A stretch of DNA of 64,000 nucleotides from Syntrophus sp. (in: bacteria) (GTDB lineage Bacteria > Desulfobacterota > Syntrophorhabdia > Syntrophorhabdales > Syntrophorhabdaceae), in the NCBI GenBank assembly GCA_013824645.1, contig PNOF01000005.1, positions 1 to 64,000 on the forward strand. The letters run 5' to 3'. Of this stretch, positions 1 through 64,000 are shown piece after piece; position 1 is the first letter of the stretch, and each line of letters starts with the position of its first letter. Under the pieces are notes generated by a model. The model made no database searches and was not told the origin of the DNA. It saw only the letters and a list, made by a program, of their open reading frames with translations. Both the position numbers and the translations under genes were made by a program.

Positions 1-385
1 CGATGCCTATCAGCATATCTTTCTTTGCATTGCCCTCAACGATGAAGTCTTCAAATAGTTTCGATTTCATGTGAAAACTGAAATTGTTTCTTATGTAATC
101 AATGATATGGAGTACTTCGTCATTCCGGTAGTTTCTCGTTCTGGCATCGTATTCATTCAGTGTTTGTTTTAACTGCTTTTTGTCAGAAAGTGGTTCCAGT
201 ACCTTGAATAGGTTGTTGAAGAATTCTTTCGTTGCTTCTTTGAATAGACCTGCCATCACTGCGTATATTTCCACTTGGGAACGAAGCTGAAAAACCCTAT
301 CCTTCTCGTCTTTCGTGCTAAGCAAAAGGGTCATTTGAAACCGTAAGGCGTTTATGATTCGCAGCAGCTGCACAAAAGCAATCAT
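1..385 (-). CDS. hypothetical protein, C-terminus runs off the window; possible integron-cassette gene
   Basis: Hand translation of the minus strand gives MIAFVQLLRIINALRFQMTLLLSTKDEKDRVFQLRSQVEIYAVMAGLFKEATKEFFNNLFKVLEPLSDKKQ... open to the window edge. A 24-aa ORF (461..387, MSEQSVSRFELLLTMQGQNNLKKA) overlaps its start out of frame. Confidence 0.6.
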   Translation of the reverse strand, partial: MIAFVQLLRIINALRFQMTLLLSTKDEKDRVFQLRSQVEIYAVMAGLFKEATKEFFNNLFKVLEPLSDKKQLKQTLNEYDARTRNYRNDEVLHIIDYIRNNFSFHMKSKLFEDFIVEGNAKKDMLIGI

Positions 386-500
386 TTCATGCTTTCTTCA
401 GATTGTTCTGCCCCTGCATCGTTAGAAGGAGTTCAAAACGCGAAACTGATTGTTCACTCATTCTGTAACCACCTCATGGAATTGTCTTCAATTCTTCTGC

Positions 501-556
501 TCATAACGCTGAGTTGAGCCGGAGCGTAAGCGATCGGCTCCAACGTCTTGTTGGGC
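501..556 (-). mobile_element. attC-like integron recombination site
   Basis: Minus strand reads GCCCAACAAGACGTTGGAGCCGATCGCTTACGCTCCGGCTCAACTCAGCGTTATGA: RYYYAAC left end (GCCCAAC), GTTGGAGCCG/CGGCTCAAC stem with one unpaired base, terminal GTTATGA. Confidence 0.65.
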
Positions 557-619
557 AATGGGTTACGCAATACCTTTTCTCCCTTCTCCGTGCCTGACTT
601 CTTTAGTTTCACTTGTTTT

Positions 620-1291
620 CTATTTCTCATTGGGCTTCATTACTGACGCTCTCCGTTTTACCCCATACTTTTTATCTATGTAGGTATCTATTCTCTCAAT
701 CTCTTGCTCTATTGATGGATTCTCCTGTTTCACGTTTAACAGCTCCACTTCCCGCAAGATACTCAAGCAGATGCGATAAGCCTTCCATTCTCTGTAGGTC
801 AGGCGTTCCGACCACGCGGGTAATGAAAACCCTGCTTTTTGCATTAACTGACGATGCGCTTCAAGATATTCATTGAGAATAGCTACGAGCTCTTCAGGGG
901 CAGCGGATTGAGCGTATTCTTTGAGTGATTTCAAATGTTCCATGGCTTCTCGCTTAATAGACTGCTCGTCTATTCTGTCACGTAACTCGGCGATATGATA
1001 AACATACCATACGGACAAACCACCCAATGCGAAGCCGAATAAACCAGAAAACCAGGCACTCACTGATCTAGCGAGAAAGGTGGTTAAACTCATAGCTCCT
1101 AACACCGAAACAGAACAAACGAAAATGAAAACCGTAGCAGCCATGAACAATGAGAGGTGAAGATGAACAGTAATTACATAATGTCGTATTCTCGCAGACA
1201 ACATGATGAAGAGAAAAACGACTACCGAAACGATACCGCACAAAGAAATCAATAGTTTTATGATCAGTTTAAGGGTGACGATATCCATCAC
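620..1291 (-). CDS. hypothetical membrane protein (two N-terminal TM segments plus hydrophilic tail)
   Basis: 223-aa ORF with hydrophobic N-terminal half; ends about 60 nt before the attC-like site. Confidence 0.6.
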   Translation of the reverse strand: MMDIVTLKLIIKLLISLCGIVSVVVFLFIMLSARIRHYVITVHLHLSLFMAATVFIFVCSVSVLGAMSLTTFLARSVSAWFSGLFGFALGGLSVWYVYHIAELRDRIDEQSIKREAMEHLKSLKEYAQSAAPEELVAILNEYLEAHRQLMQKAGFSLPAWSERLTYREWKAYRICLSILREVELLNVKQENPSIEQEIERIDTYIDKKYGVKRRASVMKPNEK

Positions 1292-1825
1292 GATTTACGT
1301 GTCCCTACCAGATAACTTTGTCCATAATTCCATGTGGGCAAAGTTACACCAAGATCCAGCGGATTGTATTAATTGTCCTTTAGCAAACCATAGGCCAATC
1401 ATGATCTAATCCCCTCTTAGCCGAACATATAATATACTGCATGCCGTGATTTCCGAAAATATTAGTATTTACTAAGAAAAATGTCAATCAATAATATAAA
1501 CTGGTTACGGAGGGATAATGTTAATTAAATAGCATAGATACCATTCATTTTAGAGAAATACTGACACTGCAACTTTTGCAACATATCATTAGCATACACA
1601 TGATATGTTGCATGCAGCAATTGCTGGAATATTGATCTTGGGATCAGGGTTTGAAGCGCTGGATAATCCCACTGACATATTACTATTTCTTAAGAAAAAG
1701 TCTTTTTTACAACCCGTCTTCCTGCATCAGGAAAGGTTGGTAGGAGCTTTCTGTATTTTCTACAAATTCATAACTGCCTTTTACATTTAAACTATGCAGA
1801 TTAAGACTTACCCGCCATTTGTTTC

Positions 1826-2902
1826 TCAGTTTCCTTTAATAAGACTGATTAATCCTGCCTCACCGGACCCGCTTATTTTTAAACAAGTAATGCGGTTTAC
1901 GTCAAGGGCTCTTTCATCACCCGTGCATGCTTGCGACGGAAAAATCATGCCTTGTTTAAACGATAAGGCAGCTATAGCCATATCGAAGGCCGGACCCATA
2001 GGAAGGCTTCCGTAGATAGGCGTGTAACATGCAAGCTGCACATTTTCAGGGAGATGTTCTTTATAGTATTTTCCACACTGCTTGTGGCCGTCTGCACCAA
2101 TAAAAAGAAGTGCGTCTTTGGGGATTTCCAAAGGACTTCTATCACATCTGTTTATTATTACATCTTCAATACAACCATATGGCGAGACGCCTTCGTCAGC
2201 CCTGGTAAGCAGAAAGAAGGCCGCACCCTCACCGGGGATTCCAGTCTGAAGGTCAAATTCAAAAGGTTTCATCTCGTGGTCAGCAGTGGCTTTCTCGCCG
2301 AAAAAGCGGTGCCAGAAATATCCCAGTTCATCGTGGTACTCATCAACAGCTCCGAAGAGGACTGAATCGACCTTGCCTTCTTCGAGCCAGAGTGAAGCGG
2401 CAATGAGGGCTGACGGGACAGACATTTCGAGTTGACCCACCGTAAGCCCCGGGCCTGTTATATTAAGTAATATGGAGATATTAGCAGCGGCGGCATTCTG
2501 AACAGAATTAGAGAAGGAGGTCGGTGAGGAGAGGCCATCTCCATCATGAATAAACGTATCGAGAAATACTAATGTGGCGCGGCCCGGGCCATATCCCGAG
2601 GCGATGATGATACCCATTCGTGATCGGTCCTCGTCGAGTCTGCCCGCGTCCTCAAGGGCAAGGTACGCGCCAAGAAGGGCCATCCGGGAATAATGGTCCA
2701 CACGTCTGAGCGCCCTCTTGTTGAGAAAGTATTCAAGTCTTGAGGTGTCCGCGAGGTACGCGGGCATTTCACAAGGCCCCTGGGCGGTTTTCACCACAAC
2801 ATGTTTCGTTTTATGGTCCCCGCTGGAAAGGGCGGCGTTCAGCGCTTCCAACCCGCAGCCAAAACCGCCAACTGCACCAACACCTCGAATGGCAAGCTTC
2901 AT
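1826..2902 (-). CDS. beta-ketoacyl synthase-like chain-length-factor-type protein (catalytically degenerate)
   Basis: KAS fold motifs, but the TVVNAC-type nucleophile motif reads TVGQLEMS (Cys position = Glu) and the second His motif is YGSLPMGPA. Overlaps the next KS by 4 nt. Confidence 0.85.
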   Translation of the reverse strand: MKLAIRGVGAVGGFGCGLEALNAALSSGDHKTKHVVVKTAQGPCEMPAYLADTSRLEYFLNKRALRRVDHYSRMALLGAYLALEDAGRLDEDRSRMGIIIASGYGPGRATLVFLDTFIHDGDGLSSPTSFSNSVQNAAAANISILLNITGPGLTVGQLEMSVPSALIAASLWLEEGKVDSVLFGAVDEYHDELGYFWHRFFGEKATADHEMKPFEFDLQTGIPGEGAAFFLLTRADEGVSPYGCIEDVIINRCDRSPLEIPKDALLFIGADGHKQCGKYYKEHLPENVQLACYTPIYGSLPMGPAFDMAIAALSFKQGMIFPSQACTGDERALDVNRITCLKISGSGEAGLISLIKGN

Positions 2903-4110
2903 GACAAACCTCTATCGATTCCGAAAGCAAGGACCGCGTTATGACCGCCAAATGCAAGAGATTCCGACAGCGCCACCGGTCCTTTTACCACCATTTCAGT
3001 ATCCGCCGGAGTGACCGGCAGATCAGGATCTGGTGTTGAGAATCCCGCGTTCCGTGGTATTCTGCCCATCTCAAGACATGCCACGCTAAAGACTGCCTCG
3101 ATCGCGCCCGCGGCCCCGAGGGTATGTCCTGTGTAACCCTTTGTGGAGAGAAACGGGACACCCGGTAACATATCTGCAAGAACCATAGACTCTGTCCTGT
3201 CATTGTCCGGTGTGCCTGTACCGTGGGCATTCACGAAGGCAATATTGTCTGTGGTAATATTGCCCAGCGCTATGGCCTCTCCAATGGCCCGTCTGAGCCC
3301 TCGTCCCTCGGGATGAGGGGCAGTGAAGTGATACGCGTCGCAGGAAGCGCCATAGCCAAGAACAAAAGCGCGCGCTTTCTTATTCCGGGAGCGCCTTGAG
3401 TTTTCAGATTCAAGAACAAGTATGGCCGCGCCCTCACCAAGGTTAAGGCCTTTTCGTTCTTTATCAAAGGGCTTACAAGGGGAATCGTCGGCAATCATCA
3501 ACGATATGAATCCATTATAGGTAACGTGGCAGAGTTCATCGGTACCACCGGCAAGTACAATGTCGCAGAGGCCCGCTTTAATCCAGGAGGCGCCGAGACC
3601 TATTGCGTCGGTACCGGAAGAACATGCATTGACAACGGTCTGGCAGGGCCCGCAGAGATCAAACTCGCGTGCGATAACCGCCGCCGGATTACTGTTCAGG
3701 AGCCTGATGATCTGGACCATATCGGGTTGTTCCCCTTTGAGATATTGCCGGTAGAAATCCTCGTTATTCATGGTAGTGCCTACGGTTGTGCCTACACAGA
3801 CACCAACACGCTGACCGCGCATGGTCTCCAGCTCCTGGTCAAGTCCGGCGTTACTGATAGCCTCATGGGCGGCAAAGAGGGCAAGCCTTCCTGTCCGTGT
3901 TATGTCCGTGATACCACGCGGTTCCAGTGACATGAGGTCATTTGACACCTCAAAGACCGGATAGGAAATACTGTGACTGGAGGTAAACCGCAGCGGTAGC
4001 GCGGGGTCTTTGCGTTCCCTGAAAAGAGCGTCCATGCATTCTCCGACAGTATCGCCGGGGGCGCATATGCAACCCATGCCTGTTATGGCAACAGGGAATG
4101 GACCACTCAT
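2899..4110 (-). CDS. beta-ketoacyl-ACP synthase II (FabF-like)
   Basis: Cys motif VVNACSSGTDAIG, His motifs NAHGTGTPDND and KGYTGHTLGAAGA. Confidence 0.93.
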   Translation of the reverse strand: MSGPFPVAITGMGCICAPGDTVGECMDALFRERKDPALPLRFTSSHSISYPVFEVSNDLMSLEPRGITDITRTGRLALFAAHEAISNAGLDQELETMRGQRVGVCVGTTVGTTMNNEDFYRQYLKGEQPDMVQIIRLLNSNPAAVIAREFDLCGPCQTVVNACSSGTDAIGLGASWIKAGLCDIVLAGGTDELCHVTYNGFISLMIADDSPCKPFDKERKGLNLGEGAAILVLESENSRRSRNKKARAFVLGYGASCDAYHFTAPHPEGRGLRRAIGEAIALGNITTDNIAFVNAHGTGTPDNDRTESMVLADMLPGVPFLSTKGYTGHTLGAAGAIEAVFSVACLEMGRIPRNAGFSTPDPDLPVTPADTEMVVKGPVALSESLAFGGHNAVLAFGIDRGLS

Positions 4111-4361
4111 CGGGGCATCCTTTCTTCTATATACGCGGCGAGAGTATTGATGGAACGGAAGGCTTCGCGGCCCTCATCAAGACTCTTTATCTCAACGCCA
4201 AAATGTTTTTCCAGAAGAACAACGATCTCGACAGCATCGAGCGAATCGAGGCCCAGACCTTCACCAAAGAGGGGCGCATCGTCTTCGATTTCTTCAGGGC
4301 TGATTTCTTCCAGGTTCAGCTCTTCAACAATAATCTTTTTCAATTGCTCTTTGACAGTCAT
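4107..4361 (-). CDS. acyl carrier protein
   Basis: 84 aa with LGLDSLDAVEIVV phosphopantetheine motif; overlaps the KS start. Confidence 0.95.
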   Translation of the reverse strand: MTVKEQLKKIIVEELNLEEISPEEIEDDAPLFGEGLGLDSLDAVEIVVLLEKHFGVEIKSLDEGREAFRSINTLAAYIEERMPR

Positions 4362-4465
4362 ATACTAACCTTCCTTTATTCAGTTTCTGGGGCTCGCGTC
4401 GCCCCCTCCAGCGGCAAAGCCACTGGAGCCTTCCCTTCTCGCCCGCTGTGCGGGCTGTTTGTGTT

Positions 4466-4675
4466 TACTGTTACGTTTTTACTATTCACTATTCATTATC
4501 GACTATTCACTGTCTCTTTGCCATTCACCATTTACGATTCACGAGTACCCTATGCTTCATATACGGTTTTTTTCCTCTTCCATCGTCCTTCGTCCTAGTC
4601 CCACCGCTTCAGCGGGACGGTCGTCCATCGGTCTTTTACACTATTCACTATCGACCATTCACTGTCTTCCGCTAT
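4466..4675. repeat. low-complexity intergenic repeat (TTCACTATTCACTATCGACTATTCACTG words) interspersed with short palindromes
   Basis: Repeated words at 4466-4535 and 4640-4670, with CCACCGCTTCAGCGGGACGG-type hairpin text between. Confidence 0.55.
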
Positions 4676-5594
4676 TCTCCCACATATCGAAAAAATTAAA
4701 AAACTGGTACGGATAACGTTCCGTGTACGATTCGAGAGTTTCGGCAAACTGCACAACATAGGGATAGAATTCCTTTTCCGATTTTCCAAGGTGTGAGGGG
4801 ACCCGTATTACCCTGTCGAGTGTCATTTCATAGCTGCCTGTGCCGCTTTTATGAGAAAAGAGAATGACAATAGGTGCGCCTGTCGCTGAAGCAAGCTTAA
4901 AGGCGCTGAAGGGGAGGCGGACTTTTCCTCCAAGAAAATTTACAGAAGCAGTTTTCCTGTCGCTGCCAAAAACCCTGTCACCCATGATAGAAAGGACCTC
5001 GCCTTTTTTGAGGACTTCCATCATCTCCAGCACGCCGCCCATGTAACCAAGAGGATCAATAATGTGAAAAGGCTTTGAAACGCCGGTGTGTTCATAATAG
5101 TGCAGGTCCAGGTCCCCCTCTTCACGGTGGAGCAGAAGACTGACCGGGGTATTGAGTGAGCGCAATTGCGCCATTGCTGCCTGCCAGCAGCCCACATGCG
5201 CGGTGAGCAATATCACGCCGTGCCCTTCATGGATCAATTTGAACAAACCCCCTAAATCATTGGAGGTAATGGTAATGTATTCGGGTCCCCTGATTCCGAT
5301 TGCCGCCCTGTCGATCAATGCCTTTCCGAGATCAACATAGATGCGATAACAGTGGAATAGTTTTTTGAAGGGGTTTTTTGTTTTAAACCTCCGTATGAGA
5401 TAGTAATCTGCCTTTTTTCTGATAGCAGGTCTGAAAAGAGTATAGTATAGAGCAACGCAATTGAGGAGCGCATACGACACTCCTCTCCCGCCATATCTGA
5501 TAAGGAAATAAAATATGTTGTGCTGGAAACTTGAGCCAATACTACTACTGGTCCACTGTGGACGATCTTCTCGTGCGCTTGGTTCCTTATGCAT
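4659..5594 (-). CDS. lysophospholipid/lipid A-type acyltransferase (LpxL/HtrB-like)
   Basis: HEGHGVILLTAHVGCWQAA, HREEGDLDLHYY and GDRVFGSDRKTASVNFLGG motifs typical of the LpxL-like family. Confidence 0.82.
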   Translation of the reverse strand: MHKEPSAREDRPQWTSSSIGSSFQHNIFYFLIRYGGRGVSYALLNCVALYYTLFRPAIRKKADYYLIRRFKTKNPFKKLFHCYRIYVDLGKALIDRAAIGIRGPEYITITSNDLGGLFKLIHEGHGVILLTAHVGCWQAAMAQLRSLNTPVSLLLHREEGDLDLHYYEHTGVSKPFHIIDPLGYMGGVLEMMEVLKKGEVLSIMGDRVFGSDRKTASVNFLGGKVRLPFSAFKLASATGAPIVILFSHKSGTGSYEMTLDRVIRVPSHLGKSEKEFYPYVVQFAETLESYTERYPYQFFNFFDMWENSGRQ

Positions 5595-6768
5595 TCTTAA
5601 CAGCTCTTTTCTTTTTCAGAGCAAAGGTAAGGACATAGATAATGCCACCGATGAAGAGACCCATAAGCGGCCCGAGGACAAGGGCGCCGATGATCCATTC
5701 AAAAATTCTTTCCAGACCCTGATATCCGAGAGTCTTCAGGGAAATCTCCGTGAGAAACCTCCCGTGACGGATAAAGTAACCAACCTCAATGCAGAGTGCC
5801 GGGACAATAGGGGGATTACAGAGCTGACTGGTCCCGAGGGCAGCATATTTGTTGAGGCGAAAAAAATTGGCTGTACCGAGGATAACCAGTGCCTGGCAAG
5901 CAATAAGCGGCAGAGCGCCGAGAAAAACACCGAGGCCGCCCGATACAGCCAGCCTTTTCGGCGACACGTGCTTACTGAGGAGGATCCTCAGTGATTCCAC
6001 GGGTCGGAGGATGGTTATTCTTGATATATCGTCTTGTTCCTGCACGAACCACCTGTGCGGTACAGGCATGATAGCCCGTATGGTGAGACGTGTATTGAGG
6101 ATGGTAAGGGCAAGGTTGTCCATGAAGGGGCGGAAGTGGGAAATACGTTTGTCTGGTTCAGGATAATGGACGGAAATATCGACTTCCTTCAGCGTTATCC
6201 CTGCCCAGGCGGCTTTCACCAATACCTCTACCTCAAAGGAATATCGCTTATCGCGGAGCTTCAACCATTCCAGGAGGATGACCGGGTAGGCACGGAAACC
6301 GCTCTGGGTGTCTTTCAAGGAACAACCTGTCTGTACCCTGACCCAGAAATTGGAAAAACTCCTGCCAAACCGTGATGAAAAAGGAACGGTTTTACTGTTA
6401 AAAATCCTTTTTCCTACTACAATGGCCAGCGGTTTTTTTCGGATTACAGGAATGAACCGTGAAACATCGGCAGGATCATGCTGTCCGTCAGCGTCGATGG
6501 TAATAATATGGGACATGCCAAGTCTTCGCGCTTCCTCTGCTGCAGTTAAGATTGCCGCACCTTTTCCCCTGTTTTGTTCGTGGCGGATAAACAGGACCGG
6601 AAGATCCCGGATTGCCTCTGCGCTGCCGTCATCACTGCCGTCATCAATAACAAGAACATCGATACTGACGGCAAGGGCGCGTGTCACAACATCTCTCAGC
6701 GTCCCGGCATGGTTATAGACAGGGATCACAATGAGTGGTTTTATCTTTTCTATTCCTGGTTCATTCAT
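5587..6768 (-). CDS. glycosyltransferase family 2 fused to a DUF2062-like membrane domain
   Basis: PLIVIPVYNHAGTLRDVV...IDDGSDDGSAEAIR...TIDADGQHDPAD; C-terminal membrane domain GVFLGALPLIACQ... Confidence 0.88.
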   Translation of the reverse strand: MNEPGIEKIKPLIVIPVYNHAGTLRDVVTRALAVSIDVLVIDDGSDDGSAEAIRDLPVLFIRHEQNRGKGAAILTAAEEARRLGMSHIITIDADGQHDPADVSRFIPVIRKKPLAIVVGKRIFNSKTVPFSSRFGRSFSNFWVRVQTGCSLKDTQSGFRAYPVILLEWLKLRDKRYSFEVEVLVKAAWAGITLKEVDISVHYPEPDKRISHFRPFMDNLALTILNTRLTIRAIMPVPHRWFVQEQDDISRITILRPVESLRILLSKHVSPKRLAVSGGLGVFLGALPLIACQALVILGTANFFRLNKYAALGTSQLCNPPIVPALCIEVGYFIRHGRFLTEISLKTLGYQGLERIFEWIIGALVLGPLMGLFIGGIIYVLTFALKKKRAVKNA

Positions 6769-8237
6769 TGCTTTTTCGGCTCTTTTCGGGCATCGGCAAT
6801 TCGTTTATTTGTGAATGCAAATCGGATGAATCCTCCTATATTTATCAGAAACCGCTTCCAGCTATCGGGGGAACGCCAGATCATAGCAATAAAGTCCAGA
6901 AGTACTTTGGGGCGCATAAAGTGTTTCTGGTAGAACCTTACAAAGAGTTTTTCCATACGTTCTTCAGTCATTCCCCGTGGGATAAAGAGGAAATGCATGC
7001 AGTCCATCCTTTCCCAGTCTTCTTCAAAGGTGCCAAGCTCGTGGGCATTTTCATAGAGGGGCGTACCCGGAAAAGGGGTAAATTTGGATACATTTATGTC
7101 ATCAATGGGTAATGAGAAGACATAATCCATGCTCTTTCTGATGCTCGACTCGGTTTCGCCGGGCAGACCCATCATGAGGAGTCCCTTAACGCGGATACGG
7201 GCTTTATGTATCAGATGTATCTTTTCTGCAAGCATCTCAAGATTCGGGTTTTTCCGGTGTTGAGCAAGAAGGTCCTCATCACCCGTCTCCACTCCGAGAC
7301 TGATCATCCAGCATCCGGCCTCTTTCATCAGCCTTGCCAGATTGAGATCAATATGCTCCGCCCTCACCGCACAGTTAAAGGTCATCCTGAGGGGCTTATC
7401 GATCATCAAACGGGTGAAGGCTTCAACCCTTTTGCGGTTAAAGGTAAACTGGTCATCATAGAAGTTGATGTGGCGGATATGAAAACGGTCCTTGAGGTAT
7501 TTCAGGTGTTCGTAGAGATATTCCGCGGAATTATACCGGAAGCTGTTCCCGAAGACGGAACGGTCGCAGTAACTGCACGCGTAAGGACATCCACGGCTCG
7601 ATATACAACTTGAGTTGGGGACCCGTGGATAATTGAAGATGGGTAGACTGTATGCGTGAGGATAGCCATCGAGTTTTTCATAAGCGGGAAACGGGAGGGT
7701 ATCGAGTTCGATACTTTTCGGGCGGTAGCCATTGAAGCGCGGGTTCCCTTCCCTGTCACGGTAGATAACACCATGAGGTGAAGATGTCTTATCTATTTCC
7801 CCATCGCAGGTGAGGAGTTCCTTCAGGGTCTCTTCTCCTTCACCTACCACGGCAAAATCTACTTCCGGAAAATCCGCGAGGATTTTTGTTTTCAGGGCCG
7901 ACACATGGGGGCCTCCAAAAACAGCCTTTATACCCGGCAGTATGCTTTTCGCCAGCGCCGTGATGCGCACTCCGTCGAGAAAACTTGATGTGGTGCAACT
8001 GAAACCGATAAAAGAGGGCATTTCCCTTGTCAGATACTCTCTGATGAAACGGTCTGAAAAAGGCTTGGCATAGCAGTCAACAATATCAGCATGCATATTT
8101 TCTTTTTTCAGATAGGCGGCTATGCTTGCCAGACCAAGGGGAGGCATGATATTGGCTATCCGTGAAACATCCTGTCCCGCGCTTTCCATCTTGTAACCAA
8201 GGGGATGGACGAGGATGATTTTATTTGATTTCAGCAT
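6765..8237 (-). CDS. B12-binding-domain radical SAM protein
   Basis: N-terminal B12-binding-like region, CxxxCxxC in SRGCPYACSYCDRSVFG, GLPGETESSI. Confidence 0.9.
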   Translation of the reverse strand: MLKSNKIILVHPLGYKMESAGQDVSRIANIMPPLGLASIAAYLKKENMHADIVDCYAKPFSDRFIREYLTREMPSFIGFSCTTSSFLDGVRITALAKSILPGIKAVFGGPHVSALKTKILADFPEVDFAVVGEGEETLKELLTCDGEIDKTSSPHGVIYRDREGNPRFNGYRPKSIELDTLPFPAYEKLDGYPHAYSLPIFNYPRVPNSSCISSRGCPYACSYCDRSVFGNSFRYNSAEYLYEHLKYLKDRFHIRHINFYDDQFTFNRKRVEAFTRLMIDKPLRMTFNCAVRAEHIDLNLARLMKEAGCWMISLGVETGDEDLLAQHRKNPNLEMLAEKIHLIHKARIRVKGLLMMGLPGETESSIRKSMDYVFSLPIDDINVSKFTPFPGTPLYENAHELGTFEEDWERMDCMHFLFIPRGMTEERMEKLFVRFYQKHFMRPKVLLDFIAMIWRSPDSWKRFLINIGGFIRFAFTNKRIADARKEPKKQ

Positions 8238-8280
8238 TATTTTCCTTTGGCATGGCCCATAGAGCGCTCTCCGCTATACG

Positions 8281-9630
8281 TTAGCGGAAGCTGATTAGCC
8301 GGTCCCATAATAAGCCATAGTAGCCATATTTGTTCATGACTCGGGCCATCTCCAGACCCTGAGAAGGAGGAAAAATCCTGTCCCTGCGCCCCTTGAAACC
8401 AGTTTTGACCATATTGTCCATTGTTTCAACATCTATTTCCGGTGAAAAATAGTAGGTCGGTTTCAGAAGAGAATCGCTCTTCCTGAGGACACCTTCTTCT
8501 ATGGCCTGGGCCTGTATCATAGTGCCCGGAAAAATACGAATTCCGGAAAAAGCAAAGACAACACAGTTCTTCAGCATCTCCAGGTTGACGAACCCTTTCC
8601 TGACCGATGCCTCCGACTCGCCCGGGCCGCCGAATATGACGTAGTGGGCGCAGGGAATCTGCGCGTCAACACATGCCTGATTGAACTCATAGACATCATC
8701 AAAGGTAAATTGTTTATTAAGCCCTGAAAGAGTTTCATCGCTTGCGGCGTCGCTTCCTGCCTCTATGGCATAAAGTCCCGATTGTTTGAGCAGAGACATC
8801 CTGTCCTTACTGATCTCTTCGGGACGGAAAAAAGCGGCCCACTTTATTTTGATCCCCCTTCGTACCAGCGTTTCGGCCACGTTTAGATAACCACCTTCTT
8901 CATCGTTAAATATAGAGTCCGTAAAATAGAAGGTATTTATACCGTAAGTTTTCTGAAGTTTTTCCACCTCATCGGCAATATCATCGGGCGGTCTTTGTCT
9001 CACTATATCACCCTCAATAGCCGGATAGGTACAGTAGACACATTTATAAGGACATCCCCGCTTGGTCTGCATGCTGATCATGCCGCTTCGTCCTGTATAA
9101 AAATTGACAAGGCCAGGCTCCCAGAGAGGCTGGCAGGTCATGGCATCGCCGGAACAGAAGGCCGCTCCTTTTCTGGTAATCGCCGGTACTGACAGCCCTT
9201 CATTGAGGGCCTCGATGAGGTCGCAGACGGCCTGTTCTCCCTCACCGGCAATTCCGTAATCTCCTCCAAGATAGTTGAGGATCTCTTCAGGCATCACTGA
9301 AAAAGCGGAACCCCCTAAAATGACAGGTGCAGGGGTTGCCTCCCTGATGATTTTTATTAAGCCCAGATCAGTAGAAAGGTACCAGTCGTTGCCGTTCAGG
9401 CAATGATCGGCGGCATCAATATTCCGGATGGAAATACCCACATAGTGGGGTCCAAAATCGTAGATTGCCTTCCGTAAGCGGGCGTCCGACTGTTCTTCCG
9501 CGAGAAAGTCGAACTGACGGACCTCGTGGCCTGCCCTTGTGAGGGCCGACGCGATGATTGCCATACCTACAGGATACACAGGATAGGGATCAACAATTGT
9601 ATTGGAGGAAACAAGAAAAATCCGACTCAT
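8281..9630 (-). CDS. B12-binding-domain radical SAM protein (lipid-biosynthesis type)
   Basis: CxxxCxxC in KRGCPYKCVYCTYPAIEG; N-terminal B12-binding-like region; GGPGESEASV. Confidence 0.88.
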   Translation of the reverse strand: MSRIFLVSSNTIVDPYPVYPVGMAIIASALTRAGHEVRQFDFLAEEQSDARLRKAIYDFGPHYVGISIRNIDAADHCLNGNDWYLSTDLGLIKIIREATPAPVILGGSAFSVMPEEILNYLGGDYGIAGEGEQAVCDLIEALNEGLSVPAITRKGAAFCSGDAMTCQPLWEPGLVNFYTGRSGMISMQTKRGCPYKCVYCTYPAIEGDIVRQRPPDDIADEVEKLQKTYGINTFYFTDSIFNDEEGGYLNVAETLVRRGIKIKWAAFFRPEEISKDRMSLLKQSGLYAIEAGSDAASDETLSGLNKQFTFDDVYEFNQACVDAQIPCAHYVIFGGPGESEASVRKGFVNLEMLKNCVVFAFSGIRIFPGTMIQAQAIEEGVLRKSDSLLKPTYYFSPEIDVETMDNMVKTGFKGRRDRIFPPSQGLEMARVMNKYGYYGLLWDRLISFR

Positions 9631-10892
9631 GGACGGAGGTCCTTTTTTCCGAAAGAACGTCCTTTTCTGACCTTGTACCGGCGGTATGTATTATCTTCTA
9701 TCTCCCGGCGGATGACCTTCCTGAAAAGCTCAGCCATCTTGAGTTGATAACCGCTCTCTCCATAAAAGGTATCCCAGGCGTAGTAATACAACTCCTGAAG
9801 TTTTTCAGGCGTCATATGTTTTGGTTGGAATACCACCTTGTCTGCCGTGTAGTTAAGCCAGTTGTTGCTGAGGATCCTTCCTTCTTTCTCATACTGTTCT
9901 CTAATGGGAGAGTGAGGAAATGGCGTTAAAATGGTAAATTCCGCCATATCTAATTCAATCTCAAGGAGGAAATCGATGAGCCTCTTGATATATTCTTCAT
10001 CCTGATTGTCGGTGCCAAGCAGGATCGTTCCCTCAACGCTTATTCCGTGATCTTTGAGTCGTTTTACCCTGTCACGGATGAGATCAGACGTATCGATGAT
10101 GGCCTGATAGACATACCAGCAACCCGCGTCAGCAGCGAGTTTTATGATTTCATCATCATCAAGAATAGGGTGTGAGACCCACTTTTTTTTGAGGGGCTTC
10201 AGCGCCGTAAAGAGCTCCACGAGCCACTGACGGTCCTGAGCGAGGGAATTATCGACAATGAAGAGACGGTTGTTGGGGATCGATTCTATTTCAGCAACAA
10301 CCTTTTCGATCGGTCTCGGACGGAATTGTTTGCCGCCGAGAAAGGCCACGGAACAGGGAAAACAATTGAATTTACAGCCCCGTGAGGCGTGAACAAGATC
10401 GAACATCTGGACGCCGCGGTAGTTGTACAGATCACGCTGGAGGATCTCCCGCCTCGCCGTTCCTACCGTGTTGATGTCGGGAAGGGCCTTCATGTAATCG
10501 TAGACCTTTTTAAGAGACCCTTTTTTTAAATCACTGAGCACTTCCGCGAAGCGTCCTTCCACTTCGCCGAGGAAGACTGAATCTGCGTGTTCCATGACCT
10601 CCGAGGCATGGAGCATCGTTGCGATACCGCCGAAGATAACGGGTATTCCTGCTTCGCGATACTTCGCGGCAATTTCGAATGCTCTAGGCAACTGTGAGGT
10701 AAGCATCGTTGAGATGGCAACCAGATCCGTTTCTGTTGTTGTGTCGAGGAACTGGACATTCTCATCTACGAAAGAGAGGTCCACCTCGGGAGGAACCTCA
10801 GCGGCAAACACCACCGGTCCGTGAGGAGGTAGATGAAATTCTGTTTGTCGATCCAGTTTAGGCCACTTGGGGTAAATCAATGTCATTTTCAT
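9627..10892 (-). CDS. radical SAM protein with B12-binding-like N-terminus
   Basis: CxxxCxxC in SRGCKFNCFPCSVAFLGGKQFRPRP; VIFGGIATMLHASEVMEHADSVFLGEVEG. Confidence 0.87.
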   Translation of the reverse strand: MKMTLIYPKWPKLDRQTEFHLPPHGPVVFAAEVPPEVDLSFVDENVQFLDTTTETDLVAISTMLTSQLPRAFEIAAKYREAGIPVIFGGIATMLHASEVMEHADSVFLGEVEGRFAEVLSDLKKGSLKKVYDYMKALPDINTVGTARREILQRDLYNYRGVQMFDLVHASRGCKFNCFPCSVAFLGGKQFRPRPIEKVVAEIESIPNNRLFIVDNSLAQDRQWLVELFTALKPLKKKWVSHPILDDDEIIKLAADAGCWYVYQAIIDTSDLIRDRVKRLKDHGISVEGTILLGTDNQDEEYIKRLIDFLLEIELDMAEFTILTPFPHSPIREQYEKEGRILSNNWLNYTADKVVFQPKHMTPEKLQELYYYAWDTFYGESGYQLKMAELFRKVIRREIEDNTYRRYKVRKGRSFGKKDLRP

Positions 10893-10920
10893 AGGTTTTT
10901 TTTCTTCCTTATTCTTTTGA

Positions 10921-10946
10921 ATTTAAGCCGTTGCAACGGCTTAAAT
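10921..10946. repeat. perfect 26-bp palindrome ATTTAAGCCGTTGCAACGGCTTAAAT
   Basis: Direct reading: the two 13-nt halves are exact reverse complements. It covers the stop codon of the KS-like gene. Confidence 0.95.
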
Positions 10947-11660
10947 GGATTGGACCGCAATACATCGCTGCATAAGGTTTTGCAAATTCTGCACCTGTGC
11001 CCCTTTAAAAAAAATAGTGCCTTCGATATCCATGTCGAGGTCTCCATACGACAGGGTTTCATCTCCAGGCGTTTTTTCGAGGACAAAAAACACTGCACCG
11101 GGGGTTACTTCTACAGGGTATTGGAAAGACTCGGGACGCCCTGCATCACAGAAACCTGCAAGCATTATGGAGCATTCCTCTAAAATAAGGTTATTGAGGG
11201 CCATGCGCAGACCGGCAATACCCGAAAGCTCTGGTTCATTAATGACAAAGGCCGCTCCCGTAAGACCGAAATGGATAGCCACCTCTCCGAGAAACACATT
11301 TGGGAGGGTATAAGCAAAGAGATTGGGGCTCGCAAAAGCGCCGCCTTCCGGTACCACGGTCTCGTAATAATCTATATCCGTGGCAAGACAGCCGTAAACC
11401 GTGGAGGCAATGACACCTATAGGACGCTTCTCAACCCACTGGTCGAGATGAGCGTCCTTAAGCGCAAAACCAGTCGCTGCAAAACCGAGCTTTGAATAGC
11501 CGTCAAGTCTCCCGAAACGGGGCAGTCTTTCTCCGAAGATCATCCTGCTGGTAAGCTTCGGCAGTTTTCCGGCTTCTGCTGTAAGGGTTTTGTAATCCCG
11601 TCCGCAGCCCATGCTCATCGGGGTCACCCAGCCTATACCGGTGATGGAGGCAATCGTCAC
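10941..11660 (-). CDS. short KAS-like protein (chain-length-factor-like, lacks the C-terminal catalytic His region)
   Basis: 239 aa; MTIASITGIGWVTPMSMGCG N-terminus. The nucleophile region reads FVINEPELSGIAG (Cys position aligns with Glu). Ends before the His motifs. Confidence 0.78.
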   Translation of the reverse strand: MTIASITGIGWVTPMSMGCGRDYKTLTAEAGKLPKLTSRMIFGERLPRFGRLDGYSKLGFAATGFALKDAHLDQWVEKRPIGVIASTVYGCLATDIDYYETVVPEGGAFASPNLFAYTLPNVFLGEVAIHFGLTGAAFVINEPELSGIAGLRMALNNLILEECSIMLAGFCDAGRPESFQYPVEVTPGAVFFVLEKTPGDETLSYGDLDMDIEGTIFFKGAQVQNLQNLMQRCIAVQSI

Positions 11661-12811
11661 AGGTTTGTGCCCCTTTCGAGGAGAATAGCAGCGTTAATGC
11701 CTCCAAAACCCGAGTTGGTAGTCAAAAGATAATCGCCTTTCAGGTAAACCGGCTTCGAACTGATCATTCCTTCTGCCCCTTCTTCGGGGTTTTGAAAGCC
11801 AGCCGTTGGGGGAACAGTCTGTGCCGCAAGGGTCTCTGTGGCCAGGGCCACTTCGATGCCGCCACTGGCGCCGACAGTGTGTCCTGTTGCTCCTTTGACT
11901 GAGTAGACCGGCAGCTTTCTTCCACAGAAAACCTTGTTAAAAGCTGTCAGTTCCATAAGATCATTGTACATGGTACCCGTGCCATGGGCGCTTATGGCTG
12001 AAATATGCTCATGTTGCAGCCCTCCACGGACGAGGGCCATTTCTATGGCGGAGGCAAGACCAGAGCCATCCTGGGCCGGTGAGGTGATGTGGAAGGCATC
12101 GTTGGCAATACCCCAGCCCTTGATTGTAGCCATACATTTCCGACCTTCTTGTATTGCCCGCTCATCGCTCATTAAAAACAGCGCAGCAGCGCCATCACCG
12201 AGGGTCAGGCCGCTACGTTCCTTGTCAAAGGGCCTGCAGGGGACAGGGGAAACTATTTTCAGTGATGAGAAGCCGGAGAAAGTAAATTCGGTTACAATAT
12301 CGGCACAGCATACCAGCACGGCATCGGCCTGACCGGAGGCAATCATAGCGGACCCCTGGGCAATGGCGATGGTCGACGAGGCGCAGGAGGCGCTTACATT
12401 AATCCCCGCCTTTTTCAAACCTAACTTGCCTGACACCATCTCAGGCATTGATGAGGGCAGTACATCTCCGGCACGGGCGGCCTTTTTGCGCCGGATATTT
12501 TCCAGGTTGTCTATCCCCAGCTTTGTTGTTGCCGTAATAAGCGCTGTATCCTGCGGAATGTCTTTCAATCCTGCAAGGAGACGCCCGATGAGGTCATAAA
12601 TGATCGATCTATCTTGTATGGGGCGCAAATCATCAACGGTGGCTGCGATACGGCTGTCGTAGGTCCCAACGGGAAATCTCTTTATCGGTCCGATACCGGA
12701 GTCTCCCTTGATGAGCCTTTTCCAGGTATCCTGAAGAGTATTCCCCAGGGCAGTAACAACAGCGGTGTCTACGATACAGACTTTTTTTATTTCAGCTCTC
12801 CTGATTTCCAT
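11657..12811 (-). CDS. beta-ketoacyl-ACP synthase (KAS I/II type)
   Basis: SASCASSTIAIAQ, SAHGTGTMYND, VKGATGHTVGASGG. Confidence 0.92.
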   Translation of the reverse strand: MEIRRAEIKKVCIVDTAVVTALGNTLQDTWKRLIKGDSGIGPIKRFPVGTYDSRIAATVDDLRPIQDRSIIYDLIGRLLAGLKDIPQDTALITATTKLGIDNLENIRRKKAARAGDVLPSSMPEMVSGKLGLKKAGINVSASCASSTIAIAQGSAMIASGQADAVLVCCADIVTEFTFSGFSSLKIVSPVPCRPFDKERSGLTLGDGAAALFLMSDERAIQEGRKCMATIKGWGIANDAFHITSPAQDGSGLASAIEMALVRGGLQHEHISAISAHGTGTMYNDLMELTAFNKVFCGRKLPVYSVKGATGHTVGASGGIEVALATETLAAQTVPPTAGFQNPEEGAEGMISSKPVYLKGDYLLTTNSGFGGINAAILLERGTNL

Positions 12812-13257
12812 TTTTCACGAAATGCTTTAACAAAAGGCGGCGGGACAAGCATGAGGTTGTTTTTGTGGTCAAGCATTACCTGCACGGTATAGCCCGTCGT
12901 TGCGATCAAATTGTCGCTGTCACGGATGATGAACTCATTGTTGATACGAAGGGCATCGGACCAATGGAAAATGGCCTCTATGGTGAATCGCTCCATCAAT
13001 CTTAATGGACGGTGGTAATCGACGTGCATCTTTTTGATGGGCGCAGTGACATTATTTTCGTAATAATCGAGGTACCCGATGCCGTATTTTTCCCCGAGGG
13101 CAACCCTGGCGTCTTCAAAATAACTCGCGTAATGGCCATGCCAGACAATCCCTAAGAGGTCTGTCTCCTCAAACCTGACACGGCGGGCAACCTCTACCCT
13201 TAAGGGTGACGGGTCTTCCTTATTACTGATAAAATATGGTTTTTCCATTGTCCTCAA
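12787..13257 (-). CDS. acyl-CoA/ACP thioesterase (4HBT hot-dog)
   Basis: RVRFEETDLLGIVWHGHYASYFEDARVALGEKYG 4HBT signature. Confidence 0.87.
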   Translation of the reverse strand: MRTMEKPYFISNKEDPSPLRVEVARRVRFEETDLLGIVWHGHYASYFEDARVALGEKYGIGYLDYYENNVTAPIKKMHVDYHRPLRLMERFTIEAIFHWSDALRINNEFIIRDSDNLIATTGYTVQVMLDHKNNLMLVPPPFVKAFREKWKSGELK

Positions 13258-13279
13258 TCCTTTTCTATATTATTGGGGC

Positions 13280-13651
13280 TCATATCGCCTCCATGACAGT
13301 AAATGAAGCAGCGAGCCCTTCGGCAACGCTCAGCTTCACCTCTATGGCCGGTTTCCCTTTAACCTCATACTCCCTGCATTGAACAACGATTTCCCAATCC
13401 GGCTTAATCTCAATATGAAACTTTGCCTTTTCCAGAGAAAAAAGCTGGAATGGGCGGCCTTTCCACTCTTCGATGACCGTTATTGCCGTTAAGACCTGAA
13501 CAAAAGCCGGGAGAATGGGATACCCTGGAAAGTGTCCTGAAAAACCGATAAAATGGTCCGGAAAACAATGTCGTCTGGAAGCTTTATCGGGCCCAATCAT
13601 CTCTATCTGTCCCATTGCAGCTTCGATAATTTCTTTTTTCAGTCTGTTCAT
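13280..13651 (-). CDS. 3-hydroxyacyl-ACP dehydratase (FabZ-like hot-dog)
   Basis: FPDHFIGFSGHFPGYPILPAFVQVL. Confidence 0.82.
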   Translation of the reverse strand: MNRLKKEIIEAAMGQIEMIGPDKASRRHCFPDHFIGFSGHFPGYPILPAFVQVLTAITVIEEWKGRPFQLFSLEKAKFHIEIKPDWEIVVQCREYEVKGKPAIEVKLSVAEGLAASFTVMEAI

Positions 13652-13702
13652 ATCAATTTAACACAAACGCCGGACCTGTCCTCTACAGAGGGTTGTCCTG
13701 CG

Positions 13703-14509
13703 TCATACTGTTTCGACGGTATGCTTTTCAGGGATTGGGTATCCGATCAGATAAGTGATTCCGAATGAAGTACAGCCTAACGGTTGAATACCGCTCTCCC
13801 AATGGTATCCGTCCACCGCAATTTCCTCTGTCAATTCCCGCAACTCCTGAGGAGAATAGGTGCGCAAACAGGAGCTGATGGCATCGAAAGTGAAAGCAAA
13901 AGGGATCGCGGGGACCAGGTACGTCCAGAACAATCTCCACCAACGAAAAGGAGTAATGAAGGGGGTGGAAAAGATGACAAGAAGAGGGGAAAAACACATA
14001 AGCGCGATCATCAATGGGGTTCTCCTGCTGATCTCAAAAATGGCAATCCCCTGACTACTTCGCACCGCATCACGGAGTATAGATTTGGCCATAGGAGGCG
14101 AAAAGTGATGAAATGCCGAGAACAACGTCCGGAAGCCCGTCAGGTGTGTTGGGACATTCGTGGCGCTGACAGGTTCGGAACAAAAAAGTATCCTTCCGAA
14201 AAAAATGTTTCTCGATACCTCAAGGGCGGAGCCGTTAGGATAGAGGTCCGTTAAATAGACCATGGGCGCGCATTCTTTGAGGTCATCAAGCTCACGATAG
14301 AAGTTTACCCAGGGTCCGCCGCCGCCGGAGCAGAGATCAATAATCCTTTCAGATCGAAGCTCCTCTAAAACCTGTTTCAGGCGTGGGAAAATAGGCTGAT
14401 AAATATTCCAGAAGTGTTCGAACCATCGCAAATAGTCCGTGATGCCGTCACGTACATGATCCGGGCACCACTTTTGGTCCATTATCTCAATCAGATGCAA
14501 TCTGCGCAT
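13703..14509 (-). CDS. SAM-dependent methyltransferase-like protein
   Basis: IIDLCSGGGGPWVNFYREL motif I-like, TDLYPN, AFHHF. Confidence 0.68.
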   Translation of the reverse strand: MRRLHLIEIMDQKWCPDHVRDGITDYLRWFEHFWNIYQPIFPRLKQVLEELRSERIIDLCSGGGGPWVNFYRELDDLKECAPMVYLTDLYPNGSALEVSRNIFFGRILFCSEPVSATNVPTHLTGFRTLFSAFHHFSPPMAKSILRDAVRSSQGIAIFEISRRTPLMIALMCFSPLLVIFSTPFITPFRWWRLFWTYLVPAIPFAFTFDAISSCLRTYSPQELRELTEEIAVDGYHWESGIQPLGCTSFGITYLIGYPIPEKHTVETV

Positions 14510-16941
14510 TATTCCTCATCCCTCTTCCCATAGAGCGCCGGGATAACAAAAAGCGCCGAAGGGATAACCCCGCACAAACCGAGCATGACCGTTGTGCCTA
14601 TAGAACTCAGGGCCGGATGACGGGCAAGTATTAGCGCACCGAGGCCCACAAAGCTCGTGAGACCACCCAGGAGAATACCGAGATTTGCCGTGTGTTCGTA
14701 TCCCTCGGAGAGGTTGCAGACCATGAATATGCCCAGATCGACACCAAGACCGATAACAAGGATGGTGGCAACGATATTGAAAAGGTTGAACTCTACACCC
14801 AGGAGGCCCATGGCACCGAGCATAAAAATCAGCCCTGTTGCTACGGGCATAAGGGCAAGGATGGTCTTTTTGAGGTTTCTGAAAAGGATACTCACCGATA
14901 TGATAATTACCACGAGGGCGAAAATGATATAGCGGAAGAAATTATCGACGAGGGCTTTACTGATAATGCTTCTGAAACGACCCTGGGAAACAAGACGAAC
15001 TCCTTCGGGTCTGTTCTTATCTTTGTCGAAGAGACCCACAATCTCTTCTGTGTCAGGAGCGAGTGTCAGCGTAAGCACTTTATCTTTTTCCCTGAGGACC
15101 AAAGAGTTATACAGTTCGTCGAGGCCGATAGCAGTAAGATCGTTCGCTGCAAGAGGTCTAGGTTCTTTCTTAAGCATATCGAAGAAGGGCATAAAGGCGG
15201 TCGAGGAAAATCCCAGTTTACCCCCCTCATCGGCAAGGAGCCTATTTGCCAGTCTCTCATTTCCCTGCGCCCAGAACCCCTTCCATCGCTGTCTGTTTGA
15301 AGCCTCCGTCTTTTCCGAGGGAAAGATGGGCGCCAAACTGATAATCTTGTCGGCCGGCATCTTCTCCGAGAGATAGGCGAAGAGCCTGTCGTTGGTTTGA
15401 AGAGACGATTGGAGGTCTTTGCCTTCGGCGAAGAGGATGGCATTATCCTGGAAGTTTCCCCATGTCTTCGCAAAATACTGCTCGGTCTTCTTCATCTCTT
15501 CCGGGACCATATTGAGTATCCTCAGATCACCATTAAAGTGAAGACTCCCTGCCTGCCAGAGACAGAGGACGGAAATTCCGATCCAGCAAAAGACTACCCA
15601 TTTCCGGGGCAGGATAAACATTCCCCGTGGTTTGTTTCCGAAATAACGTTTTTCACCGGGCAGGCCCTGAAGCAGCTGGGGAAGAACAATAAGCGAGAAA
15701 ATCAGCGATACGGCGACACCAATCATACAAAAAATCGCCAGTTGGCGTTGGCCGGGCAGATTTGAAAGAAGCATTACGCTGAAGGTGATGATGGTAGTCA
15801 TGCCGCCAAAAAGTACTGGTCGGGCAACAGCGCCCACAATATTGCCCGCGCTACGCTCTTTGTTTGAGAGGGCGAAATAAACGAGGATAGGATAATCATC
15901 AGAAATACCCAGCAGGACTGATCCGAAAGCAATGGTCACAGCAGAAACGGAATCATAGATAAGGAGCGTGCCTGCCGTGGCAAGACAGAGTACCGATGAG
16001 GGAACGAGAAAAACGAGTATCCCTTTCCAGCTTCTCAGAAAGTACATGATTAACAGAAAGATGGCAACCGACGAAGACCCCAGGATGAGGACGAGGTCGC
16101 CCTTGATAGCTTCGGCGTTTGCCATCGTATAGGCGTAGGCGCTCAGAGTGGAAGCCTCGACATCAGCGGGAACAAACTTTTTAATGAGCTCCCGCAGTTG
16201 TCCCAGCATCTCCTTTGAACCCTTGGAGTCGGTAATCTTCACCGGTGTCCGGGCGATAACAAGGGTGTTCTTTCCGTCATCACTGATAAAGTGGTTATCA
16301 TGGAGCTGCATGCCGGGGATTATGTTGACATGCGACAGCTTTCCGAGAACAAAGCCTTTCAGGTCAAGGGGGTCAATCTGCACAAGAGGCTTAAGCATCA
16401 TGCCTTCTTGTGAGGTGAGTTGCGCGTGCGCTTTTTTGAGGCGATCCCGGACAATCTCAGGGGTAAGTATTTCTTCCATTGCCGATTGGTCTTTAATAGT
16501 AAATGTGTTTGGAAGGGCATTCATGAGCCATTGTGGAATGGCCTCGAGAGAAGAGCTTGCCGGTCCGGAAACAGCGCCGGTAAAATATGGCTGAGACATG
16601 GCCTGCGTCAATCTTTCTGCTGTATCGACGAGTGATTGTTTGCTTGTTGACTGCCCCGCTTTGAGGCTGATGAGGATCTTGTCGGCAAAGGGCGCTTTCT
16701 GGAGCAGAGCAAAGTCCCTGGCTGCTTCATTCTCACCGTCAGGCAAAAGTGGCGCGATGTCCTCGTTCATAGTGATGTTTCTGAGAATAAGCGCGGCAAT
16801 AACTATGACGGCAAAGGTCAAGACATAGAGCAATATTCTGCGGCGGGCAAAAAAATCATAGAGGACCTGAAAAAAGGAAAAAACCGATTTCACCTGCGCA
16901 TCACCGCTATTCCTCTCTTTATTTGTATCGTACTCTGTCAT
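14509..16941 (-). CDS. MMPL/RND-family lipid exporter
   Basis: 810 aa, two repeats of TM blocks (FGSVLLGISDDYPILVYFALS, VIGLGVDLGIFMVCNLSEG). Confidence 0.9.
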   Translation of the reverse strand: MTEYDTNKERNSGDAQVKSVFSFFQVLYDFFARRRILLYVLTFAVIVIAALILRNITMNEDIAPLLPDGENEAARDFALLQKAPFADKILISLKAGQSTSKQSLVDTAERLTQAMSQPYFTGAVSGPASSSLEAIPQWLMNALPNTFTIKDQSAMEEILTPEIVRDRLKKAHAQLTSQEGMMLKPLVQIDPLDLKGFVLGKLSHVNIIPGMQLHDNHFISDDGKNTLVIARTPVKITDSKGSKEMLGQLRELIKKFVPADVEASTLSAYAYTMANAEAIKGDLVLILGSSSVAIFLLIMYFLRSWKGILVFLVPSSVLCLATAGTLLIYDSVSAVTIAFGSVLLGISDDYPILVYFALSNKERSAGNIVGAVARPVLFGGMTTIITFSVMLLSNLPGQRQLAIFCMIGVAVSLIFSLIVLPQLLQGLPGEKRYFGNKPRGMFILPRKWVVFCWIGISVLCLWQAGSLHFNGDLRILNMVPEEMKKTEQYFAKTWGNFQDNAILFAEGKDLQSSLQTNDRLFAYLSEKMPADKIISLAPIFPSEKTEASNRQRWKGFWAQGNERLANRLLADEGGKLGFSSTAFMPFFDMLKKEPRPLAANDLTAIGLDELYNSLVLREKDKVLTLTLAPDTEEIVGLFDKDKNRPEGVRLVSQGRFRSIISKALVDNFFRYIIFALVVIIISVSILFRNLKKTILALMPVATGLIFMLGAMGLLGVEFNLFNIVATILVIGLGVDLGIFMVCNLSEGYEHTANLGILLGGLTSFVGLGALILARHPALSSIGTTVMLGLCGVIPSALFVIPALYGKRDEE

Positions 16942-16954
16942 AATTTGTTTTTAA

Positions 16955-17620
16955 TTATTCGAAAAGTTCTTTTTGCGGGGAATTATTTATGATCATATTG
17001 AGGAATCTGATATGAGTCGAGTCGCCGCCTTTTTCGATAATATCGACGGCACTGGTATAATGCGTGTCGGCCTCAAAGGATATAAGGATCTGGTCAATAT
17101 ATTTCTTCTCCTTTGATGATCTGGGCACAAGCTTCAACACTATGGGGTTTTCCTTTACAACGAAAATAACGTACCGTTGTTCTATCCACGCAAAATCTGC
17201 TTTTGTCCAGGCCATGAGCTGATCGACAATGAGCCGTATAACCGGATTCTGTTGCAGGTCGAAAGCTTCCGGAGGATTGTTTTTTCCCTTCCATTGTTTC
17301 GCAAATTTGCCATTGACGAGAAAACCGGACGGATCGGGGCTGATAAATTCCCAGCGCAGCTTGTCCGGTTTTTCGTAATAAAAGCGCCCACTGGAAACGA
17401 CAGGTTCTTTGAGCATCGCAAGCCGTCTTTCCTGGCGGAACTCGCTTGCAACAGCGTTTATTATGGAAACTGTTTTTTCAATACGCGCAAAGGCACCAGC
17501 CTTGCCCTTTAGCGGCTCTTTTGGCGGCGGCTGCAATGCCTGTTGCTCCTGAGCACAAACCATAGACGAAGCTGATATAATAAAACAGAAGACAACAAAT
17601 ATTATGACGATTTTTTTCAT
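16955..17620 (-). CDS. LolA-like outer-membrane lipoprotein carrier
   Basis: Signal peptide; ASEFRQERRLAMLKEPVVSSGRFYYEKPDKLRWEFISPDPSGFLVNG. Confidence 0.85.
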   Translation of the reverse strand: MKKIVIIFVVFCFIISASSMVCAQEQQALQPPPKEPLKGKAGAFARIEKTVSIINAVASEFRQERRLAMLKEPVVSSGRFYYEKPDKLRWEFISPDPSGFLVNGKFAKQWKGKNNPPEAFDLQQNPVIRLIVDQLMAWTKADFAWIEQRYVIFVVKENPIVLKLVPRSSKEKKYIDQILISFEADTHYTSAVDIIEKGGDSTHIRFLNMIINNSPQKELFE

Positions 17621-17689
17621 ATATTTTTTACCCTGCCCGTTATCCTCTATATTCCGTACCCAATATGTTCATCCTATACATGCTAAATC

Positions 17690-17806
17690 GCATTCAGAAA
17701 TAGAATGAAGATGACGAGGAGGAGGAAACCGGAGCGTACATTATAGTACGTGAGGATTTCCAACGACGAGAAAGCTTTATTGTATGAATGAAGGCGATTT
17801 GGCATC
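17690..17806. repeat. dispersed palindromic intergenic element, copy 1
   Basis: CGGAGCGTACATTATAGTACGTGAGGAT core; abuts the stop of the dehydratase gene; related to copies at 25413 and 33262. Confidence 0.65.
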
Positions 17807-18260
17807 ACGGTATCCACAGCGTCAGGCCTCCTGATGCAATAACCTCATCACCTCGTGTTACAGTCCCTTCCGCTACGGCAAAACCACCCACCTCGCTGAT
17901 TGTTGAAACGTTGATTCTCAAGAGGTCTCCCAGAAAGGCTTCTCCCTTACATTCCATACGTTTCACAATAACGAGAAACCCTTTTTTGACCGGCTCTTTG
18001 TGAAGCAAATCGTGATAGCCTTTGAATGCTGCATATGCCTGAGCGATGAGCTCCATATAGGCTATGCAGTCAAGGGCTCCGTCTTCATCGATGAGAAGAT
18101 TCCCGGAACGTATAAGGGCCTCCACGACACCCGATTCGTCTCTATATTCAACAAGACGATCTATCATACAAATGGGTCGCCGATGAGGGACGAGCAACTC
18201 CGCCTCAAATGGGAGAGACAGATCATGTTTTATTCGCTGATCATTCATTGCGTTGTGCAA
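17805..18260 (-). CDS. FabA/FabZ-like dehydratase (ApeP-like)
   Basis: ELLVPHRRPICMIDRLVEYRDESGVVEALI...CIAYMELIAQAYAAFKGY. Confidence 0.72.
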   Translation of the reverse strand: MHNAMNDQRIKHDLSLPFEAELLVPHRRPICMIDRLVEYRDESGVVEALIRSGNLLIDEDGALDCIAYMELIAQAYAAFKGYHDLLHKEPVKKGFLVIVKRMECKGEAFLGDLLRINVSTISEVGGFAVAEGTVTRGDEVIASGGLTLWIP

Positions 18261-18324
18261 TTAACAACTGAAAGAGTATTCGCTTTTTTTCTTTGTATCC
18301 TGTAGTGTGACGGCCATTACTTTT

Positions 18325-19107
18325 TTACTTTTTCAGGTTTTCCCTCATTTCTTGAAGGTTTTCCGTCATCAGGTTTTTTACATGTTTACGCAAATCACCA
18401 TGGGCCGTCTCGCCAGTAAATTCCTTTGGGGAAACCTGATGCAACGCCCGAAGGCATATTGTGGCAGGTAGGAACCACCAGCGGTTTGGCGGCAGGAGCA
18501 CTTCGGTGCCGGTAATACACAGGGGCTGTATGGGAACACCTGTTTCAACAGCAAGTTTGAAAGGCCCTGAATAAAATCGCTGAATCTGACCATCTTTGCT
18601 GCGATGTCCTTCCGGGAAGAAGAGAAGCGACCCACCTTTTGAGAGTACCCTGTTGCCCGCTTTGAATGCCCCGTCCCATCCTATTGTCTCCAGATCAAGA
18701 TAGTTGGCAAGGCGCATAAAGGGGGCATACCAGGGCATCTTAAAAGGCCACGAGCGGATCGTGAAAGCGATATTGCTGACAGGCAACAGGGCCATGCAGT
18801 AAGTATCAAAAAAAGAAAGGTGATTGATCACCATAATACATGGCGCACTGATCTTCCTGTCTCTAAAACCCTCTCTTTTAAACCTGACAAAAGGCGCCAT
18901 AAGGAAGAGCCATCCCCTGCCGTAAATCCAGACAAAATGGCGCATAATCCTGTCGCCTTCCCATCCGGTAAACGCCTTACAGAGCACAAAACCAAAAGGG
19001 AATATTATAATCCCCAAAACGGTCCATACTATGATTGCCGGGTATGCGACGATGTTCATCACAACAGTCGCAGCCAGATATATTACCTTAGGACAAATTG
19101 TGGACAC
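18325..19107 (-). CDS. 1-acyl-sn-glycerol-3-phosphate acyltransferase-like (PlsC family)
   Basis: NHLSFFDTYCM and FPEGHRSKDGQI motifs. The longer ORF (to 19266) would overlap the ACP; a GTG start at 19107 is more plausible. Confidence 0.87.
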   Translation of the reverse strand: MSTICPKVIYLAATVVMNIVAYPAIIVWTVLGIIIFPFGFVLCKAFTGWEGDRIMRHFVWIYGRGWLFLMAPFVRFKREGFRDRKISAPCIMVINHLSFFDTYCMALLPVSNIAFTIRSWPFKMPWYAPFMRLANYLDLETIGWDGAFKAGNRVLSKGGSLLFFPEGHRSKDGQIQRFYSGPFKLAVETGVPIQPLCITGTEVLLPPNRWWFLPATICLRALHQVSPKEFTGETAHGDLRKHVKNLMTENLQEMRENLKK

Positions 19108-19108
19108 T

Positions 19109-19363
19109 CTACTCCATTTCCTGTTTCTTATGAATGACGAAGTTGTGAATATCGCCGAGAGTATGAATTTCCCGTATCGCTTCTTCTTCGCGAATTTTGA
19201 AGCTGAAAGCCTTTTCGAGAACGATGACCATATCAACCCGATCAAGGCTATCGAGACCGAGATCATCTTTCAGGACAGCCCCGGGGACCATATCGTCGAT
19301 ATTCAACTCAAACTCATTGGCCAGAGTGGTGTTAATCAGGTCGATGATTTCCTGATCATTCAT
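19109..19363 (-). CDS. acyl carrier protein
   Basis: 84 aa, DDLGLDSLDRVDMVIVLE. Confidence 0.95.
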   Translation of the reverse strand: MNDQEIIDLINTTLANEFELNIDDMVPGAVLKDDLGLDSLDRVDMVIVLEKAFSFKIREEEAIREIHTLGDIHNFVIHKKQEME

Positions 19364-20591
19364 TTGCGTACCCCCTTATGACAATACATGTATTTACGCC
19401 GCCTAATGCGAAGTTATTCTTTAAAACAGTTTTAATATCGGCTCTTGCGATCTGCCGGATATGCCTTATGTCTCCACACAAAGGATCGACGTTCTCCAGA
19501 TTGAGGGTCGGGATGAGAGAACCTCTTTCAATCATGGCAATTGAAGCAATAGTTTCAAGGGCACCGCAGGCGGCCATAGTATGGCCGAGATGTCCCTTGA
19601 GACTGCTCACGGGCGCTTTATTGCCAAAAATCCTGCCGATGGCGGTGCTTTCCGCGATATCGCCCTGTATGGTTCCTGTTGCGTGGGCGTTGACATAATC
19701 GATCCCGTCAGCTTTCGCACCCGCGTCTTCAAGGGCCAACCTGATACAGGCTTCTATTGATTCGGAATTCGGATCCGCGATGTTGGATGTGTCGGAAGAG
19801 GTGGCGAAACCTGTTATCTCGGCAAAAATACGCGCTCCTCGCTTTTGCGCGGAATCGAGCGCCTCTAAAAGCAAAATACCACTACCTTCGGAGCAGACAA
19901 CCCCGTCCCTGTCCCGGTCAAAGGGACGGGGTGTCAGGTGAGGTGTATCGTTGTAGCGAACAGATGCTGCGCTCATAATGTCAAAGGTCGCCGGACTCAA
20001 GGGATGAAATTCATCAGCACCGCCGCAGAGCATCATGTCCTGTTTTCCGGAGGCGATCATCTCAAAGCCGTAGCCAATTGCCTGGCACCCCGTAGAACAG
20101 GCCGAGGAAGGCGCGAGGATCCGGCCCGTAGTCCCTAGGGCCTGGGCCACATTGGTAGCACAGGAATGATTCATGATCTGGAAAAAAGTAGTGGCCCTCA
20201 TGCGTTCAAGACTCCGATAGGTCAGGAAGTCTTCAAAAAACTCCTGAATTGCGATGGGGCTGCCTACGGTAGAACCGATGGATATGCCCAGTCTGCCGCC
20301 GGAGAGCTGTTCTTCCGTTACATTGCCCTGAGATACCGCTTCTTGACAGGCGAGAGTAGCGTAGATGGACATCTTTGACATTGATCTGCGGTATTTCCTC
20401 GGTATCTCCCTGGGGTCCATATCAGGGACCACCGCGGCAACATGTGTCCTGAGTCCACCAAAATCGGCTAGGGCCGTTATGTTCGTGACCCCGCTTTTCA
20501 TGGCAAAGAGGGATTCAATGAGTATATTCACACCCCTCCCAAAGGGGGATATGGCGCCCATAGCGGTAATCACTACCCTTCTGGTCTGCAT
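19356..20591 (-). CDS. beta-ketoacyl-ACP synthase (FabF-like)
   Basis: PSSACSTGCQAIG, NAHATGTIQGD, LKGHLGHTMAACGALE. Confidence 0.93.
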   Translation of the reverse strand: MQTRRVVITAMGAISPFGRGVNILIESLFAMKSGVTNITALADFGGLRTHVAAVVPDMDPREIPRKYRRSMSKMSIYATLACQEAVSQGNVTEEQLSGGRLGISIGSTVGSPIAIQEFFEDFLTYRSLERMRATTFFQIMNHSCATNVAQALGTTGRILAPSSACSTGCQAIGYGFEMIASGKQDMMLCGGADEFHPLSPATFDIMSAASVRYNDTPHLTPRPFDRDRDGVVCSEGSGILLLEALDSAQKRGARIFAEITGFATSSDTSNIADPNSESIEACIRLALEDAGAKADGIDYVNAHATGTIQGDIAESTAIGRIFGNKAPVSSLKGHLGHTMAACGALETIASIAMIERGSLIPTLNLENVDPLCGDIRHIRQIARADIKTVLKNNFALGGVNTCIVIRGYANE

Positions 20592-22072
20592 TGTTTCAAT
20601 TCCTTCTGGAGCTTTTCATGCCCAAGGATGGTACCACAGGCAAGAAAACCAGACATCATGGCGCCCATAATACCCGGCGCCGTTGTGGCCTGACCGGCAA
20701 GAAAGAGTCCTTTTAACCGTGTCACGGGCATGGGGTTATACTGTCCGATCTTATGTTTTACGCCATAGAGGCTTCCGAATGGACTATTGGTATAGTCCCT
20801 GAGTGTGAGCGGCGTGGCGCATGTTATATCAATGATTTTTTCCGCAATCTCAGGGCACGATGCTTTTATAGAGCGCACCATCTTTTCGCTCATCTCCTCT
20901 TTCAGGAGTTTATAGTTTGCAGAACGTTCCTGTGAAACGGGGTCTACGAGAGGCTTCGTCTGTTCTTTCGACATGGGACATATGGCGATAAAACCGTGCT
21001 TTGCCTTTTCTCCATCGTGTTTCCCCCCTGCGGCAGTAATATACATGGGCCGTTTTTCCACTGCGGCATTCTTATAGAAACAGGTGAAATCAGGTTCCGG
21101 AAATATAAATATGTTTGATCCCACAAGGTCCTCTATGGGCCCGCTGCAGACAGCATAGAGTATACAGGCAGAAGCGGTCTCTTCTAGCTCATTTAAACGG
21201 CTCACATAAGCGGGCCTGAAGACTGAATCGGGTACAATCTCGAGGAGCCGATGGGGGTGGATCGTGGAAATACAACCCTCCGCACTTACGTTCGTACCGT
21301 CTTTCAGGGTAAGGCCACAAAAAGCGCCATCGTTGGAAAGAAGCATTCCGGTTACTTCCTGTCCGCGAAATACATGAACGCCCGCCTTTTCAAGCTGCTC
21401 TTCGAAAATCTCTGTAAGCTTCAAACCGCCACCGGAAATCCCGTTTACTGATTCATAATAAGAACCGGCCACGTTGGCATGATTCGCGAAAGAAACTTCA
21501 TCGGGCGCAACACCATAAAGAAAACAGTGCATCGAGAAAATACACTTTAGAAGCCTGTTGTTGGTAAGCCGATCCAGAAATTCCTGAAGCGTTGGTCCAT
21601 GTACAGTGGAAAATCCGGCTGACACTTCCGACATGTCGAGATTCACATAAGGTACTGAATGATATTGTTCCCTGACGGCAGAGAGGTATGTATCGATAGC
21701 CTCACACTCATCGGGGAACACCTCATAAAATCTCTCTCTGATTCTGTCGTATCCACAGGGGAAACGAAAGACGAATGGGGGTTCCAGACAGCGAAAAGAA
21801 TCAAAGGCGTCTTCCCGGAATGCCACTTTCTCAAGAGCATCGGAAAGTCCGAGATATCTAAAGAAAAGATCCACAGGTTCGCCTGCACCGAGGCCTCCGG
21901 TGTAATGAAAGCCCGTGTCAAAGAAAAGACCTTTTTTTGTGAAACCTCTGATGGTTGGCGCAAGCTGTCCCGATTGTTCGACAAGGGCCACGCTGAGTCC
22001 CTGCTTTGCCAATATTAAGGCGCTTGTCATTCCCGATACACCGCCGCCTATAACCGTGTAATCATAGTTCAT
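20573..22072 (-). CDS. FAD-dependent phytoene desaturase-like oxidoreductase (CrtI family)
   Basis: YTVIGGGVSGMTSALILAKQGLSVALVEQ dinucleotide-binding fold; C-terminal LKGLFLAGQATTAPGIMGAMMSG. Confidence 0.88.
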   Translation of the reverse strand: MNYDYTVIGGGVSGMTSALILAKQGLSVALVEQSGQLAPTIRGFTKKGLFFDTGFHYTGGLGAGEPVDLFFRYLGLSDALEKVAFREDAFDSFRCLEPPFVFRFPCGYDRIRERFYEVFPDECEAIDTYLSAVREQYHSVPYVNLDMSEVSAGFSTVHGPTLQEFLDRLTNNRLLKCIFSMHCFLYGVAPDEVSFANHANVAGSYYESVNGISGGGLKLTEIFEEQLEKAGVHVFRGQEVTGMLLSNDGAFCGLTLKDGTNVSAEGCISTIHPHRLLEIVPDSVFRPAYVSRLNELEETASACILYAVCSGPIEDLVGSNIFIFPEPDFTCFYKNAAVEKRPMYITAAGGKHDGEKAKHGFIAICPMSKEQTKPLVDPVSQERSANYKLLKEEMSEKMVRSIKASCPEIAEKIIDITCATPLTLRDYTNSPFGSLYGVKHKIGQYNPMPVTRLKGLFLAGQATTAPGIMGAMMSGFLACGTILGHEKLQKELKQCRPEG

Positions 22073-23289
22073 GTGTTAAATCTGAGGATAATACAGGAGT
22101 TGGTGCCTCCAAACCCTGCGGCGTTACACATTGCCGTCCGGGGAGGCTTATTGATCGTCTCCCTCACGATATTAAGGTCCGCGGAATATTCATCAGGCTC
22201 TTCAAAATTAATATTGGGCGCAATAAAACCCTCTTGCGCCATGATAGTCGTATAAACCACCTGCGATGCCCCCGACATCCAGAGTTCGTGACCTGTCATG
22301 GATTTCAGGGATGAAACATAGGGGGTTTTTGATCCGAATACATGAGAGATGCTCTGCGCTTCCACCGAGTCGCCAAGAGGTGTTGAGGTAGCGTGGGCAC
22401 AGACATAATCAATATCAACAGGTTTCATATCGGCCAGCTTGAGCGCCCATGTCATTGCTCTCTGGATACCGTCCTGACTCGGTACAGATATGTTAAGCCC
22501 GTCCGATGAGAAGGCATAAGCCTTGATTTCACCGAGGATGCGGGCGCCTCTTTGTATCGCTCCATCCATGCTTTCCAGCACTATGGCCGCGGCCCCGCCT
22601 CCGGGTATGAGGCCATCGCGACCCTTGTCGAAGGGCCGACTCGCTGTCTCCGGTTTTTCAAAGCGTGTTGAAAAAGCGCTCAAGGCATCAAAGCTGCACA
22701 TGGATTCCCAGTTGATCTCCTGCGCGCCGCCGCATATGACACGCTCCTGTTTGCCCAAAGCGATAAGGTCTGCTGCCTGGCCTACAGCATGTCCCCCGCT
22801 GGAACAGGCTGAACTGATGGTCCAGCAGGCGCCTTTTGTCTTGAAGAGAGTATTGAGGTTCATGGTAATCGTGGAGGTCATGGAACGGAAAACAAAACCA
22901 CTGCCGATAGATTTCGACTCACCGTGCCGTCGCAGGAGGTCCACCTGTTCTACAGCAGCAATACAGCTTGAATCGCAGCCAAAGATGAGGCCCGTCTTGT
23001 CGTTCTGTATATTTTCAGGTCCCAAGCCGGACATGACAATCGCCTCCATGGAAGCCGCGTATGCCTGCACGGCAAAATCGGGCATGGTCTTGCGTTGTTT
23101 TTTCGAGAGGAAATTCTCAGGTTCAAATCCGTTTATGGCACCTGTCAGCGGGCTGCGAAATCCTATTTCCTCCCGTTTCTTATCATACACGATACCTGAT
23201 TTACCCAGACGTAGTGACGTTTCTACTGTCTTTACGTCAGTCCCGAGGCATGACACTATACCGATACCGGTAATCGCTACTCTTTTCAT
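22069..23289 (-). CDS. beta-ketoacyl-ACP synthase (KAS I/II type)
   Basis: ISSACSSGGHAVG, CAHATSTPLGD, LKSMTGHELWMSGASQ. Confidence 0.92.
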   Translation of the reverse strand: MKRVAITGIGIVSCLGTDVKTVETSLRLGKSGIVYDKKREEIGFRSPLTGAINGFEPENFLSKKQRKTMPDFAVQAYAASMEAIVMSGLGPENIQNDKTGLIFGCDSSCIAAVEQVDLLRRHGESKSIGSGFVFRSMTSTITMNLNTLFKTKGACWTISSACSSGGHAVGQAADLIALGKQERVICGGAQEINWESMCSFDALSAFSTRFEKPETASRPFDKGRDGLIPGGGAAAIVLESMDGAIQRGARILGEIKAYAFSSDGLNISVPSQDGIQRAMTWALKLADMKPVDIDYVCAHATSTPLGDSVEAQSISHVFGSKTPYVSSLKSMTGHELWMSGASQVVYTTIMAQEGFIAPNINFEEPDEYSADLNIVRETINKPPRTAMCNAAGFGGTNSCIILRFNT

Positions 23290-23381
23290 ATCGTCCTGTA
23301 ATTAATCTATCATCTAAAAATAAACGTTTTCAATACTTAAAGTACCGTAGCACGAGAAAGTTCCTGATTTTGATGTCCCCT

Positions 23382-24206
23382 TTAGGGTTGAATAAAATCT
23401 GTATAGGCATCTTTCAGTGAGCCCAGCCTGAAATGGGCTGCAAGCGCCGAGATATAGTGACGATATATGCCGAAATAGAGGCCATAAAAACTCGCCCTCA
23501 TGGAACCACGCTCCCAGAAATGCCGGTTGGTGTCTCTCGGGCTGACTTCAAAGGGATGGCAATAGTAGTTGAAGGGCACACCCCTCGCATTCAGGTTTTT
23601 ATAATATCGGATCTGTATTGTTGCCGGAATATAAGCACAGAACAAACCGCCATTGAAAGGTGTTGTTTTCCCGAAAAGAGTTACCGAGGTGACAGGCACA
23701 ACCGTCAGGGCATCTTTATACTGAAAGGGCAGCATCTCCTCGGAAGACCTTCCGAGGGCTTTGAGTAATGACGGATGGGCCGTGTTATCCATCCTGTAGC
23801 CGGCATCAATAAGCTCATCATAAGCCCAGAGCGTAAGCGGCGTAATCCCCCAGCAGGGGTCTTTATAGACAACAACCTCTTTCGAAGTAATATCCTCAAT
23901 TATTTTCTTACTGATAACAATCTCTTTCCTGAACTCATCTCTCTGAAGCGATCCGGCATCCATGTGCCAGTGACCGTGACCGCCTATTTCATGTTCCCCA
24001 GCGGCCATTGCCTTCACGAGGGCGGGAAATAGGTCAGCAACATAGCCCGGCACAAACATGGTGGCTTTGACTTGCAAGGTATCCAGAAATTCCAGAAGGC
24101 CATATGTCTCCTTCTCCACAAGGTATTCTGACGGCAAAGCGCTGCCGCACTTCATGTGCAGCCCGTAAGCAAGATCATCAATATCAAAGCAAAGTGCGTT
24201 CAGCAT
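23382..24206 (-). CDS. polysaccharide deacetylase (NodB-like)
   Basis: LCFDIDD at N-terminus, GEHEIGGHGHWHMDAGSL metal-binding motif. Confidence 0.82.
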   Translation of the reverse strand: MLNALCFDIDDLAYGLHMKCGSALPSEYLVEKETYGLLEFLDTLQVKATMFVPGYVADLFPALVKAMAAGEHEIGGHGHWHMDAGSLQRDEFRKEIVISKKIIEDITSKEVVVYKDPCWGITPLTLWAYDELIDAGYRMDNTAHPSLLKALGRSSEEMLPFQYKDALTVVPVTSVTLFGKTTPFNGGLFCAYIPATIQIRYYKNLNARGVPFNYYCHPFEVSPRDTNRHFWERGSMRASFYGLYFGIYRHYISALAAHFRLGSLKDAYTDFIQP

Positions 24207-24239
24207 TTAAGGGCAGTGTTTAGTGGTTAGTTGAAAAAA

Positions 24240-24292
24240 GCGTAAAGATCAGCCACGCGCTTTAGTGCGTCGGCTAAAGCGAATTGTTGGAT
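24240..24292 (-). mobile_element. attC-like integron site (degenerate right end)
   Basis: Minus strand ATCCAACAATTCGCTTTAGCCGACGCACTAAAGCGCGTGGCTGATCTTTACGC: RYYYAAC (ATCCAAC), then an AACAATTCGNTTNAGCCGACGC half very like classic 59-base elements. Confidence 0.55.
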
Positions 24293-24443
24293 CGAGCTTT
24301 CTCGGTGAAAGACGAACAACTTTATACCCTGAAGCTTCCTGAACACGACGCAGGTCTGCACAGATTTCTGATAATTCACCATGAAATTTTTCTGTATGTT
24401 CTTTGCGGTACTTTCGCAGTTCTTCAACAATAGGGTCTTTCAT
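24249..24443 (-). CDS. putative antitoxin of a PIN-type TA pair (C-terminus encoded within the attC-like site)
   Basis: 64-aa charged ORF overlapping the toxin stop by 4 nt; KDPIVEELRKYRKEHTEKFHGELSEICADLRR. Confidence 0.65.
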   Translation of the reverse strand: MKDPIVEELRKYRKEHTEKFHGELSEICADLRRVQEASGYKVVRLSPRKLDPTIRFSRRTKARG

Positions 24444-24919
24444 CTCTCAACCTCCAAGAGTTCTTCAGGTGAACATATCTCTGGACAACTATATCCTTCA
24501 TTTTCAACAATCTTTCTTACCTTTCTGCGAGTAAAGGGATTGTTAAGATGAGCAAAGTTCCATGTGATAATAACATCTATACCGTTGATCGCCGCAACAG
24601 CAATATGAAGAGCATCTTCCGGGTATTCGGTGGGAATCCCTTTTTTAGCAATAATTTTCTCGGCCAGAGATTGAGCCTCGTCGCTAATATCAAGCATGGG
24701 GAATGCGGCAATAGCAGCGAGTCTCATCTGTGCTTGGCCTGGGTCACCTCTGCCAGCTTCTTCAAAAACAAGTGCTGATATATAGGTTTCATATCTTGAT
24801 GATAATTTAGACCAAAACTCCCGAGTAGCCTCTTGGTGTCCGGCAACCATAATATCTCTGCTCGGTTTTGCAGTAAGATAACTCACCACGGTCGTTTCAA
24901 TGTAGATATGTTTCTTCAT
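24440..24919 (-). CDS. PIN-domain toxin/ribonuclease (VapC-like)
   Basis: MKKHIYIETTVVSYLTAKPSRD, PTEYPEDALHIAVAAINGIDVIITWNFAHLNN. Confidence 0.8.
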   Translation of the reverse strand: MKKHIYIETTVVSYLTAKPSRDIMVAGHQEATREFWSKLSSRYETYISALVFEEAGRGDPGQAQMRLAAIAAFPMLDISDEAQSLAEKIIAKKGIPTEYPEDALHIAVAAINGIDVIITWNFAHLNNPFTRRKVRKIVENEGYSCPEICSPEELLEVER

Positions 24920-24966
24920 GATTGAATGATAACATATTTCGTAAGTATCTCAAAGCTCAGTGGCGA

Positions 24967-25008
24967 GCATAACGAGTCGGCTACATTGCCTCTTTACGCC
25001 AGTTTCTT
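24967..25008 (-). mobile_element. possible partial attC-like site
   Basis: Minus strand GAAACTGGCGTAAAGAGGCAATGTAGCCGACTCGTTATGC: TGGC/AGCC short stem and GTTATGC end. Weak on its own; position fits a cassette boundary. Confidence 0.3.
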
Positions 25009-25013
25009 TCTCT

Positions 25014-25211
25014 TCATACGTTCATGGCGAGTTCTTTGATTTCGTGCTGTTCGGGAACGTCCTCCAGGGTCATCAACGCGTAGGCATCATTCATGTTTTC
25101 TTCAAGTTCTTCCAGGGTCTCACCTTGTGTCATGATTTCCGGATGCTCAAGGAGTTTTCCTACCCAGAATTTCTCGCCCTTCCAATAGATCATTTTAAGC
25201 TTCGTTTCCAT
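25014..25211 (-). CDS. HicB-like antitoxin (orphan)
   Basis: KMIYWKGEKFWVGKLLEHPEIMTQGETLEELEENMNDAYALM. Immediately downstream only a 7-codon MKRKKLA ORF (HicA-like N-terminus) is present. Confidence 0.7.
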   Translation of the reverse strand: METKLKMIYWKGEKFWVGKLLEHPEIMTQGETLEELEENMNDAYALMTLEDVPEQHEIKELAMNV

Positions 25212-25412
25212 GTTGCAACCTCCTAAAGTAAAACTCCTTTTAGTATATTACCACACTAAACAAGGACAGGAAATCTCTTTTGTAATCATAACCGTAACTA
25301 TTATTTAGATCACAGTGACCCCTTATGCAATACCACCTATCAGATATCCAGCAATACCTTACGCGTCACACTCTTTACACATCCAATATCTGGCATCTAT
25401 GACTGGCCCTCT

Positions 25413-25541
25413 GCCGATTCGGATTCGTTCAGAGAGCGCGATGACGAGGGGTTGCCAAACGGAGACGTAGCAGCGCTACGTCGAGTATTGTGCGACCCCG
25501 AAGAAAGCGATGCTATATGAATGAATACTAATCGGCATCAC
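25413..25541. repeat. dispersed palindromic intergenic element, copy 2
   Basis: Core GACGTAGC-AGC-GCTACGTC (25464-25482), flanks GATGACGAGGG and GAAGAAAGCGATGCTATATGAATGAA; abuts the fabG stop. Confidence 0.65.
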
Positions 25542-26278
25542 ATGTACACGCCGCCATTGACGGCTATTACTTGCCCCGTAATATAGGATGCCTTATCGGA
25601 CACAAGGAAGCTCACGACCTCGGCAACTTCCATGGCCTTGCCGAACCTTCCCAGGGGGATTGAGGGCGTTATCATTTCTTTCGGCAGGTCTTTTGTCATT
25701 TCAGTATCAATGAAGCCGGGGGAGACGGCATTGACGAGGATGTTTCTCTTTGCAATCTCTGCCGCGAGGGCCTTTGTGGCGCCTATGAGACCTGCTTTCG
25801 CTGCAGAATAATTAACCTGACCCGCCAGGCCGCTTTGTCCCGAGGTGGAAACGATATTAATGATACGCCCTTCACGTTTTCTGAGCATGTTCATAAGCAG
25901 GAGTTTTGAGATGAGAAAAAAACCATCGAGGGTCACCGAAAGCACCCCTTTCCATTCCTCTTCGTTCATCATTGCCATGATGGTATCTTTTCTGTACCCG
26001 GCATTGTTGACAAGGGCATAGGGTGTCTCCTCTTCAAGGAGCGGCATCAGGGAAGATCTGACAGCCTCGCCGTCGGACACATCAAAGGGGAGCAAAATAC
26101 ATTTTCTTCCCATCTCTTCAACTTCCCTTGCGACCACAGAGGCGCCTTCGTGATCGCTCCTGTAATTGAGCCAGATATCAAAGCCGTCACGGGCGAGAGT
26201 GACGGCAATGGCCGCCCCGATCCCCTTGCTGGCGCCGGTAATGAGTGCAATTTTACCTTTATTCATTGAGTCCATCAA
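25538..26278 (-). CDS. 3-oxoacyl-ACP reductase (FabG-like SDR)
   Basis: LITGASKGIGAAIAVTLA, LVNNAGYRKD, YSAAKAGLIGATKALA. Confidence 0.94.
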   Translation of the reverse strand: MMDSMNKGKIALITGASKGIGAAIAVTLARDGFDIWLNYRSDHEGASVVAREVEEMGRKCILLPFDVSDGEAVRSSLMPLLEEETPYALVNNAGYRKDTIMAMMNEEEWKGVLSVTLDGFFLISKLLLMNMLRKREGRIINIVSTSGQSGLAGQVNYSAAKAGLIGATKALAAEIAKRNILVNAVSPGFIDTEMTKDLPKEMITPSIPLGRFGKAMEVAEVVSFLVSDKASYITGQVIAVNGGVYM

Positions 26279-26853
26279 CGGACCGCCTTCACTTTTCCCG
26301 CATTGTCAAAGTCAATGGCAGTGGTGCCCCACCTGTTTCTCCAGAAGACCCATGTGCTGTCATACAGCGATGGGGTCCTGTGGGTGGCCGGATAACCGAA
26401 GGCTGTTCGCACTCCTTCTTTCGACATACCCACATACACTTTTCCATCGGCAATCCCCTTGCCGTCGATCTCGGAAAAATCTTTAATTGAAACAGGTGTT
26501 GTTGACATGATAAGCTTTACATACTGCTCTATGCCCATACCCATCTTCCCTTCATCATATTCAAACTCTATTCGTCTTCCTGTATCTTTTTCAAGGATAA
26601 AAATGTATCTTCGCACATATTCTATTTCCACTACAGCGTTGACAGGAATTACTACGTGGCCCCAGCCCGGATCTGTCCAGTTGGCGTAGCTCGCCTTGTA
26701 GTTGCTGCCGCTTTGCTGGGTATGAATATTGTTTTTAAGATAGAGCGGCTTTGACCCGTCACCAACCACATAGCGGGTACTGCCACAGCCCTGCAGCACA
26801 AAACATACAACAGACAGGATGAGAACTAAAAAAACAAGTTTTTTGTGATCCAT
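26275..26853 (-). CDS. lipoprotein with BamE/SmpA-like C-terminus
   Basis: Lipobox CFVLQGC; GKVYVGMSKEGVRTAFGYPATHRTPSLYDSTWVFW. Confidence 0.75.
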   Translation of the reverse strand: MDHKKLVFLVLILSVVCFVLQGCGSTRYVVGDGSKPLYLKNNIHTQQSGSNYKASYANWTDPGWGHVVIPVNAVVEIEYVRRYIFILEKDTGRRIEFEYDEGKMGMGIEQYVKLIMSTTPVSIKDFSEIDGKGIADGKVYVGMSKEGVRTAFGYPATHRTPSLYDSTWVFWRNRWGTTAIDFDNAGKVKAVR

Positions 26854-27307
26854 GATTATCCTCCCGTTTTATTCATAACGCTCTAAACTCTTACAGAGTG
26901 TTAAATACCCCCGAAGGCAGGCTACCGCCATCCACCCTTGTAACAGAGCCATATTTGTAGGATTGTCCATTAATAAATAATCGCCTGAATGTAATCGCCT
27001 AAGTGTTAACGAGTATATCACAAGATTCAGCCATCCTGCCATACCTATTGCGCTAATCAATATCTGTCAATGAGCAAAGTTTTTCGCGGTATCCGGTATC
27101 TCCGGATGTTACCCCGGACAACCAGGGAAACATCCATAAGCTCATTGATGTCCTTGAGCGCCTGAATTCCCTTGACTCTATATGATCTGATATATTATCG
27201 TTAATCTCAATGACACAAACAATCGAACATATGTCGTCTTTAGGAGTACAGCCTTGCTATATACTATTCAAAACAGCAGTACTTATATTTTATCAAACGG
27301 AAATTGA

Positions 27308-28603
27308 ATGAAAGTCCTCCTTGTTAACCCTCCCAATTGCGGGCGCAGTATTCCTGAAGAACTGTACGGTATCAATTCCCTTAAGCTGATCCTGCGTGGA
27401 GAACCACTCTCGCTTGAGGCCTTGGCGGGCAACCTCGATCATCATGAAGTGAAGATAGTTGACCTGAAGGCCGCACCTGACACCTTTATTGAAATACTTA
27501 CAGACTTTCATCCCGGCATCGTGGGAATTACCGGTGTAACCTGTGAGGCAAATACCATGCTGAAACTGGCAGCCATGGCAAAGGAACTCTCAGGCGCCAC
27601 CGTTGTAGCCGGCGGTGTACATGCAAGTAATGATCCCTCTTTTTTTAACCGGGAAGAGATAGATTATATCGTCATGGGTCTTGGGAAATTAAGTTTCAGG
27701 GAACTTGTTGATGCCCTGGAGATGGGCAATATGGGGAAGGTAATCGCCGGTGTTGCCAAAACAAACCCTGGAGGAGCGCTTGTCTTTGCTCCCCGGGAAT
27801 TCACCAGGGACGATCTCGTTGAGGAGAAGGCCCCTCGTTATGACCTCACAAACCCCTATCGCGGATATTATTTTCTGGAATCTCTTGGCTTCAGTCTTGG
27901 CCTTGTCTCCACCGCTTTCGGTTGTCCTCACCGCTGTTCCTTCTGCTCTATCGAAAACATAACCAATGGCCATTATCTTACTCACGGCCCCGAAACGGTT
28001 ATCCGTGACATCGGATTGCTCGGCGATATTCCCGTCATCCGCTTGGTCGATGCAAATACCTTTGGCAATATTTCCCAATCCAGAATACTCTGTCAAAAAA
28101 TTGGAGAGTCGTGCATAAAAAAACAATTTGTCGCCGATGTGCGTTCCGACACTGTGGTGCGTCACCCTGACCTGTTTCGCGAATGGAGAAAGGTGGGACT
28201 CCGTTCTGTCATTATCGGTTTTGAAGAGATAGACGACGGACGGTTAAGCACAATGGGAAAGGCAAACACCACAGCCATGAACTCCGAGGCCATCCATGTA
28301 CTCCACGATATAGGTATTACCATCGTCGGCGATTTCATCATATCACCCGATTTCGACGAAGATCAATTCCAGGCGCTGAGAGACTATCTGGAGAAAAACC
28401 CGGTGGACCTGCTCATGCCTTCTATACTCACACCACTTCCCGGAACACCGCTTTATGAGTCCATGAAGGACAAGATTACCATCCATGACCTGGATTATTA
28501 CACTCTTACCAATGCGGTAATTCCTATCAAGATGGATGAGAAGGTTTTTTATGAAAACTATGCAGGCCTGATGAGATCTGGTCATGCGGGGGCAAAACTA
28601 TAG
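27308..28603 (+). CDS. B12-binding radical SAM protein
   Basis: VVAGGVHASNDPSFFN; CxxxCxxC in AFGCPHRCSFCSIENITNGHY. Confidence 0.9.
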   Translation: MKVLLVNPPNCGRSIPEELYGINSLKLILRGEPLSLEALAGNLDHHEVKIVDLKAAPDTFIEILTDFHPGIVGITGVTCEANTMLKLAAMAKELSGATVVAGGVHASNDPSFFNREEIDYIVMGLGKLSFRELVDALEMGNMGKVIAGVAKTNPGGALVFAPREFTRDDLVEEKAPRYDLTNPYRGYYFLESLGFSLGLVSTAFGCPHRCSFCSIENITNGHYLTHGPETVIRDIGLLGDIPVIRLVDANTFGNISQSRILCQKIGESCIKKQFVADVRSDTVVRHPDLFREWRKVGLRSVIIGFEEIDDGRLSTMGKANTTAMNSEAIHVLHDIGITIVGDFIISPDFDEDQFQALRDYLEKNPVDLLMPSILTPLPGTPLYESMKDKITIHDLDYYTLTNAVIPIKMDEKVFYENYAGLMRSGHAGAKL

Positions 28604-28616
28604 TGAGGTGTGCGCC

Positions 28617-29774
28617 TTGAAAAATGTCTATATAACCGATCTGGCCGCTTTTCTTCCCAATAAACCCGTATCAAATGACGAAATTGATAAAATCCTTGGT
28701 GTGGTAGAACAGATCCCGACGCGGACCAAGAAAATCATCCTGAGAAACAACGATATCCAGACGAGGCACTATGCAATCGACCCTGAGACAGGAAGGACAA
28801 CCCACACGAATGCTCAACTTGCCGCCGAGGCCATACGAGGGTTGAAACCATATGAGGGCTTTTCTCTCAACGATATAGAATGTCTTTGCTGTGGTACTGC
28901 GACCCCCGACCAGCTCATGCCCGGCCATGGATTAATGGTCCACGGTGAGCTGAAAAGCGGACCTTGCGAGGTAGTCAGTACGGCAGGCGTCTGTATATCG
29001 GGCATGACAGCCCTAAAATACGCCTACATGAACGTATCCCTCGGTCTTTCAAAAAACGCCGTGGCAGCGGGATCCGATGTGGCATCGCCCTCCCTGAGGG
29101 CCCGGTCTTACATCGGTGTCAGGCAGAAAGAAAAAATCGAGGGGGCCGCACGAAAGGGAGAGATGCTGCCTTTTGATACGGTTTTTCTCAGATGGATGCT
29201 CTCCGACGCAGCAGGTGCTGTCTTCATAACGCAGGACCGGATATCCGATCGACCTGCCCTGAAAATAGACTGGATTGAGAATATCTCTTTCGCGGGAGAG
29301 ATGGAGACCTGTATGTACGCGGGAGCGAAGAAAAACAACGACGGTTCCATAACCGGCTGGCGGGAGTTCCCATCACCGGAGGATGCTGTCATGAACGGCG
29401 CTTTTCTCATACAGCAGGACGTGAAACTCCTCAATAATGACATTATGTATGTTTCCGTCGACAAGACATTACCCTTTGTGATCAAAAAACATGGGCTCTC
29501 GGCGGCTCAGGTTGACTGGCTTCTGCCCCATTATTCATCGGGCTATTTCAGGCAGAGGTACTATGATCAGTTGAAGGGGTTCGGGTTTGAAATTCCGTTT
29601 GAAAAATGGTTTACCAATCTAAGTTATAAAGGAAACACGGGGGCCGCCTCAATGTATATTATTCTTGAGGAGCTTTTCCATTCGGGCAAGCTTAAGAAGG
29701 GCCAAAAGATACTCTGTTATATTCCCGAAAGCGCCAGATTCTCAATTTGCTATGTTATGCTGACGGTGGTATGA
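28617..29774 (+). CDS. beta-ketoacyl-ACP synthase III-like (KAS III), copy 1
   Basis: Alternative TTG start at 28617; STAGVCISGMTALKYA Cys motif, LLPHYSSGYF His, NLSYKGNTGAAS Asn. Confidence 0.9.
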   Translation: MKNVYITDLAAFLPNKPVSNDEIDKILGVVEQIPTRTKKIILRNNDIQTRHYAIDPETGRTTHTNAQLAAEAIRGLKPYEGFSLNDIECLCCGTATPDQLMPGHGLMVHGELKSGPCEVVSTAGVCISGMTALKYAYMNVSLGLSKNAVAAGSDVASPSLRARSYIGVRQKEKIEGAARKGEMLPFDTVFLRWMLSDAAGAVFITQDRISDRPALKIDWIENISFAGEMETCMYAGAKKNNDGSITGWREFPSPEDAVMNGAFLIQQDVKLLNNDIMYVSVDKTLPFVIKKHGLSAAQVDWLLPHYSSGYFRQRYYDQLKGFGFEIPFEKWFTNLSYKGNTGAASMYIILEELFHSGKLKKGQKILCYIPESARFSICYVMLTVV

Positions 29775-29818
29775 ATAGGTCAATCCGACTGCCTTCATAG
29801 AACAGTGTTTTCTCTTCG

Positions 29819-29882
29819 TCAGGTCCCGCGCCACGAGTATCTTTGTATCAGGCACCTGTTCTGTCACCTTACTATTTCCCAC
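29819..29882 (-). pseudogene. ABC-transporter ATPase 5' stub
   Basis: Minus-strand GTG start reads (M)GNSKVTEQVPDTKILVARDLT, matching MGNSKVTEQIPDTKMLVARDLK of the intact ATPase (38581-39357), then breaks off. Confidence 0.85.
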
Positions 29883-30880
29883 AAATCTTTATATAGCTGA
29901 TGTTCTTTTGCGGCGCAATCAAGAATGATATCACCCAGGCGGTCAAAATTGTCCCCATCAGTTGATCTGTTTTTGCAAATCCTGGCGCCATAGAGGGCAA
30001 ACTCCCGCCACTGGTCACCTATGGCCGTCATCCTCTTTGACAGTTCTAAAAGTCGTTCATTACCCATTATATGGCCGGCTTCATTGAGAAAGGCGGCGTA
30101 CATTAGGCGAAATCCGCCACCGCCGGTGCCAATCTCTTCCTGCATCCTGATGGCATGGCTAAGATGGAGGAGTGCCTTGCGCTTCCCGTATTTTTCCGGC
30201 CACTGTCTGAGGGCTTTCGCGAACATCCTGATGCCCCGCACACCAATAAGGGGGACCGGCGTTTTTATCATCATCCTGCATGCTTCTTTGATACCATTTT
30301 TTATGGCACGAGGAAAATCAACCTTTTCGGGAACATCGGACAGATAGTACATCTTGCCTTTCGGGGCCAGAAGGCCTTTAGCAAAACGGGCCTTCATGAG
30401 ATCTTTCCGCGAGCAGACAACGGGCTCATTGAGGACAGTGTCACTTATGAGGTAGTCGTTCCCTTCCCTGCCATAGACAATGAGTGAGTGGGCGTTGAAA
30501 TGAAACCGCATGGCGTCCGGCATGTAAGGGAGCCAGTAAATGCCTGCCTGGAGGCCTACCGGTATCCCTTTATCAATGACACCGTCAAGGGCGTCCATGG
30601 CCCTTTCGGGGTCTTTGAACCTGAAGGTCTCAAACCGGACATTGAGGCGTTTCGCCGTACTTTTCAGTATCCTCCCCGGCGTGTTACGATAGGTGATGAA
30701 GGGCGATCCGTAGACCTTGATGATGGGAAAATATCCGAAGAAAATACCGGCCCCTATACCAAAGACAAGGGGCTCCGAGGCGTTGAGACCGTAATGTGAA
30801 AGCAGGCTTGATGTGGCTCCGCTTTCACAGTGGGCCCCTTGGCGATGAATAAATGCTGTGTCTGTTTTTTCTACTATCAT
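29864..30880 (-). CDS. BtrH_N-domain protein (C39-like acyltransferase family), copy 1
   Basis: AHCESGATSSLLSHYG, GIGAGIFFGYFP, RFHFNAHSLIVYG, YLISDTV: conserved Cys/His/Asp. Confidence 0.85.
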   Translation of the reverse strand: MIVEKTDTAFIHRQGAHCESGATSSLLSHYGLNASEPLVFGIGAGIFFGYFPIIKVYGSPFITYRNTPGRILKSTAKRLNVRFETFRFKDPERAMDALDGVIDKGIPVGLQAGIYWLPYMPDAMRFHFNAHSLIVYGREGNDYLISDTVLNEPVVCSRKDLMKARFAKGLLAPKGKMYYLSDVPEKVDFPRAIKNGIKEACRMMIKTPVPLIGVRGIRMFAKALRQWPEKYGKRKALLHLSHAIRMQEEIGTGGGGFRLMYAAFLNEAGHIMGNERLLELSKRMTAIGDQWREFALYGARICKNRSTDGDNFDRLGDIILDCAAKEHQLYKDLWEIVR

Positions 30881-31273
30881 TCAGGACACTTCTTTCAGTT
30901 GTTCAACAGTCACGTTAAAAACCGAGGCGTAGCGTTGGAGTGCCTCATCATCAAGCTTGTTAAAGGCCCGTGGTTTGAGGTGGCGCTTCACCCTCCAAGC
31001 CCCAAGGCCGGTATATTGAGAGAGCAACTTTACGTCCATGAGATTTTTGTTCATGTGATATGCCAGGGGGCTCAGTTTCTTCTTTTTGACCTTTTCCAGT
31101 ATACCGGCAAGCTCTTCGTTTATAAACTCCCACGCAATACCATTAGCAATATTTGTCGGCTCCCAACCAGCGCTCTGAGACTTTACGTATTCACCATTTT
31201 TATCGGTAGCGTAACAGATAACCCGTACATGCCCTAATATACCCTGGTCCTGGGGAACGTCTTTCTTTTCCAT
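30881..31273 (-). CDS. 130-aa protein with HTH-like C-terminus, BtrH-partner copy 1
   Basis: LLSQYTGLGAWRVKRHLKPRAFNKLDDEALQRYASVFNVTVEQLKEV; ends directly at the BtrH start. Confidence 0.8.
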   Translation of the reverse strand: MEKKDVPQDQGILGHVRVICYATDKNGEYVKSQSAGWEPTNIANGIAWEFINEELAGILEKVKKKKLSPLAYHMNKNLMDVKLLSQYTGLGAWRVKRHLKPRAFNKLDDEALQRYASVFNVTVEQLKEVS

Positions 31274-31459
31274 ATGTCTAAAAGATATACCCTTTTATAC
31301 TATTTGTCATTCCAGTCCTGGTCCGTTGCCGGTCAATCTGCCCCGCTGTTCTTCTGTACTGTACTATGCCCTGCAAGGTACAACAAATCAATTAAGATGT
31401 ATCTGGAACGTCAGTATAACCTCTTGTGTCATTGGGATTATACTGTGCCATACAGGGGT

Positions 31460-31720
31460 CAGCTTTGTCAATTTTCTTGCCGGTTATTTTCTCAATAACA
31501 TAAAAACCTATTCACCCGTATTCTATTTCCACAATTGTATTTACGGGGAAGATAATATGACCTGTCCCAGGATTTATCCAGTTTTCGTAGTTTGCCCTGT
31601 ATGTTTTGCTATCGTTTGTCTGGGTATGGATGTTATTTTTCATATAAAGCTGCTTTGGCTTTGATGGTTCTTGCGGTGCTGCCGAAACAATGCGGGCGCC
31701 AGCGCGGTGTCGGACAGACC
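31460..31720 (-). pseudogene. truncated paralogue of the 26275-26853 lipoprotein
   Basis: KPKQLYMKNNIHTQTNDSKTYRANYENWINPGTGHIIFPVNTIVEIEYG*(stop)IGFYVIEKITGKKID versus KPLYLKNNIHTQQSGSNYKASYANWTDPGWGHVVIPVNAVVEIEYVRRYIFILEKDTGRRIE. Confidence 0.85.
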
Positions 31721-31905
31721 GGATTATTAACGATGAAACAAGATATCCTGTCAGGTAGTAGGTAGCTCCTAAGGTCGTGAATTTACTTGACTCCACAGAA
31801 CCGGATATATTATCTTAGTCACGGCCCGAAGAGGTCAATACATTATCAATTGGAAGGATACAATCTTGCAGTATGAATTCGGACAAACAAATTATATAAA
31901 CCGCG

Positions 31906-32070
31906 AGCGGGACTCCGCTTTATAGGTCCATGAAGGAGAAGATTACTATCCATGACCTGGATTATTATACTCTGTTCAATGCCGTTCTCCCCACCACGAT
32001 GGATGAAAAGGTGTTCTGCGAAAACTAAGCCGACCTTCTGAAATCAGGTCATTCAGGAGCAAAAATATAA
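31906..32070 (+). pseudogene. 3' remnant of a radical SAM gene (paralogue of 27308-28603)
   Basis: SGTPLYRSMKEKITIHDLDYYTLFNAVLPTTMDEKVFCEN*ADLLKSGHSGAKI* versus PGTPLYESMKDKITIHDLDYYTLTNAVIPIKMDEKVFYENYAGLMRSGHAGAKL*. Confidence 0.92.
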
Positions 32071-32074
32071 TGAG

Positions 32075-33235
32075 GTGTGTCCTTTGAAAGAAGTTTTTAT
32101 AACCGATGTAGCTGCTTTTCTTCCCAACAAGCCCGTTACAAACAATGAGATAGAGAAGTATCTCGGCGTAGTGAACAATATATCCACCCAGATCAAGAAG
32201 ATAGTCCTCAGGAGCAATGCCATTGACACGCGATACTACGCCATTGATCTAAAAACGGGTATGCCGAGTCATACCAACGCGCAGATTACTGCTGAGGCCG
32301 TCCGGGAATTAAAACCTTATGAGGGCTTTATCCTCAACGATATAGAATGTCTCTGCTGCGGCACCACCAGCCCCGACCAGTTGATACCCGGCCATGGACT
32401 TATGGTCCACGGAGAATTGAAAAGCGGACCCTGCGAGGTTGTCAGTACAACAAGCGCCTGTATATCGGGTATGACGGCCATGAAATACGCCTACATGAAC
32501 GTGGCCCTCGGTCTCGTAAAGAATGCCATCGCCACCGGCTCGGAAGTGATGTCGGCTTTCATACGGGCAGGTTTTTACGATGGCGTTGGACAGAATAAAG
32601 AGGTCCTCTCAAAGAAGGACGAGATGTTACCTTTCGATTCCTCCTTTCTGAGGTGGATGCTTTCCGATGGAGCCGGCGCCGTATTTCTGACCCCGGAAAG
32701 GGTCCCCGGCCGCCTTGCTCTTAAGATCGACTGGATCGAGGAGGTTTCCTTCGCAGGGGAATATGAGACTTGCATGTATGCCGGGGCAAGCAAAAACGAA
32801 GACGGCATCATAAAAGGCTGGCGCGAATATCCTTCACAGCTTGAAGCCGTAAAAGATGGAGCTTTCCTCGTGCATCAGGACATAAAACTCTTAAGCAGCG
32901 TCGGCGGCATCGTTTCCGTGGAAAAGACATTGCCACTGATTATAAAAAAACACAGCCTTTCAGCCTCTCAGATTGACTGGCTGTTGCCCCACTACTCGTC
33001 AAACTACTTCAGACCGGTCTATTACGATCACCTGAAGAAATTCGGCTTCGAGATTCCCTATGAAAAATGGTTTACAAACCTGAGCTACAAAGGGAACACG
33101 GGGTCTGCATCGATCTATATTATACTGGAAGAGCTGTTCCGTTCGGGAAAACTCAAAAAGGGCCATAAACTGCTCTGTTTCATCCCCGAAAGCGCACGGT
33201 TTTCTACGTGCTACATGCTCCTCACCGTTGTGTAA
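32075..33235 (+). CDS. beta-ketoacyl-ACP synthase III-like, copy 2
   Basis: Closely similar to copy 1 throughout; STTSACISGMTAMKYA, LLPHYSSNYF, NLSYKGNTGSAS. Confidence 0.9.
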   Translation: MCPLKEVFITDVAAFLPNKPVTNNEIEKYLGVVNNISTQIKKIVLRSNAIDTRYYAIDLKTGMPSHTNAQITAEAVRELKPYEGFILNDIECLCCGTTSPDQLIPGHGLMVHGELKSGPCEVVSTTSACISGMTAMKYAYMNVALGLVKNAIATGSEVMSAFIRAGFYDGVGQNKEVLSKKDEMLPFDSSFLRWMLSDGAGAVFLTPERVPGRLALKIDWIEEVSFAGEYETCMYAGASKNEDGIIKGWREYPSQLEAVKDGAFLVHQDIKLLSSVGGIVSVEKTLPLIIKKHSLSASQIDWLLPHYSSNYFRPVYYDHLKKFGFEIPYEKWFTNLSYKGNTGSASIYIILEELFRSGKLKKGHKLLCFIPESARFSTCYMLLTVV

Positions 33236-33261
33236 GCGGTCAATCCGACTGCCTGCATATA

Positions 33262-33350
33262 ATGGCGCTTTTCTCATCGTCAGCTTCCTCGACGTACAGA
33301 AGTACGTCTACGTCAGCTTTCTCTTCAGCATCACCATTCTATTTTGGCAT
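33262..33350. repeat. dispersed palindromic intergenic element, copy 3 (inverted orientation)
   Basis: Core GACGTACAGAAGTACGTC (33291-33308); minus strand AAATAGAATGGTGATG... parallels copy 1 AAATAGAATGAAGATG. Confidence 0.6.
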
Positions 33351-33568
33351 TCGAATTGACTGGGTTATCGGTAACTGATCGTTTTTGGTATCCATGTAGC
33401 CTAAATACGACCAGTAATACGGACTAACATCCATTATTGCTTGTTGCACCTACCAGTCAACAGCCCCAGATGACATAAAGAATGCCGATTACCATTTGAA
33501 GTATTTGCCAGAATTGAATATGCTTAGATGGTTGAAGAACATGTTGGATAATTGGAAGGTTCGATAAG

Positions 33569-34618
33569 TTGTATAAACAACCACTGATATATATCTTTAC
33601 TTCGGCTGCCCTCTTTGGAATCAGCCCACCTCTCGCAAAGCTGCTCGTGAAGAACATTCCTCCGGTTGCTTTGGCCGGATTTCTCTATTTAGGGGCATTT
33701 GTCGGGCTTTCTCTCTATTCGATAATCCGGGGGATCGTTTCTACTGAAAAGATAGGAAACACCAATTTAAAAAAAGAAGATTTGCCGTGGTTGGCTGGCG
33801 CTATACTTTCTGGTGGAATTATCTCCCCGATATGTCTGATGTTCGGATTAAGCCAGATTTCCGGCTTTACCACCTCATTGCTGCTCAATCTGGAAGGGAT
33901 TTTTACAGCGATCATTGCAGTTATCTTTTTCAAAGAGAATGCAGGAAAGAGGTTGTGGTTGGCATTGATGTGCATGACCTTAGCGGGTATTTTCTTAACC
34001 TGGGATTCAAGCCAGGGTAAGTTTAACTTACTTGGACCCTTATTAATTACCCTTTCCATGATCTTCTGGGGCATAGATAATAACCTGACCCGAAACATCT
34101 CAACAAGAAACCCGATGCAGATTACCCGTATTAAAGGATTGGTCTCAGGTTTAGCATCTATCTCTCTGGCATATGCTCTCGGAATGGGCATTACATGGGA
34201 TGTAACTATTTTTTATGCTCTGTTGCTGGGTTCTTTCAGCTATGGCATTAGCCTCGTGTTTTTCATTAAAGCCTTGGAGGGGTTAGGTTCTTTCCGAACG
34301 GGTATGTTTTTTAGTCTTGCCCCTTTTATCGGTGCCGTGATCTCCCTCATAATGCTTCAAGAGTGGATCGGTTGGGTAATGTTCCCTGCGATCATTCTCA
34401 CGGTGGCTGGTGTCTGGCTTATAAGCACTGAAAAGCATTTACATCTGCACTCACACCAGAAAGAGGTTCATACGCATTCACACAATCACAAAGATATTCA
34501 TCATATGCACGAACATACAGAACTTGTTCGAGAACCGCATGTTCATGAACACAAGCACCTTGAAGAGAATCATGTTCATTCGCACTGGCCTGATACACAT
34601 CATAGACACGAACATTAG
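33569..34618 (+). CDS. EamA/DMT-family transporter with His-rich C-terminal tail
   Basis: About 10 TM segments; tail HLHLHSHQKEVHTHSHNHKDIHHMHEH...HRHEH. Confidence 0.88.
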   Translation: MYKQPLIYIFTSAALFGISPPLAKLLVKNIPPVALAGFLYLGAFVGLSLYSIIRGIVSTEKIGNTNLKKEDLPWLAGAILSGGIISPICLMFGLSQISGFTTSLLLNLEGIFTAIIAVIFFKENAGKRLWLALMCMTLAGIFLTWDSSQGKFNLLGPLLITLSMIFWGIDNNLTRNISTRNPMQITRIKGLVSGLASISLAYALGMGITWDVTIFYALLLGSFSYGISLVFFIKALEGLGSFRTGMFFSLAPFIGAVISLIMLQEWIGWVMFPAIILTVAGVWLISTEKHLHLHSHQKEVHTHSHNHKDIHHMHEHTELVREPHVHEHKHLEENHVHSHWPDTHHRHEH

Positions 34619-34757
34619 CCAATAACACATCAAAGTTCATTTTTAGAGATTATCAACTGCAATCTTCTGCTGAACTCTGAATCTGATTTTAACGAGTATA
34701 GGAAGAAATAAAGGTTGAGAAATGCGACTGAGGAGAATATTGAGCACTGTTTTTAAT

Positions 34758-34793
34758 CCAGTTTTATCAGTTGAGATAAACTGATAAAACTGG
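34758..34793. other. perfect 15-bp stem hairpin CCAGTTTTATCAGTT-GAGATA-AACTGATAAAACTGG
   Basis: Direct reading of reverse-complement arms. Confidence 0.9.
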
Positions 34794-34800
34794 CTGAAGT

Positions 34801-35015
34801 GGCTGGAGGCACGGAGGAAAGGGTTCAGATGTGACGATATGACGGGCTCCTGCTGGCGCGTAGGCCAAAGTTAGATCATAAAAATAGGTTTGCCGGGTAC
34901 CCACGCGTTATCAAGAGATTAGAAAGCAACCAACAGCTACGTGGGTGGTAAACGTCGGAGCGCGCAGAGTCTGGCAGAGCGGTGCAGATGGACGCTTTCC
35001 TCCGTGCCTCCAGCC
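34801..35015. repeat. 215-bp element bounded by perfect 21-bp inverted repeats (MITE-like or structured RNA)
   Basis: GGCTGGAGGCACGGAGGAAAG at 34801-34821 and its exact reverse complement CTTTCCTCCGTGCCTCCAGCC at 34995-35015; an internal ACCCACG/CGTGGGT pair. Confidence 0.8.
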
Positions 35016-35068
35016 GGTCTTAAAAGAAGTTAACTCAACCAAACAAGAAGGAAATGCTCAGAAACTAA

Positions 35069-36874
35069 TCACTGCGTAGAGATTTTGCGGAGCTGATAGC
35101 CTGAGTATTGGAGGCATTCCTTGCCGTCGATGGTGATGGCGCGAATTGTCTCTCCCATGCCGCTGCCCAGACCGAGAATGATCGCCTCCGTATCGGAGAC
35201 AGGGGCGATAGGTAATTTCACCGAGCCTTCGGCAAGGAGCGGCGTATAGTATTCAATCAGAAGAAAACCATCCTGACGACCAATGCGAACACCATCAAAG
35301 AAAAGAACATCGTTTCCCGCGTTTACAATTTCATAAGCTCCGATGCGATCCAACCATTTTTCCGGAACTGAAGGAGGGCTAATCTTTTCCCCGAAAACCA
35401 TATCAAGGCCCTGTGAGCGGGCAAGCAAAAATTCACGACCGGCAACAACAACCCGGGATACACCTACATCGTCCAGCTCTCTAAGGCTTATAGGAATCAG
35501 ACCGAAAAGCTTGTATTTCATGGCCAACATCCCGTCGGCACGGGGAATAAGACTCACTGTATTGCCAAATATTTCCGCCTTAAGAAAATCTGATTTCTCA
35601 TAAGCTTTGATGAGACCAATAGGGGTGGCATAATGGCCCGTATAGAGGCTTACCTCTTCGGGAGATAAAGACTTGGGGCTTTTCTGAGGCCTTACCCACC
35701 GGGGTTGTTTGATGCCGGTCTTTACTTCCAGGGCCAGTATCAATGCCTCAATTGCCACATTGTCCACCGCGGGCCGGGTAGACGAATTAGTGAGAACAAC
35801 GACACCGAGCTTCTGTTCCGGCAGAACAAGGAGCTGACTATTAAAAGAGGGCAACGATCCGCCGTGGTGTGCCACCGGTCCTGCATTTTTTATTTCCGTA
35901 TTGCCCATGCCGTCTAAGGCCCAGCCAAGGCCAATGTAGATACCCATATCAAGGGGCACTTTGATATTTTGCGGGCGCAGCATCTCGGCCAGCGTTTCCC
36001 GTTTGATGATCTGATGCTCGCCGGATATACCGCCCGTAAGGACCATTTGCATAAAACGTCCCAGATCAACAGCACTGGATAGCAAGCCAGTAGCGGGAAG
36101 ATCGCGAATACTTAATTCATTGGTTACATCACCGTCTTTGTATCCTTTGGCTACCACCATGCCGGTTTTCGTGGAGAAGGACGAATTGTCCATGCCGATT
36201 GGACCCAATATGGATTCATCCATATAAGAGGCATAACTTTTCCCGCTCACCCTCTCGATAACGCCGCCCAGCAAGGTCACGCCAAGATTGGAATAGGAAT
36301 AGACAGACTCAGGCGGATACGCCAGATATTCATCTTTGATCTCCTTAATCACCTTTGTAAAAGGTTCAGGTTTACTGGAAAAGATACCCTTATATAAGTT
36401 CGCGGGCAAGCCGGAATGATGGGTCATCAAATTCCGTGGCGTAATCCTGCCTTCTCCGGGAAAACGGGTCTTGATAGAAAACTCCGGCAGATACGTTGTC
36501 AGGGATTCATCAATATTGATCTTGCCCTGCTCCGCCAGTTGCATGATTGCCGTTGCGGTAAATAGTTTCGAGATTGAGGCAACCCGATAGACCGTTTGGG
36601 GTGTCGCCGGGATTTTGTTTTCCTTGTCGGCATAGCCGAAACCTTGTGCCCAGATAAGGCCCTTGTCATCGACAAGGGCTACGCTCAAACCCGTTACTTT
36701 ATTCTTCTCCATCTCTTTGCGGGCCAACTGGGAGATAGACTCCTTAACGCACTCGTAGTCGGCACACGAGACAGTTGCAAATCTCGGAGGGGTTGTCGAG
36801 CATCCATTGAGAAGGAAAAAACTGATGGCAATAAAGATTGCCAATGTAAAGCTGTCCCTTGTGCAGATCTTCAT
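35069..36874 (-). CDS. beta-lactamase-family serine hydrolase (class C-like/PBP-like lipoprotein)
   Basis: SISKLF (SxxK), YSYSNLG (YxN), HHGGS; lipobox LLNGC. Confidence 0.9.
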   Translation of the reverse strand: MKICTRDSFTLAIFIAISFFLLNGCSTTPPRFATVSCADYECVKESISQLARKEMEKNKVTGLSVALVDDKGLIWAQGFGYADKENKIPATPQTVYRVASISKLFTATAIMQLAEQGKINIDESLTTYLPEFSIKTRFPGEGRITPRNLMTHHSGLPANLYKGIFSSKPEPFTKVIKEIKDEYLAYPPESVYSYSNLGVTLLGGVIERVSGKSYASYMDESILGPIGMDNSSFSTKTGMVVAKGYKDGDVTNELSIRDLPATGLLSSAVDLGRFMQMVLTGGISGEHQIIKRETLAEMLRPQNIKVPLDMGIYIGLGWALDGMGNTEIKNAGPVAHHGGSLPSFNSQLLVLPEQKLGVVVLTNSSTRPAVDNVAIEALILALEVKTGIKQPRWVRPQKSPKSLSPEEVSLYTGHYATPIGLIKAYEKSDFLKAEIFGNTVSLIPRADGMLAMKYKLFGLIPISLRELDDVGVSRVVVAGREFLLARSQGLDMVFGEKISPPSVPEKWLDRIGAYEIVNAGNDVLFFDGVRIGRQDGFLLIEYYTPLLAEGSVKLPIAPVSDTEAIILGLGSGMGETIRAITIDGKECLQYSGYQLRKISTQ

Positions 36875-36900
36875 TTCATCTCCTGGTGTCGCGGGGAAAG

Positions 36901-37197
36901 CTATTTTACAGACAATCCTTGTTCGGTATGTTGCCTGATAAATTCGGCCAGAGTGTTAATCGACTTGAAGATCCTGCGGCTTGTTTCCTGCGCGTCAATT
37001 TTGACATGATACGTTTTTTCAATGGCCACCACTATTTCAACAGCGTCAAGCGAATCAAGGCCGAAAGCTGATTCGGGGCCGATGATAGGATCATCCAAAG
37101 ACATATCATCGGGCATGGGGTCGAGCACGTTGCATACTTTGACAATGAGTTCTACTAATTCTTTTTCCAGTCCTTCTTTTTCAAACCATTTCATCAT
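36901..37197 (-). CDS. acyl carrier protein
   Basis: 98 aa, AFGLDSLDAVEIVVAIEKTYHVKI. Confidence 0.93.
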   Translation of the reverse strand: MMKWFEKEGLEKELVELIVKVCNVLDPMPDDMSLDDPIIGPESAFGLDSLDAVEIVVAIEKTYHVKIDAQETSRRIFKSINTLAEFIRQHTEQGLSVK

Positions 37198-37217
37198 GTA
37201 AACCTTCCATCGTAGTG

Positions 37218-38573
37218 TTACTGAATTCGGATACGTCCTTTCCGGGACAGATTAAACCATGCTATCAGCGTCGTTACAAGAAAAAAAAGCACCAATAACA
37301 TGACATCAGGCAGGACAGACCACAAACTGCCTCCGCGGACAAAAACGTCCAGAAACGCGTTGAGCCCCCAGGCAAGAGGAGAGAAGAGACTTATTTTCTG
37401 CATCATTGCCGGCATAACATAGACGGGCACCATAATCCCGCCGATAGCTGCGGCAATGACCACGGAAACAGCGCCGAAAGTGGAAGCTTGCTCGTATGTC
37501 CGTGCCATCGTTCCCAAGAGAATGCCATACCCGCAGGCAGCCACAGCCGCGCTGAGGGCGATTATCATAAGGGTAACCGGTGATGGACCCGTTTCGAGCA
37601 CAGGGGTCCCAAGCAGAGGCAGGAGGAACTTTCCCACGGCGATAATGAGTCCGAACTGGGCCATGCATATGAGTACGTAAGCAACTATTTTTCCGGTGAG
37701 TATGGTCAAACACGACATGGGCATGGTAAGGAGACGGACAAGCATCCCGCTCTGCCTTTCCCTGATAAGTGAGCCTCCCAGGGGAACAACAATAAAAAAC
37801 ATGCCAAAAAGCGTCCAGGCGGGGATGTTCTGCTGGACTGTATTGGGGGTTTTTGCGTGCTTTCCAAGCTGGGCAGTGCTTTCCCTGACAGCCATAATCG
37901 GCGTTTTGTCCCAGGCAACACTGAGAACGGGAAGTGATTTTTTCACCTCTTCCGACCACATGGCTCCCATGGACTTTTTCGCAGCGGCTTCAATCTCAAG
38001 AGGAAGAAGCGCGGCGAAGGCCTTGATTTTTTCGTCGGTTTCAATACCGATAAGCGCCTTTTCCAGAGAACCCGTAACACTCGTCCGAACGGTCTCTGTC
38101 ACGGTCGGGTCAAAGTAGACCGTGAGATCGGGCACAGTGACGGTTTTTTTCTTCTTGGATGTTTTTTTTGTGTCACCGGAGGAGAGGGAGTTTCGCGCGG
38201 CTTGCTTTGCATTATAAATAAAGGCCTTCGTCGTCCCTTCAGGAACGATGATGGCAAGCTGGTAATCGCCTTTTGCAACAGCACTTTTGGCAGTCTCCAC
38301 ATCGATTGTTTTTCCTTTCAGTTCCTTGACAAGCTCTAATGCATCCACCTTTTTTAAGACCTCTTCGAGTTTTGGCCCCACCATTTGCCCATCCCTATCC
38401 AGAAAAAGCGTTTTTATCTTCGTTTCACCTATGGATTTAAGGATATTCTGCTGGACAAGGGTAGTAACAATAACGAGGACGACGGGCATCAGGAATATGA
38501 CGAGAAGACCGGCGTAATCCCGGAAGAGGAGTAAAAGTTCTTTGTATATGTTTGGCCAGAGTTTACCCATCAC
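37218..38573 (-). CDS. ABC-2 type transporter permease
   Basis: N-terminal TM, large periplasmic loop, C-terminal TM block FGMFFIVVPLGGSLIRERQSGMLVRLLTMP. Confidence 0.9.
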   Translation of the reverse strand: MMGKLWPNIYKELLLLFRDYAGLLVIFLMPVVLVIVTTLVQQNILKSIGETKIKTLFLDRDGQMVGPKLEEVLKKVDALELVKELKGKTIDVETAKSAVAKGDYQLAIIVPEGTTKAFIYNAKQAARNSLSSGDTKKTSKKKKTVTVPDLTVYFDPTVTETVRTSVTGSLEKALIGIETDEKIKAFAALLPLEIEAAAKKSMGAMWSEEVKKSLPVLSVAWDKTPIMAVRESTAQLGKHAKTPNTVQQNIPAWTLFGMFFIVVPLGGSLIRERQSGMLVRLLTMPMSCLTILTGKIVAYVLICMAQFGLIIAVGKFLLPLLGTPVLETGPSPVTLMIIALSAAVAACGYGILLGTMARTYEQASTFGAVSVVIAAAIGGIMVPVYVMPAMMQKISLFSPLAWGLNAFLDVFVRGGSLWSVLPDVMLLVLFFLVTTLIAWFNLSRKGRIRIQ

Positions 38574-38580
38574 AACTCCA

Positions 38581-39357
38581 TCAATCTCTTAAGTGCTTTC
38601 CGGTAAGGGCAATAAAAACATCCTCCAGATTGGCGCACCCGGGGATGCGCTTAATCAGTTCCTCCGGTGTCCCTTCCGCAATGATACCGCCGGCATCCAT
38701 AATTGCCACAGAGGAACAGAGGCCCTCCACCTCACCTATATAGTGTGTTGTATAAACCATGGTGGTGCTCTCCTTAATTGAGGAAAGCTTTTCGAGGATG
38801 AGGTTTCTCGATTGGGGATCAATCCCCACTGTAGGTTCGTCGAGAAAGAGGACCTTCGGTTTGTTGAGAATACCTGCCGCCAGATTGGCCCGCCGCTTCA
38901 TTCCCCCCGAATAGGCATAGACGTAATGGTCTGCGTGTTCTTCCAGACCGACAAAGTCGATACATTCCGATATCCTCTGTTCAAGCGCTTTGCCGCGTAG
39001 TCCTGAGACACGTCCAAGAAAACGGAGATTTTCACGGGCTGACAGGTTTGGATAAAGGGCCACTTCCTGGGGTACATATCCGATCAGCTTTTTCACTTCC
39101 TGTGGGTATCGAACTATGTCTATCCCGTAAATGGTAACACTCCCGCTCGTGGGTTTCATGAGCGTACTCATCATGGAGATTGCCGTTGTCTTGCCGGCCC
39201 CGTTGGGGCCAAGGAGACCAAAAATCTCTCTTTCGGTGATGGAGATGTTAAAACCCTTTACAGCAGGCTGTGATGACCCCGGATATATCTTCTTCAGGTC
39301 CCGGGCCACGAGCATCTTTGTGTCAGGTATCTGTTCTGTCACCTTACTATTTCCCAC
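38581..39357 (-). CDS. ABC transporter ATP-binding protein
   Basis: LLGPNGAGKTTAISM Walker A, YSGGMKRRANLAAGILNKPKVLFLDEPTVGIDP. Confidence 0.96.
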   Translation of the reverse strand: MGNSKVTEQIPDTKMLVARDLKKIYPGSSQPAVKGFNISITEREIFGLLGPNGAGKTTAISMMSTLMKPTSGSVTIYGIDIVRYPQEVKKLIGYVPQEVALYPNLSARENLRFLGRVSGLRGKALEQRISECIDFVGLEEHADHYVYAYSGGMKRRANLAAGILNKPKVLFLDEPTVGIDPQSRNLILEKLSSIKESTTMVYTTHYIGEVEGLCSSVAIMDAGGIIAEGTPEELIKRIPGCANLEDVFIALTGKHLRD

Positions 39358-40355
39358 AAATCTTTATATAACTGATATTCTTTCCCGGCGCAATCAAGAA
39401 TGATGTCACTTAAGCGGTCGAAATTGTCTCCGTCAGAAGCCCTGTTTTTGCAAATTCTCGCTCCATGAAGGGCAAACTCACGCCATTCATCACCTATGGC
39501 CATCATCCTCTTTGACATTTCCAGATATCGATCATCACCGGTGATATGTGCCGCTTCGTGAAGGAAGGCGGCATACATGAGGCGAAATCCGCCTCCGCCG
39601 GTGCCGATCTCTTCCTGCATCCTGATGGCATGTCCGAGATAGAGAGGGACTCTGCGTTCTCCATATTTTTCCGGCCACTTTTTTAAGGCTTTTGCATACG
39701 TTTTGATACCCCACACGCCGATCAGGGGGAAGGGCACATGGATCATGACATGGCAAACCTCTTTGATCCCTTTCCGTATGGCAGGTAAAAAATCGACATT
39801 GTCCGGGGTATCCGATGGATAGTACATGACACCTTTTGGTGCCATCGCGCCTTTACAGAAACGGGCTTTCATGAGATCTTTGCGGGAACAAACAGTAAGC
39901 ACCTCACAAACAGGATCACTGATGAGATAATCGTTGCCGTTTCTGCCATAGACAATGAGGTTGTGAGCGTTGAAATGAAACCGCACGATATCGGGCACAT
40001 AAGGGAGCCAGTACAAGCCTGCCCTGATACCCACCGGAATACCTCTGTCGATGGTTCTGTCGAGGGCATCCATCCCCTTTTCAGGGTCCTTGAACGTGAA
40101 TATCTCAAAACGAACACCAAGCCGTTTAGCTGTGTTCTTCATAATCTTTCCAGGCATATTGCGGAAAGCAATCAGCGGCATCTCCATCATCTTTATATAG
40201 GAAAAATATCCGAAAAAGAGGCCTGAACCTATGCCGAAAACCAGAGGTTCCGAGACCTCGATGCCGTAATTACAAAGAAGGCTTGCGATAGACCCACTTT
40301 CGCAGTGGGCAGAGATGCGGTGTATGAAATCTTTATCTTTTTTCTTTAATGTCAT
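39339..40355 (-). CDS. BtrH_N-domain protein, copy 2
   Basis: AHCESGSIASLLCNYG, RFHFNAHNLIVYG, YLISDPV; overlaps the ATPase start. Confidence 0.85.
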   Translation of the reverse strand: MTLKKKDKDFIHRISAHCESGSIASLLCNYGIEVSEPLVFGIGSGLFFGYFSYIKMMEMPLIAFRNMPGKIMKNTAKRLGVRFEIFTFKDPEKGMDALDRTIDRGIPVGIRAGLYWLPYVPDIVRFHFNAHNLIVYGRNGNDYLISDPVCEVLTVCSRKDLMKARFCKGAMAPKGVMYYPSDTPDNVDFLPAIRKGIKEVCHVMIHVPFPLIGVWGIKTYAKALKKWPEKYGERRVPLYLGHAIRMQEEIGTGGGGFRLMYAAFLHEAAHITGDDRYLEMSKRMMAIGDEWREFALHGARICKNRASDGDNFDRLSDIILDCAGKEYQLYKDLWEIVR

Positions 40356-40748
40356 TTATGGTGTTTCTTTCAACTGTTCTACGGTTATATTAAAAACCGA
40401 GGCATAGCGTTTCAGCGCCTCGTCATCGAGGCTGTTAAAGCCGCGGGGTTTAAGGTGCCGCTTCACCCGCCATCTTGGCAACCCGACGTATTGAGCAAGG
40501 ACTTTCGCATCCATCATATGTCTGTTCATATGGTACGCCAGTGGGCTCAGTTCACCTTTTTTGACCTTTTCCAGCACGCCGGCAAGGTCTTCACTAACGG
40601 ATTCCCAGAATTTGTCGTTGGCGATGTTTAGGGGTTCCCATCCGGAACTCAGGACACGCACATAGTCTCCATTTTCGTCGGGGACATAATATTTATGAGA
40701 GAAACCGCCATACTTACCTCCGTCCATAGGAACATCTTTTTTTTCCAT
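40356..40748 (-). CDS. 130-aa HTH-like BtrH-partner, copy 2
   Basis: Homologous to 30881-31273 throughout. Confidence 0.8.
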   Translation of the reverse strand: MEKKDVPMDGGKYGGFSHKYYVPDENGDYVRVLSSGWEPLNIANDKFWESVSEDLAGVLEKVKKGELSPLAYHMNRHMMDAKVLAQYVGLPRWRVKRHLKPRGFNSLDDEALKRYASVFNITVEQLKETP

Positions 40749-41024
40749 ATCCCTAAAATGTACCCTTTTACATTATTTATTATTCCGGCCTTGTTCCATT
40801 GCCGGTCAATCTACCTCACTCTTCTTTTGTGATATACCCTGCAAGATGGTATATCACATCAATCAGAAATACACCAAGTACAAACTCTTGTGGTATTGGG
40901 ATTAACTGTGCCACACCGGGGTAATCTTTGTCAATTGAATTGTTGCTGGAAGCCATTCCACGGGGTATTTGTTCATATCCTGAAACCCTTGAGAAAGAAC
41001 CGCACCATGGCGGACAATTAAGGC

Positions 41025-41072
41025 ATGGATTTCATGAAAGTCATACAGGAAAAAAGAAGCATCATGAAATAT
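41025..41072 (+). pseudogene. 5' stub of a nitroreductase gene
   Basis: MDFMKVIQEKRSIMKY versus MDFLKVIQERRSIRKY at 42721; upstream non-coding sequence also matches. Confidence 0.85.
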
Positions 41073-41088
41073 CAAGATATCCTTTCCG

Positions 41089-42105
41089 TCACTTTACTAT
41101 TTCCCACAAATCTTTATAGAGCTGATATTCTTTTCCGGCGCAATCAAGGATGATGTCACTTAAGCGGTCGAAATTGTCTCCGTCAGAAGATCTGTTTTTG
41201 CAAATCCTTGCGCCATAGAGGGCAAACTCCCGCCATCGGTCGCCTATGGCCGTCATCCTTTTTGACATCTCCAGAAAACGATCATCACCGGTGATATGGG
41301 CCGCTTCATGAAGAAAGGCGGCATAGATGAGGCGAAACCCACCTCCTCCTGTTCCGATTTCCTCCTGCATCCTTATGGCATGTCCGAGATAGAGGGGAAG
41401 CCTCCGTTTTTCATGTCTTTCCGGCCACCGTCTCAAGGCTTTCGCGAACATCCTGATACCCCCCACACCAATCAAAGGGAAGGGGAAATGGATCATGACA
41501 TAACAGACCTCCCTGATCCCTTTTCGTATGGCCTGTGAAAAATCGACCTTTTCCGGCACTTCCGACAGACAGTACATCTTACCTCTGGGGGCAAGCAGGC
41601 CTTCAGCAAAACGGGCTTTCATGAGGTCCTTGCGGGGACAGACAACAGGATAATCAAAAACAGGGTCGCTCACGAGATAGTCGTTGCCGTTTCTGCCATA
41701 GACAACAATAGTATGGGCATTAAAATGAAACCGCATTGCATCAGGCATATAAGGGAGCCAGAAGACACCGGTCCGGACGCCAGCAGGAACGCCATTGTCG
41801 ATGACCCTGTCAAGGGCATCCATTGCCTTTTCAGGGTCATGAAACTTAAATGTCTCAAAACGGACGCCGAGTCGTTTCGCTGTGTTCTTCAATATTCTCC
41901 CCGGCATATTACGAAAGGTGATCGTCGGCATCCCCTGGACCTTTATGAAGGGAAAATATCCAAAGAAGATGCCTGACCCTATGCCGAAGACAAGAGGTTC
42001 CGAGGCCTCGATCCCGTAATTGAGAAGAAGGTTCGAGGTAGACCCGCTCTCACAGTGGGCAGACTGGCGATGAATAAACTCCTTATCTATGCTTTTTAAT
42101 ATCAT
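41089..42105 (-). CDS. BtrH_N-domain protein, copy 3
   Basis: AHCESGSTSNLLLNYG, RFHFNAHTIVVYG, YLVSDPV. Confidence 0.85.
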   Translation of the reverse strand: MILKSIDKEFIHRQSAHCESGSTSNLLLNYGIEASEPLVFGIGSGIFFGYFPFIKVQGMPTITFRNMPGRILKNTAKRLGVRFETFKFHDPEKAMDALDRVIDNGVPAGVRTGVFWLPYMPDAMRFHFNAHTIVVYGRNGNDYLVSDPVFDYPVVCPRKDLMKARFAEGLLAPRGKMYCLSEVPEKVDFSQAIRKGIREVCYVMIHFPFPLIGVGGIRMFAKALRRWPERHEKRRLPLYLGHAIRMQEEIGTGGGGFRLIYAAFLHEAAHITGDDRFLEMSKRMTAIGDRWREFALYGARICKNRSSDGDNFDRLSDIILDCAGKEYQLYKDLWEIVK

Positions 42106-42498
42106 TTATGGGGTTTCTTTTAACTGTTCTATGGTTATATTAAAAACCGAGGCATAACGTTTCAACACCTCATCATCAAGTTTATTAAATGCACGAGGTT
42201 TGAGATGACGGTTCACCCGCCATCTCGCAAACCCGCTGTATTGAGAGAGGACCTTCGCGTCCATCATATTTTTATTCATATGGTATGCCAGGGGGCTCAG
42301 CTCACCTTTTTTTACCTTTTTCAGTATACCGGCAAGGTCTTCATTGATAAATTCCCAGGCAATGCCGTTGGCAATGTTGAGCGGCTCCCACCCCGAACTC
42401 TTGGAACGTACATATTCTCCATTCTCATCCGTAACGTAACAGATTCCATGCCATTGACCGTATATTCCGTGGTCCTGGGGAACGTCTTTCTTTTCCAT
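42106..42498 (-). CDS. 130-aa HTH-like BtrH-partner, copy 3
   Basis: Homologous to copies 1 and 2. Confidence 0.8.
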   Translation of the reverse strand: MEKKDVPQDHGIYGQWHGICYVTDENGEYVRSKSSGWEPLNIANGIAWEFINEDLAGILKKVKKGELSPLAYHMNKNMMDAKVLSQYSGFARWRVNRHLKPRAFNKLDDEVLKRYASVFNITIEQLKETP

Positions 42499-42720
42499 TT
42501 TACGTAACAGAGATACTGCACTGTCTATCAGTTGTCAACACATTTTTTGCCTAGGCAGAAACATCCGGAATACCGGGTCAGGCCTGCTGCAACCTTGGAA
42601 TTACCGTGCCACACCGGATACGCTTTGTCAATTGAATTGCCGACAGGGGCTATTCTGCATGGTATGCATATTCATCTTTAAATTCTTGACAACGCCTGTA
42701 CTGTGGAAGATAATTAGGAC

Positions 42721-43281
42721 ATGGATTTTCTGAAGGTCATACAGGAAAGAAGGAGCATCCGGAAATATAAAAGCGATGCAATACCTGATGAGATCATCCT
42801 GGAAATCCTTGAGGCAGCGCGGCGCTCACCATCATGGGCAAATACACAGGTATGCCGCTTTATCGTTGTGAAGGACCAGACAGTCAAAGAAACGCTCCAG
42901 GGTACGCTACTACCTACCAATCCTGCACGCCGGGCCATCATCGATGCGCCGATCATCATCTGCATTGCCGCACAAAGAGAGCTATCAGGATATAGCCAGG
43001 GCAAACCGGCAACAGACAAGGGTGACTGGTTCATGTTCGATGCTGGCATTGCCATGGAACATATCGTCCTTACGGCATGGAACTTCGGTCTCGGTACTGT
43101 TCACGTAGGCTTATTTGATGCACCGAAAGCAGAGGAAATTCTTAAAATCCCGTCAGGATACAACATCGTTGAAATGACGCCGCTGGGCTATTTCGATGAT
43201 CCAACCTCCAGACAAACACCTCGCAAGCCCTTAGGGGAAACCACCTTTCTCAACACCTTCGGAGAACCTTACCTGAAATAG
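42721..43281 (+). CDS. nitroreductase-family protein
   Basis: ERRSIRKYKSDAIPDEIILEILEAARRSPSWANTQ; MTPLGYFDDP. Confidence 0.9.
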   Translation: MDFLKVIQERRSIRKYKSDAIPDEIILEILEAARRSPSWANTQVCRFIVVKDQTVKETLQGTLLPTNPARRAIIDAPIIICIAAQRELSGYSQGKPATDKGDWFMFDAGIAMEHIVLTAWNFGLGTVHVGLFDAPKAEEILKIPSGYNIVEMTPLGYFDDPTSRQTPRKPLGETTFLNTFGEPYLK

Positions 43282-43365
43282 CCGGTAAAGAGATTCAGAT
43301 CATTGCAATTGGTCCCCGCAAAATTGAACGTTTTTTTACTATTACCTATCGACTATCGACTGTAT

Positions 43366-44148
43366 TTATTTAAATTTATGGTATTCTTTGTTTTTCTCGT
43401 AAAGGATTTTGAGGCCACGGAGCGTAAGAAATCCATCTATCTCATCGATTGTTTCGGAGCCTTTATAAATTAAACTCGATAAACCGCCCGTTGCGATCAC
43501 ATAGGGATCAGTCTTAACTTCATCTTTCATTTTCTTTACAATGCCGTCGACGAGGCTTATGTACCCGTATGTGATCCCTGCCTGCATAGCATGTACCGTA
43601 TTTTTCCCGACAATAGTCTTCGGCTGGACCAGTTCCACGCGGGGGAGCTTCGCTGCCCGTTCAAAGAGCGCTTCTAAAGATATCATAATGCCCGGGGCAA
43701 TGGCTCCGCCAACATATTCGCCTTTCGGCGTAACATAATCAAATGTCGTTGCCGTACCGAAATCGACAAGGATGAGCGCTTTTTTATATTTTTCATAACC
43801 GGAAACAGCATTGACAATCCTGTCGGCGCCAAGTTCTGTCGGGTTATCAGAGAGAATCGGCATGCCGGTCTTAATGCCGGGTCCCACGACAATAGGCATG
43901 ATACCGATGTATTTGCGGCAGATGATTTCAAAGGTAATGAGGAGCGGCGGAACAACACAGGAAACAATGGCACTATCAATCTGGGGCAGGCGTATCTTCT
44001 CATGGTAGAGACAACTGTTGATAAGGATCGCATACTCATCGATGGTCTTGTGGAGGACAGTGCCTAATCTCCAGTGGTTAACGAGAGTATCACCGTCATA
44101 TACCCCGAAGACTATATTTGTATTTCCAATATCAATAACAAGAAGCAT
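43366..44148 (-). CDS. coaX: type III pantothenate kinase
   Basis: [43 protein letters not shown]. Confidence 0.95.
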
Positions 44149-45114
44149 TTAGAAACTCACATCGCCGGCGATTATTTTTTTTATCTTGCCGTCTATGTTG
44201 AGAAGGATCGCGCCGTCATTGTCGATACCTTCTGCAATGCCTTTGTATGATTCTCCTATCTGGTTTATTGCCATATATTTCCCTTTAATTGAGGCCCTTT
44301 CTTCCCAGACCCGGCATATCTCCCGTTCGCCTTCCTGCTTGAACCGGAGATAATATTTCTCCAGATTGGAGAGTAGCATACCACACACCAAAGCTCTTTC
44401 ATAGAGCTTTTTCGTTTCCATTGCCAGAGAGCTTGCCTTCTCCCTTATTTCATCATCAAGTTCATCGGCAGCCATGTTGACGTTAAACCCGATCCCGATG
44501 ATGACAAAGCGCACCATATCAGCCTCCGTTGAAAGCTCAAGCAATGTGCCACAGACCTTCCTTCCATGCATGAGCACGTCATTGGGCCATTTGAGGGTCG
44601 GCTTTTCCCCGGTTAAGGTTTCGATTGTATCATATACGGCAAGGGACGAAAGAAACGTAATGGGATACACAACAGAAGGATGGACCTGAGGTCTTGCAAC
44701 AACTGAAAGATAGATATTCTTCTCTACCGGCGAACACCATTTCCGTCCAAGTCTTCCTTTCCCTTTGTTTTGTGACTCCGCAATAACACAGGTCCCTTCC
44801 GGCTCACCGGCAAGGGCAAGTTTGAAGGCAACAATATTTGTGGAGTCAACATTTTCCTGGTGAATAATCCTTTCCCCTAATATGGCAGTATTGCGGTACC
44901 TGTCCACTTCCCAGGGGTAGAGCCTGTCCGGCGTCTTAAGGAGCATATACCCTTTTCCCTTGGACTTATTGATGGTATAACCATATCGTTCAAGATGGTT
45001 TATGTATTTCCAGACAGCTGTTCTCGATACATCGAGTTTTTTCGAGATGTAATCACCGGATACAAAGTCCTCTTTCCGGCGCAAGAATTTCAGCACTTCC
45101 CCGATATTATCCAT
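44149..45114 (-). CDS. birA: biotin operon repressor / biotin-[acetyl-CoA-carboxylase] ligase
   Basis: N-terminal [35 protein letters not shown]. Confidence 0.94.
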
Positions 45115-47146
45115 TTTCTATCCTGTCATAATGAGAAAAATACATAGTAAAGGATGCCCTTCCCTGCGAAAGGGAGCGGATATCCGTCGAATAACCGAAC
45201 ATATTTGTAAGGGGCGCATTTGCCTGGATAACGGTAATCCTGTCTTTTGCCAATATATCGGCAATCTGGCACTTTCTCGCGTTGAGGTCACCGATGATGT
45301 CGCCCAGAAACTCATTGGGTGTTGTCACCGTGAGAGACATGATTGGCACAAGGATAATCGGGTTCGCCGCGCCGCAGGCCTCCCTGAATGCATCATAGGC
45401 GGCCATTTTGAGGGTAAGTCGTGCGAATTCAGGATTATTGAAGGAGGCGTCATTGATATCAATCTTCACATCCGTAAGAGGATAGCCCTTGAGGACACCC
45501 ATATTGGATGCCTCCGTTACCCCCTCCTCGATTGCCGAAATAAAAAGATAAACAGGGTGGGTATCTGCGATTCGGCTTGCGATAATATTACCTGCCCCTC
45601 TCACATTCGGCGCGATATGGAGGGATACCCATCCTTTACAGAGGATATTGTTGATCAGTTTTTCAAAGGTATGTTCTTTCAGAACAGCCTTTTCGATGCT
45701 CTCTTTATACACAACCTGGGGTTTGCCGACCTGGAGGTCAATGCCGGATTCCTCCTTGATCCTCCTTACGATAACATCAAGGTGTAGCTCCCCCATACCG
45801 GAAACAACGGTCTGGTAGGCATCTTCGTCAGCTTTCAGGACAAAGGTGGGATCTTCTTCGGATATTCTCTGGAGGGCAATCATGAGCTTATCCTGGTCCG
45901 CATTTCTTACGGGCTCAACAGCAATTGAGATAACCGGCTGATAGATTTCAATGGGTTCAAGAAGTATGGGGTTTGATTTCGTCAGAGTATGCCCTGTTGA
46001 GGTTTCTTTCAAACCGACGATACCGACAATGGCCCCGGACCATGCTTCTTCAACCCTGTCCTTATGATTTGCGTGGATCTTGTAGATCCGGGAAACCTTT
46101 TCCTTTTTGCGGAGATTTACGTTATAGACCTCATCTCCGACTTTCAGCTTACCCGAATAAATTCGAATGTAAATCAGTTTCCTTCCTTCTTCCATGACAA
46201 CCTTGAAGGCAAGGGCGGCAAGGTCCTCTTCATCACCGGCCAACCTCTCTTCCAGTTCACCGGTCTCAGGATTTTCACCGCTTACCGGCGGCACATCGAG
46301 GGGCGACGGCAGATAGGCAATGACCGCATCTAATAGCGGCTGAATGCCTTTGTTCTTGAGCGCTGTACCGCAGAGTACGGGGACACATTTAAGAGCTATA
46401 GTGGCCTTCCTGAGCGCCCCCATAATGATAGATTCATCGATAGGACCACCTTCAAGGTAATGTTCCATAAACTCGTCATCGAGCAAAGAGAGTTTATCAA
46501 AAAGCTTCTCCCGATAAATATGGGCTATTTCTTCATATTCTTTTGGTATTGATATGGAATGGTAGATCGAGCCCATATCTTCTTCGTCCCAGGCAATACC
46601 CTTCATGGTGATAAGGTCAACAACACCGTAAAAACCGTCTTCTCTGCCAAGGGGTATCTGGAGGGGTATGGGGTTTGCCCCGAATTTCTCAAATATCATA
46701 TCGACAACACGGAAAAAATCAGAACCAAGTCTGTCAAGTTTATTAATGAAGGCGATCCTTGGCACATGGTACTTGTCGGCCTGATGCCATACTGTCTCCG
46801 ACTGGGGCTCAACACCACCGACACCGCAGAATACCGCTACCATGCCGTCGAGAACCCTGAGAGACCGTTCCACTTCGATGGTAAAGTCCACATGTCCCGG
46901 TGTGTCGATGAGCTGGACCTCGTAATCATTCCAGTAAAGAGTTGTCACCGCAGAGGTAATCGTAATGCCCCGTTCCTGTTCCTGCGCGAGATAGTCCATG
47001 GTAGCGGTGCCTTCATGGACTTCACCGATTTTGTGGGTCTTTCCCGTGTAATAGAGGATACGTTCGGTGACCGTCGTCTTGCCCGCATCGATGTGGGCCG
47101 CGATACCGATATTCCGTATTTTCGTGAGACGCTGTAATTCTTTCTT
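45107..47146 (-). CDS. elongation factor G (likely paralogue)
   Basis: [44 protein letters not shown]; likely start MKKELQRL at 47146. Confidence 0.94.
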
Positions 47147-47476
47147 CATTGCGCATAAGATTATCCTCAATAAGGCCGAAAAGTCAATAAAGAAGGGTTA
47201 GAAAGAGCAGGCGGCCCCGATGTTCAACAAGAGAATATAATTATGTCATGATTTTTTTGCCTTTCATTAAAAAGCGAAATTAGCGGTTACTCCATTATTG
47301 TCCCATAGGACTTTCTATGATGAAGAAAATGGATGGCAGCAAGATCGATGTAGTCGAAACCGCCTGTGCCGGCGGCGAAGTTGATACCCACTGAGAGACC
47401 AACCATTGTTTCTGTCATGCAGTCCATCATTAACGATATTGCTCACTGCAGCATAATATAGGAAGTGGCATACACT

Positions 47477-48733
47477 TCAGGATTCGTCACCAATATGGTC
47501 GCGTCGACTTTCGTTAAATGCAGCTTTTACATTGAAGACAACTTCGATAAGGTCCATGTTATCCGGGTCAGCATCAATACCCACAAGGACATTTCTCAAA
47601 TCGCTTTCCGGATGCATGAAGAGAAACTCAACCATTCTGTCTGCCATTCGGCATGCTTGCAGAATATCTCTATAGTGACTATTCCCTTTATCGGGTTCGT
47701 GGTGGTACAGAGCAATTTCAACGGAACTCTCGGGCAAATCCCAAAAATCCAGAAAATATGCCCCCATTACCGTGTGGCCTATCTCGGAATACATGAGGGC
47801 TACCTCGCTGTCATAAAAGAGAGATCCCTGGTTTTCCTCCATATAAGCAGAAATAGCATAATAGCGCTCCGGGAAGTAACAGAGTTGAATCACTTTCCCG
47901 ATATCGTGAATAATTCCCAATGATGCATATTGTTCAGGGACCGGCTGTTTATACAAGAACCGGTAAATCTGATGCATTCCATAATTGACGAGATTTGAAT
48001 GGGTAGAAATATCGCTTAATACCTCGTGCTGTTTTTCACTCAGTTTAATTTGATTTTCAAGCGAAGCGATTAGAACGATCTCTCTCAGGGCATTGACACC
48101 GAGGTAAATAGTTGCCCACTCAACAGATAAATATTTCGCAGACCCATAAAAGGCCGAGTTTGCTACCTGGAGTACTTTTGTTGCAATGGCTACATCCTTT
48201 TCGATAATCGACGCCAGTTCTTCGTTTGAACGCTCTTTTTCAACTGCCCGGGTGAATTTCTGATATACATCCGGCAGTGTAGGCAACCTTCCAATTGAAC
48301 GAATAACATTGAGAACTTCCGGTCTTTGAAGGCTGGCCCTTGTGTGGAATATGTGCTCTATCCTTCCAAGGAGTACTTCCGGTTCCCATGGTTTTGGAAT
48401 ATAGACAGCCGCAAGACCTGAAGAAAGAGCTCTAAAAACAATTGATTGCTCTACAAAACCGCTTAGAATAATCCGATATACACCAGGGTATTTTTCTTTC
48501 ACCATTTTCAGGAATTCAAACCCGTCAATCTCCGGCATTCGATAGTCTGAAATAACAATATCAATATTTTCCCTTTCCAGAATTTCAAGCCCTTCTCTTG
48601 CCCCTTGAGCGGTAAATACTTCAAAGTCTGCCGTGAGGAGTTCACGTTGTATTGATTTTAGAATATTTCGTTCGTCGTCAACGAATAAGACCTTCCGAGA
48701 TTGTTCTTGTCCCATCAATGTACCTCCTGCCAT
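47477..48733 (-). CDS. response regulator with HDOD domain
   Basis: VLFVDDERNILKSI...VISDYRMPEIDGFEF; HDOD-like GRLPTLPDVYQKF...HDIGKVIQL. Confidence 0.9.
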   Translation of the reverse strand: MAGGTLMGQEQSRKVLFVDDERNILKSIQRELLTADFEVFTAQGAREGLEILERENIDIVISDYRMPEIDGFEFLKMVKEKYPGVYRIILSGFVEQSIVFRALSSGLAAVYIPKPWEPEVLLGRIEHIFHTRASLQRPEVLNVIRSIGRLPTLPDVYQKFTRAVEKERSNEELASIIEKDVAIATKVLQVANSAFYGSAKYLSVEWATIYLGVNALREIVLIASLENQIKLSEKQHEVLSDISTHSNLVNYGMHQIYRFLYKQPVPEQYASLGIIHDIGKVIQLCYFPERYYAISAYMEENQGSLFYDSEVALMYSEIGHTVMGAYFLDFWDLPESSVEIALYHHEPDKGNSHYRDILQACRMADRMVEFLFMHPESDLRNVLVGIDADPDNMDLIEVVFNVKAAFNESRRDHIGDES

Positions 48734-48820
48734 GAATGATTACCCGTGAAGCAAACATGCAACTTCCGTGTATTGCCATTTTTCTGCCGGTCATGGTGAA
48801 AACAGGCAGAGCAACCACTG

Positions 48821-50179
48821 CTAAGCTTTTTCTAAAATGACATAAACCCCGCTTGTTGAAGGATCAACGTCATAGCATCGCCTGATTGCCGCAACATTTC
48901 CTGCGTCCAACGTCATTCCTTTGCTTATAAAGAGCAAGCCTGTCCCCGACCTCACATCCCTTGACACAACCATGCCTGCCCGAAGCTCTGACGGATTGAG
49001 TTCGGCCTCGAAGGTCCTTCCCTGCTGTATGAAGATGTCCGCCTTTTTTTCAATAGCGCTTTCCGCTATATGCAGGTAGAATGGATCAAACCGGATGCCG
49101 CTTAAGAGCTTCATCTTTTCCATTGTCTTCTCAAATCCCGATAAGCCGCTATCCGGTAGGTAAAGTTGGTCAAATGCATCTGCAATACTGACAATCCTCG
49201 ATCCAATGGGGATATCGTCCTCTTTGAGCCCATCAGGGAAACCGCTCCCGTTAAAATATTCATGGTGATGGCGAATCAGGATGCCTGCGTCCCTGAGTTC
49301 TTCTATGCCATCAACTGTGGATTGACCTCTCACTGGGTGCTTTCTGTAATCTTCTTTCTCATTTTCAGACAGTTCTTCAATCTTTTTTGACAGCACAACG
49401 TCGGAGACGCCTATCTTCCCTATGTCGTGAAGCTGCGCGGCAATCTCAATAGTTTTTACCTCACTGTCAGATAAACCTGCCTTTATCGCTATTTCCGATG
49501 AGAGCATTGCAACGGTATTTGAATGACTGCTTACCGATCTGTTCCGTAACTCAATGAGGTTAGAAATTGATGTGATAAAAGCCCTCATCTGGCTTTGTAC
49601 TTTTCCGATAGCATCTTGCAGTTCCTGGTTCTGCCTTGTGAGGTCTATTGTCTGTTGCTGCACAAAATATTCGAGTTCATCGCTCCATTTTTTCAGCTCT
49701 TCGTTTTGTTTCTTAGTAAGCTCGGTGAGACGGATGTTTTCTTTTACAAGACGATATTGGTGAACAGCATTTCTTACCGTCATGATAAGCTCATTATCGT
49801 TCCATGGTTTCGTGATGTAACGGTATGCACCTCCTTTGTTAATAGCATCCATAGCCGTATTGATATCTGCGTAACCGGTTAACACCATGCGTACGGAATC
49901 AGGTGATATCTTGCGGGCTGCTTCCAGAAAGTGCGCTCCATCCATCTCAGGCATCTTCTGGTCTGAAATGATAACGGCAACTTTGTTCTTGCTGAGCATT
50001 TCAAGCCCTTCTCTTCCAGAACCCGCCGTCAGTATTTCATATGGTTCATCGAAAAAAAGTCTTGAGAGGGCCCGAAGAACATTCTCTTCATCATCTACAA
50101 AAAGGACCTTGCAGGGATCGTTCTTTGCTGAATTATCCATTTTGTGCCTCACTGATAATTTTGATAAAGGCATCAACAA
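48821..50179 (-). CDS. response regulator with HD-GYP-type output domain
   Basis: Receiver IISDQKMPEMDG; HDIGKIG...HHHEYFNGSGFP. Internal start at MDNSAKND is plausible. Confidence 0.88.
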   Translation of the reverse strand: MLMPLSKLSVRHKMDNSAKNDPCKVLFVDDEENVLRALSRLFFDEPYEILTAGSGREGLEMLSKNKVAVIISDQKMPEMDGAHFLEAARKISPDSVRMVLTGYADINTAMDAINKGGAYRYITKPWNDNELIMTVRNAVHQYRLVKENIRLTELTKKQNEELKKWSDELEYFVQQQTIDLTRQNQELQDAIGKVQSQMRAFITSISNLIELRNRSVSSHSNTVAMLSSEIAIKAGLSDSEVKTIEIAAQLHDIGKIGVSDVVLSKKIEELSENEKEDYRKHPVRGQSTVDGIEELRDAGILIRHHHEYFNGSGFPDGLKEDDIPIGSRIVSIADAFDQLYLPDSGLSGFEKTMEKMKLLSGIRFDPFYLHIAESAIEKKADIFIQQGRTFEAELNPSELRAGMVVSRDVRSGTGLLFISKGMTLDAGNVAAIRRCYDVDPSTSGVYVILEKA

Positions 50180-51095
50180 TGCGAGGATCCAGAGCAGTTT
50201 CGCGGCATTCTAATATAATGTCTATGGCGTCTCCCCGTGAAAGTCTGTCACGGTACGGCCTGTCTGAAGTGAGGGCGTCAAACATATCGGCAATATTCAC
50301 GATTTTAGCCTCAAGGGGTATTTCGTCCCCTTTTATGCCATAGGGATATCCATTCCCATCATATCGCTCGTGGTGATAGAGGATAATCGATATTACTGTA
50401 TCGGGCAGGTTAGCTGTCCGCGCCAGATCAGCCCCCCAGCGAGAGTGGTTCTTTACAATTTCCATCTGCTCGTCCGTCAACTTGCCCCTACAATTCAGTA
50501 CTGATTCCGGAACGCCAATCTTTCCGCAGTCATGGATATAGCTTCCATATTTTATTAGCTTCTGTTTTTCATCAGAAAGACCAAGGTGTTCCGACAGCAG
50601 AAGCGCATAGTGCGCAACCCGTTCGCAGTGGCCACGCGTATAAGGATCTTTTAATTCTATAGTTTGGGCAAGCGATAAAATTGTGGTCTCATCGGCATGG
50701 CGAAGTGATGAGATCAAGACATACCTGGCTATTGCCTCTGAGGTGATGTCCCTGAATTCCTGATTGTCCCAGGGCTTCGTTATGAAACGATAGACCTCAC
50801 CCCTGTTGATGGCGTCTATAGCAGTGGTAAGGTCAGCATATGCAGTCATCATAATACGTGTCGTATCAGGTGATATTAGTTTGATCTTTTCTAATAAATC
50901 AATGCCTTTCATTTCCGGCATCATGTTGTCACTGATAACGACAGATATTTTTTGTGATTTGACTAACTGAATAGCTTCGAGCGGGCTTGAAGAGGTAACA
51001 ACTCTCACATTGTCGTCAATAAGAATCCTTTTCAGTGAACTAAGAACATTCTCTTCATCATCGACCAACAGGATGGAGTGGCTCAGGTTCAACAA
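50133..51095 (-). CDS. response regulator with HD-GYP domain
   Basis: Receiver VISDNMMPEMKG; HDCGKIG, YHHERYDGNGYPYGIKGDEIP. Confidence 0.92.
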   Translation of the reverse strand: MLNLSHSILLVDDEENVLSSLKRILIDDNVRVVTSSSPLEAIQLVKSQKISVVISDNMMPEMKGIDLLEKIKLISPDTTRIMMTAYADLTTAIDAINRGEVYRFITKPWDNQEFRDITSEAIARYVLISSLRHADETTILSLAQTIELKDPYTRGHCERVAHYALLLSEHLGLSDEKQKLIKYGSYIHDCGKIGVPESVLNCRGKLTDEQMEIVKNHSRWGADLARTANLPDTVISIILYHHERYDGNGYPYGIKGDEIPLEAKIVNIADMFDALTSDRPYRDRLSRGDAIDIILECRETALDPRIVDAFIKIISEAQNG

Positions 51096-51205
51096 AAGTC
51101 GTCCTCCCTAAGGACTGTATAATCCGTATCTAAAAAAGTCCTTTTCAGGGAATTTAACACATTCGGCCCATCATCGACAAACAAGATAGTTATCTCTTCG
51201 TCCAT
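51089..51205 (-). pseudogene. 38-aa truncated receiver-domain N-terminus
   Basis: Hand translation MDEEITILFVDDGPNVLNSLKRTFLDTDYTVLREDDFC*; typical REC start, then stops at the next gene's ATG. Confidence 0.8.
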
Positions 51206-51206
51206 T

Positions 51207-54200
51207 TTAACCCTCTGTGACAGGAATTGCTATAGTAAAAACAGTGCCTCTCCCTATTTCGCTCTTAACGGATATTTTCCCGTTGTGTTTCTTAATAATG
51301 TCGTAGGCAATGCTCAGTCCGAGGCCGGTGCCTTTTCCTATCTCCTTTGTCGTGAAGAAGGGTTCGAATATCCTGTTGATTTTTTCGGGCGGTATGCCGC
51401 TGCCTGTATCGGAGATACTAATAACAATATTTCCATTTTCATGCCCTGTCTTGATCCTGATATCGCCTTTCTGGTCAATTGCCTGCGCGGCATTTACAAG
51501 GAGATTCAGAAAAACCTGATTGAGCTGGCCCAGATTACACTTCGTCATCGGTATCTCTCCAAATTCCTTCTCAACAGTGGCCTTGTATTTCAATTCATTC
51601 CATACAATGTTGATGGTGCTTGCAAGGCCGGCGTTGATATCGGACACCTTCCATTCAGTTTCATCTATATGGGAAAAGCTTTTCAGGTCCTGCACAATAC
51701 GCTTGACCCGATCTGCTCCATCCAGTGATTCTTTTATAAGATCATTGAGGTCGTCAAGCATGTAATCAATTTTTGATGATTTGCGTTTTTCCTGGACGTC
51801 GTCGAATATTGTTTGACATGTTTCCGGATGACCGGCAACTGTCTCCAATGCTTCCGATTGAGTTTTCACGAATTGTGAGATCCGGTCAGCGTATTTTCCG
51901 AGGGAGTTGAGATTACTCATGATAAAACCAACGGGGTTGTTAATCTCGTGGGCTATACCCGCCGCAAGCTGCCCGATTGAGGCCATCTTTTCCGATTGCA
52001 GAATTGCCGACTGGGCTGTCTTGAGGTCCATATATGCTGTCTCAAGCTCGGCGTTTTTCAGTTGCAGCCCGGTATGGCTCTGCTCAAGGTCCCGTTCTGC
52101 TTCCTTGCGCTCCGTAACGTCTTCACAGGTCATGATAAACTCATCTGTCTTTAACCGGACAGCTATAAAAGAACTGATCTTCCTGGTGCCATCTTTGCAG
52201 GTAGTAGGGAATTCTCTCACCCTTCCCTGGCCCCGGTCGTTAGCATAGTCCTCCTTCCAGGCATCTTTTACCAGCCTGCGTTCCTCGGGATCAGGATAGG
52301 CTTTCCGAATCCATTCCCTGACGCTTGGCGCATCGGAGGCATCATAGCCGAAAAGATCGATGAATTTCTGGTTCATATATTCAAAGGTATTGTCTTTTCC
52401 GATAAGAACAACACCAAAGGGGGCATACTCCGTCAATTTCTCGAAGCGTTCCCGTTCCCGCCTGAGGGCCTCCTGTGCCACAAACCGCTCCGTAACATTG
52501 ACACAGGACATGAGGTGCTGCCCCGTGTTGAGGCACACCGGCGTAAAGTTTATGATTTTTTCAGTGCCGTCTTTGCAGGATACGGTGAAGTCCCAGCTCC
52601 TGGGAATTGCGTTCACTTCACTCCTCAAGAGAACGCCCACGTCCTCAACCCAGGCTGATATAACCTTCCTGCGATAATCGGGGTCGGGGTATACCTTTCT
52701 AAACCACTCCCTGCCGTTCGGTATCTCCAGATCATCGTACCCGAATATTTCACGGAATCTCTTATTCCGGTAAACAAAAGAACCGTCAGGATTGATAAGC
52801 ACCAGCCCTAAAGGCGCGTTTTCCGCAAGGGCTTCGAACTTTTCCTGCTCAACCTTGATAGTTTCTTCAGCCCTTTTCCGGTCGGTAATATCTCGCAAAT
52901 ACGCAAGAATTGTAGGCTTTCCTCGAAAGACAATAGTTGTTGCGGCAACTTCGATAAAAAGGACATCACCGTTGCGTTTGATCCCCTTCATTTCGTAGTG
53001 ATTCGGCGCCGGTTCACCACTTTGTCTCCTTAAGCGGTATTCTTCGACTCGCGGGACATCATCGGGATGAACAAAATAGGAGCCGGGCCTGCCGATGATC
53101 TCTTCGGGCCTGCTATAGCCAAAGATCTCAACAAAACGGCGGTTGACATAAATATGCAGACCATCGGCGATGAGTGCAACACCGTCATGTGATTGCTCGA
53201 TGGCAACCCGGTAGCGTTCTTCCGACTCTTTCAGTTTTTCTTCGAAAAGGTGGCGCGCCGTGATATCTCGCAGGCACACAAGGACTGCCCTTCCCCCCAT
53301 ATATGGCATAATCGTCAATGAAGCGTCGATATATAAGGGGGTGCCGTCTTTCCGGATGCACCTTATCTCGTATTGGACATTTCTTTTAGCATCAATGGTC
53401 ATACCGCGCCCATACTCGATAAAGAGCGCCCGGTCATCAGGATGTATGACTGTTATAGCGGGACAACCGATAATCTCGGGGGCGCTATAACCGAACATTT
53501 TCAAAAACATATTGTTTACATAGAGGTATCGGGGTTTGTGGACATTCCCCACAATAGCTATGGCGTCGTTGGAATAATCAATGGCAATCCGGTAGCGCTC
53601 TTCCGATTCTTTCAGCTTTTCCTCAGAAGCCTTGCGGCTGTTGATATCAATAGCAGTACCTTCATAATAGAGCAGTTTTCCTTTCGAATCATAAACAGTG
53701 TGCACATTTATCGAGACCCATATGATTGTTTTATCTTTCTGATAGAGCGGGACCTCGAAATCCTTCACCGTGCCATGTTTATGAAGAAGCTCCTTGAGAC
53801 GTCTCCGGACATCTGTGTATATGCACTGAGAAGTCTTTTCGAGATCATCAAAAAATACGATACGCTCTTCGGGCGTTGGACTTCCCAACATGCGCGCCAT
53901 TGCAGGGTTAATATTTATGATTTTCCCATCGGGAGTACCCTGGAAGATGCCTTCTGTAACGTTCTCAAATATGGCCCGGTATTTTTCCTCCGACTCCTTC
54001 AGGGTCCTTTCAGTACCTTCTCTTTCGGTGATGTCATGTAGCGTCACAACGGTAACTTTTTTTTCTGATATCCAGAAACTCTCAACCTCATAGGTATCAC
54101 ATTTAAGCCAGCACTCGTTTTCGAGGATATATACAGTACTGCCGCTTTTGTCGGGCAATGCCGAAAAACCCCTCTCGATCAACAGCTCCTCCCAGTTCCT

Positions 54201-54791
54201 TCCGAGCAATTCCAAATAGTCTTTCCCAATAAGTCTGCCGAATGGTTTATTGCATCGCAGTACGGATTTGTTTTCATCGACGAGCATGACGATATCGTTG
54301 ACATTGTCCAGTGTCTGCTCCCATTCTTGCTTTGCCTTCTCTATCATCTGCATCGTTTGGGACAGAACTTCGTTCTTTATTCTCATCTCCTCGTACTGCC
54401 TGATCTTGAGAAGGTTGTTTATACGGGTGGCAAGCTCAGCAATGTCAACCGGTTTTGTCAGAAAATCGTTGGCGCCTGCCTCCAAGGCTTCAATCCTGGT
54501 TTGGCGTTCCGTATCGCTGGTAATTACAATAATTGGAATATCCCTCGTTTCAATACTCTTCTTCAAGGTTTTGCAGACAGCAATGCCGTCAAGGCCGGGT
54601 AAAAATATATCGAGCAGAATAAGGTCCGGTTTCTCTGTACCGGCCCTTGACAGCGCGTCGTTTCCGCCAACACTGAGACTTACCGCAAAACCCTGCGAAC
54701 TGCAAAATCTGGTGTAGAAATCAAGAGCCTCTACATCGTCCTCAACGATAAGTACGATAAGTATTGTATGTCTTTCGTCGAAACCCGTCAC
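51207..54791 (-). CDS. REC-multi-PAS sensor histidine kinase
   Basis: N-terminal receiver LILLDIFLPGLDG, multiple PAS/PAC repeats, AAGIAHEINNPVGFIMSNL, TGLGLSIAYDIIKKHNG. Confidence 0.93.
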   Translation of the reverse strand: MTGFDERHTILIVLIVEDDVEALDFYTRFCSSQGFAVSLSVGGNDALSRAGTEKPDLILLDIFLPGLDGIAVCKTLKKSIETRDIPIIVITSDTERQTRIEALEAGANDFLTKPVDIAELATRINNLLKIRQYEEMRIKNEVLSQTMQMIEKAKQEWEQTLDNVNDIVMLVDENKSVLRCNKPFGRLIGKDYLELLGRNWEELLIERGFSALPDKSGSTVYILENECWLKCDTYEVESFWISEKKVTVVTLHDITEREGTERTLKESEEKYRAIFENVTEGIFQGTPDGKIININPAMARMLGSPTPEERIVFFDDLEKTSQCIYTDVRRRLKELLHKHGTVKDFEVPLYQKDKTIIWVSINVHTVYDSKGKLLYYEGTAIDINSRKASEEKLKESEERYRIAIDYSNDAIAIVGNVHKPRYLYVNNMFLKMFGYSAPEIIGCPAITVIHPDDRALFIEYGRGMTIDAKRNVQYEIRCIRKDGTPLYIDASLTIMPYMGGRAVLVCLRDITARHLFEEKLKESEERYRVAIEQSHDGVALIADGLHIYVNRRFVEIFGYSRPEEIIGRPGSYFVHPDDVPRVEEYRLRRQSGEPAPNHYEMKGIKRNGDVLFIEVAATTIVFRGKPTILAYLRDITDRKRAEETIKVEQEKFEALAENAPLGLVLINPDGSFVYRNKRFREIFGYDDLEIPNGREWFRKVYPDPDYRRKVISAWVEDVGVLLRSEVNAIPRSWDFTVSCKDGTEKIINFTPVCLNTGQHLMSCVNVTERFVAQEALRRERERFEKLTEYAPFGVVLIGKDNTFEYMNQKFIDLFGYDASDAPSVREWIRKAYPDPEERRLVKDAWKEDYANDRGQGRVREFPTTCKDGTRKISSFIAVRLKTDEFIMTCEDVTERKEAERDLEQSHTGLQLKNAELETAYMDLKTAQSAILQSEKMASIGQLAAGIAHEINNPVGFIMSNLNSLGKYADRISQFVKTQSEALETVAGHPETCQTIFDDVQEKRKSSKIDYMLDDLNDLIKESLDGADRVKRIVQDLKSFSHIDETEWKVSDINAGLASTINIVWNELKYKATVEKEFGEIPMTKCNLGQLNQVFLNLLVNAAQAIDQKGDIRIKTGHENGNIVISISDTGSGIPPEKINRIFEPFFTTKEIGKGTGLGLSIAYDIIKKHNGKISVKSEIGRGTVFTIAIPVTEG

Positions 54792-55032
54792 CTTTTCCCC
54801 TTGTTCACGCTGTCTTCGACAGCCATGTCGGCGAGAACATCTTCCTGATATACGCCGATATTATCTTATCGGCAACTTCAGCGTTTTATTAACTTCTCCC
54901 ACTGTACCGCACAGGAGCACAAAAAAAGGGGGGGGTGGCAAAAGATGCCGTGGGACGAGGGACAAAAATGCAAGACCCTGATAAAGAACAAAATCCTTAG
55001 CGAGTTCACGAGCGCGAAGGGGGGACTCTGCA

Positions 55033-55172
55033 GGTTTATGCCCGTGGAGGGGGGCGACCCACCTCCACTACCGTTGCGGAGGACAGGCGTGAGCCCCTGT
55101 GAATCTCTGTAGCTCACGAGAGTGAGCGAGAGGGGGTGGCTCCACGGGCTTATGCCTGTGGAGGTGGCGACA
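55033..55172. repeat. GC-rich intergenic repeat pair with hairpins upstream of cysS
   Basis: GGTTTATGCCCGTGGAGGGGGGCGACC and GGGCTTATGCCTGTGGAGGTGGCGAC; hairpin CTCCACGGGC-TTAT-GCCTGTGGAG at 55140-55163. Confidence 0.65.
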
Positions 55173-55244
55173 TAAACCCCTGTAATGGCAGGTTTGCTTT
55201 GACAATACTTACCCCTTTATGGTAATAAAAATACGGTCAACACT

Positions 55245-56690
55245 ATGGCTCTTAAGGTTTACAATACCGTCTCCGGTAAAAAAGAAGATTTTAAACCCCT
55301 CGAAGAAGGGAAGGTAAAATTCTATGTCTGCGGCGTTACGGTGTACGACCACTGTCATATCGGACACGCACGGTCGGGCATTGTCTTTGACACAATCTAT
55401 CGTTATCTGAAAACAAAGGGATATGATGTTACCTTCGTTAAAAATTTCACCGATATAGACGATAAAATCATCCGGAAGTCTCTCGCAGAAAACATCCCCT
55501 GGCAAGAGGTCGGAGAAAAGTATATCAAATCATACTATGAAGATATGGACGCTCTCAATATCCTGAGACCAACACATGCGCCGCGTGCGACAGAGCACAT
55601 CGGCGAAATGATCGAACTCGTCAATACCCTCTTAAAGAAAGGGCACGGCTACATTGTTGACGGTGATGTCTACTTTTCCGTGGATAGCTTCAGAGGATAC
55701 GGACAACTCTCCAAACGGTCTCTCGACGATATGATGGCAGGCGCTCGTGTCGAAGTGGACGAAAAAAAGAAAAACCCTCTCGACTTCGCACTCTGGAAAA
55801 GTTCAAAGGAAGGCGAACCGTCATGGGATGCGCCTTTCGGCAACGGAAGACCGGGCTGGCATCTTGAATGTTCCGTCATGAGTACAAAATATCTCGGCAA
55901 CCCCTTTGACATCCACGGAGGCGGGAAAGACCTCGTCTTCCCACACCACGAGAACGAGCGGGCACAGACAGAAGCCGCAACAGGAATAAAATTCGTCAAT
56001 TACTGGATTCATAACGGTTTTGTCAATATCGACAGGGAAAAGATGTCAAAATCCATCGGGAACACCCTCTTGATCAAAGATTTTATTAAGGACTATCACC
56101 CAGAGGTGCTCAGACTCTTTTTTCTCTCAACGCACTACAGAAGCCCCATTGACTACAGCGAAAAATCCATTGAAGACGCAAACAATGTCCTCCACAGGCT
56201 CTACTATACCCAGGAAAGGGCCCTTGAAACGCAAAAAGGAAAAACTGTCAATCCTGCCAGATACCCTGAAGCAGATGAGCTTCAGAATAAATTCTATGAG
56301 GCCATGGATGATGATTTTAATACAGCCCTTGCCCTTTCATACATTTTTGAGCTCTCAAAAAACATAAATAAAATGGTCGATGACAAAGACGAAGGTTTAA
56401 TCCCCCTTATCGCATACGCAAATGCTGTTTTTCTCTCTCTTTCCGATACGCTGGGACTCCTGAAAGACGATCCGGGGGCACTGGAAGCCCGCGAAAAGGT
56501 ACATCATCTAAGCCGCATAGGACTTGATGTTTCTTTTGTTGAAAATACCATCAACGAAAGAATCGAAGCCAGAAAAAACAAAGACTACCGGAAATCGGAT
56601 GAGATTCGCGCCATGCTTCTGGAAAAAGGCATCCTTCTGCTCGACACGCCAAAGGGCACCGAATGGCGGATAAAACATATTGTTCCATAA
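55245..56690 (+). CDS. cysS: cysteinyl-tRNA synthetase
   Basis: YVCGVTVYDHCHIGHARSGIVFD, GWHLECSVMS, REKMSKSIGN. Confidence 0.97.
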   Translation: MALKVYNTVSGKKEDFKPLEEGKVKFYVCGVTVYDHCHIGHARSGIVFDTIYRYLKTKGYDVTFVKNFTDIDDKIIRKSLAENIPWQEVGEKYIKSYYEDMDALNILRPTHAPRATEHIGEMIELVNTLLKKGHGYIVDGDVYFSVDSFRGYGQLSKRSLDDMMAGARVEVDEKKKNPLDFALWKSSKEGEPSWDAPFGNGRPGWHLECSVMSTKYLGNPFDIHGGGKDLVFPHHENERAQTEAATGIKFVNYWIHNGFVNIDREKMSKSIGNTLLIKDFIKDYHPEVLRLFFLSTHYRSPIDYSEKSIEDANNVLHRLYYTQERALETQKGKTVNPARYPEADELQNKFYEAMDDDFNTALALSYIFELSKNINKMVDDKDEGLIPLIAYANAVFLSLSDTLGLLKDDPGALEAREKVHHLSRIGLDVSFVENTINERIEARKNKDYRKSDEIRAMLLEKGILLLDTPKGTEWRIKHIVP

Positions 56691-56777
56691 AAGAAACAAA
56701 CACAATACGCCGGTCGGATTTAATGAATCATAGCAGATCAACATTGCCTTTTCACCTTTCACCTTTCACCTGATCGT

Positions 56778-58403
56778 ATGAAGATATCCGGTAACATAGT
56801 CGATGTTGTAAGCGGTGCCATATATACGGGCACAATAGAAATCACAGACGGCACTATTGTAGATATCGTCAAAAACAATAAGAGCTACGTAAACTACATC
56901 ATCCCCGGTTTTGTCGATTCCCACATCCATATCGAAAGCTCAATGCTTACCCCTGCCGAATTTTCCAGACTGGCCATCATCCATGGCACAGTAGCAACCG
57001 TCTCGGACCCACATGAGATCGCAAACGTCCTCGGCATCGAAGGCGTCCGGTATATGATGGAAAACGGCAACACAACACCCTTCAAGTTTTACTTCGGTGC
57101 GCCATCCTGCGTTCCTGCCACACCATTTGAAACTTCGGGCGCACAGATAGGGGTCGCAGAAACCGAAACGCTCCTCAAAAATACCAATATAAAATACCTC
57201 AGTGAAATGATGAATGTTCCCGGTGTTATACATAATGATATTGAAGTAATAACAAAGATTGCCATTGCCAGAAAACACAATAAACCGATTGACGGTCATG
57301 CGCCGTCACTGCGCGGTGATGCACTGAAACGATATATCAGTGCGGGCATCACAACAGACCATGAGTGCTTTGACAAAACGGAGGCGCTTGAAAAGATCAG
57401 TCTCGGCATGAAGATACTGATTCGGGAAGGATCAGCAGCAAAAAATTTTGAGGCCCTCTATACACTCGTAGGGGAACATCCTGATGCCTGTATGTTCTGC
57501 AGCGACGATAAACACCCCGATGACCTTGCTGGAGGGCACATCAATGAACTTGTAAAAAGGGCAATCAACAAAGGCATCGATGTCATAAAGGTACTCCGGT
57601 GCGCCACGCTTAATCCCGTCCTTCACTACGAACTTGATGTAGGTTTCCTCCAGATAAATCAGCCTGCCGACTTCATCATTGTTGATAATCTCATTGATTT
57701 TAATATCCTGAAAACATTTATCAGAGGCACACTTGTTGCTGAAAAGGGAAAAACATATATTGCACATAAGAGACCAGTACTGCTGAATCGTTTTCAAACA
57801 GCAAAAAAGACTCCAGACGATTTCCGCATAGGGATAAAAGGTGATAAAATTCGTGTTATAGAAGCCATCGATGGTCAGCTCATAACAGGATCGCTCATCG
57901 AAAAATCCTTTATTGTGAACGACAATGTCCTATCCGACCCGGACCGCGATATTCTGAAAATAGCTGTTATCAGCCGTTATGAAAATAAAGCCCCTGCAAT
58001 CGGTTTCGTTAAAAACTTCGGTTTGAAGGGAGGCGCCATCGCATCATCTGTAGCCCATGATTCTCATAACATCATTGCCGTTGGGGTTAGTGATGAGGCG
58101 ATCTGTGACGCCGTTAATCTCATCATTGAACACAGAGGGGGCATTTCTCTTGTTTCCGATGGACAGCAAGAAATTCTGCCTCTCCCCATCGCAGGTATTA
58201 TGTCCGATGGCGACGGTTTTGCCGTTGCCAAAAAGTACGCCCATCTTGACAGGGCTGCCAAAAAGCTTGGATCAAAACTCCATGCCCCTTATATGACCCT
58301 TTCATTCATGGCGCTCCTCGTGATCCCCACACTCAAGATCAGCGATAAAGGCCTTTTTAATGGAGAGACCTTTAGCTATACAGACCTCTTCGTTGGACAA
58401 TAG
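56778..58403 (+). CDS. ade: adenine deaminase
   Basis: IIPGFVDSHIHIESSML, DPHEIANVLG, GHAPSLRGDAL, CSDDKHPDDL. Confidence 0.95.
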   Translation: MKISGNIVDVVSGAIYTGTIEITDGTIVDIVKNNKSYVNYIIPGFVDSHIHIESSMLTPAEFSRLAIIHGTVATVSDPHEIANVLGIEGVRYMMENGNTTPFKFYFGAPSCVPATPFETSGAQIGVAETETLLKNTNIKYLSEMMNVPGVIHNDIEVITKIAIARKHNKPIDGHAPSLRGDALKRYISAGITTDHECFDKTEALEKISLGMKILIREGSAAKNFEALYTLVGEHPDACMFCSDDKHPDDLAGGHINELVKRAINKGIDVIKVLRCATLNPVLHYELDVGFLQINQPADFIIVDNLIDFNILKTFIRGTLVAEKGKTYIAHKRPVLLNRFQTAKKTPDDFRIGIKGDKIRVIEAIDGQLITGSLIEKSFIVNDNVLSDPDRDILKIAVISRYENKAPAIGFVKNFGLKGGAIASSVAHDSHNIIAVGVSDEAICDAVNLIIEHRGGISLVSDGQQEILPLPIAGIMSDGDGFAVAKKYAHLDRAAKKLGSKLHAPYMTLSFMALLVIPTLKISDKGLFNGETFSYTDLFVGQ

Positions 58404-58636
58404 AAAATCACCGGAAAAAAGCAATGGTAAAATTGTTTTATGTAATCAAGCTCCATTGCTGTTACTTTGCCGTAGTTACCTGGGTCAAAGATACAGTTGA
58501 CATATCCTTTCACAGGCTATAAGTTAGCCTTGAGGAGAGCAACAGGTGAATCCGGCCTTATGCATTATCTCAACAGGCCGATACTTATAGTGCCAGACAT
58601 TTGTCATAGCCCGTTTAAAATGTAACAAGGAAAGCT

Positions 58637-61600
58637 ATGGATTACACATTACAGGACTTAATTGATATTCCTAAGCTCCAAAAAATACTGGACAGTCTGA
58701 AGGACGCCTTCGGGTTGCCTGCGGCTATCATCGACAATGAGGGTAAAACTACAGTAAACCACACTTCACCACAACCCCTCTGCACCCGTTTCCATTGCAT
58801 CAATCCGAACATCGCAACATTGTGCCGGCAAAGAACAGAGCTTACCGCCAGGGAAACAGGCGAGGTCGATCACTCCGTCACGTACAATTGTCCCCACGGA
58901 TTGGCTTACAGTGTGATACCCATTGCCCTCGACAATAACTTCTTAGGAAGCATATTCCTGGGCCCGATCTTTCTCGAAAAACCAGATCCCGGTTTTTTCA
59001 AAAAAGAGGCCATAAAATATGGTTTTAACGAAAATGCTTACCTGGATGCCATCGCCGGAGTGCCTGTATATACAAAGATTCAACTGGCCAAAAATCTGCT
59101 ATTCACCGGAACCCTTGTCCAGGTCATCACCGAAGAAGCATCACGACGACTGAGGGAGACAGAAGCAGCAGGCGTCCTGGGGAGGGTGCACAAAGAACTC
59201 GAACAACACGCGGCTGAGCTGGCACAAACAAACGAAAAACTGGAAAAAGAGATTTCTGAGTACAAAAAGACAGAAAGGGCCCTGCTGTTTACACAGTTCA
59301 GTGTAGATCAAGCCCGGGACGGTATGATCTGGTCGAAAAAAAACGGAGAGATTTTCTATGTGAACGACACCACTTGTAAAGAAACCGGCTATACGCGGGA
59401 AGAACTCCTCACAATGACCATCGGGGACATCAACCCTGATTTTGTGGCCGGTCAAATAAATAAACACCAGTTATTAATAGAAAAACGCGGCGAAGAGGGC
59501 ACTACACTCTTTGAGACAAGTCATCGCGACAAAGGCGGTCGAACATACCCTGTTGAAATATCTGCCAATTATCTGAACTACGACGGCAATGAATATATCT
59601 GTGCATCAATCCATAATATTACTGAGCGCAAGGGGATAGAGAAGACCCTCTGGAAAAGTGAAGCAACCCTGCGGTCCGTCTTTGCGGCCTCTCCGGTCGG
59701 TATTGCCCTTCTTACTCCCGAGAGAATGACCAATTGGATAAATGATAAAATGACTTCCATTATAGGGTACACAGCAGCTGATATGAAACGCAGCGGATCG
59801 AGGGTGCTCTATCCCGATGATGAAGAATTTGCCCGTGTGGGAGAGATTGTCTATGGAGAGGTGAGACACGGCAATATCGGCACAACAGATACCCGGTGGG
59901 TACACAAAGACGGGAGCATGCTCGATATCCATGTGAGCGCGGCAGCCATTGACCCCAAAGATTTCTCGGCAGGTATCGTCTTTACGGCAGTCGATATTAC
60001 CGAACGAAAAGAAGCAGAGAAAAGGCTCATTGACTCTGAGGAACGGTACCGGACAGCCATCGAATCTTCCAATGACGGTATTGCCCTTGTCCAGGGAGAT
60101 GTTCATATCTATGTGAATAATAAATTTCTAGAAATATTCGGCTATGACAGACCTGAGGATATTACGGAAAAATCGACATATCTCGTTGTACACCCTGATG
60201 ATCGGGCAATGGTGGCCGAGAATAACCGGAAACGGCAAAGCAATGAGGAAGTTCCCTCGCAATATGAATTCAGGGGGATCAAAAAAAATGGCGCTGTTCT
60301 CGTCATTGAGGCCTCAGTGGCAGGGATACCTTTCCGGGGGAAACCTGCTTCTCTTGCCTTTTTACGGGACATCACCGAACGCAGAAAAACCGAAGAGGCC
60401 CTCAGGGCAAGTGAGGAACGCTTTCGTACTCTCGTCGAAACCACCAGTGACATGGTCTGGGAGGTGGACCGCCACGCACGATATACCTATGTCAGCCCAA
60501 AGATACGGGATATACTGGGGTACGAACCCGATGAAGTGATCGGTAAAAAGACTCTCGATCTTATGCTGCCGGAAGAAGCAAAAAGGGTCGGTCCACTACT
60601 CAGAGAACTTGCCGACACAGGCAAGCCCATCACTCAACTGGAAAATATTAACCTCCATAAAAACGGACAGTACGTGGTCCTCGAAACAAGCGGTGAACCA
60701 GTCTACAATAGAGCGGGTGCTCTGACGGGATACCGGGGTATAGACCGCGATATTACCGAGCGAAAACTGACGGAAAGAGCGTTGCTCATAAGCGAGGAAA
60801 GATATCGTACTCTCTTTGATGATTCTCCTGTCGCCCTCGTTGAAATTGATGGCTCTGTCACAAAAGCATACGTTGATAACTTGATAAATTCAGGGGTTTC
60901 TGACCTTGGGACATATCTCGATAACCATCCCGATGAGATCGGACAATACCTAGCGTTCATAAAAGTCATAGACGCCAATAAGGCCGCCATGGAACTATAT
61001 AATGTCACAAGCAAAGAAGATTTTCAGGGGGCGCTGCGTAATACCTTTAATGCTGGAATCCGGCAGATACTTAAGGAGACGGTCCTTACCGTAGTGGGTG
61101 GAAAAAGGGAATATGAGACAGAAACAACGTTTGCAACGGCAGGGGGGGGACAGATCTATATTCATTTAAAATGGGCCATGCCTCGCAGGTACGAAGAAAC
61201 ACACTCTAAAGTACTACTTTCGATTGTCGATATTACTGAACGGAAACTGGCTGAGGCGGCAATGCAACAGGCAAAAGAGACTGCCGAAGCGGCAACACTC
61301 GCCAAAAGCCAGTTTCTGGCCAATGTGAGCCACGAGATCCGCACACCTATGAATGCCATCGTTGGTTTAAGCAGTCTGGCCCTACAGACAATCCGTTCCT
61401 CTAAACAGCGCGATTATCTCAACAAGATACAGTCGTCTGCTCATGTCCTCCTGGGAGTTATCAATGACATCCTGGATCTGTCAAAGATAGAAGCGGGCAA
61501 ATTATCTATAGACGCAACAAATTTTCAATTCAACCAGGTACTTCAAAACATCATCGCTGTTCTTTCTGAAAGAGCAAAAGAGAAAGGGCTCACACTCGAT

Positions 61601-63244
61601 TTCCGGGTAGCCCCCAATGTTCCTCATGCCTTGATTGGCGATCCCCTGCGCCTGGGTCAGGTACTCATTAATCTCGTTGGTAATGCCGTTAAATTCACCG
61701 AGGCCGGTGAAGTTATTGTGGAAGTAAAGACCCGGCAATGGGCAGTAAACAATGAACAATGGAAGGAACTAAAACCGGAACCTCAATATCCGGTAGGGAA
61801 GAACGAAGAAGTCCTGCTTGAGTTCTCAGTTCGTGATACGGGGATTGGCATGACGGAAGAACAACAAGGATATCTCTTTCAGCCATTCACGCAGGTAGAC
61901 GGGTCAACAACCCGCAAATTCGGCGGTACAGGGCTGGGACTGGCAATCAGCAAACAATTAGTCGAGCAGATGGGCGGCACAATCAGTGTCGAAAGTACAC
62001 CCGGCTTCGGGAGCACCTTCACATTCACAATACTCCTCCGGAAGCAGCCAAAAACAGATGTCCGAGGCCGTGAAGTACCCCATGGACTACAGGACATGGA
62101 GGTATTGATTGTCGACGATAACGAAATAGATCAGGACACCGCAAGGGTAATGTTGCACACAATGACACAGCAGGGTGAACGGCTCAAGGGTGCACGGATA
62201 CTCCTCGTGGAAGACAACGAGATCAACCGGCAGGTGGCTCAGGAGATTTTAGAGAATTTCGGGTTATTGGTAGAGGTCGCCGGGAACGGAAAAGAAGCCA
62301 TTGAAAGGGTAGAGGATATATCAAAACCTCTTGACGCTGTGCTTATGGATATCCAAATGCCCGATATGGATGGCTTTGAAGCCACGGGCATCATCCGTAC
62401 GGGCTTGAACAACAAGGCCATCCCAATCATAGCAATAACAGCGCATGCCATGGAATCAGAGAAGCAACATTGTCTTGAATCAGGTATGAACGATCACATC
62501 TCAAAGCCCATCGACCCCGAACGGTTAATAAATACGCTTGTCCACTGGATCAAGCCGCACAGCGGTGGGGAACTCCTCATAAAACCAGATATCGCAAAGG
62601 GTGCATTAAAGTTTTTTGGAGAATTGCCGGATATTATAACAGGAATCAATATCGGGGAAGTCCTCAACCGGCTTTCCGGCAACCGGGAACTACTCATGAA
62701 ACTTCTTCAGAACTTTCAGCGCGATTATGCCGATGTAACAGCACGCATCCGTGAAGCCCTGTCCTGTGAAGATATCTCTCTGTCTCATCGTTTAGTGCAT
62801 AATCTTAAAGGTGTGGCCGGAAACCTTTCGGCACGCAATGTATTGGCAGCAGCCCTGTATCTGGAATCGGCAATCCACGAAGGCAACAAAGTCCATATCG
62901 CCAGCGGCCTTGACAGACTGGATGCAGAACTCGCCGCAGCAATGGGAGTCATAACACGATTGCCCCTGAAAGAAGAAAATGAAGCAAAAGTATTGAGCCC
63001 CCCCGATAATGTCCATCTACAGCCCGATATGCTCGCTTCCCTATTAGAAGAGCTCCATCTCCTTCTCAGAAAAAATAGCCTTGATGCCAGAAAACAGCTC
63101 GTCATACTCAAAAAACAGCTCCGGGGGGAGGAACGTATGGTGCCCCTGAAAGGGCTCGAAGAAGCTTTAAGCCGCATGGACTTCAAACAGGCCAGAAAAC
63201 ATCTGGCATCAATAGCAGGAAGACTGGGTGTTACCCTGTCTTAA
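58637..63244 (+). CDS. hybrid sensor histidine kinase (PocR-like sensory domain, PAS repeats, HK, partial REC, REC, HPt)
   Basis: N-terminal [86 protein letters not shown] HPt. Confidence 0.94.
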
Positions 63245-63256
63245 CAGGAGAAACAT

Positions 63257-63889
63257 ATGAAATCAAAAAAACAAACTATTCTTATCGTAGACGACGAGCC
63301 CACCAATATTGAGATTCTCAGCGACTCATTAGGAAAAACATATGAGATACTCATCGCCGTCAATGGGCAGGAGGCGTTGGAAGTTGCCCTCAAAGCCATT
63401 CCCGACCTTATCCTCCTCGATATCATCATGCCTGAGATGGGGGGATATGACGTCTGTCAATCTTTAAAAGAAAACCTACTATTGAAGGACATACCGGTAA
63501 TCTTCATTACTGCCCTGGATAATGAAATCCAGGAGACTTGGGGGCTGAAGATGGGGGCTGTGGACTACATCACAAAACCATTCAATACTGCCATTGTCAA
63601 ATTAAGGGTGAAAAACCAGTTGCAGCTAAAATTACAGCGGGATGCGCTGGCGCTTCGTAATACAGAACTAAAGGAAGCCTTGGCAAAAATAAAAACCTTG
63701 AGCGGCCTCATTCCTATTTGTGCATCATGCAAGAAAATACGCGACGACAAGGGTTACTGGAACCAACTGGAAGTCTATATTCGCGATCATTCCGACGCGG
63801 AATTCAGTCACGGCTACTGTCCGGAATGCATAAAGAAACTCTACCCTCAACACTATGATAATGCATCCAGGGAGGACGAAACTAAGTAA
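63257..63889 (+). CDS. response regulator with C-terminal Cys-rich motif
   Basis: Receiver ILIVDDEPTNIEIL...LLDIIMPEMGGYDV; tail PICASCKKIRDDKGYWNQLE...HGYCPECIKKLYP. Confidence 0.92.
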   Translation: MKSKKQTILIVDDEPTNIEILSDSLGKTYEILIAVNGQEALEVALKAIPDLILLDIIMPEMGGYDVCQSLKENLLLKDIPVIFITALDNEIQETWGLKMGAVDYITKPFNTAIVKLRVKNQLQLKLQRDALALRNTELKEALAKIKTLSGLIPICASCKKIRDDKGYWNQLEVYIRDHSDAEFSHGYCPECIKKLYPQHYDNASREDETK

Positions 63890-63913
63890 ACTCCGGATAA
63901 TTTAATTTCTCTG

Positions 63914-64000
63914 CTATTTCCCGATTATTCCGATGAATTTTTCTACGAGGTAAGGGTCAAACTGGGTTCCGGCACATTTATTGAGTTCTCTGATGACTTC
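63914..64000 (-). CDS. C-terminal end of an HD-GYP/HD-type protein (continues outside the window)
   Basis: Hand translation ...EVIRELNKCAGTQFDPYLVEKFIGIIGK*, matching the usual HD-GYP tail (ELxxxxGxQFDPxxVxxFI). Confidence 0.75.
   Translation of the reverse strand, partial: EVIRELNKCAGTQFDPYLVEKFIGIIGK

Follow-up and report, generated by a model that had tools for sequence, protein, structure and literature searches.

A dispersed intergenic palindromic repeat with a covarying, strand-biased fold in relatives of Syntrophus

The stretch of Syntrophus sp. DNA analysed here (64,000 nucleotides; hereafter the window) holds, between genes, what is probably a degenerate copy of a dispersed palindromic repeat that is non-autonomous, is moved in trans and has a rod-shaped hairpin that has been kept foldable. 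The repeat is a new family of a known type of genomic parasite (BOX/ERIC/MITE). The usual account of bacterial MITEs is of DNA whose transcripts happen to be stable. In the present family, over 70 copies provide quantitative evidence, in the form of double changes, an excess of GU over AC and a preference for one strand, that a single-stranded fold is preserved by selection while the ends and the stem sequences turn over, and palindromic modules swap for one another at the hairpin tips. Defining the family would allow tests of what RNA folding does in small mobile repeats.

The window copy and its family

The initial annotation had described a 215-bp element, bounded by perfect 21-bp inverted repeats, at positions 34801–35015. 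These repeats are present exactly as described (GGCTGGAGGCACGGAGGAAAG at 34801–34821, with its exact reverse complement at 34995–35015) and form the longest perfect inverted repeat of the window (arms of at least 14, loop up to 400), the chance expectation for 21-bp inverted-repeat pairs in the window being ~4e-6. The arms extend to a 49-nt pair that is 76% complementary, and the predicted fold of 34801–35015 has an energy of −107 kcal/mol (z = −6.5), which none of 200 shuffles equals. The further complementary segments that had been reported were located as well, ACCCACG at 34899–34905 and CGTGGGT at 34940–34946, and their pairing is lengthened by GTTTGCC (34888–34894) and GGTAAAC (34947–34953). 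However, the proposed bounds were too narrow, omitting a perfect hairpin directly upstream that is also a feature of the family, and the 21-bp repeats, while a real stem, close an internal rod instead of terminating the mobile unit. The location is intergenic, as had been stated, between the 3′ ends of the convergent ORFs 33569–34618 (+) and 35069–36874 (−). A profile model of the chassis, the rod of ~138 nt that is common to the copies, is referred to as R2; a second model, of the core (R1), scores 134 bits on the window copy at 34843–34984. The features of the window are as follows.

34697–35050 (+): full repeat copy, approximate; ends degenerate, extent estimated from AGGAAG-like ends and an alignment of 12 copies from the window's own genome
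34758–34793 (+): upstream hairpin with 15-bp perfect arms and a 6-nt loop; most family copies have one, differing in sequence
34801–35015 (+): chassis, a rod-shaped hairpin with an 88-nt insert at its tip; aligns to R2 over the whole length (69.5 bits, E 2e-14)
34801–34821 (+): closing stem, 5′ arm; inverted repeat and covariation
34995–35015 (+): closing stem, 3′ arm; inverted repeat and covariation
34866–34953 (+): module A, palindromic, in the tip, with the GTTTGCC/GGTAAAC and ACCCACG/CGTGGGT helices; the 88-nt insert relative to R2, with covariation
4389–4444 (−): module B, solo copy; blast matches to copy tips in contigs C8, C14, C32 and C47

Many other genomic copies were found, both in G000, the draft genome that the window comes from (estimated to be 88% complete), and in its relatives. 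With the interior of the window copy as query, one further copy was recovered in G000 and about 13 more in relatives. A pattern scan of named genomes matched a Syntrophus MAG alone. A search with a short copy from genome G001 revealed that the ACCCACG/CGTGGGT core is absent from most copies. The closing-stem sequences vary between copies, with arm complementarity kept in most. R2 matched 7 of 39 family genomes (Syntrophus-related Desulfobacterota), with 24, 17, 56, 29, 19, 5 and 1 matches per genome, and found no match in the other 32; in some cases the two strands of a single place were both counted, the 24 in G000 representing at least 16 distinct places among those listed. The repeat is thus present at at least 15 further places in G000 besides the window copy. 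Copy number differs sharply between congeneric species (5 versus 56; 29 and 19 versus 0). All 40 copies examined were intergenic, in every orientation relative to their neighbours, a count that is biased towards "intergenic" because the gene calls followed a simple longest-ORF rule that omits ORFs overlapping the element. The earlier reading that the element holds no convincing ORF was borne out: no protein is conserved across the copies, which are short, dispersed and without a transposase gene, and their open frames vary from copy to copy. The family is distributed in the way of a repeat that spreads and not in the way of a conserved gene.

Rfam searches of the window and of the copy-bearing loci returned no match above a family's gathering score save to neighbouring rRNA and tRNA genes, the phages and plasmids searched for the repeat gave no matches, and among the works found in the literature the family is described nowhere. 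A viral contig from IMG/VR (L242, ~6600–6750) holds a fragment of the chassis right arm, CGCCGCAGATGGGCGTTTCCGAACATGCCGTTGGCC, between two ORFs; it scores just 13.6 bits with R2. Matches to the repeat and to its terminal repeats have the same coordinates in contig C79 of G000 and contig C105 of G011, a genome of the same family. The two drafts belong to different genera, and this coincidence suggests that the contig is shared between them or misbinned.

Other duplicated DNA was observed in the window. Positions 1398–1629 (232 bp) are 78% identical to contig C83 of G000, where the counterpart sits upstream of another repeat copy, at a distance of a few hundred bases, and contain an inverted repeat of their own (GCAACATATCAT/ATGATATGTTGC). 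Several long duplications within the window, in the interval 28441–42516, at 29813–31473, 39288–40936 and 41075–42429 (72–80% identity), and between 28441–29830 and 31908–33291 (72% identity), are apparently paralogous gene copies.

Exchangeable tips, termini and target duplications

The interior of the repeat is modular, and its units are exchangeable. On one and the same chassis the tip is found in three versions: a plain hairpin, for example GCGTATATACATACGC; module A, carried by the window copy; and module B (GGGCGAGAAGGGGAGGCTCC...GGAGGGGGCGACGCAAGCCCC). Other scaffolds contain module A as well, and in genome G017 it lies inside module B. The solo module B of the window consists of three hairpins (GGGCGAGAAGGG..GGGGGCGACG..GCCCC). 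In genome G004, one chassis tip (L198, contig C12) carries a further palindromic insert with GGGGGAGGG arms, so that the tip has been replaced by at least three modules. In G029 and G018 (L024 and L026), variants of module A lie close to 5S rRNA genes of the other strand, and terminator-like hairpins follow these variants.

Genome G004 is where the ends of the mobile unit are sharp. Its copies begin with GGTATTGTCAAAAGTT and end with AACTTTTGACAATACC, ~360–376 bp apart in plain copies, and these clear termini lie outside the closing stem, by about 160 bp on the upstream side and 66 bp on the downstream side. The 16-mer terminal repeat, allowing up to 2 mismatches, occurs 55 times in G004, as against 4 times for a reversed control. 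Exact 8-bp target-site duplications (TSDs) flank three copies, L177 (GCAGGATA), L167 (AAAGAGAT) and one in L232 (AGCCCCTT); among the other G004 copies several have a TSD with one mismatch and many have none. Internal-deletion derivatives of 143–250 bp, which lack the rod, retain the same ends. Terminal inverted repeats (TIRs) combined with TSDs of 8 bp are characteristic of DDE-type transposition.

The initial annotation had proposed a MITE-like element. Homologous copies bounded by TIRs and TSDs do exist in this relative, but neither was detectable at the window copy or at the other copies in G000, and the copies in G001 and G011 show no such termini. Some G000 copies have CAGGAAG at both ends. 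A profile of the G004 element aligns to copies of other genera mainly over the chassis; this, with the lack of such termini in G000, G001 and G011, indicates that the chassis is conserved and the outer ends are divergent. MITE status, seen directly in relatives, would extend to the window copy.

Because the mobile unit in relatives has TIRs and 8-bp target duplications, its transposase is likely to be supplied in trans. No transposase with matching ends was found: a search for TIR pairs that have a TSD and enclose a gap of transposase size gave none. Mobilisation by IS6 was suggested by a similarity of the TIRs and by the 8-bp TSD; it was rejected, as the carrier genomes have no IS6-type transposase.

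Outside the order, R2 gave weak but full-length matches to a repeat of the form CCAGATGCAAGGCGCGC...GGCGTACTT...GTACGC...GCGCAACGCCGCAGATGGACTTTTT, and one such copy used as query matched 87 of 297 genomes of the phylum, in 57 genera. At 27 of 32 of these phylum-wide loci R2 matches at E < 0.01, although the loci were collected via a first R2 match and the R2 matches are therefore not independent. Copies start near TGGACTCGTAAAAAG and finish near CTTTTTACGAAGCCATC. At least 7 of 8 flanking bases match in 7 of 23 copies, compared with 8 of 506 mismatched pairings, with ends that were shifted by 3 and 1 bases after inspection of the flanks, the initial placement having given no TSDs. The strand bias described below is weaker in this repeat (GU 35 versus AC 21), and its sense strand is more stable in 30 of 31 copies. 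The phylum-wide repeat is likely homologous to the chassis family. With a probable homologue in ~30% of the sampled genomes of the phylum and no Rfam family, the repeat would explain much unannotated intergenic DNA.

A fold kept on one strand

The other initial proposal had been a structured non-coding RNA closed by a long stem, and the homologues indeed covary strongly in that stem. In an RNAalifold analysis of 11 copies, 19 of the 44 pairs had changed on both sides. When 72 copies are aligned, pairing holds in 92.4% of pair cells, and double changes affect 38 of 47 pairs, as against 23.5 in shuffles (0 of 500 reach the observed value), and 405 cells as against 114; the alignment was fitted to the model, which biases the count towards structure, and two independently made alignments agree with it. 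Sliding the partner columns by 1–3 positions brings pairing in the same copies down to 32–42%. The core of module A likewise covaries.

In a palindrome under neutral decay, GU and AC mismatches are about equally frequent, whereas selection on the RNA of one strand favours GU. On the pairs common to the folds of both strands, the ratio of GU to AC is 61:16. The sense strand is the more stable in all 33 G004 copies, by a mean of 16 kcal/mol, while in simulated neutral palindromes the strand difference averages zero. The sense-strand fold was also the better one in 20 of 20 copies of a mixed set and in 9 of 11 long forms; through shared ancestry these strand-bias counts are not independent trials, and many different pairs contribute to them. 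Strand-neutral folds made without GU pairs leave too few pairs for the asymmetry test. Together, the excess of GU over AC and the better folding of nearly all copies on one strand argue for selection on a single-stranded fold, and the folded molecule is most likely RNA. MITE and structured RNA are not mutually exclusive readings, since the homologous MITEs in a relative and the selection for strand-specific folding concern the same sequence.

Strong, strand-specific covariation, conserved upstream hairpins and intergenic copies independent of neighbour orientation are also what a host-serving multicopy family of small RNA genes would display, each gene having its own promoter and a conserved function and being duplicated passively. 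We regard this explanation as rather unlikely given the patchy occurrence of the repeat (5 to 56 matches within one genus, most of the family having none), the TIRs and TSDs in G004, the rodless deletion derivatives that share the same ends and the free exchange of tips.

A DNA palindrome without RNA function, whose arms are kept matched by hairpin or cruciform self-correction during replication or repair, would account for arms that are frequently perfect though different between copies, and the small GU excess of the phylum-wide relative (35 versus 21) also speaks for it. Self-correction predicts strand neutrality, however, and the GU:AC ratio of 61:16 and the 33 of 33 copies that fold better on one strand, where neutral palindromes average zero, make it quite improbable.

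Finally, the element could move through single-stranded DNA or RNA (Y1/REP-like, attC-like or retro-type), with an enzyme recognising the hairpin of one strand. The strand-specific fold, a G001 copy that starts abruptly at the closing stem and the CAGGAAG on both ends of some G000 copies would fit such a route, but the copy-rich genomes G001 and G004 have no Y1 transposase at E <= 1e-8, and the TIRs and 8-bp TSDs of G004 point to DDE-type transposition; we judge it very improbable. Mobilisation of the RAYT/REP kind was rejected on the distribution of Y1 transposases, with none in G001 or G004 at that threshold, integron attC arrays were ruled out by the dispersal of the copies in all orientations, linkage to one protein gene by unrelated neighbours, and a protein-coding repeat by open frames that vary between copies.

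A model for the repeat and its known counterparts

On the preferred explanation, that of a non-autonomous palindromic repeat, a transposase acting in trans would move the repeat, and the window copy would have inserted as the G004 copies did and subsequently lost its ends. The unit would comprise the ~138-nt rod with a second hairpin before it, foldability on one strand being kept by compensatory, GU-tolerant changes, and further palindromic modules would be accepted at the rod tip, the window copy being an example. The fold presumably acts as RNA. By analogy with Correia and ERIC, its most likely role may be to form a compact rod in transcripts that is processed by nucleases and makes insertions tolerable. 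A more active part for the rod RNA, in the spread of the element or in the host, for example in guiding the missing transposase or otherwise serving it in trans, appears unlikely; if true, it would explain why stems covary in a mobile repeat despite the turnover of its ends, and why modules are exchanged at hairpin tips.

Several described repeats resemble this family. The BOX elements of Streptococcus pneumoniae, like RUP and SPRITE, are intergenic long-stem repeats, with variable boxB units, that are thought to be parasitic (PMC3049150). They share with the present family a small, non-coding, intergenic nature, long stems, a modular interior and elements nested in one another. The likeness is one of architecture: BOX has tandem boxB units, whereas here different palindromes serve as tip modules, and here the closing stems covary between copies, with a strand bias. 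ERIC and Correia/NEMIS are palindromic intergenic repeats of 100–200 bp with internal insertions (Correia, 107 versus 155 bp), and the stem-loops in their transcripts alter mRNA stability through RNase III for Correia and RNase E for ERIC (PMC2229807, PMC10969869). The present family is likewise palindromic and intergenic with internal insertions but differs in its termini and TSD (a 16-bp TIR and an 8-bp TSD in G004) and belongs to another phylum.

QMITE1 and QMITE2 of Coxiella burnetii are MITEs of 150–400 bp with ~50 copies, some of which yield small RNAs, and QMITE2 has direct repeats of 7–11 nt (PMC5896051). They are MITEs of a similar kind, the evidence for covariation and strand selection coming here from the window's family. 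Families of multicopy palindromic intergenic sequences are also described in Geobacter bemidjiensis, a bacterium related to this phylum, and, compared by description, these may include the phylum-wide relative (PMC2996986). Among known systems, the closest are thus BOX by architecture, Correia and ERIC by behaviour, and the QMITEs as MITEs that yield small RNAs.
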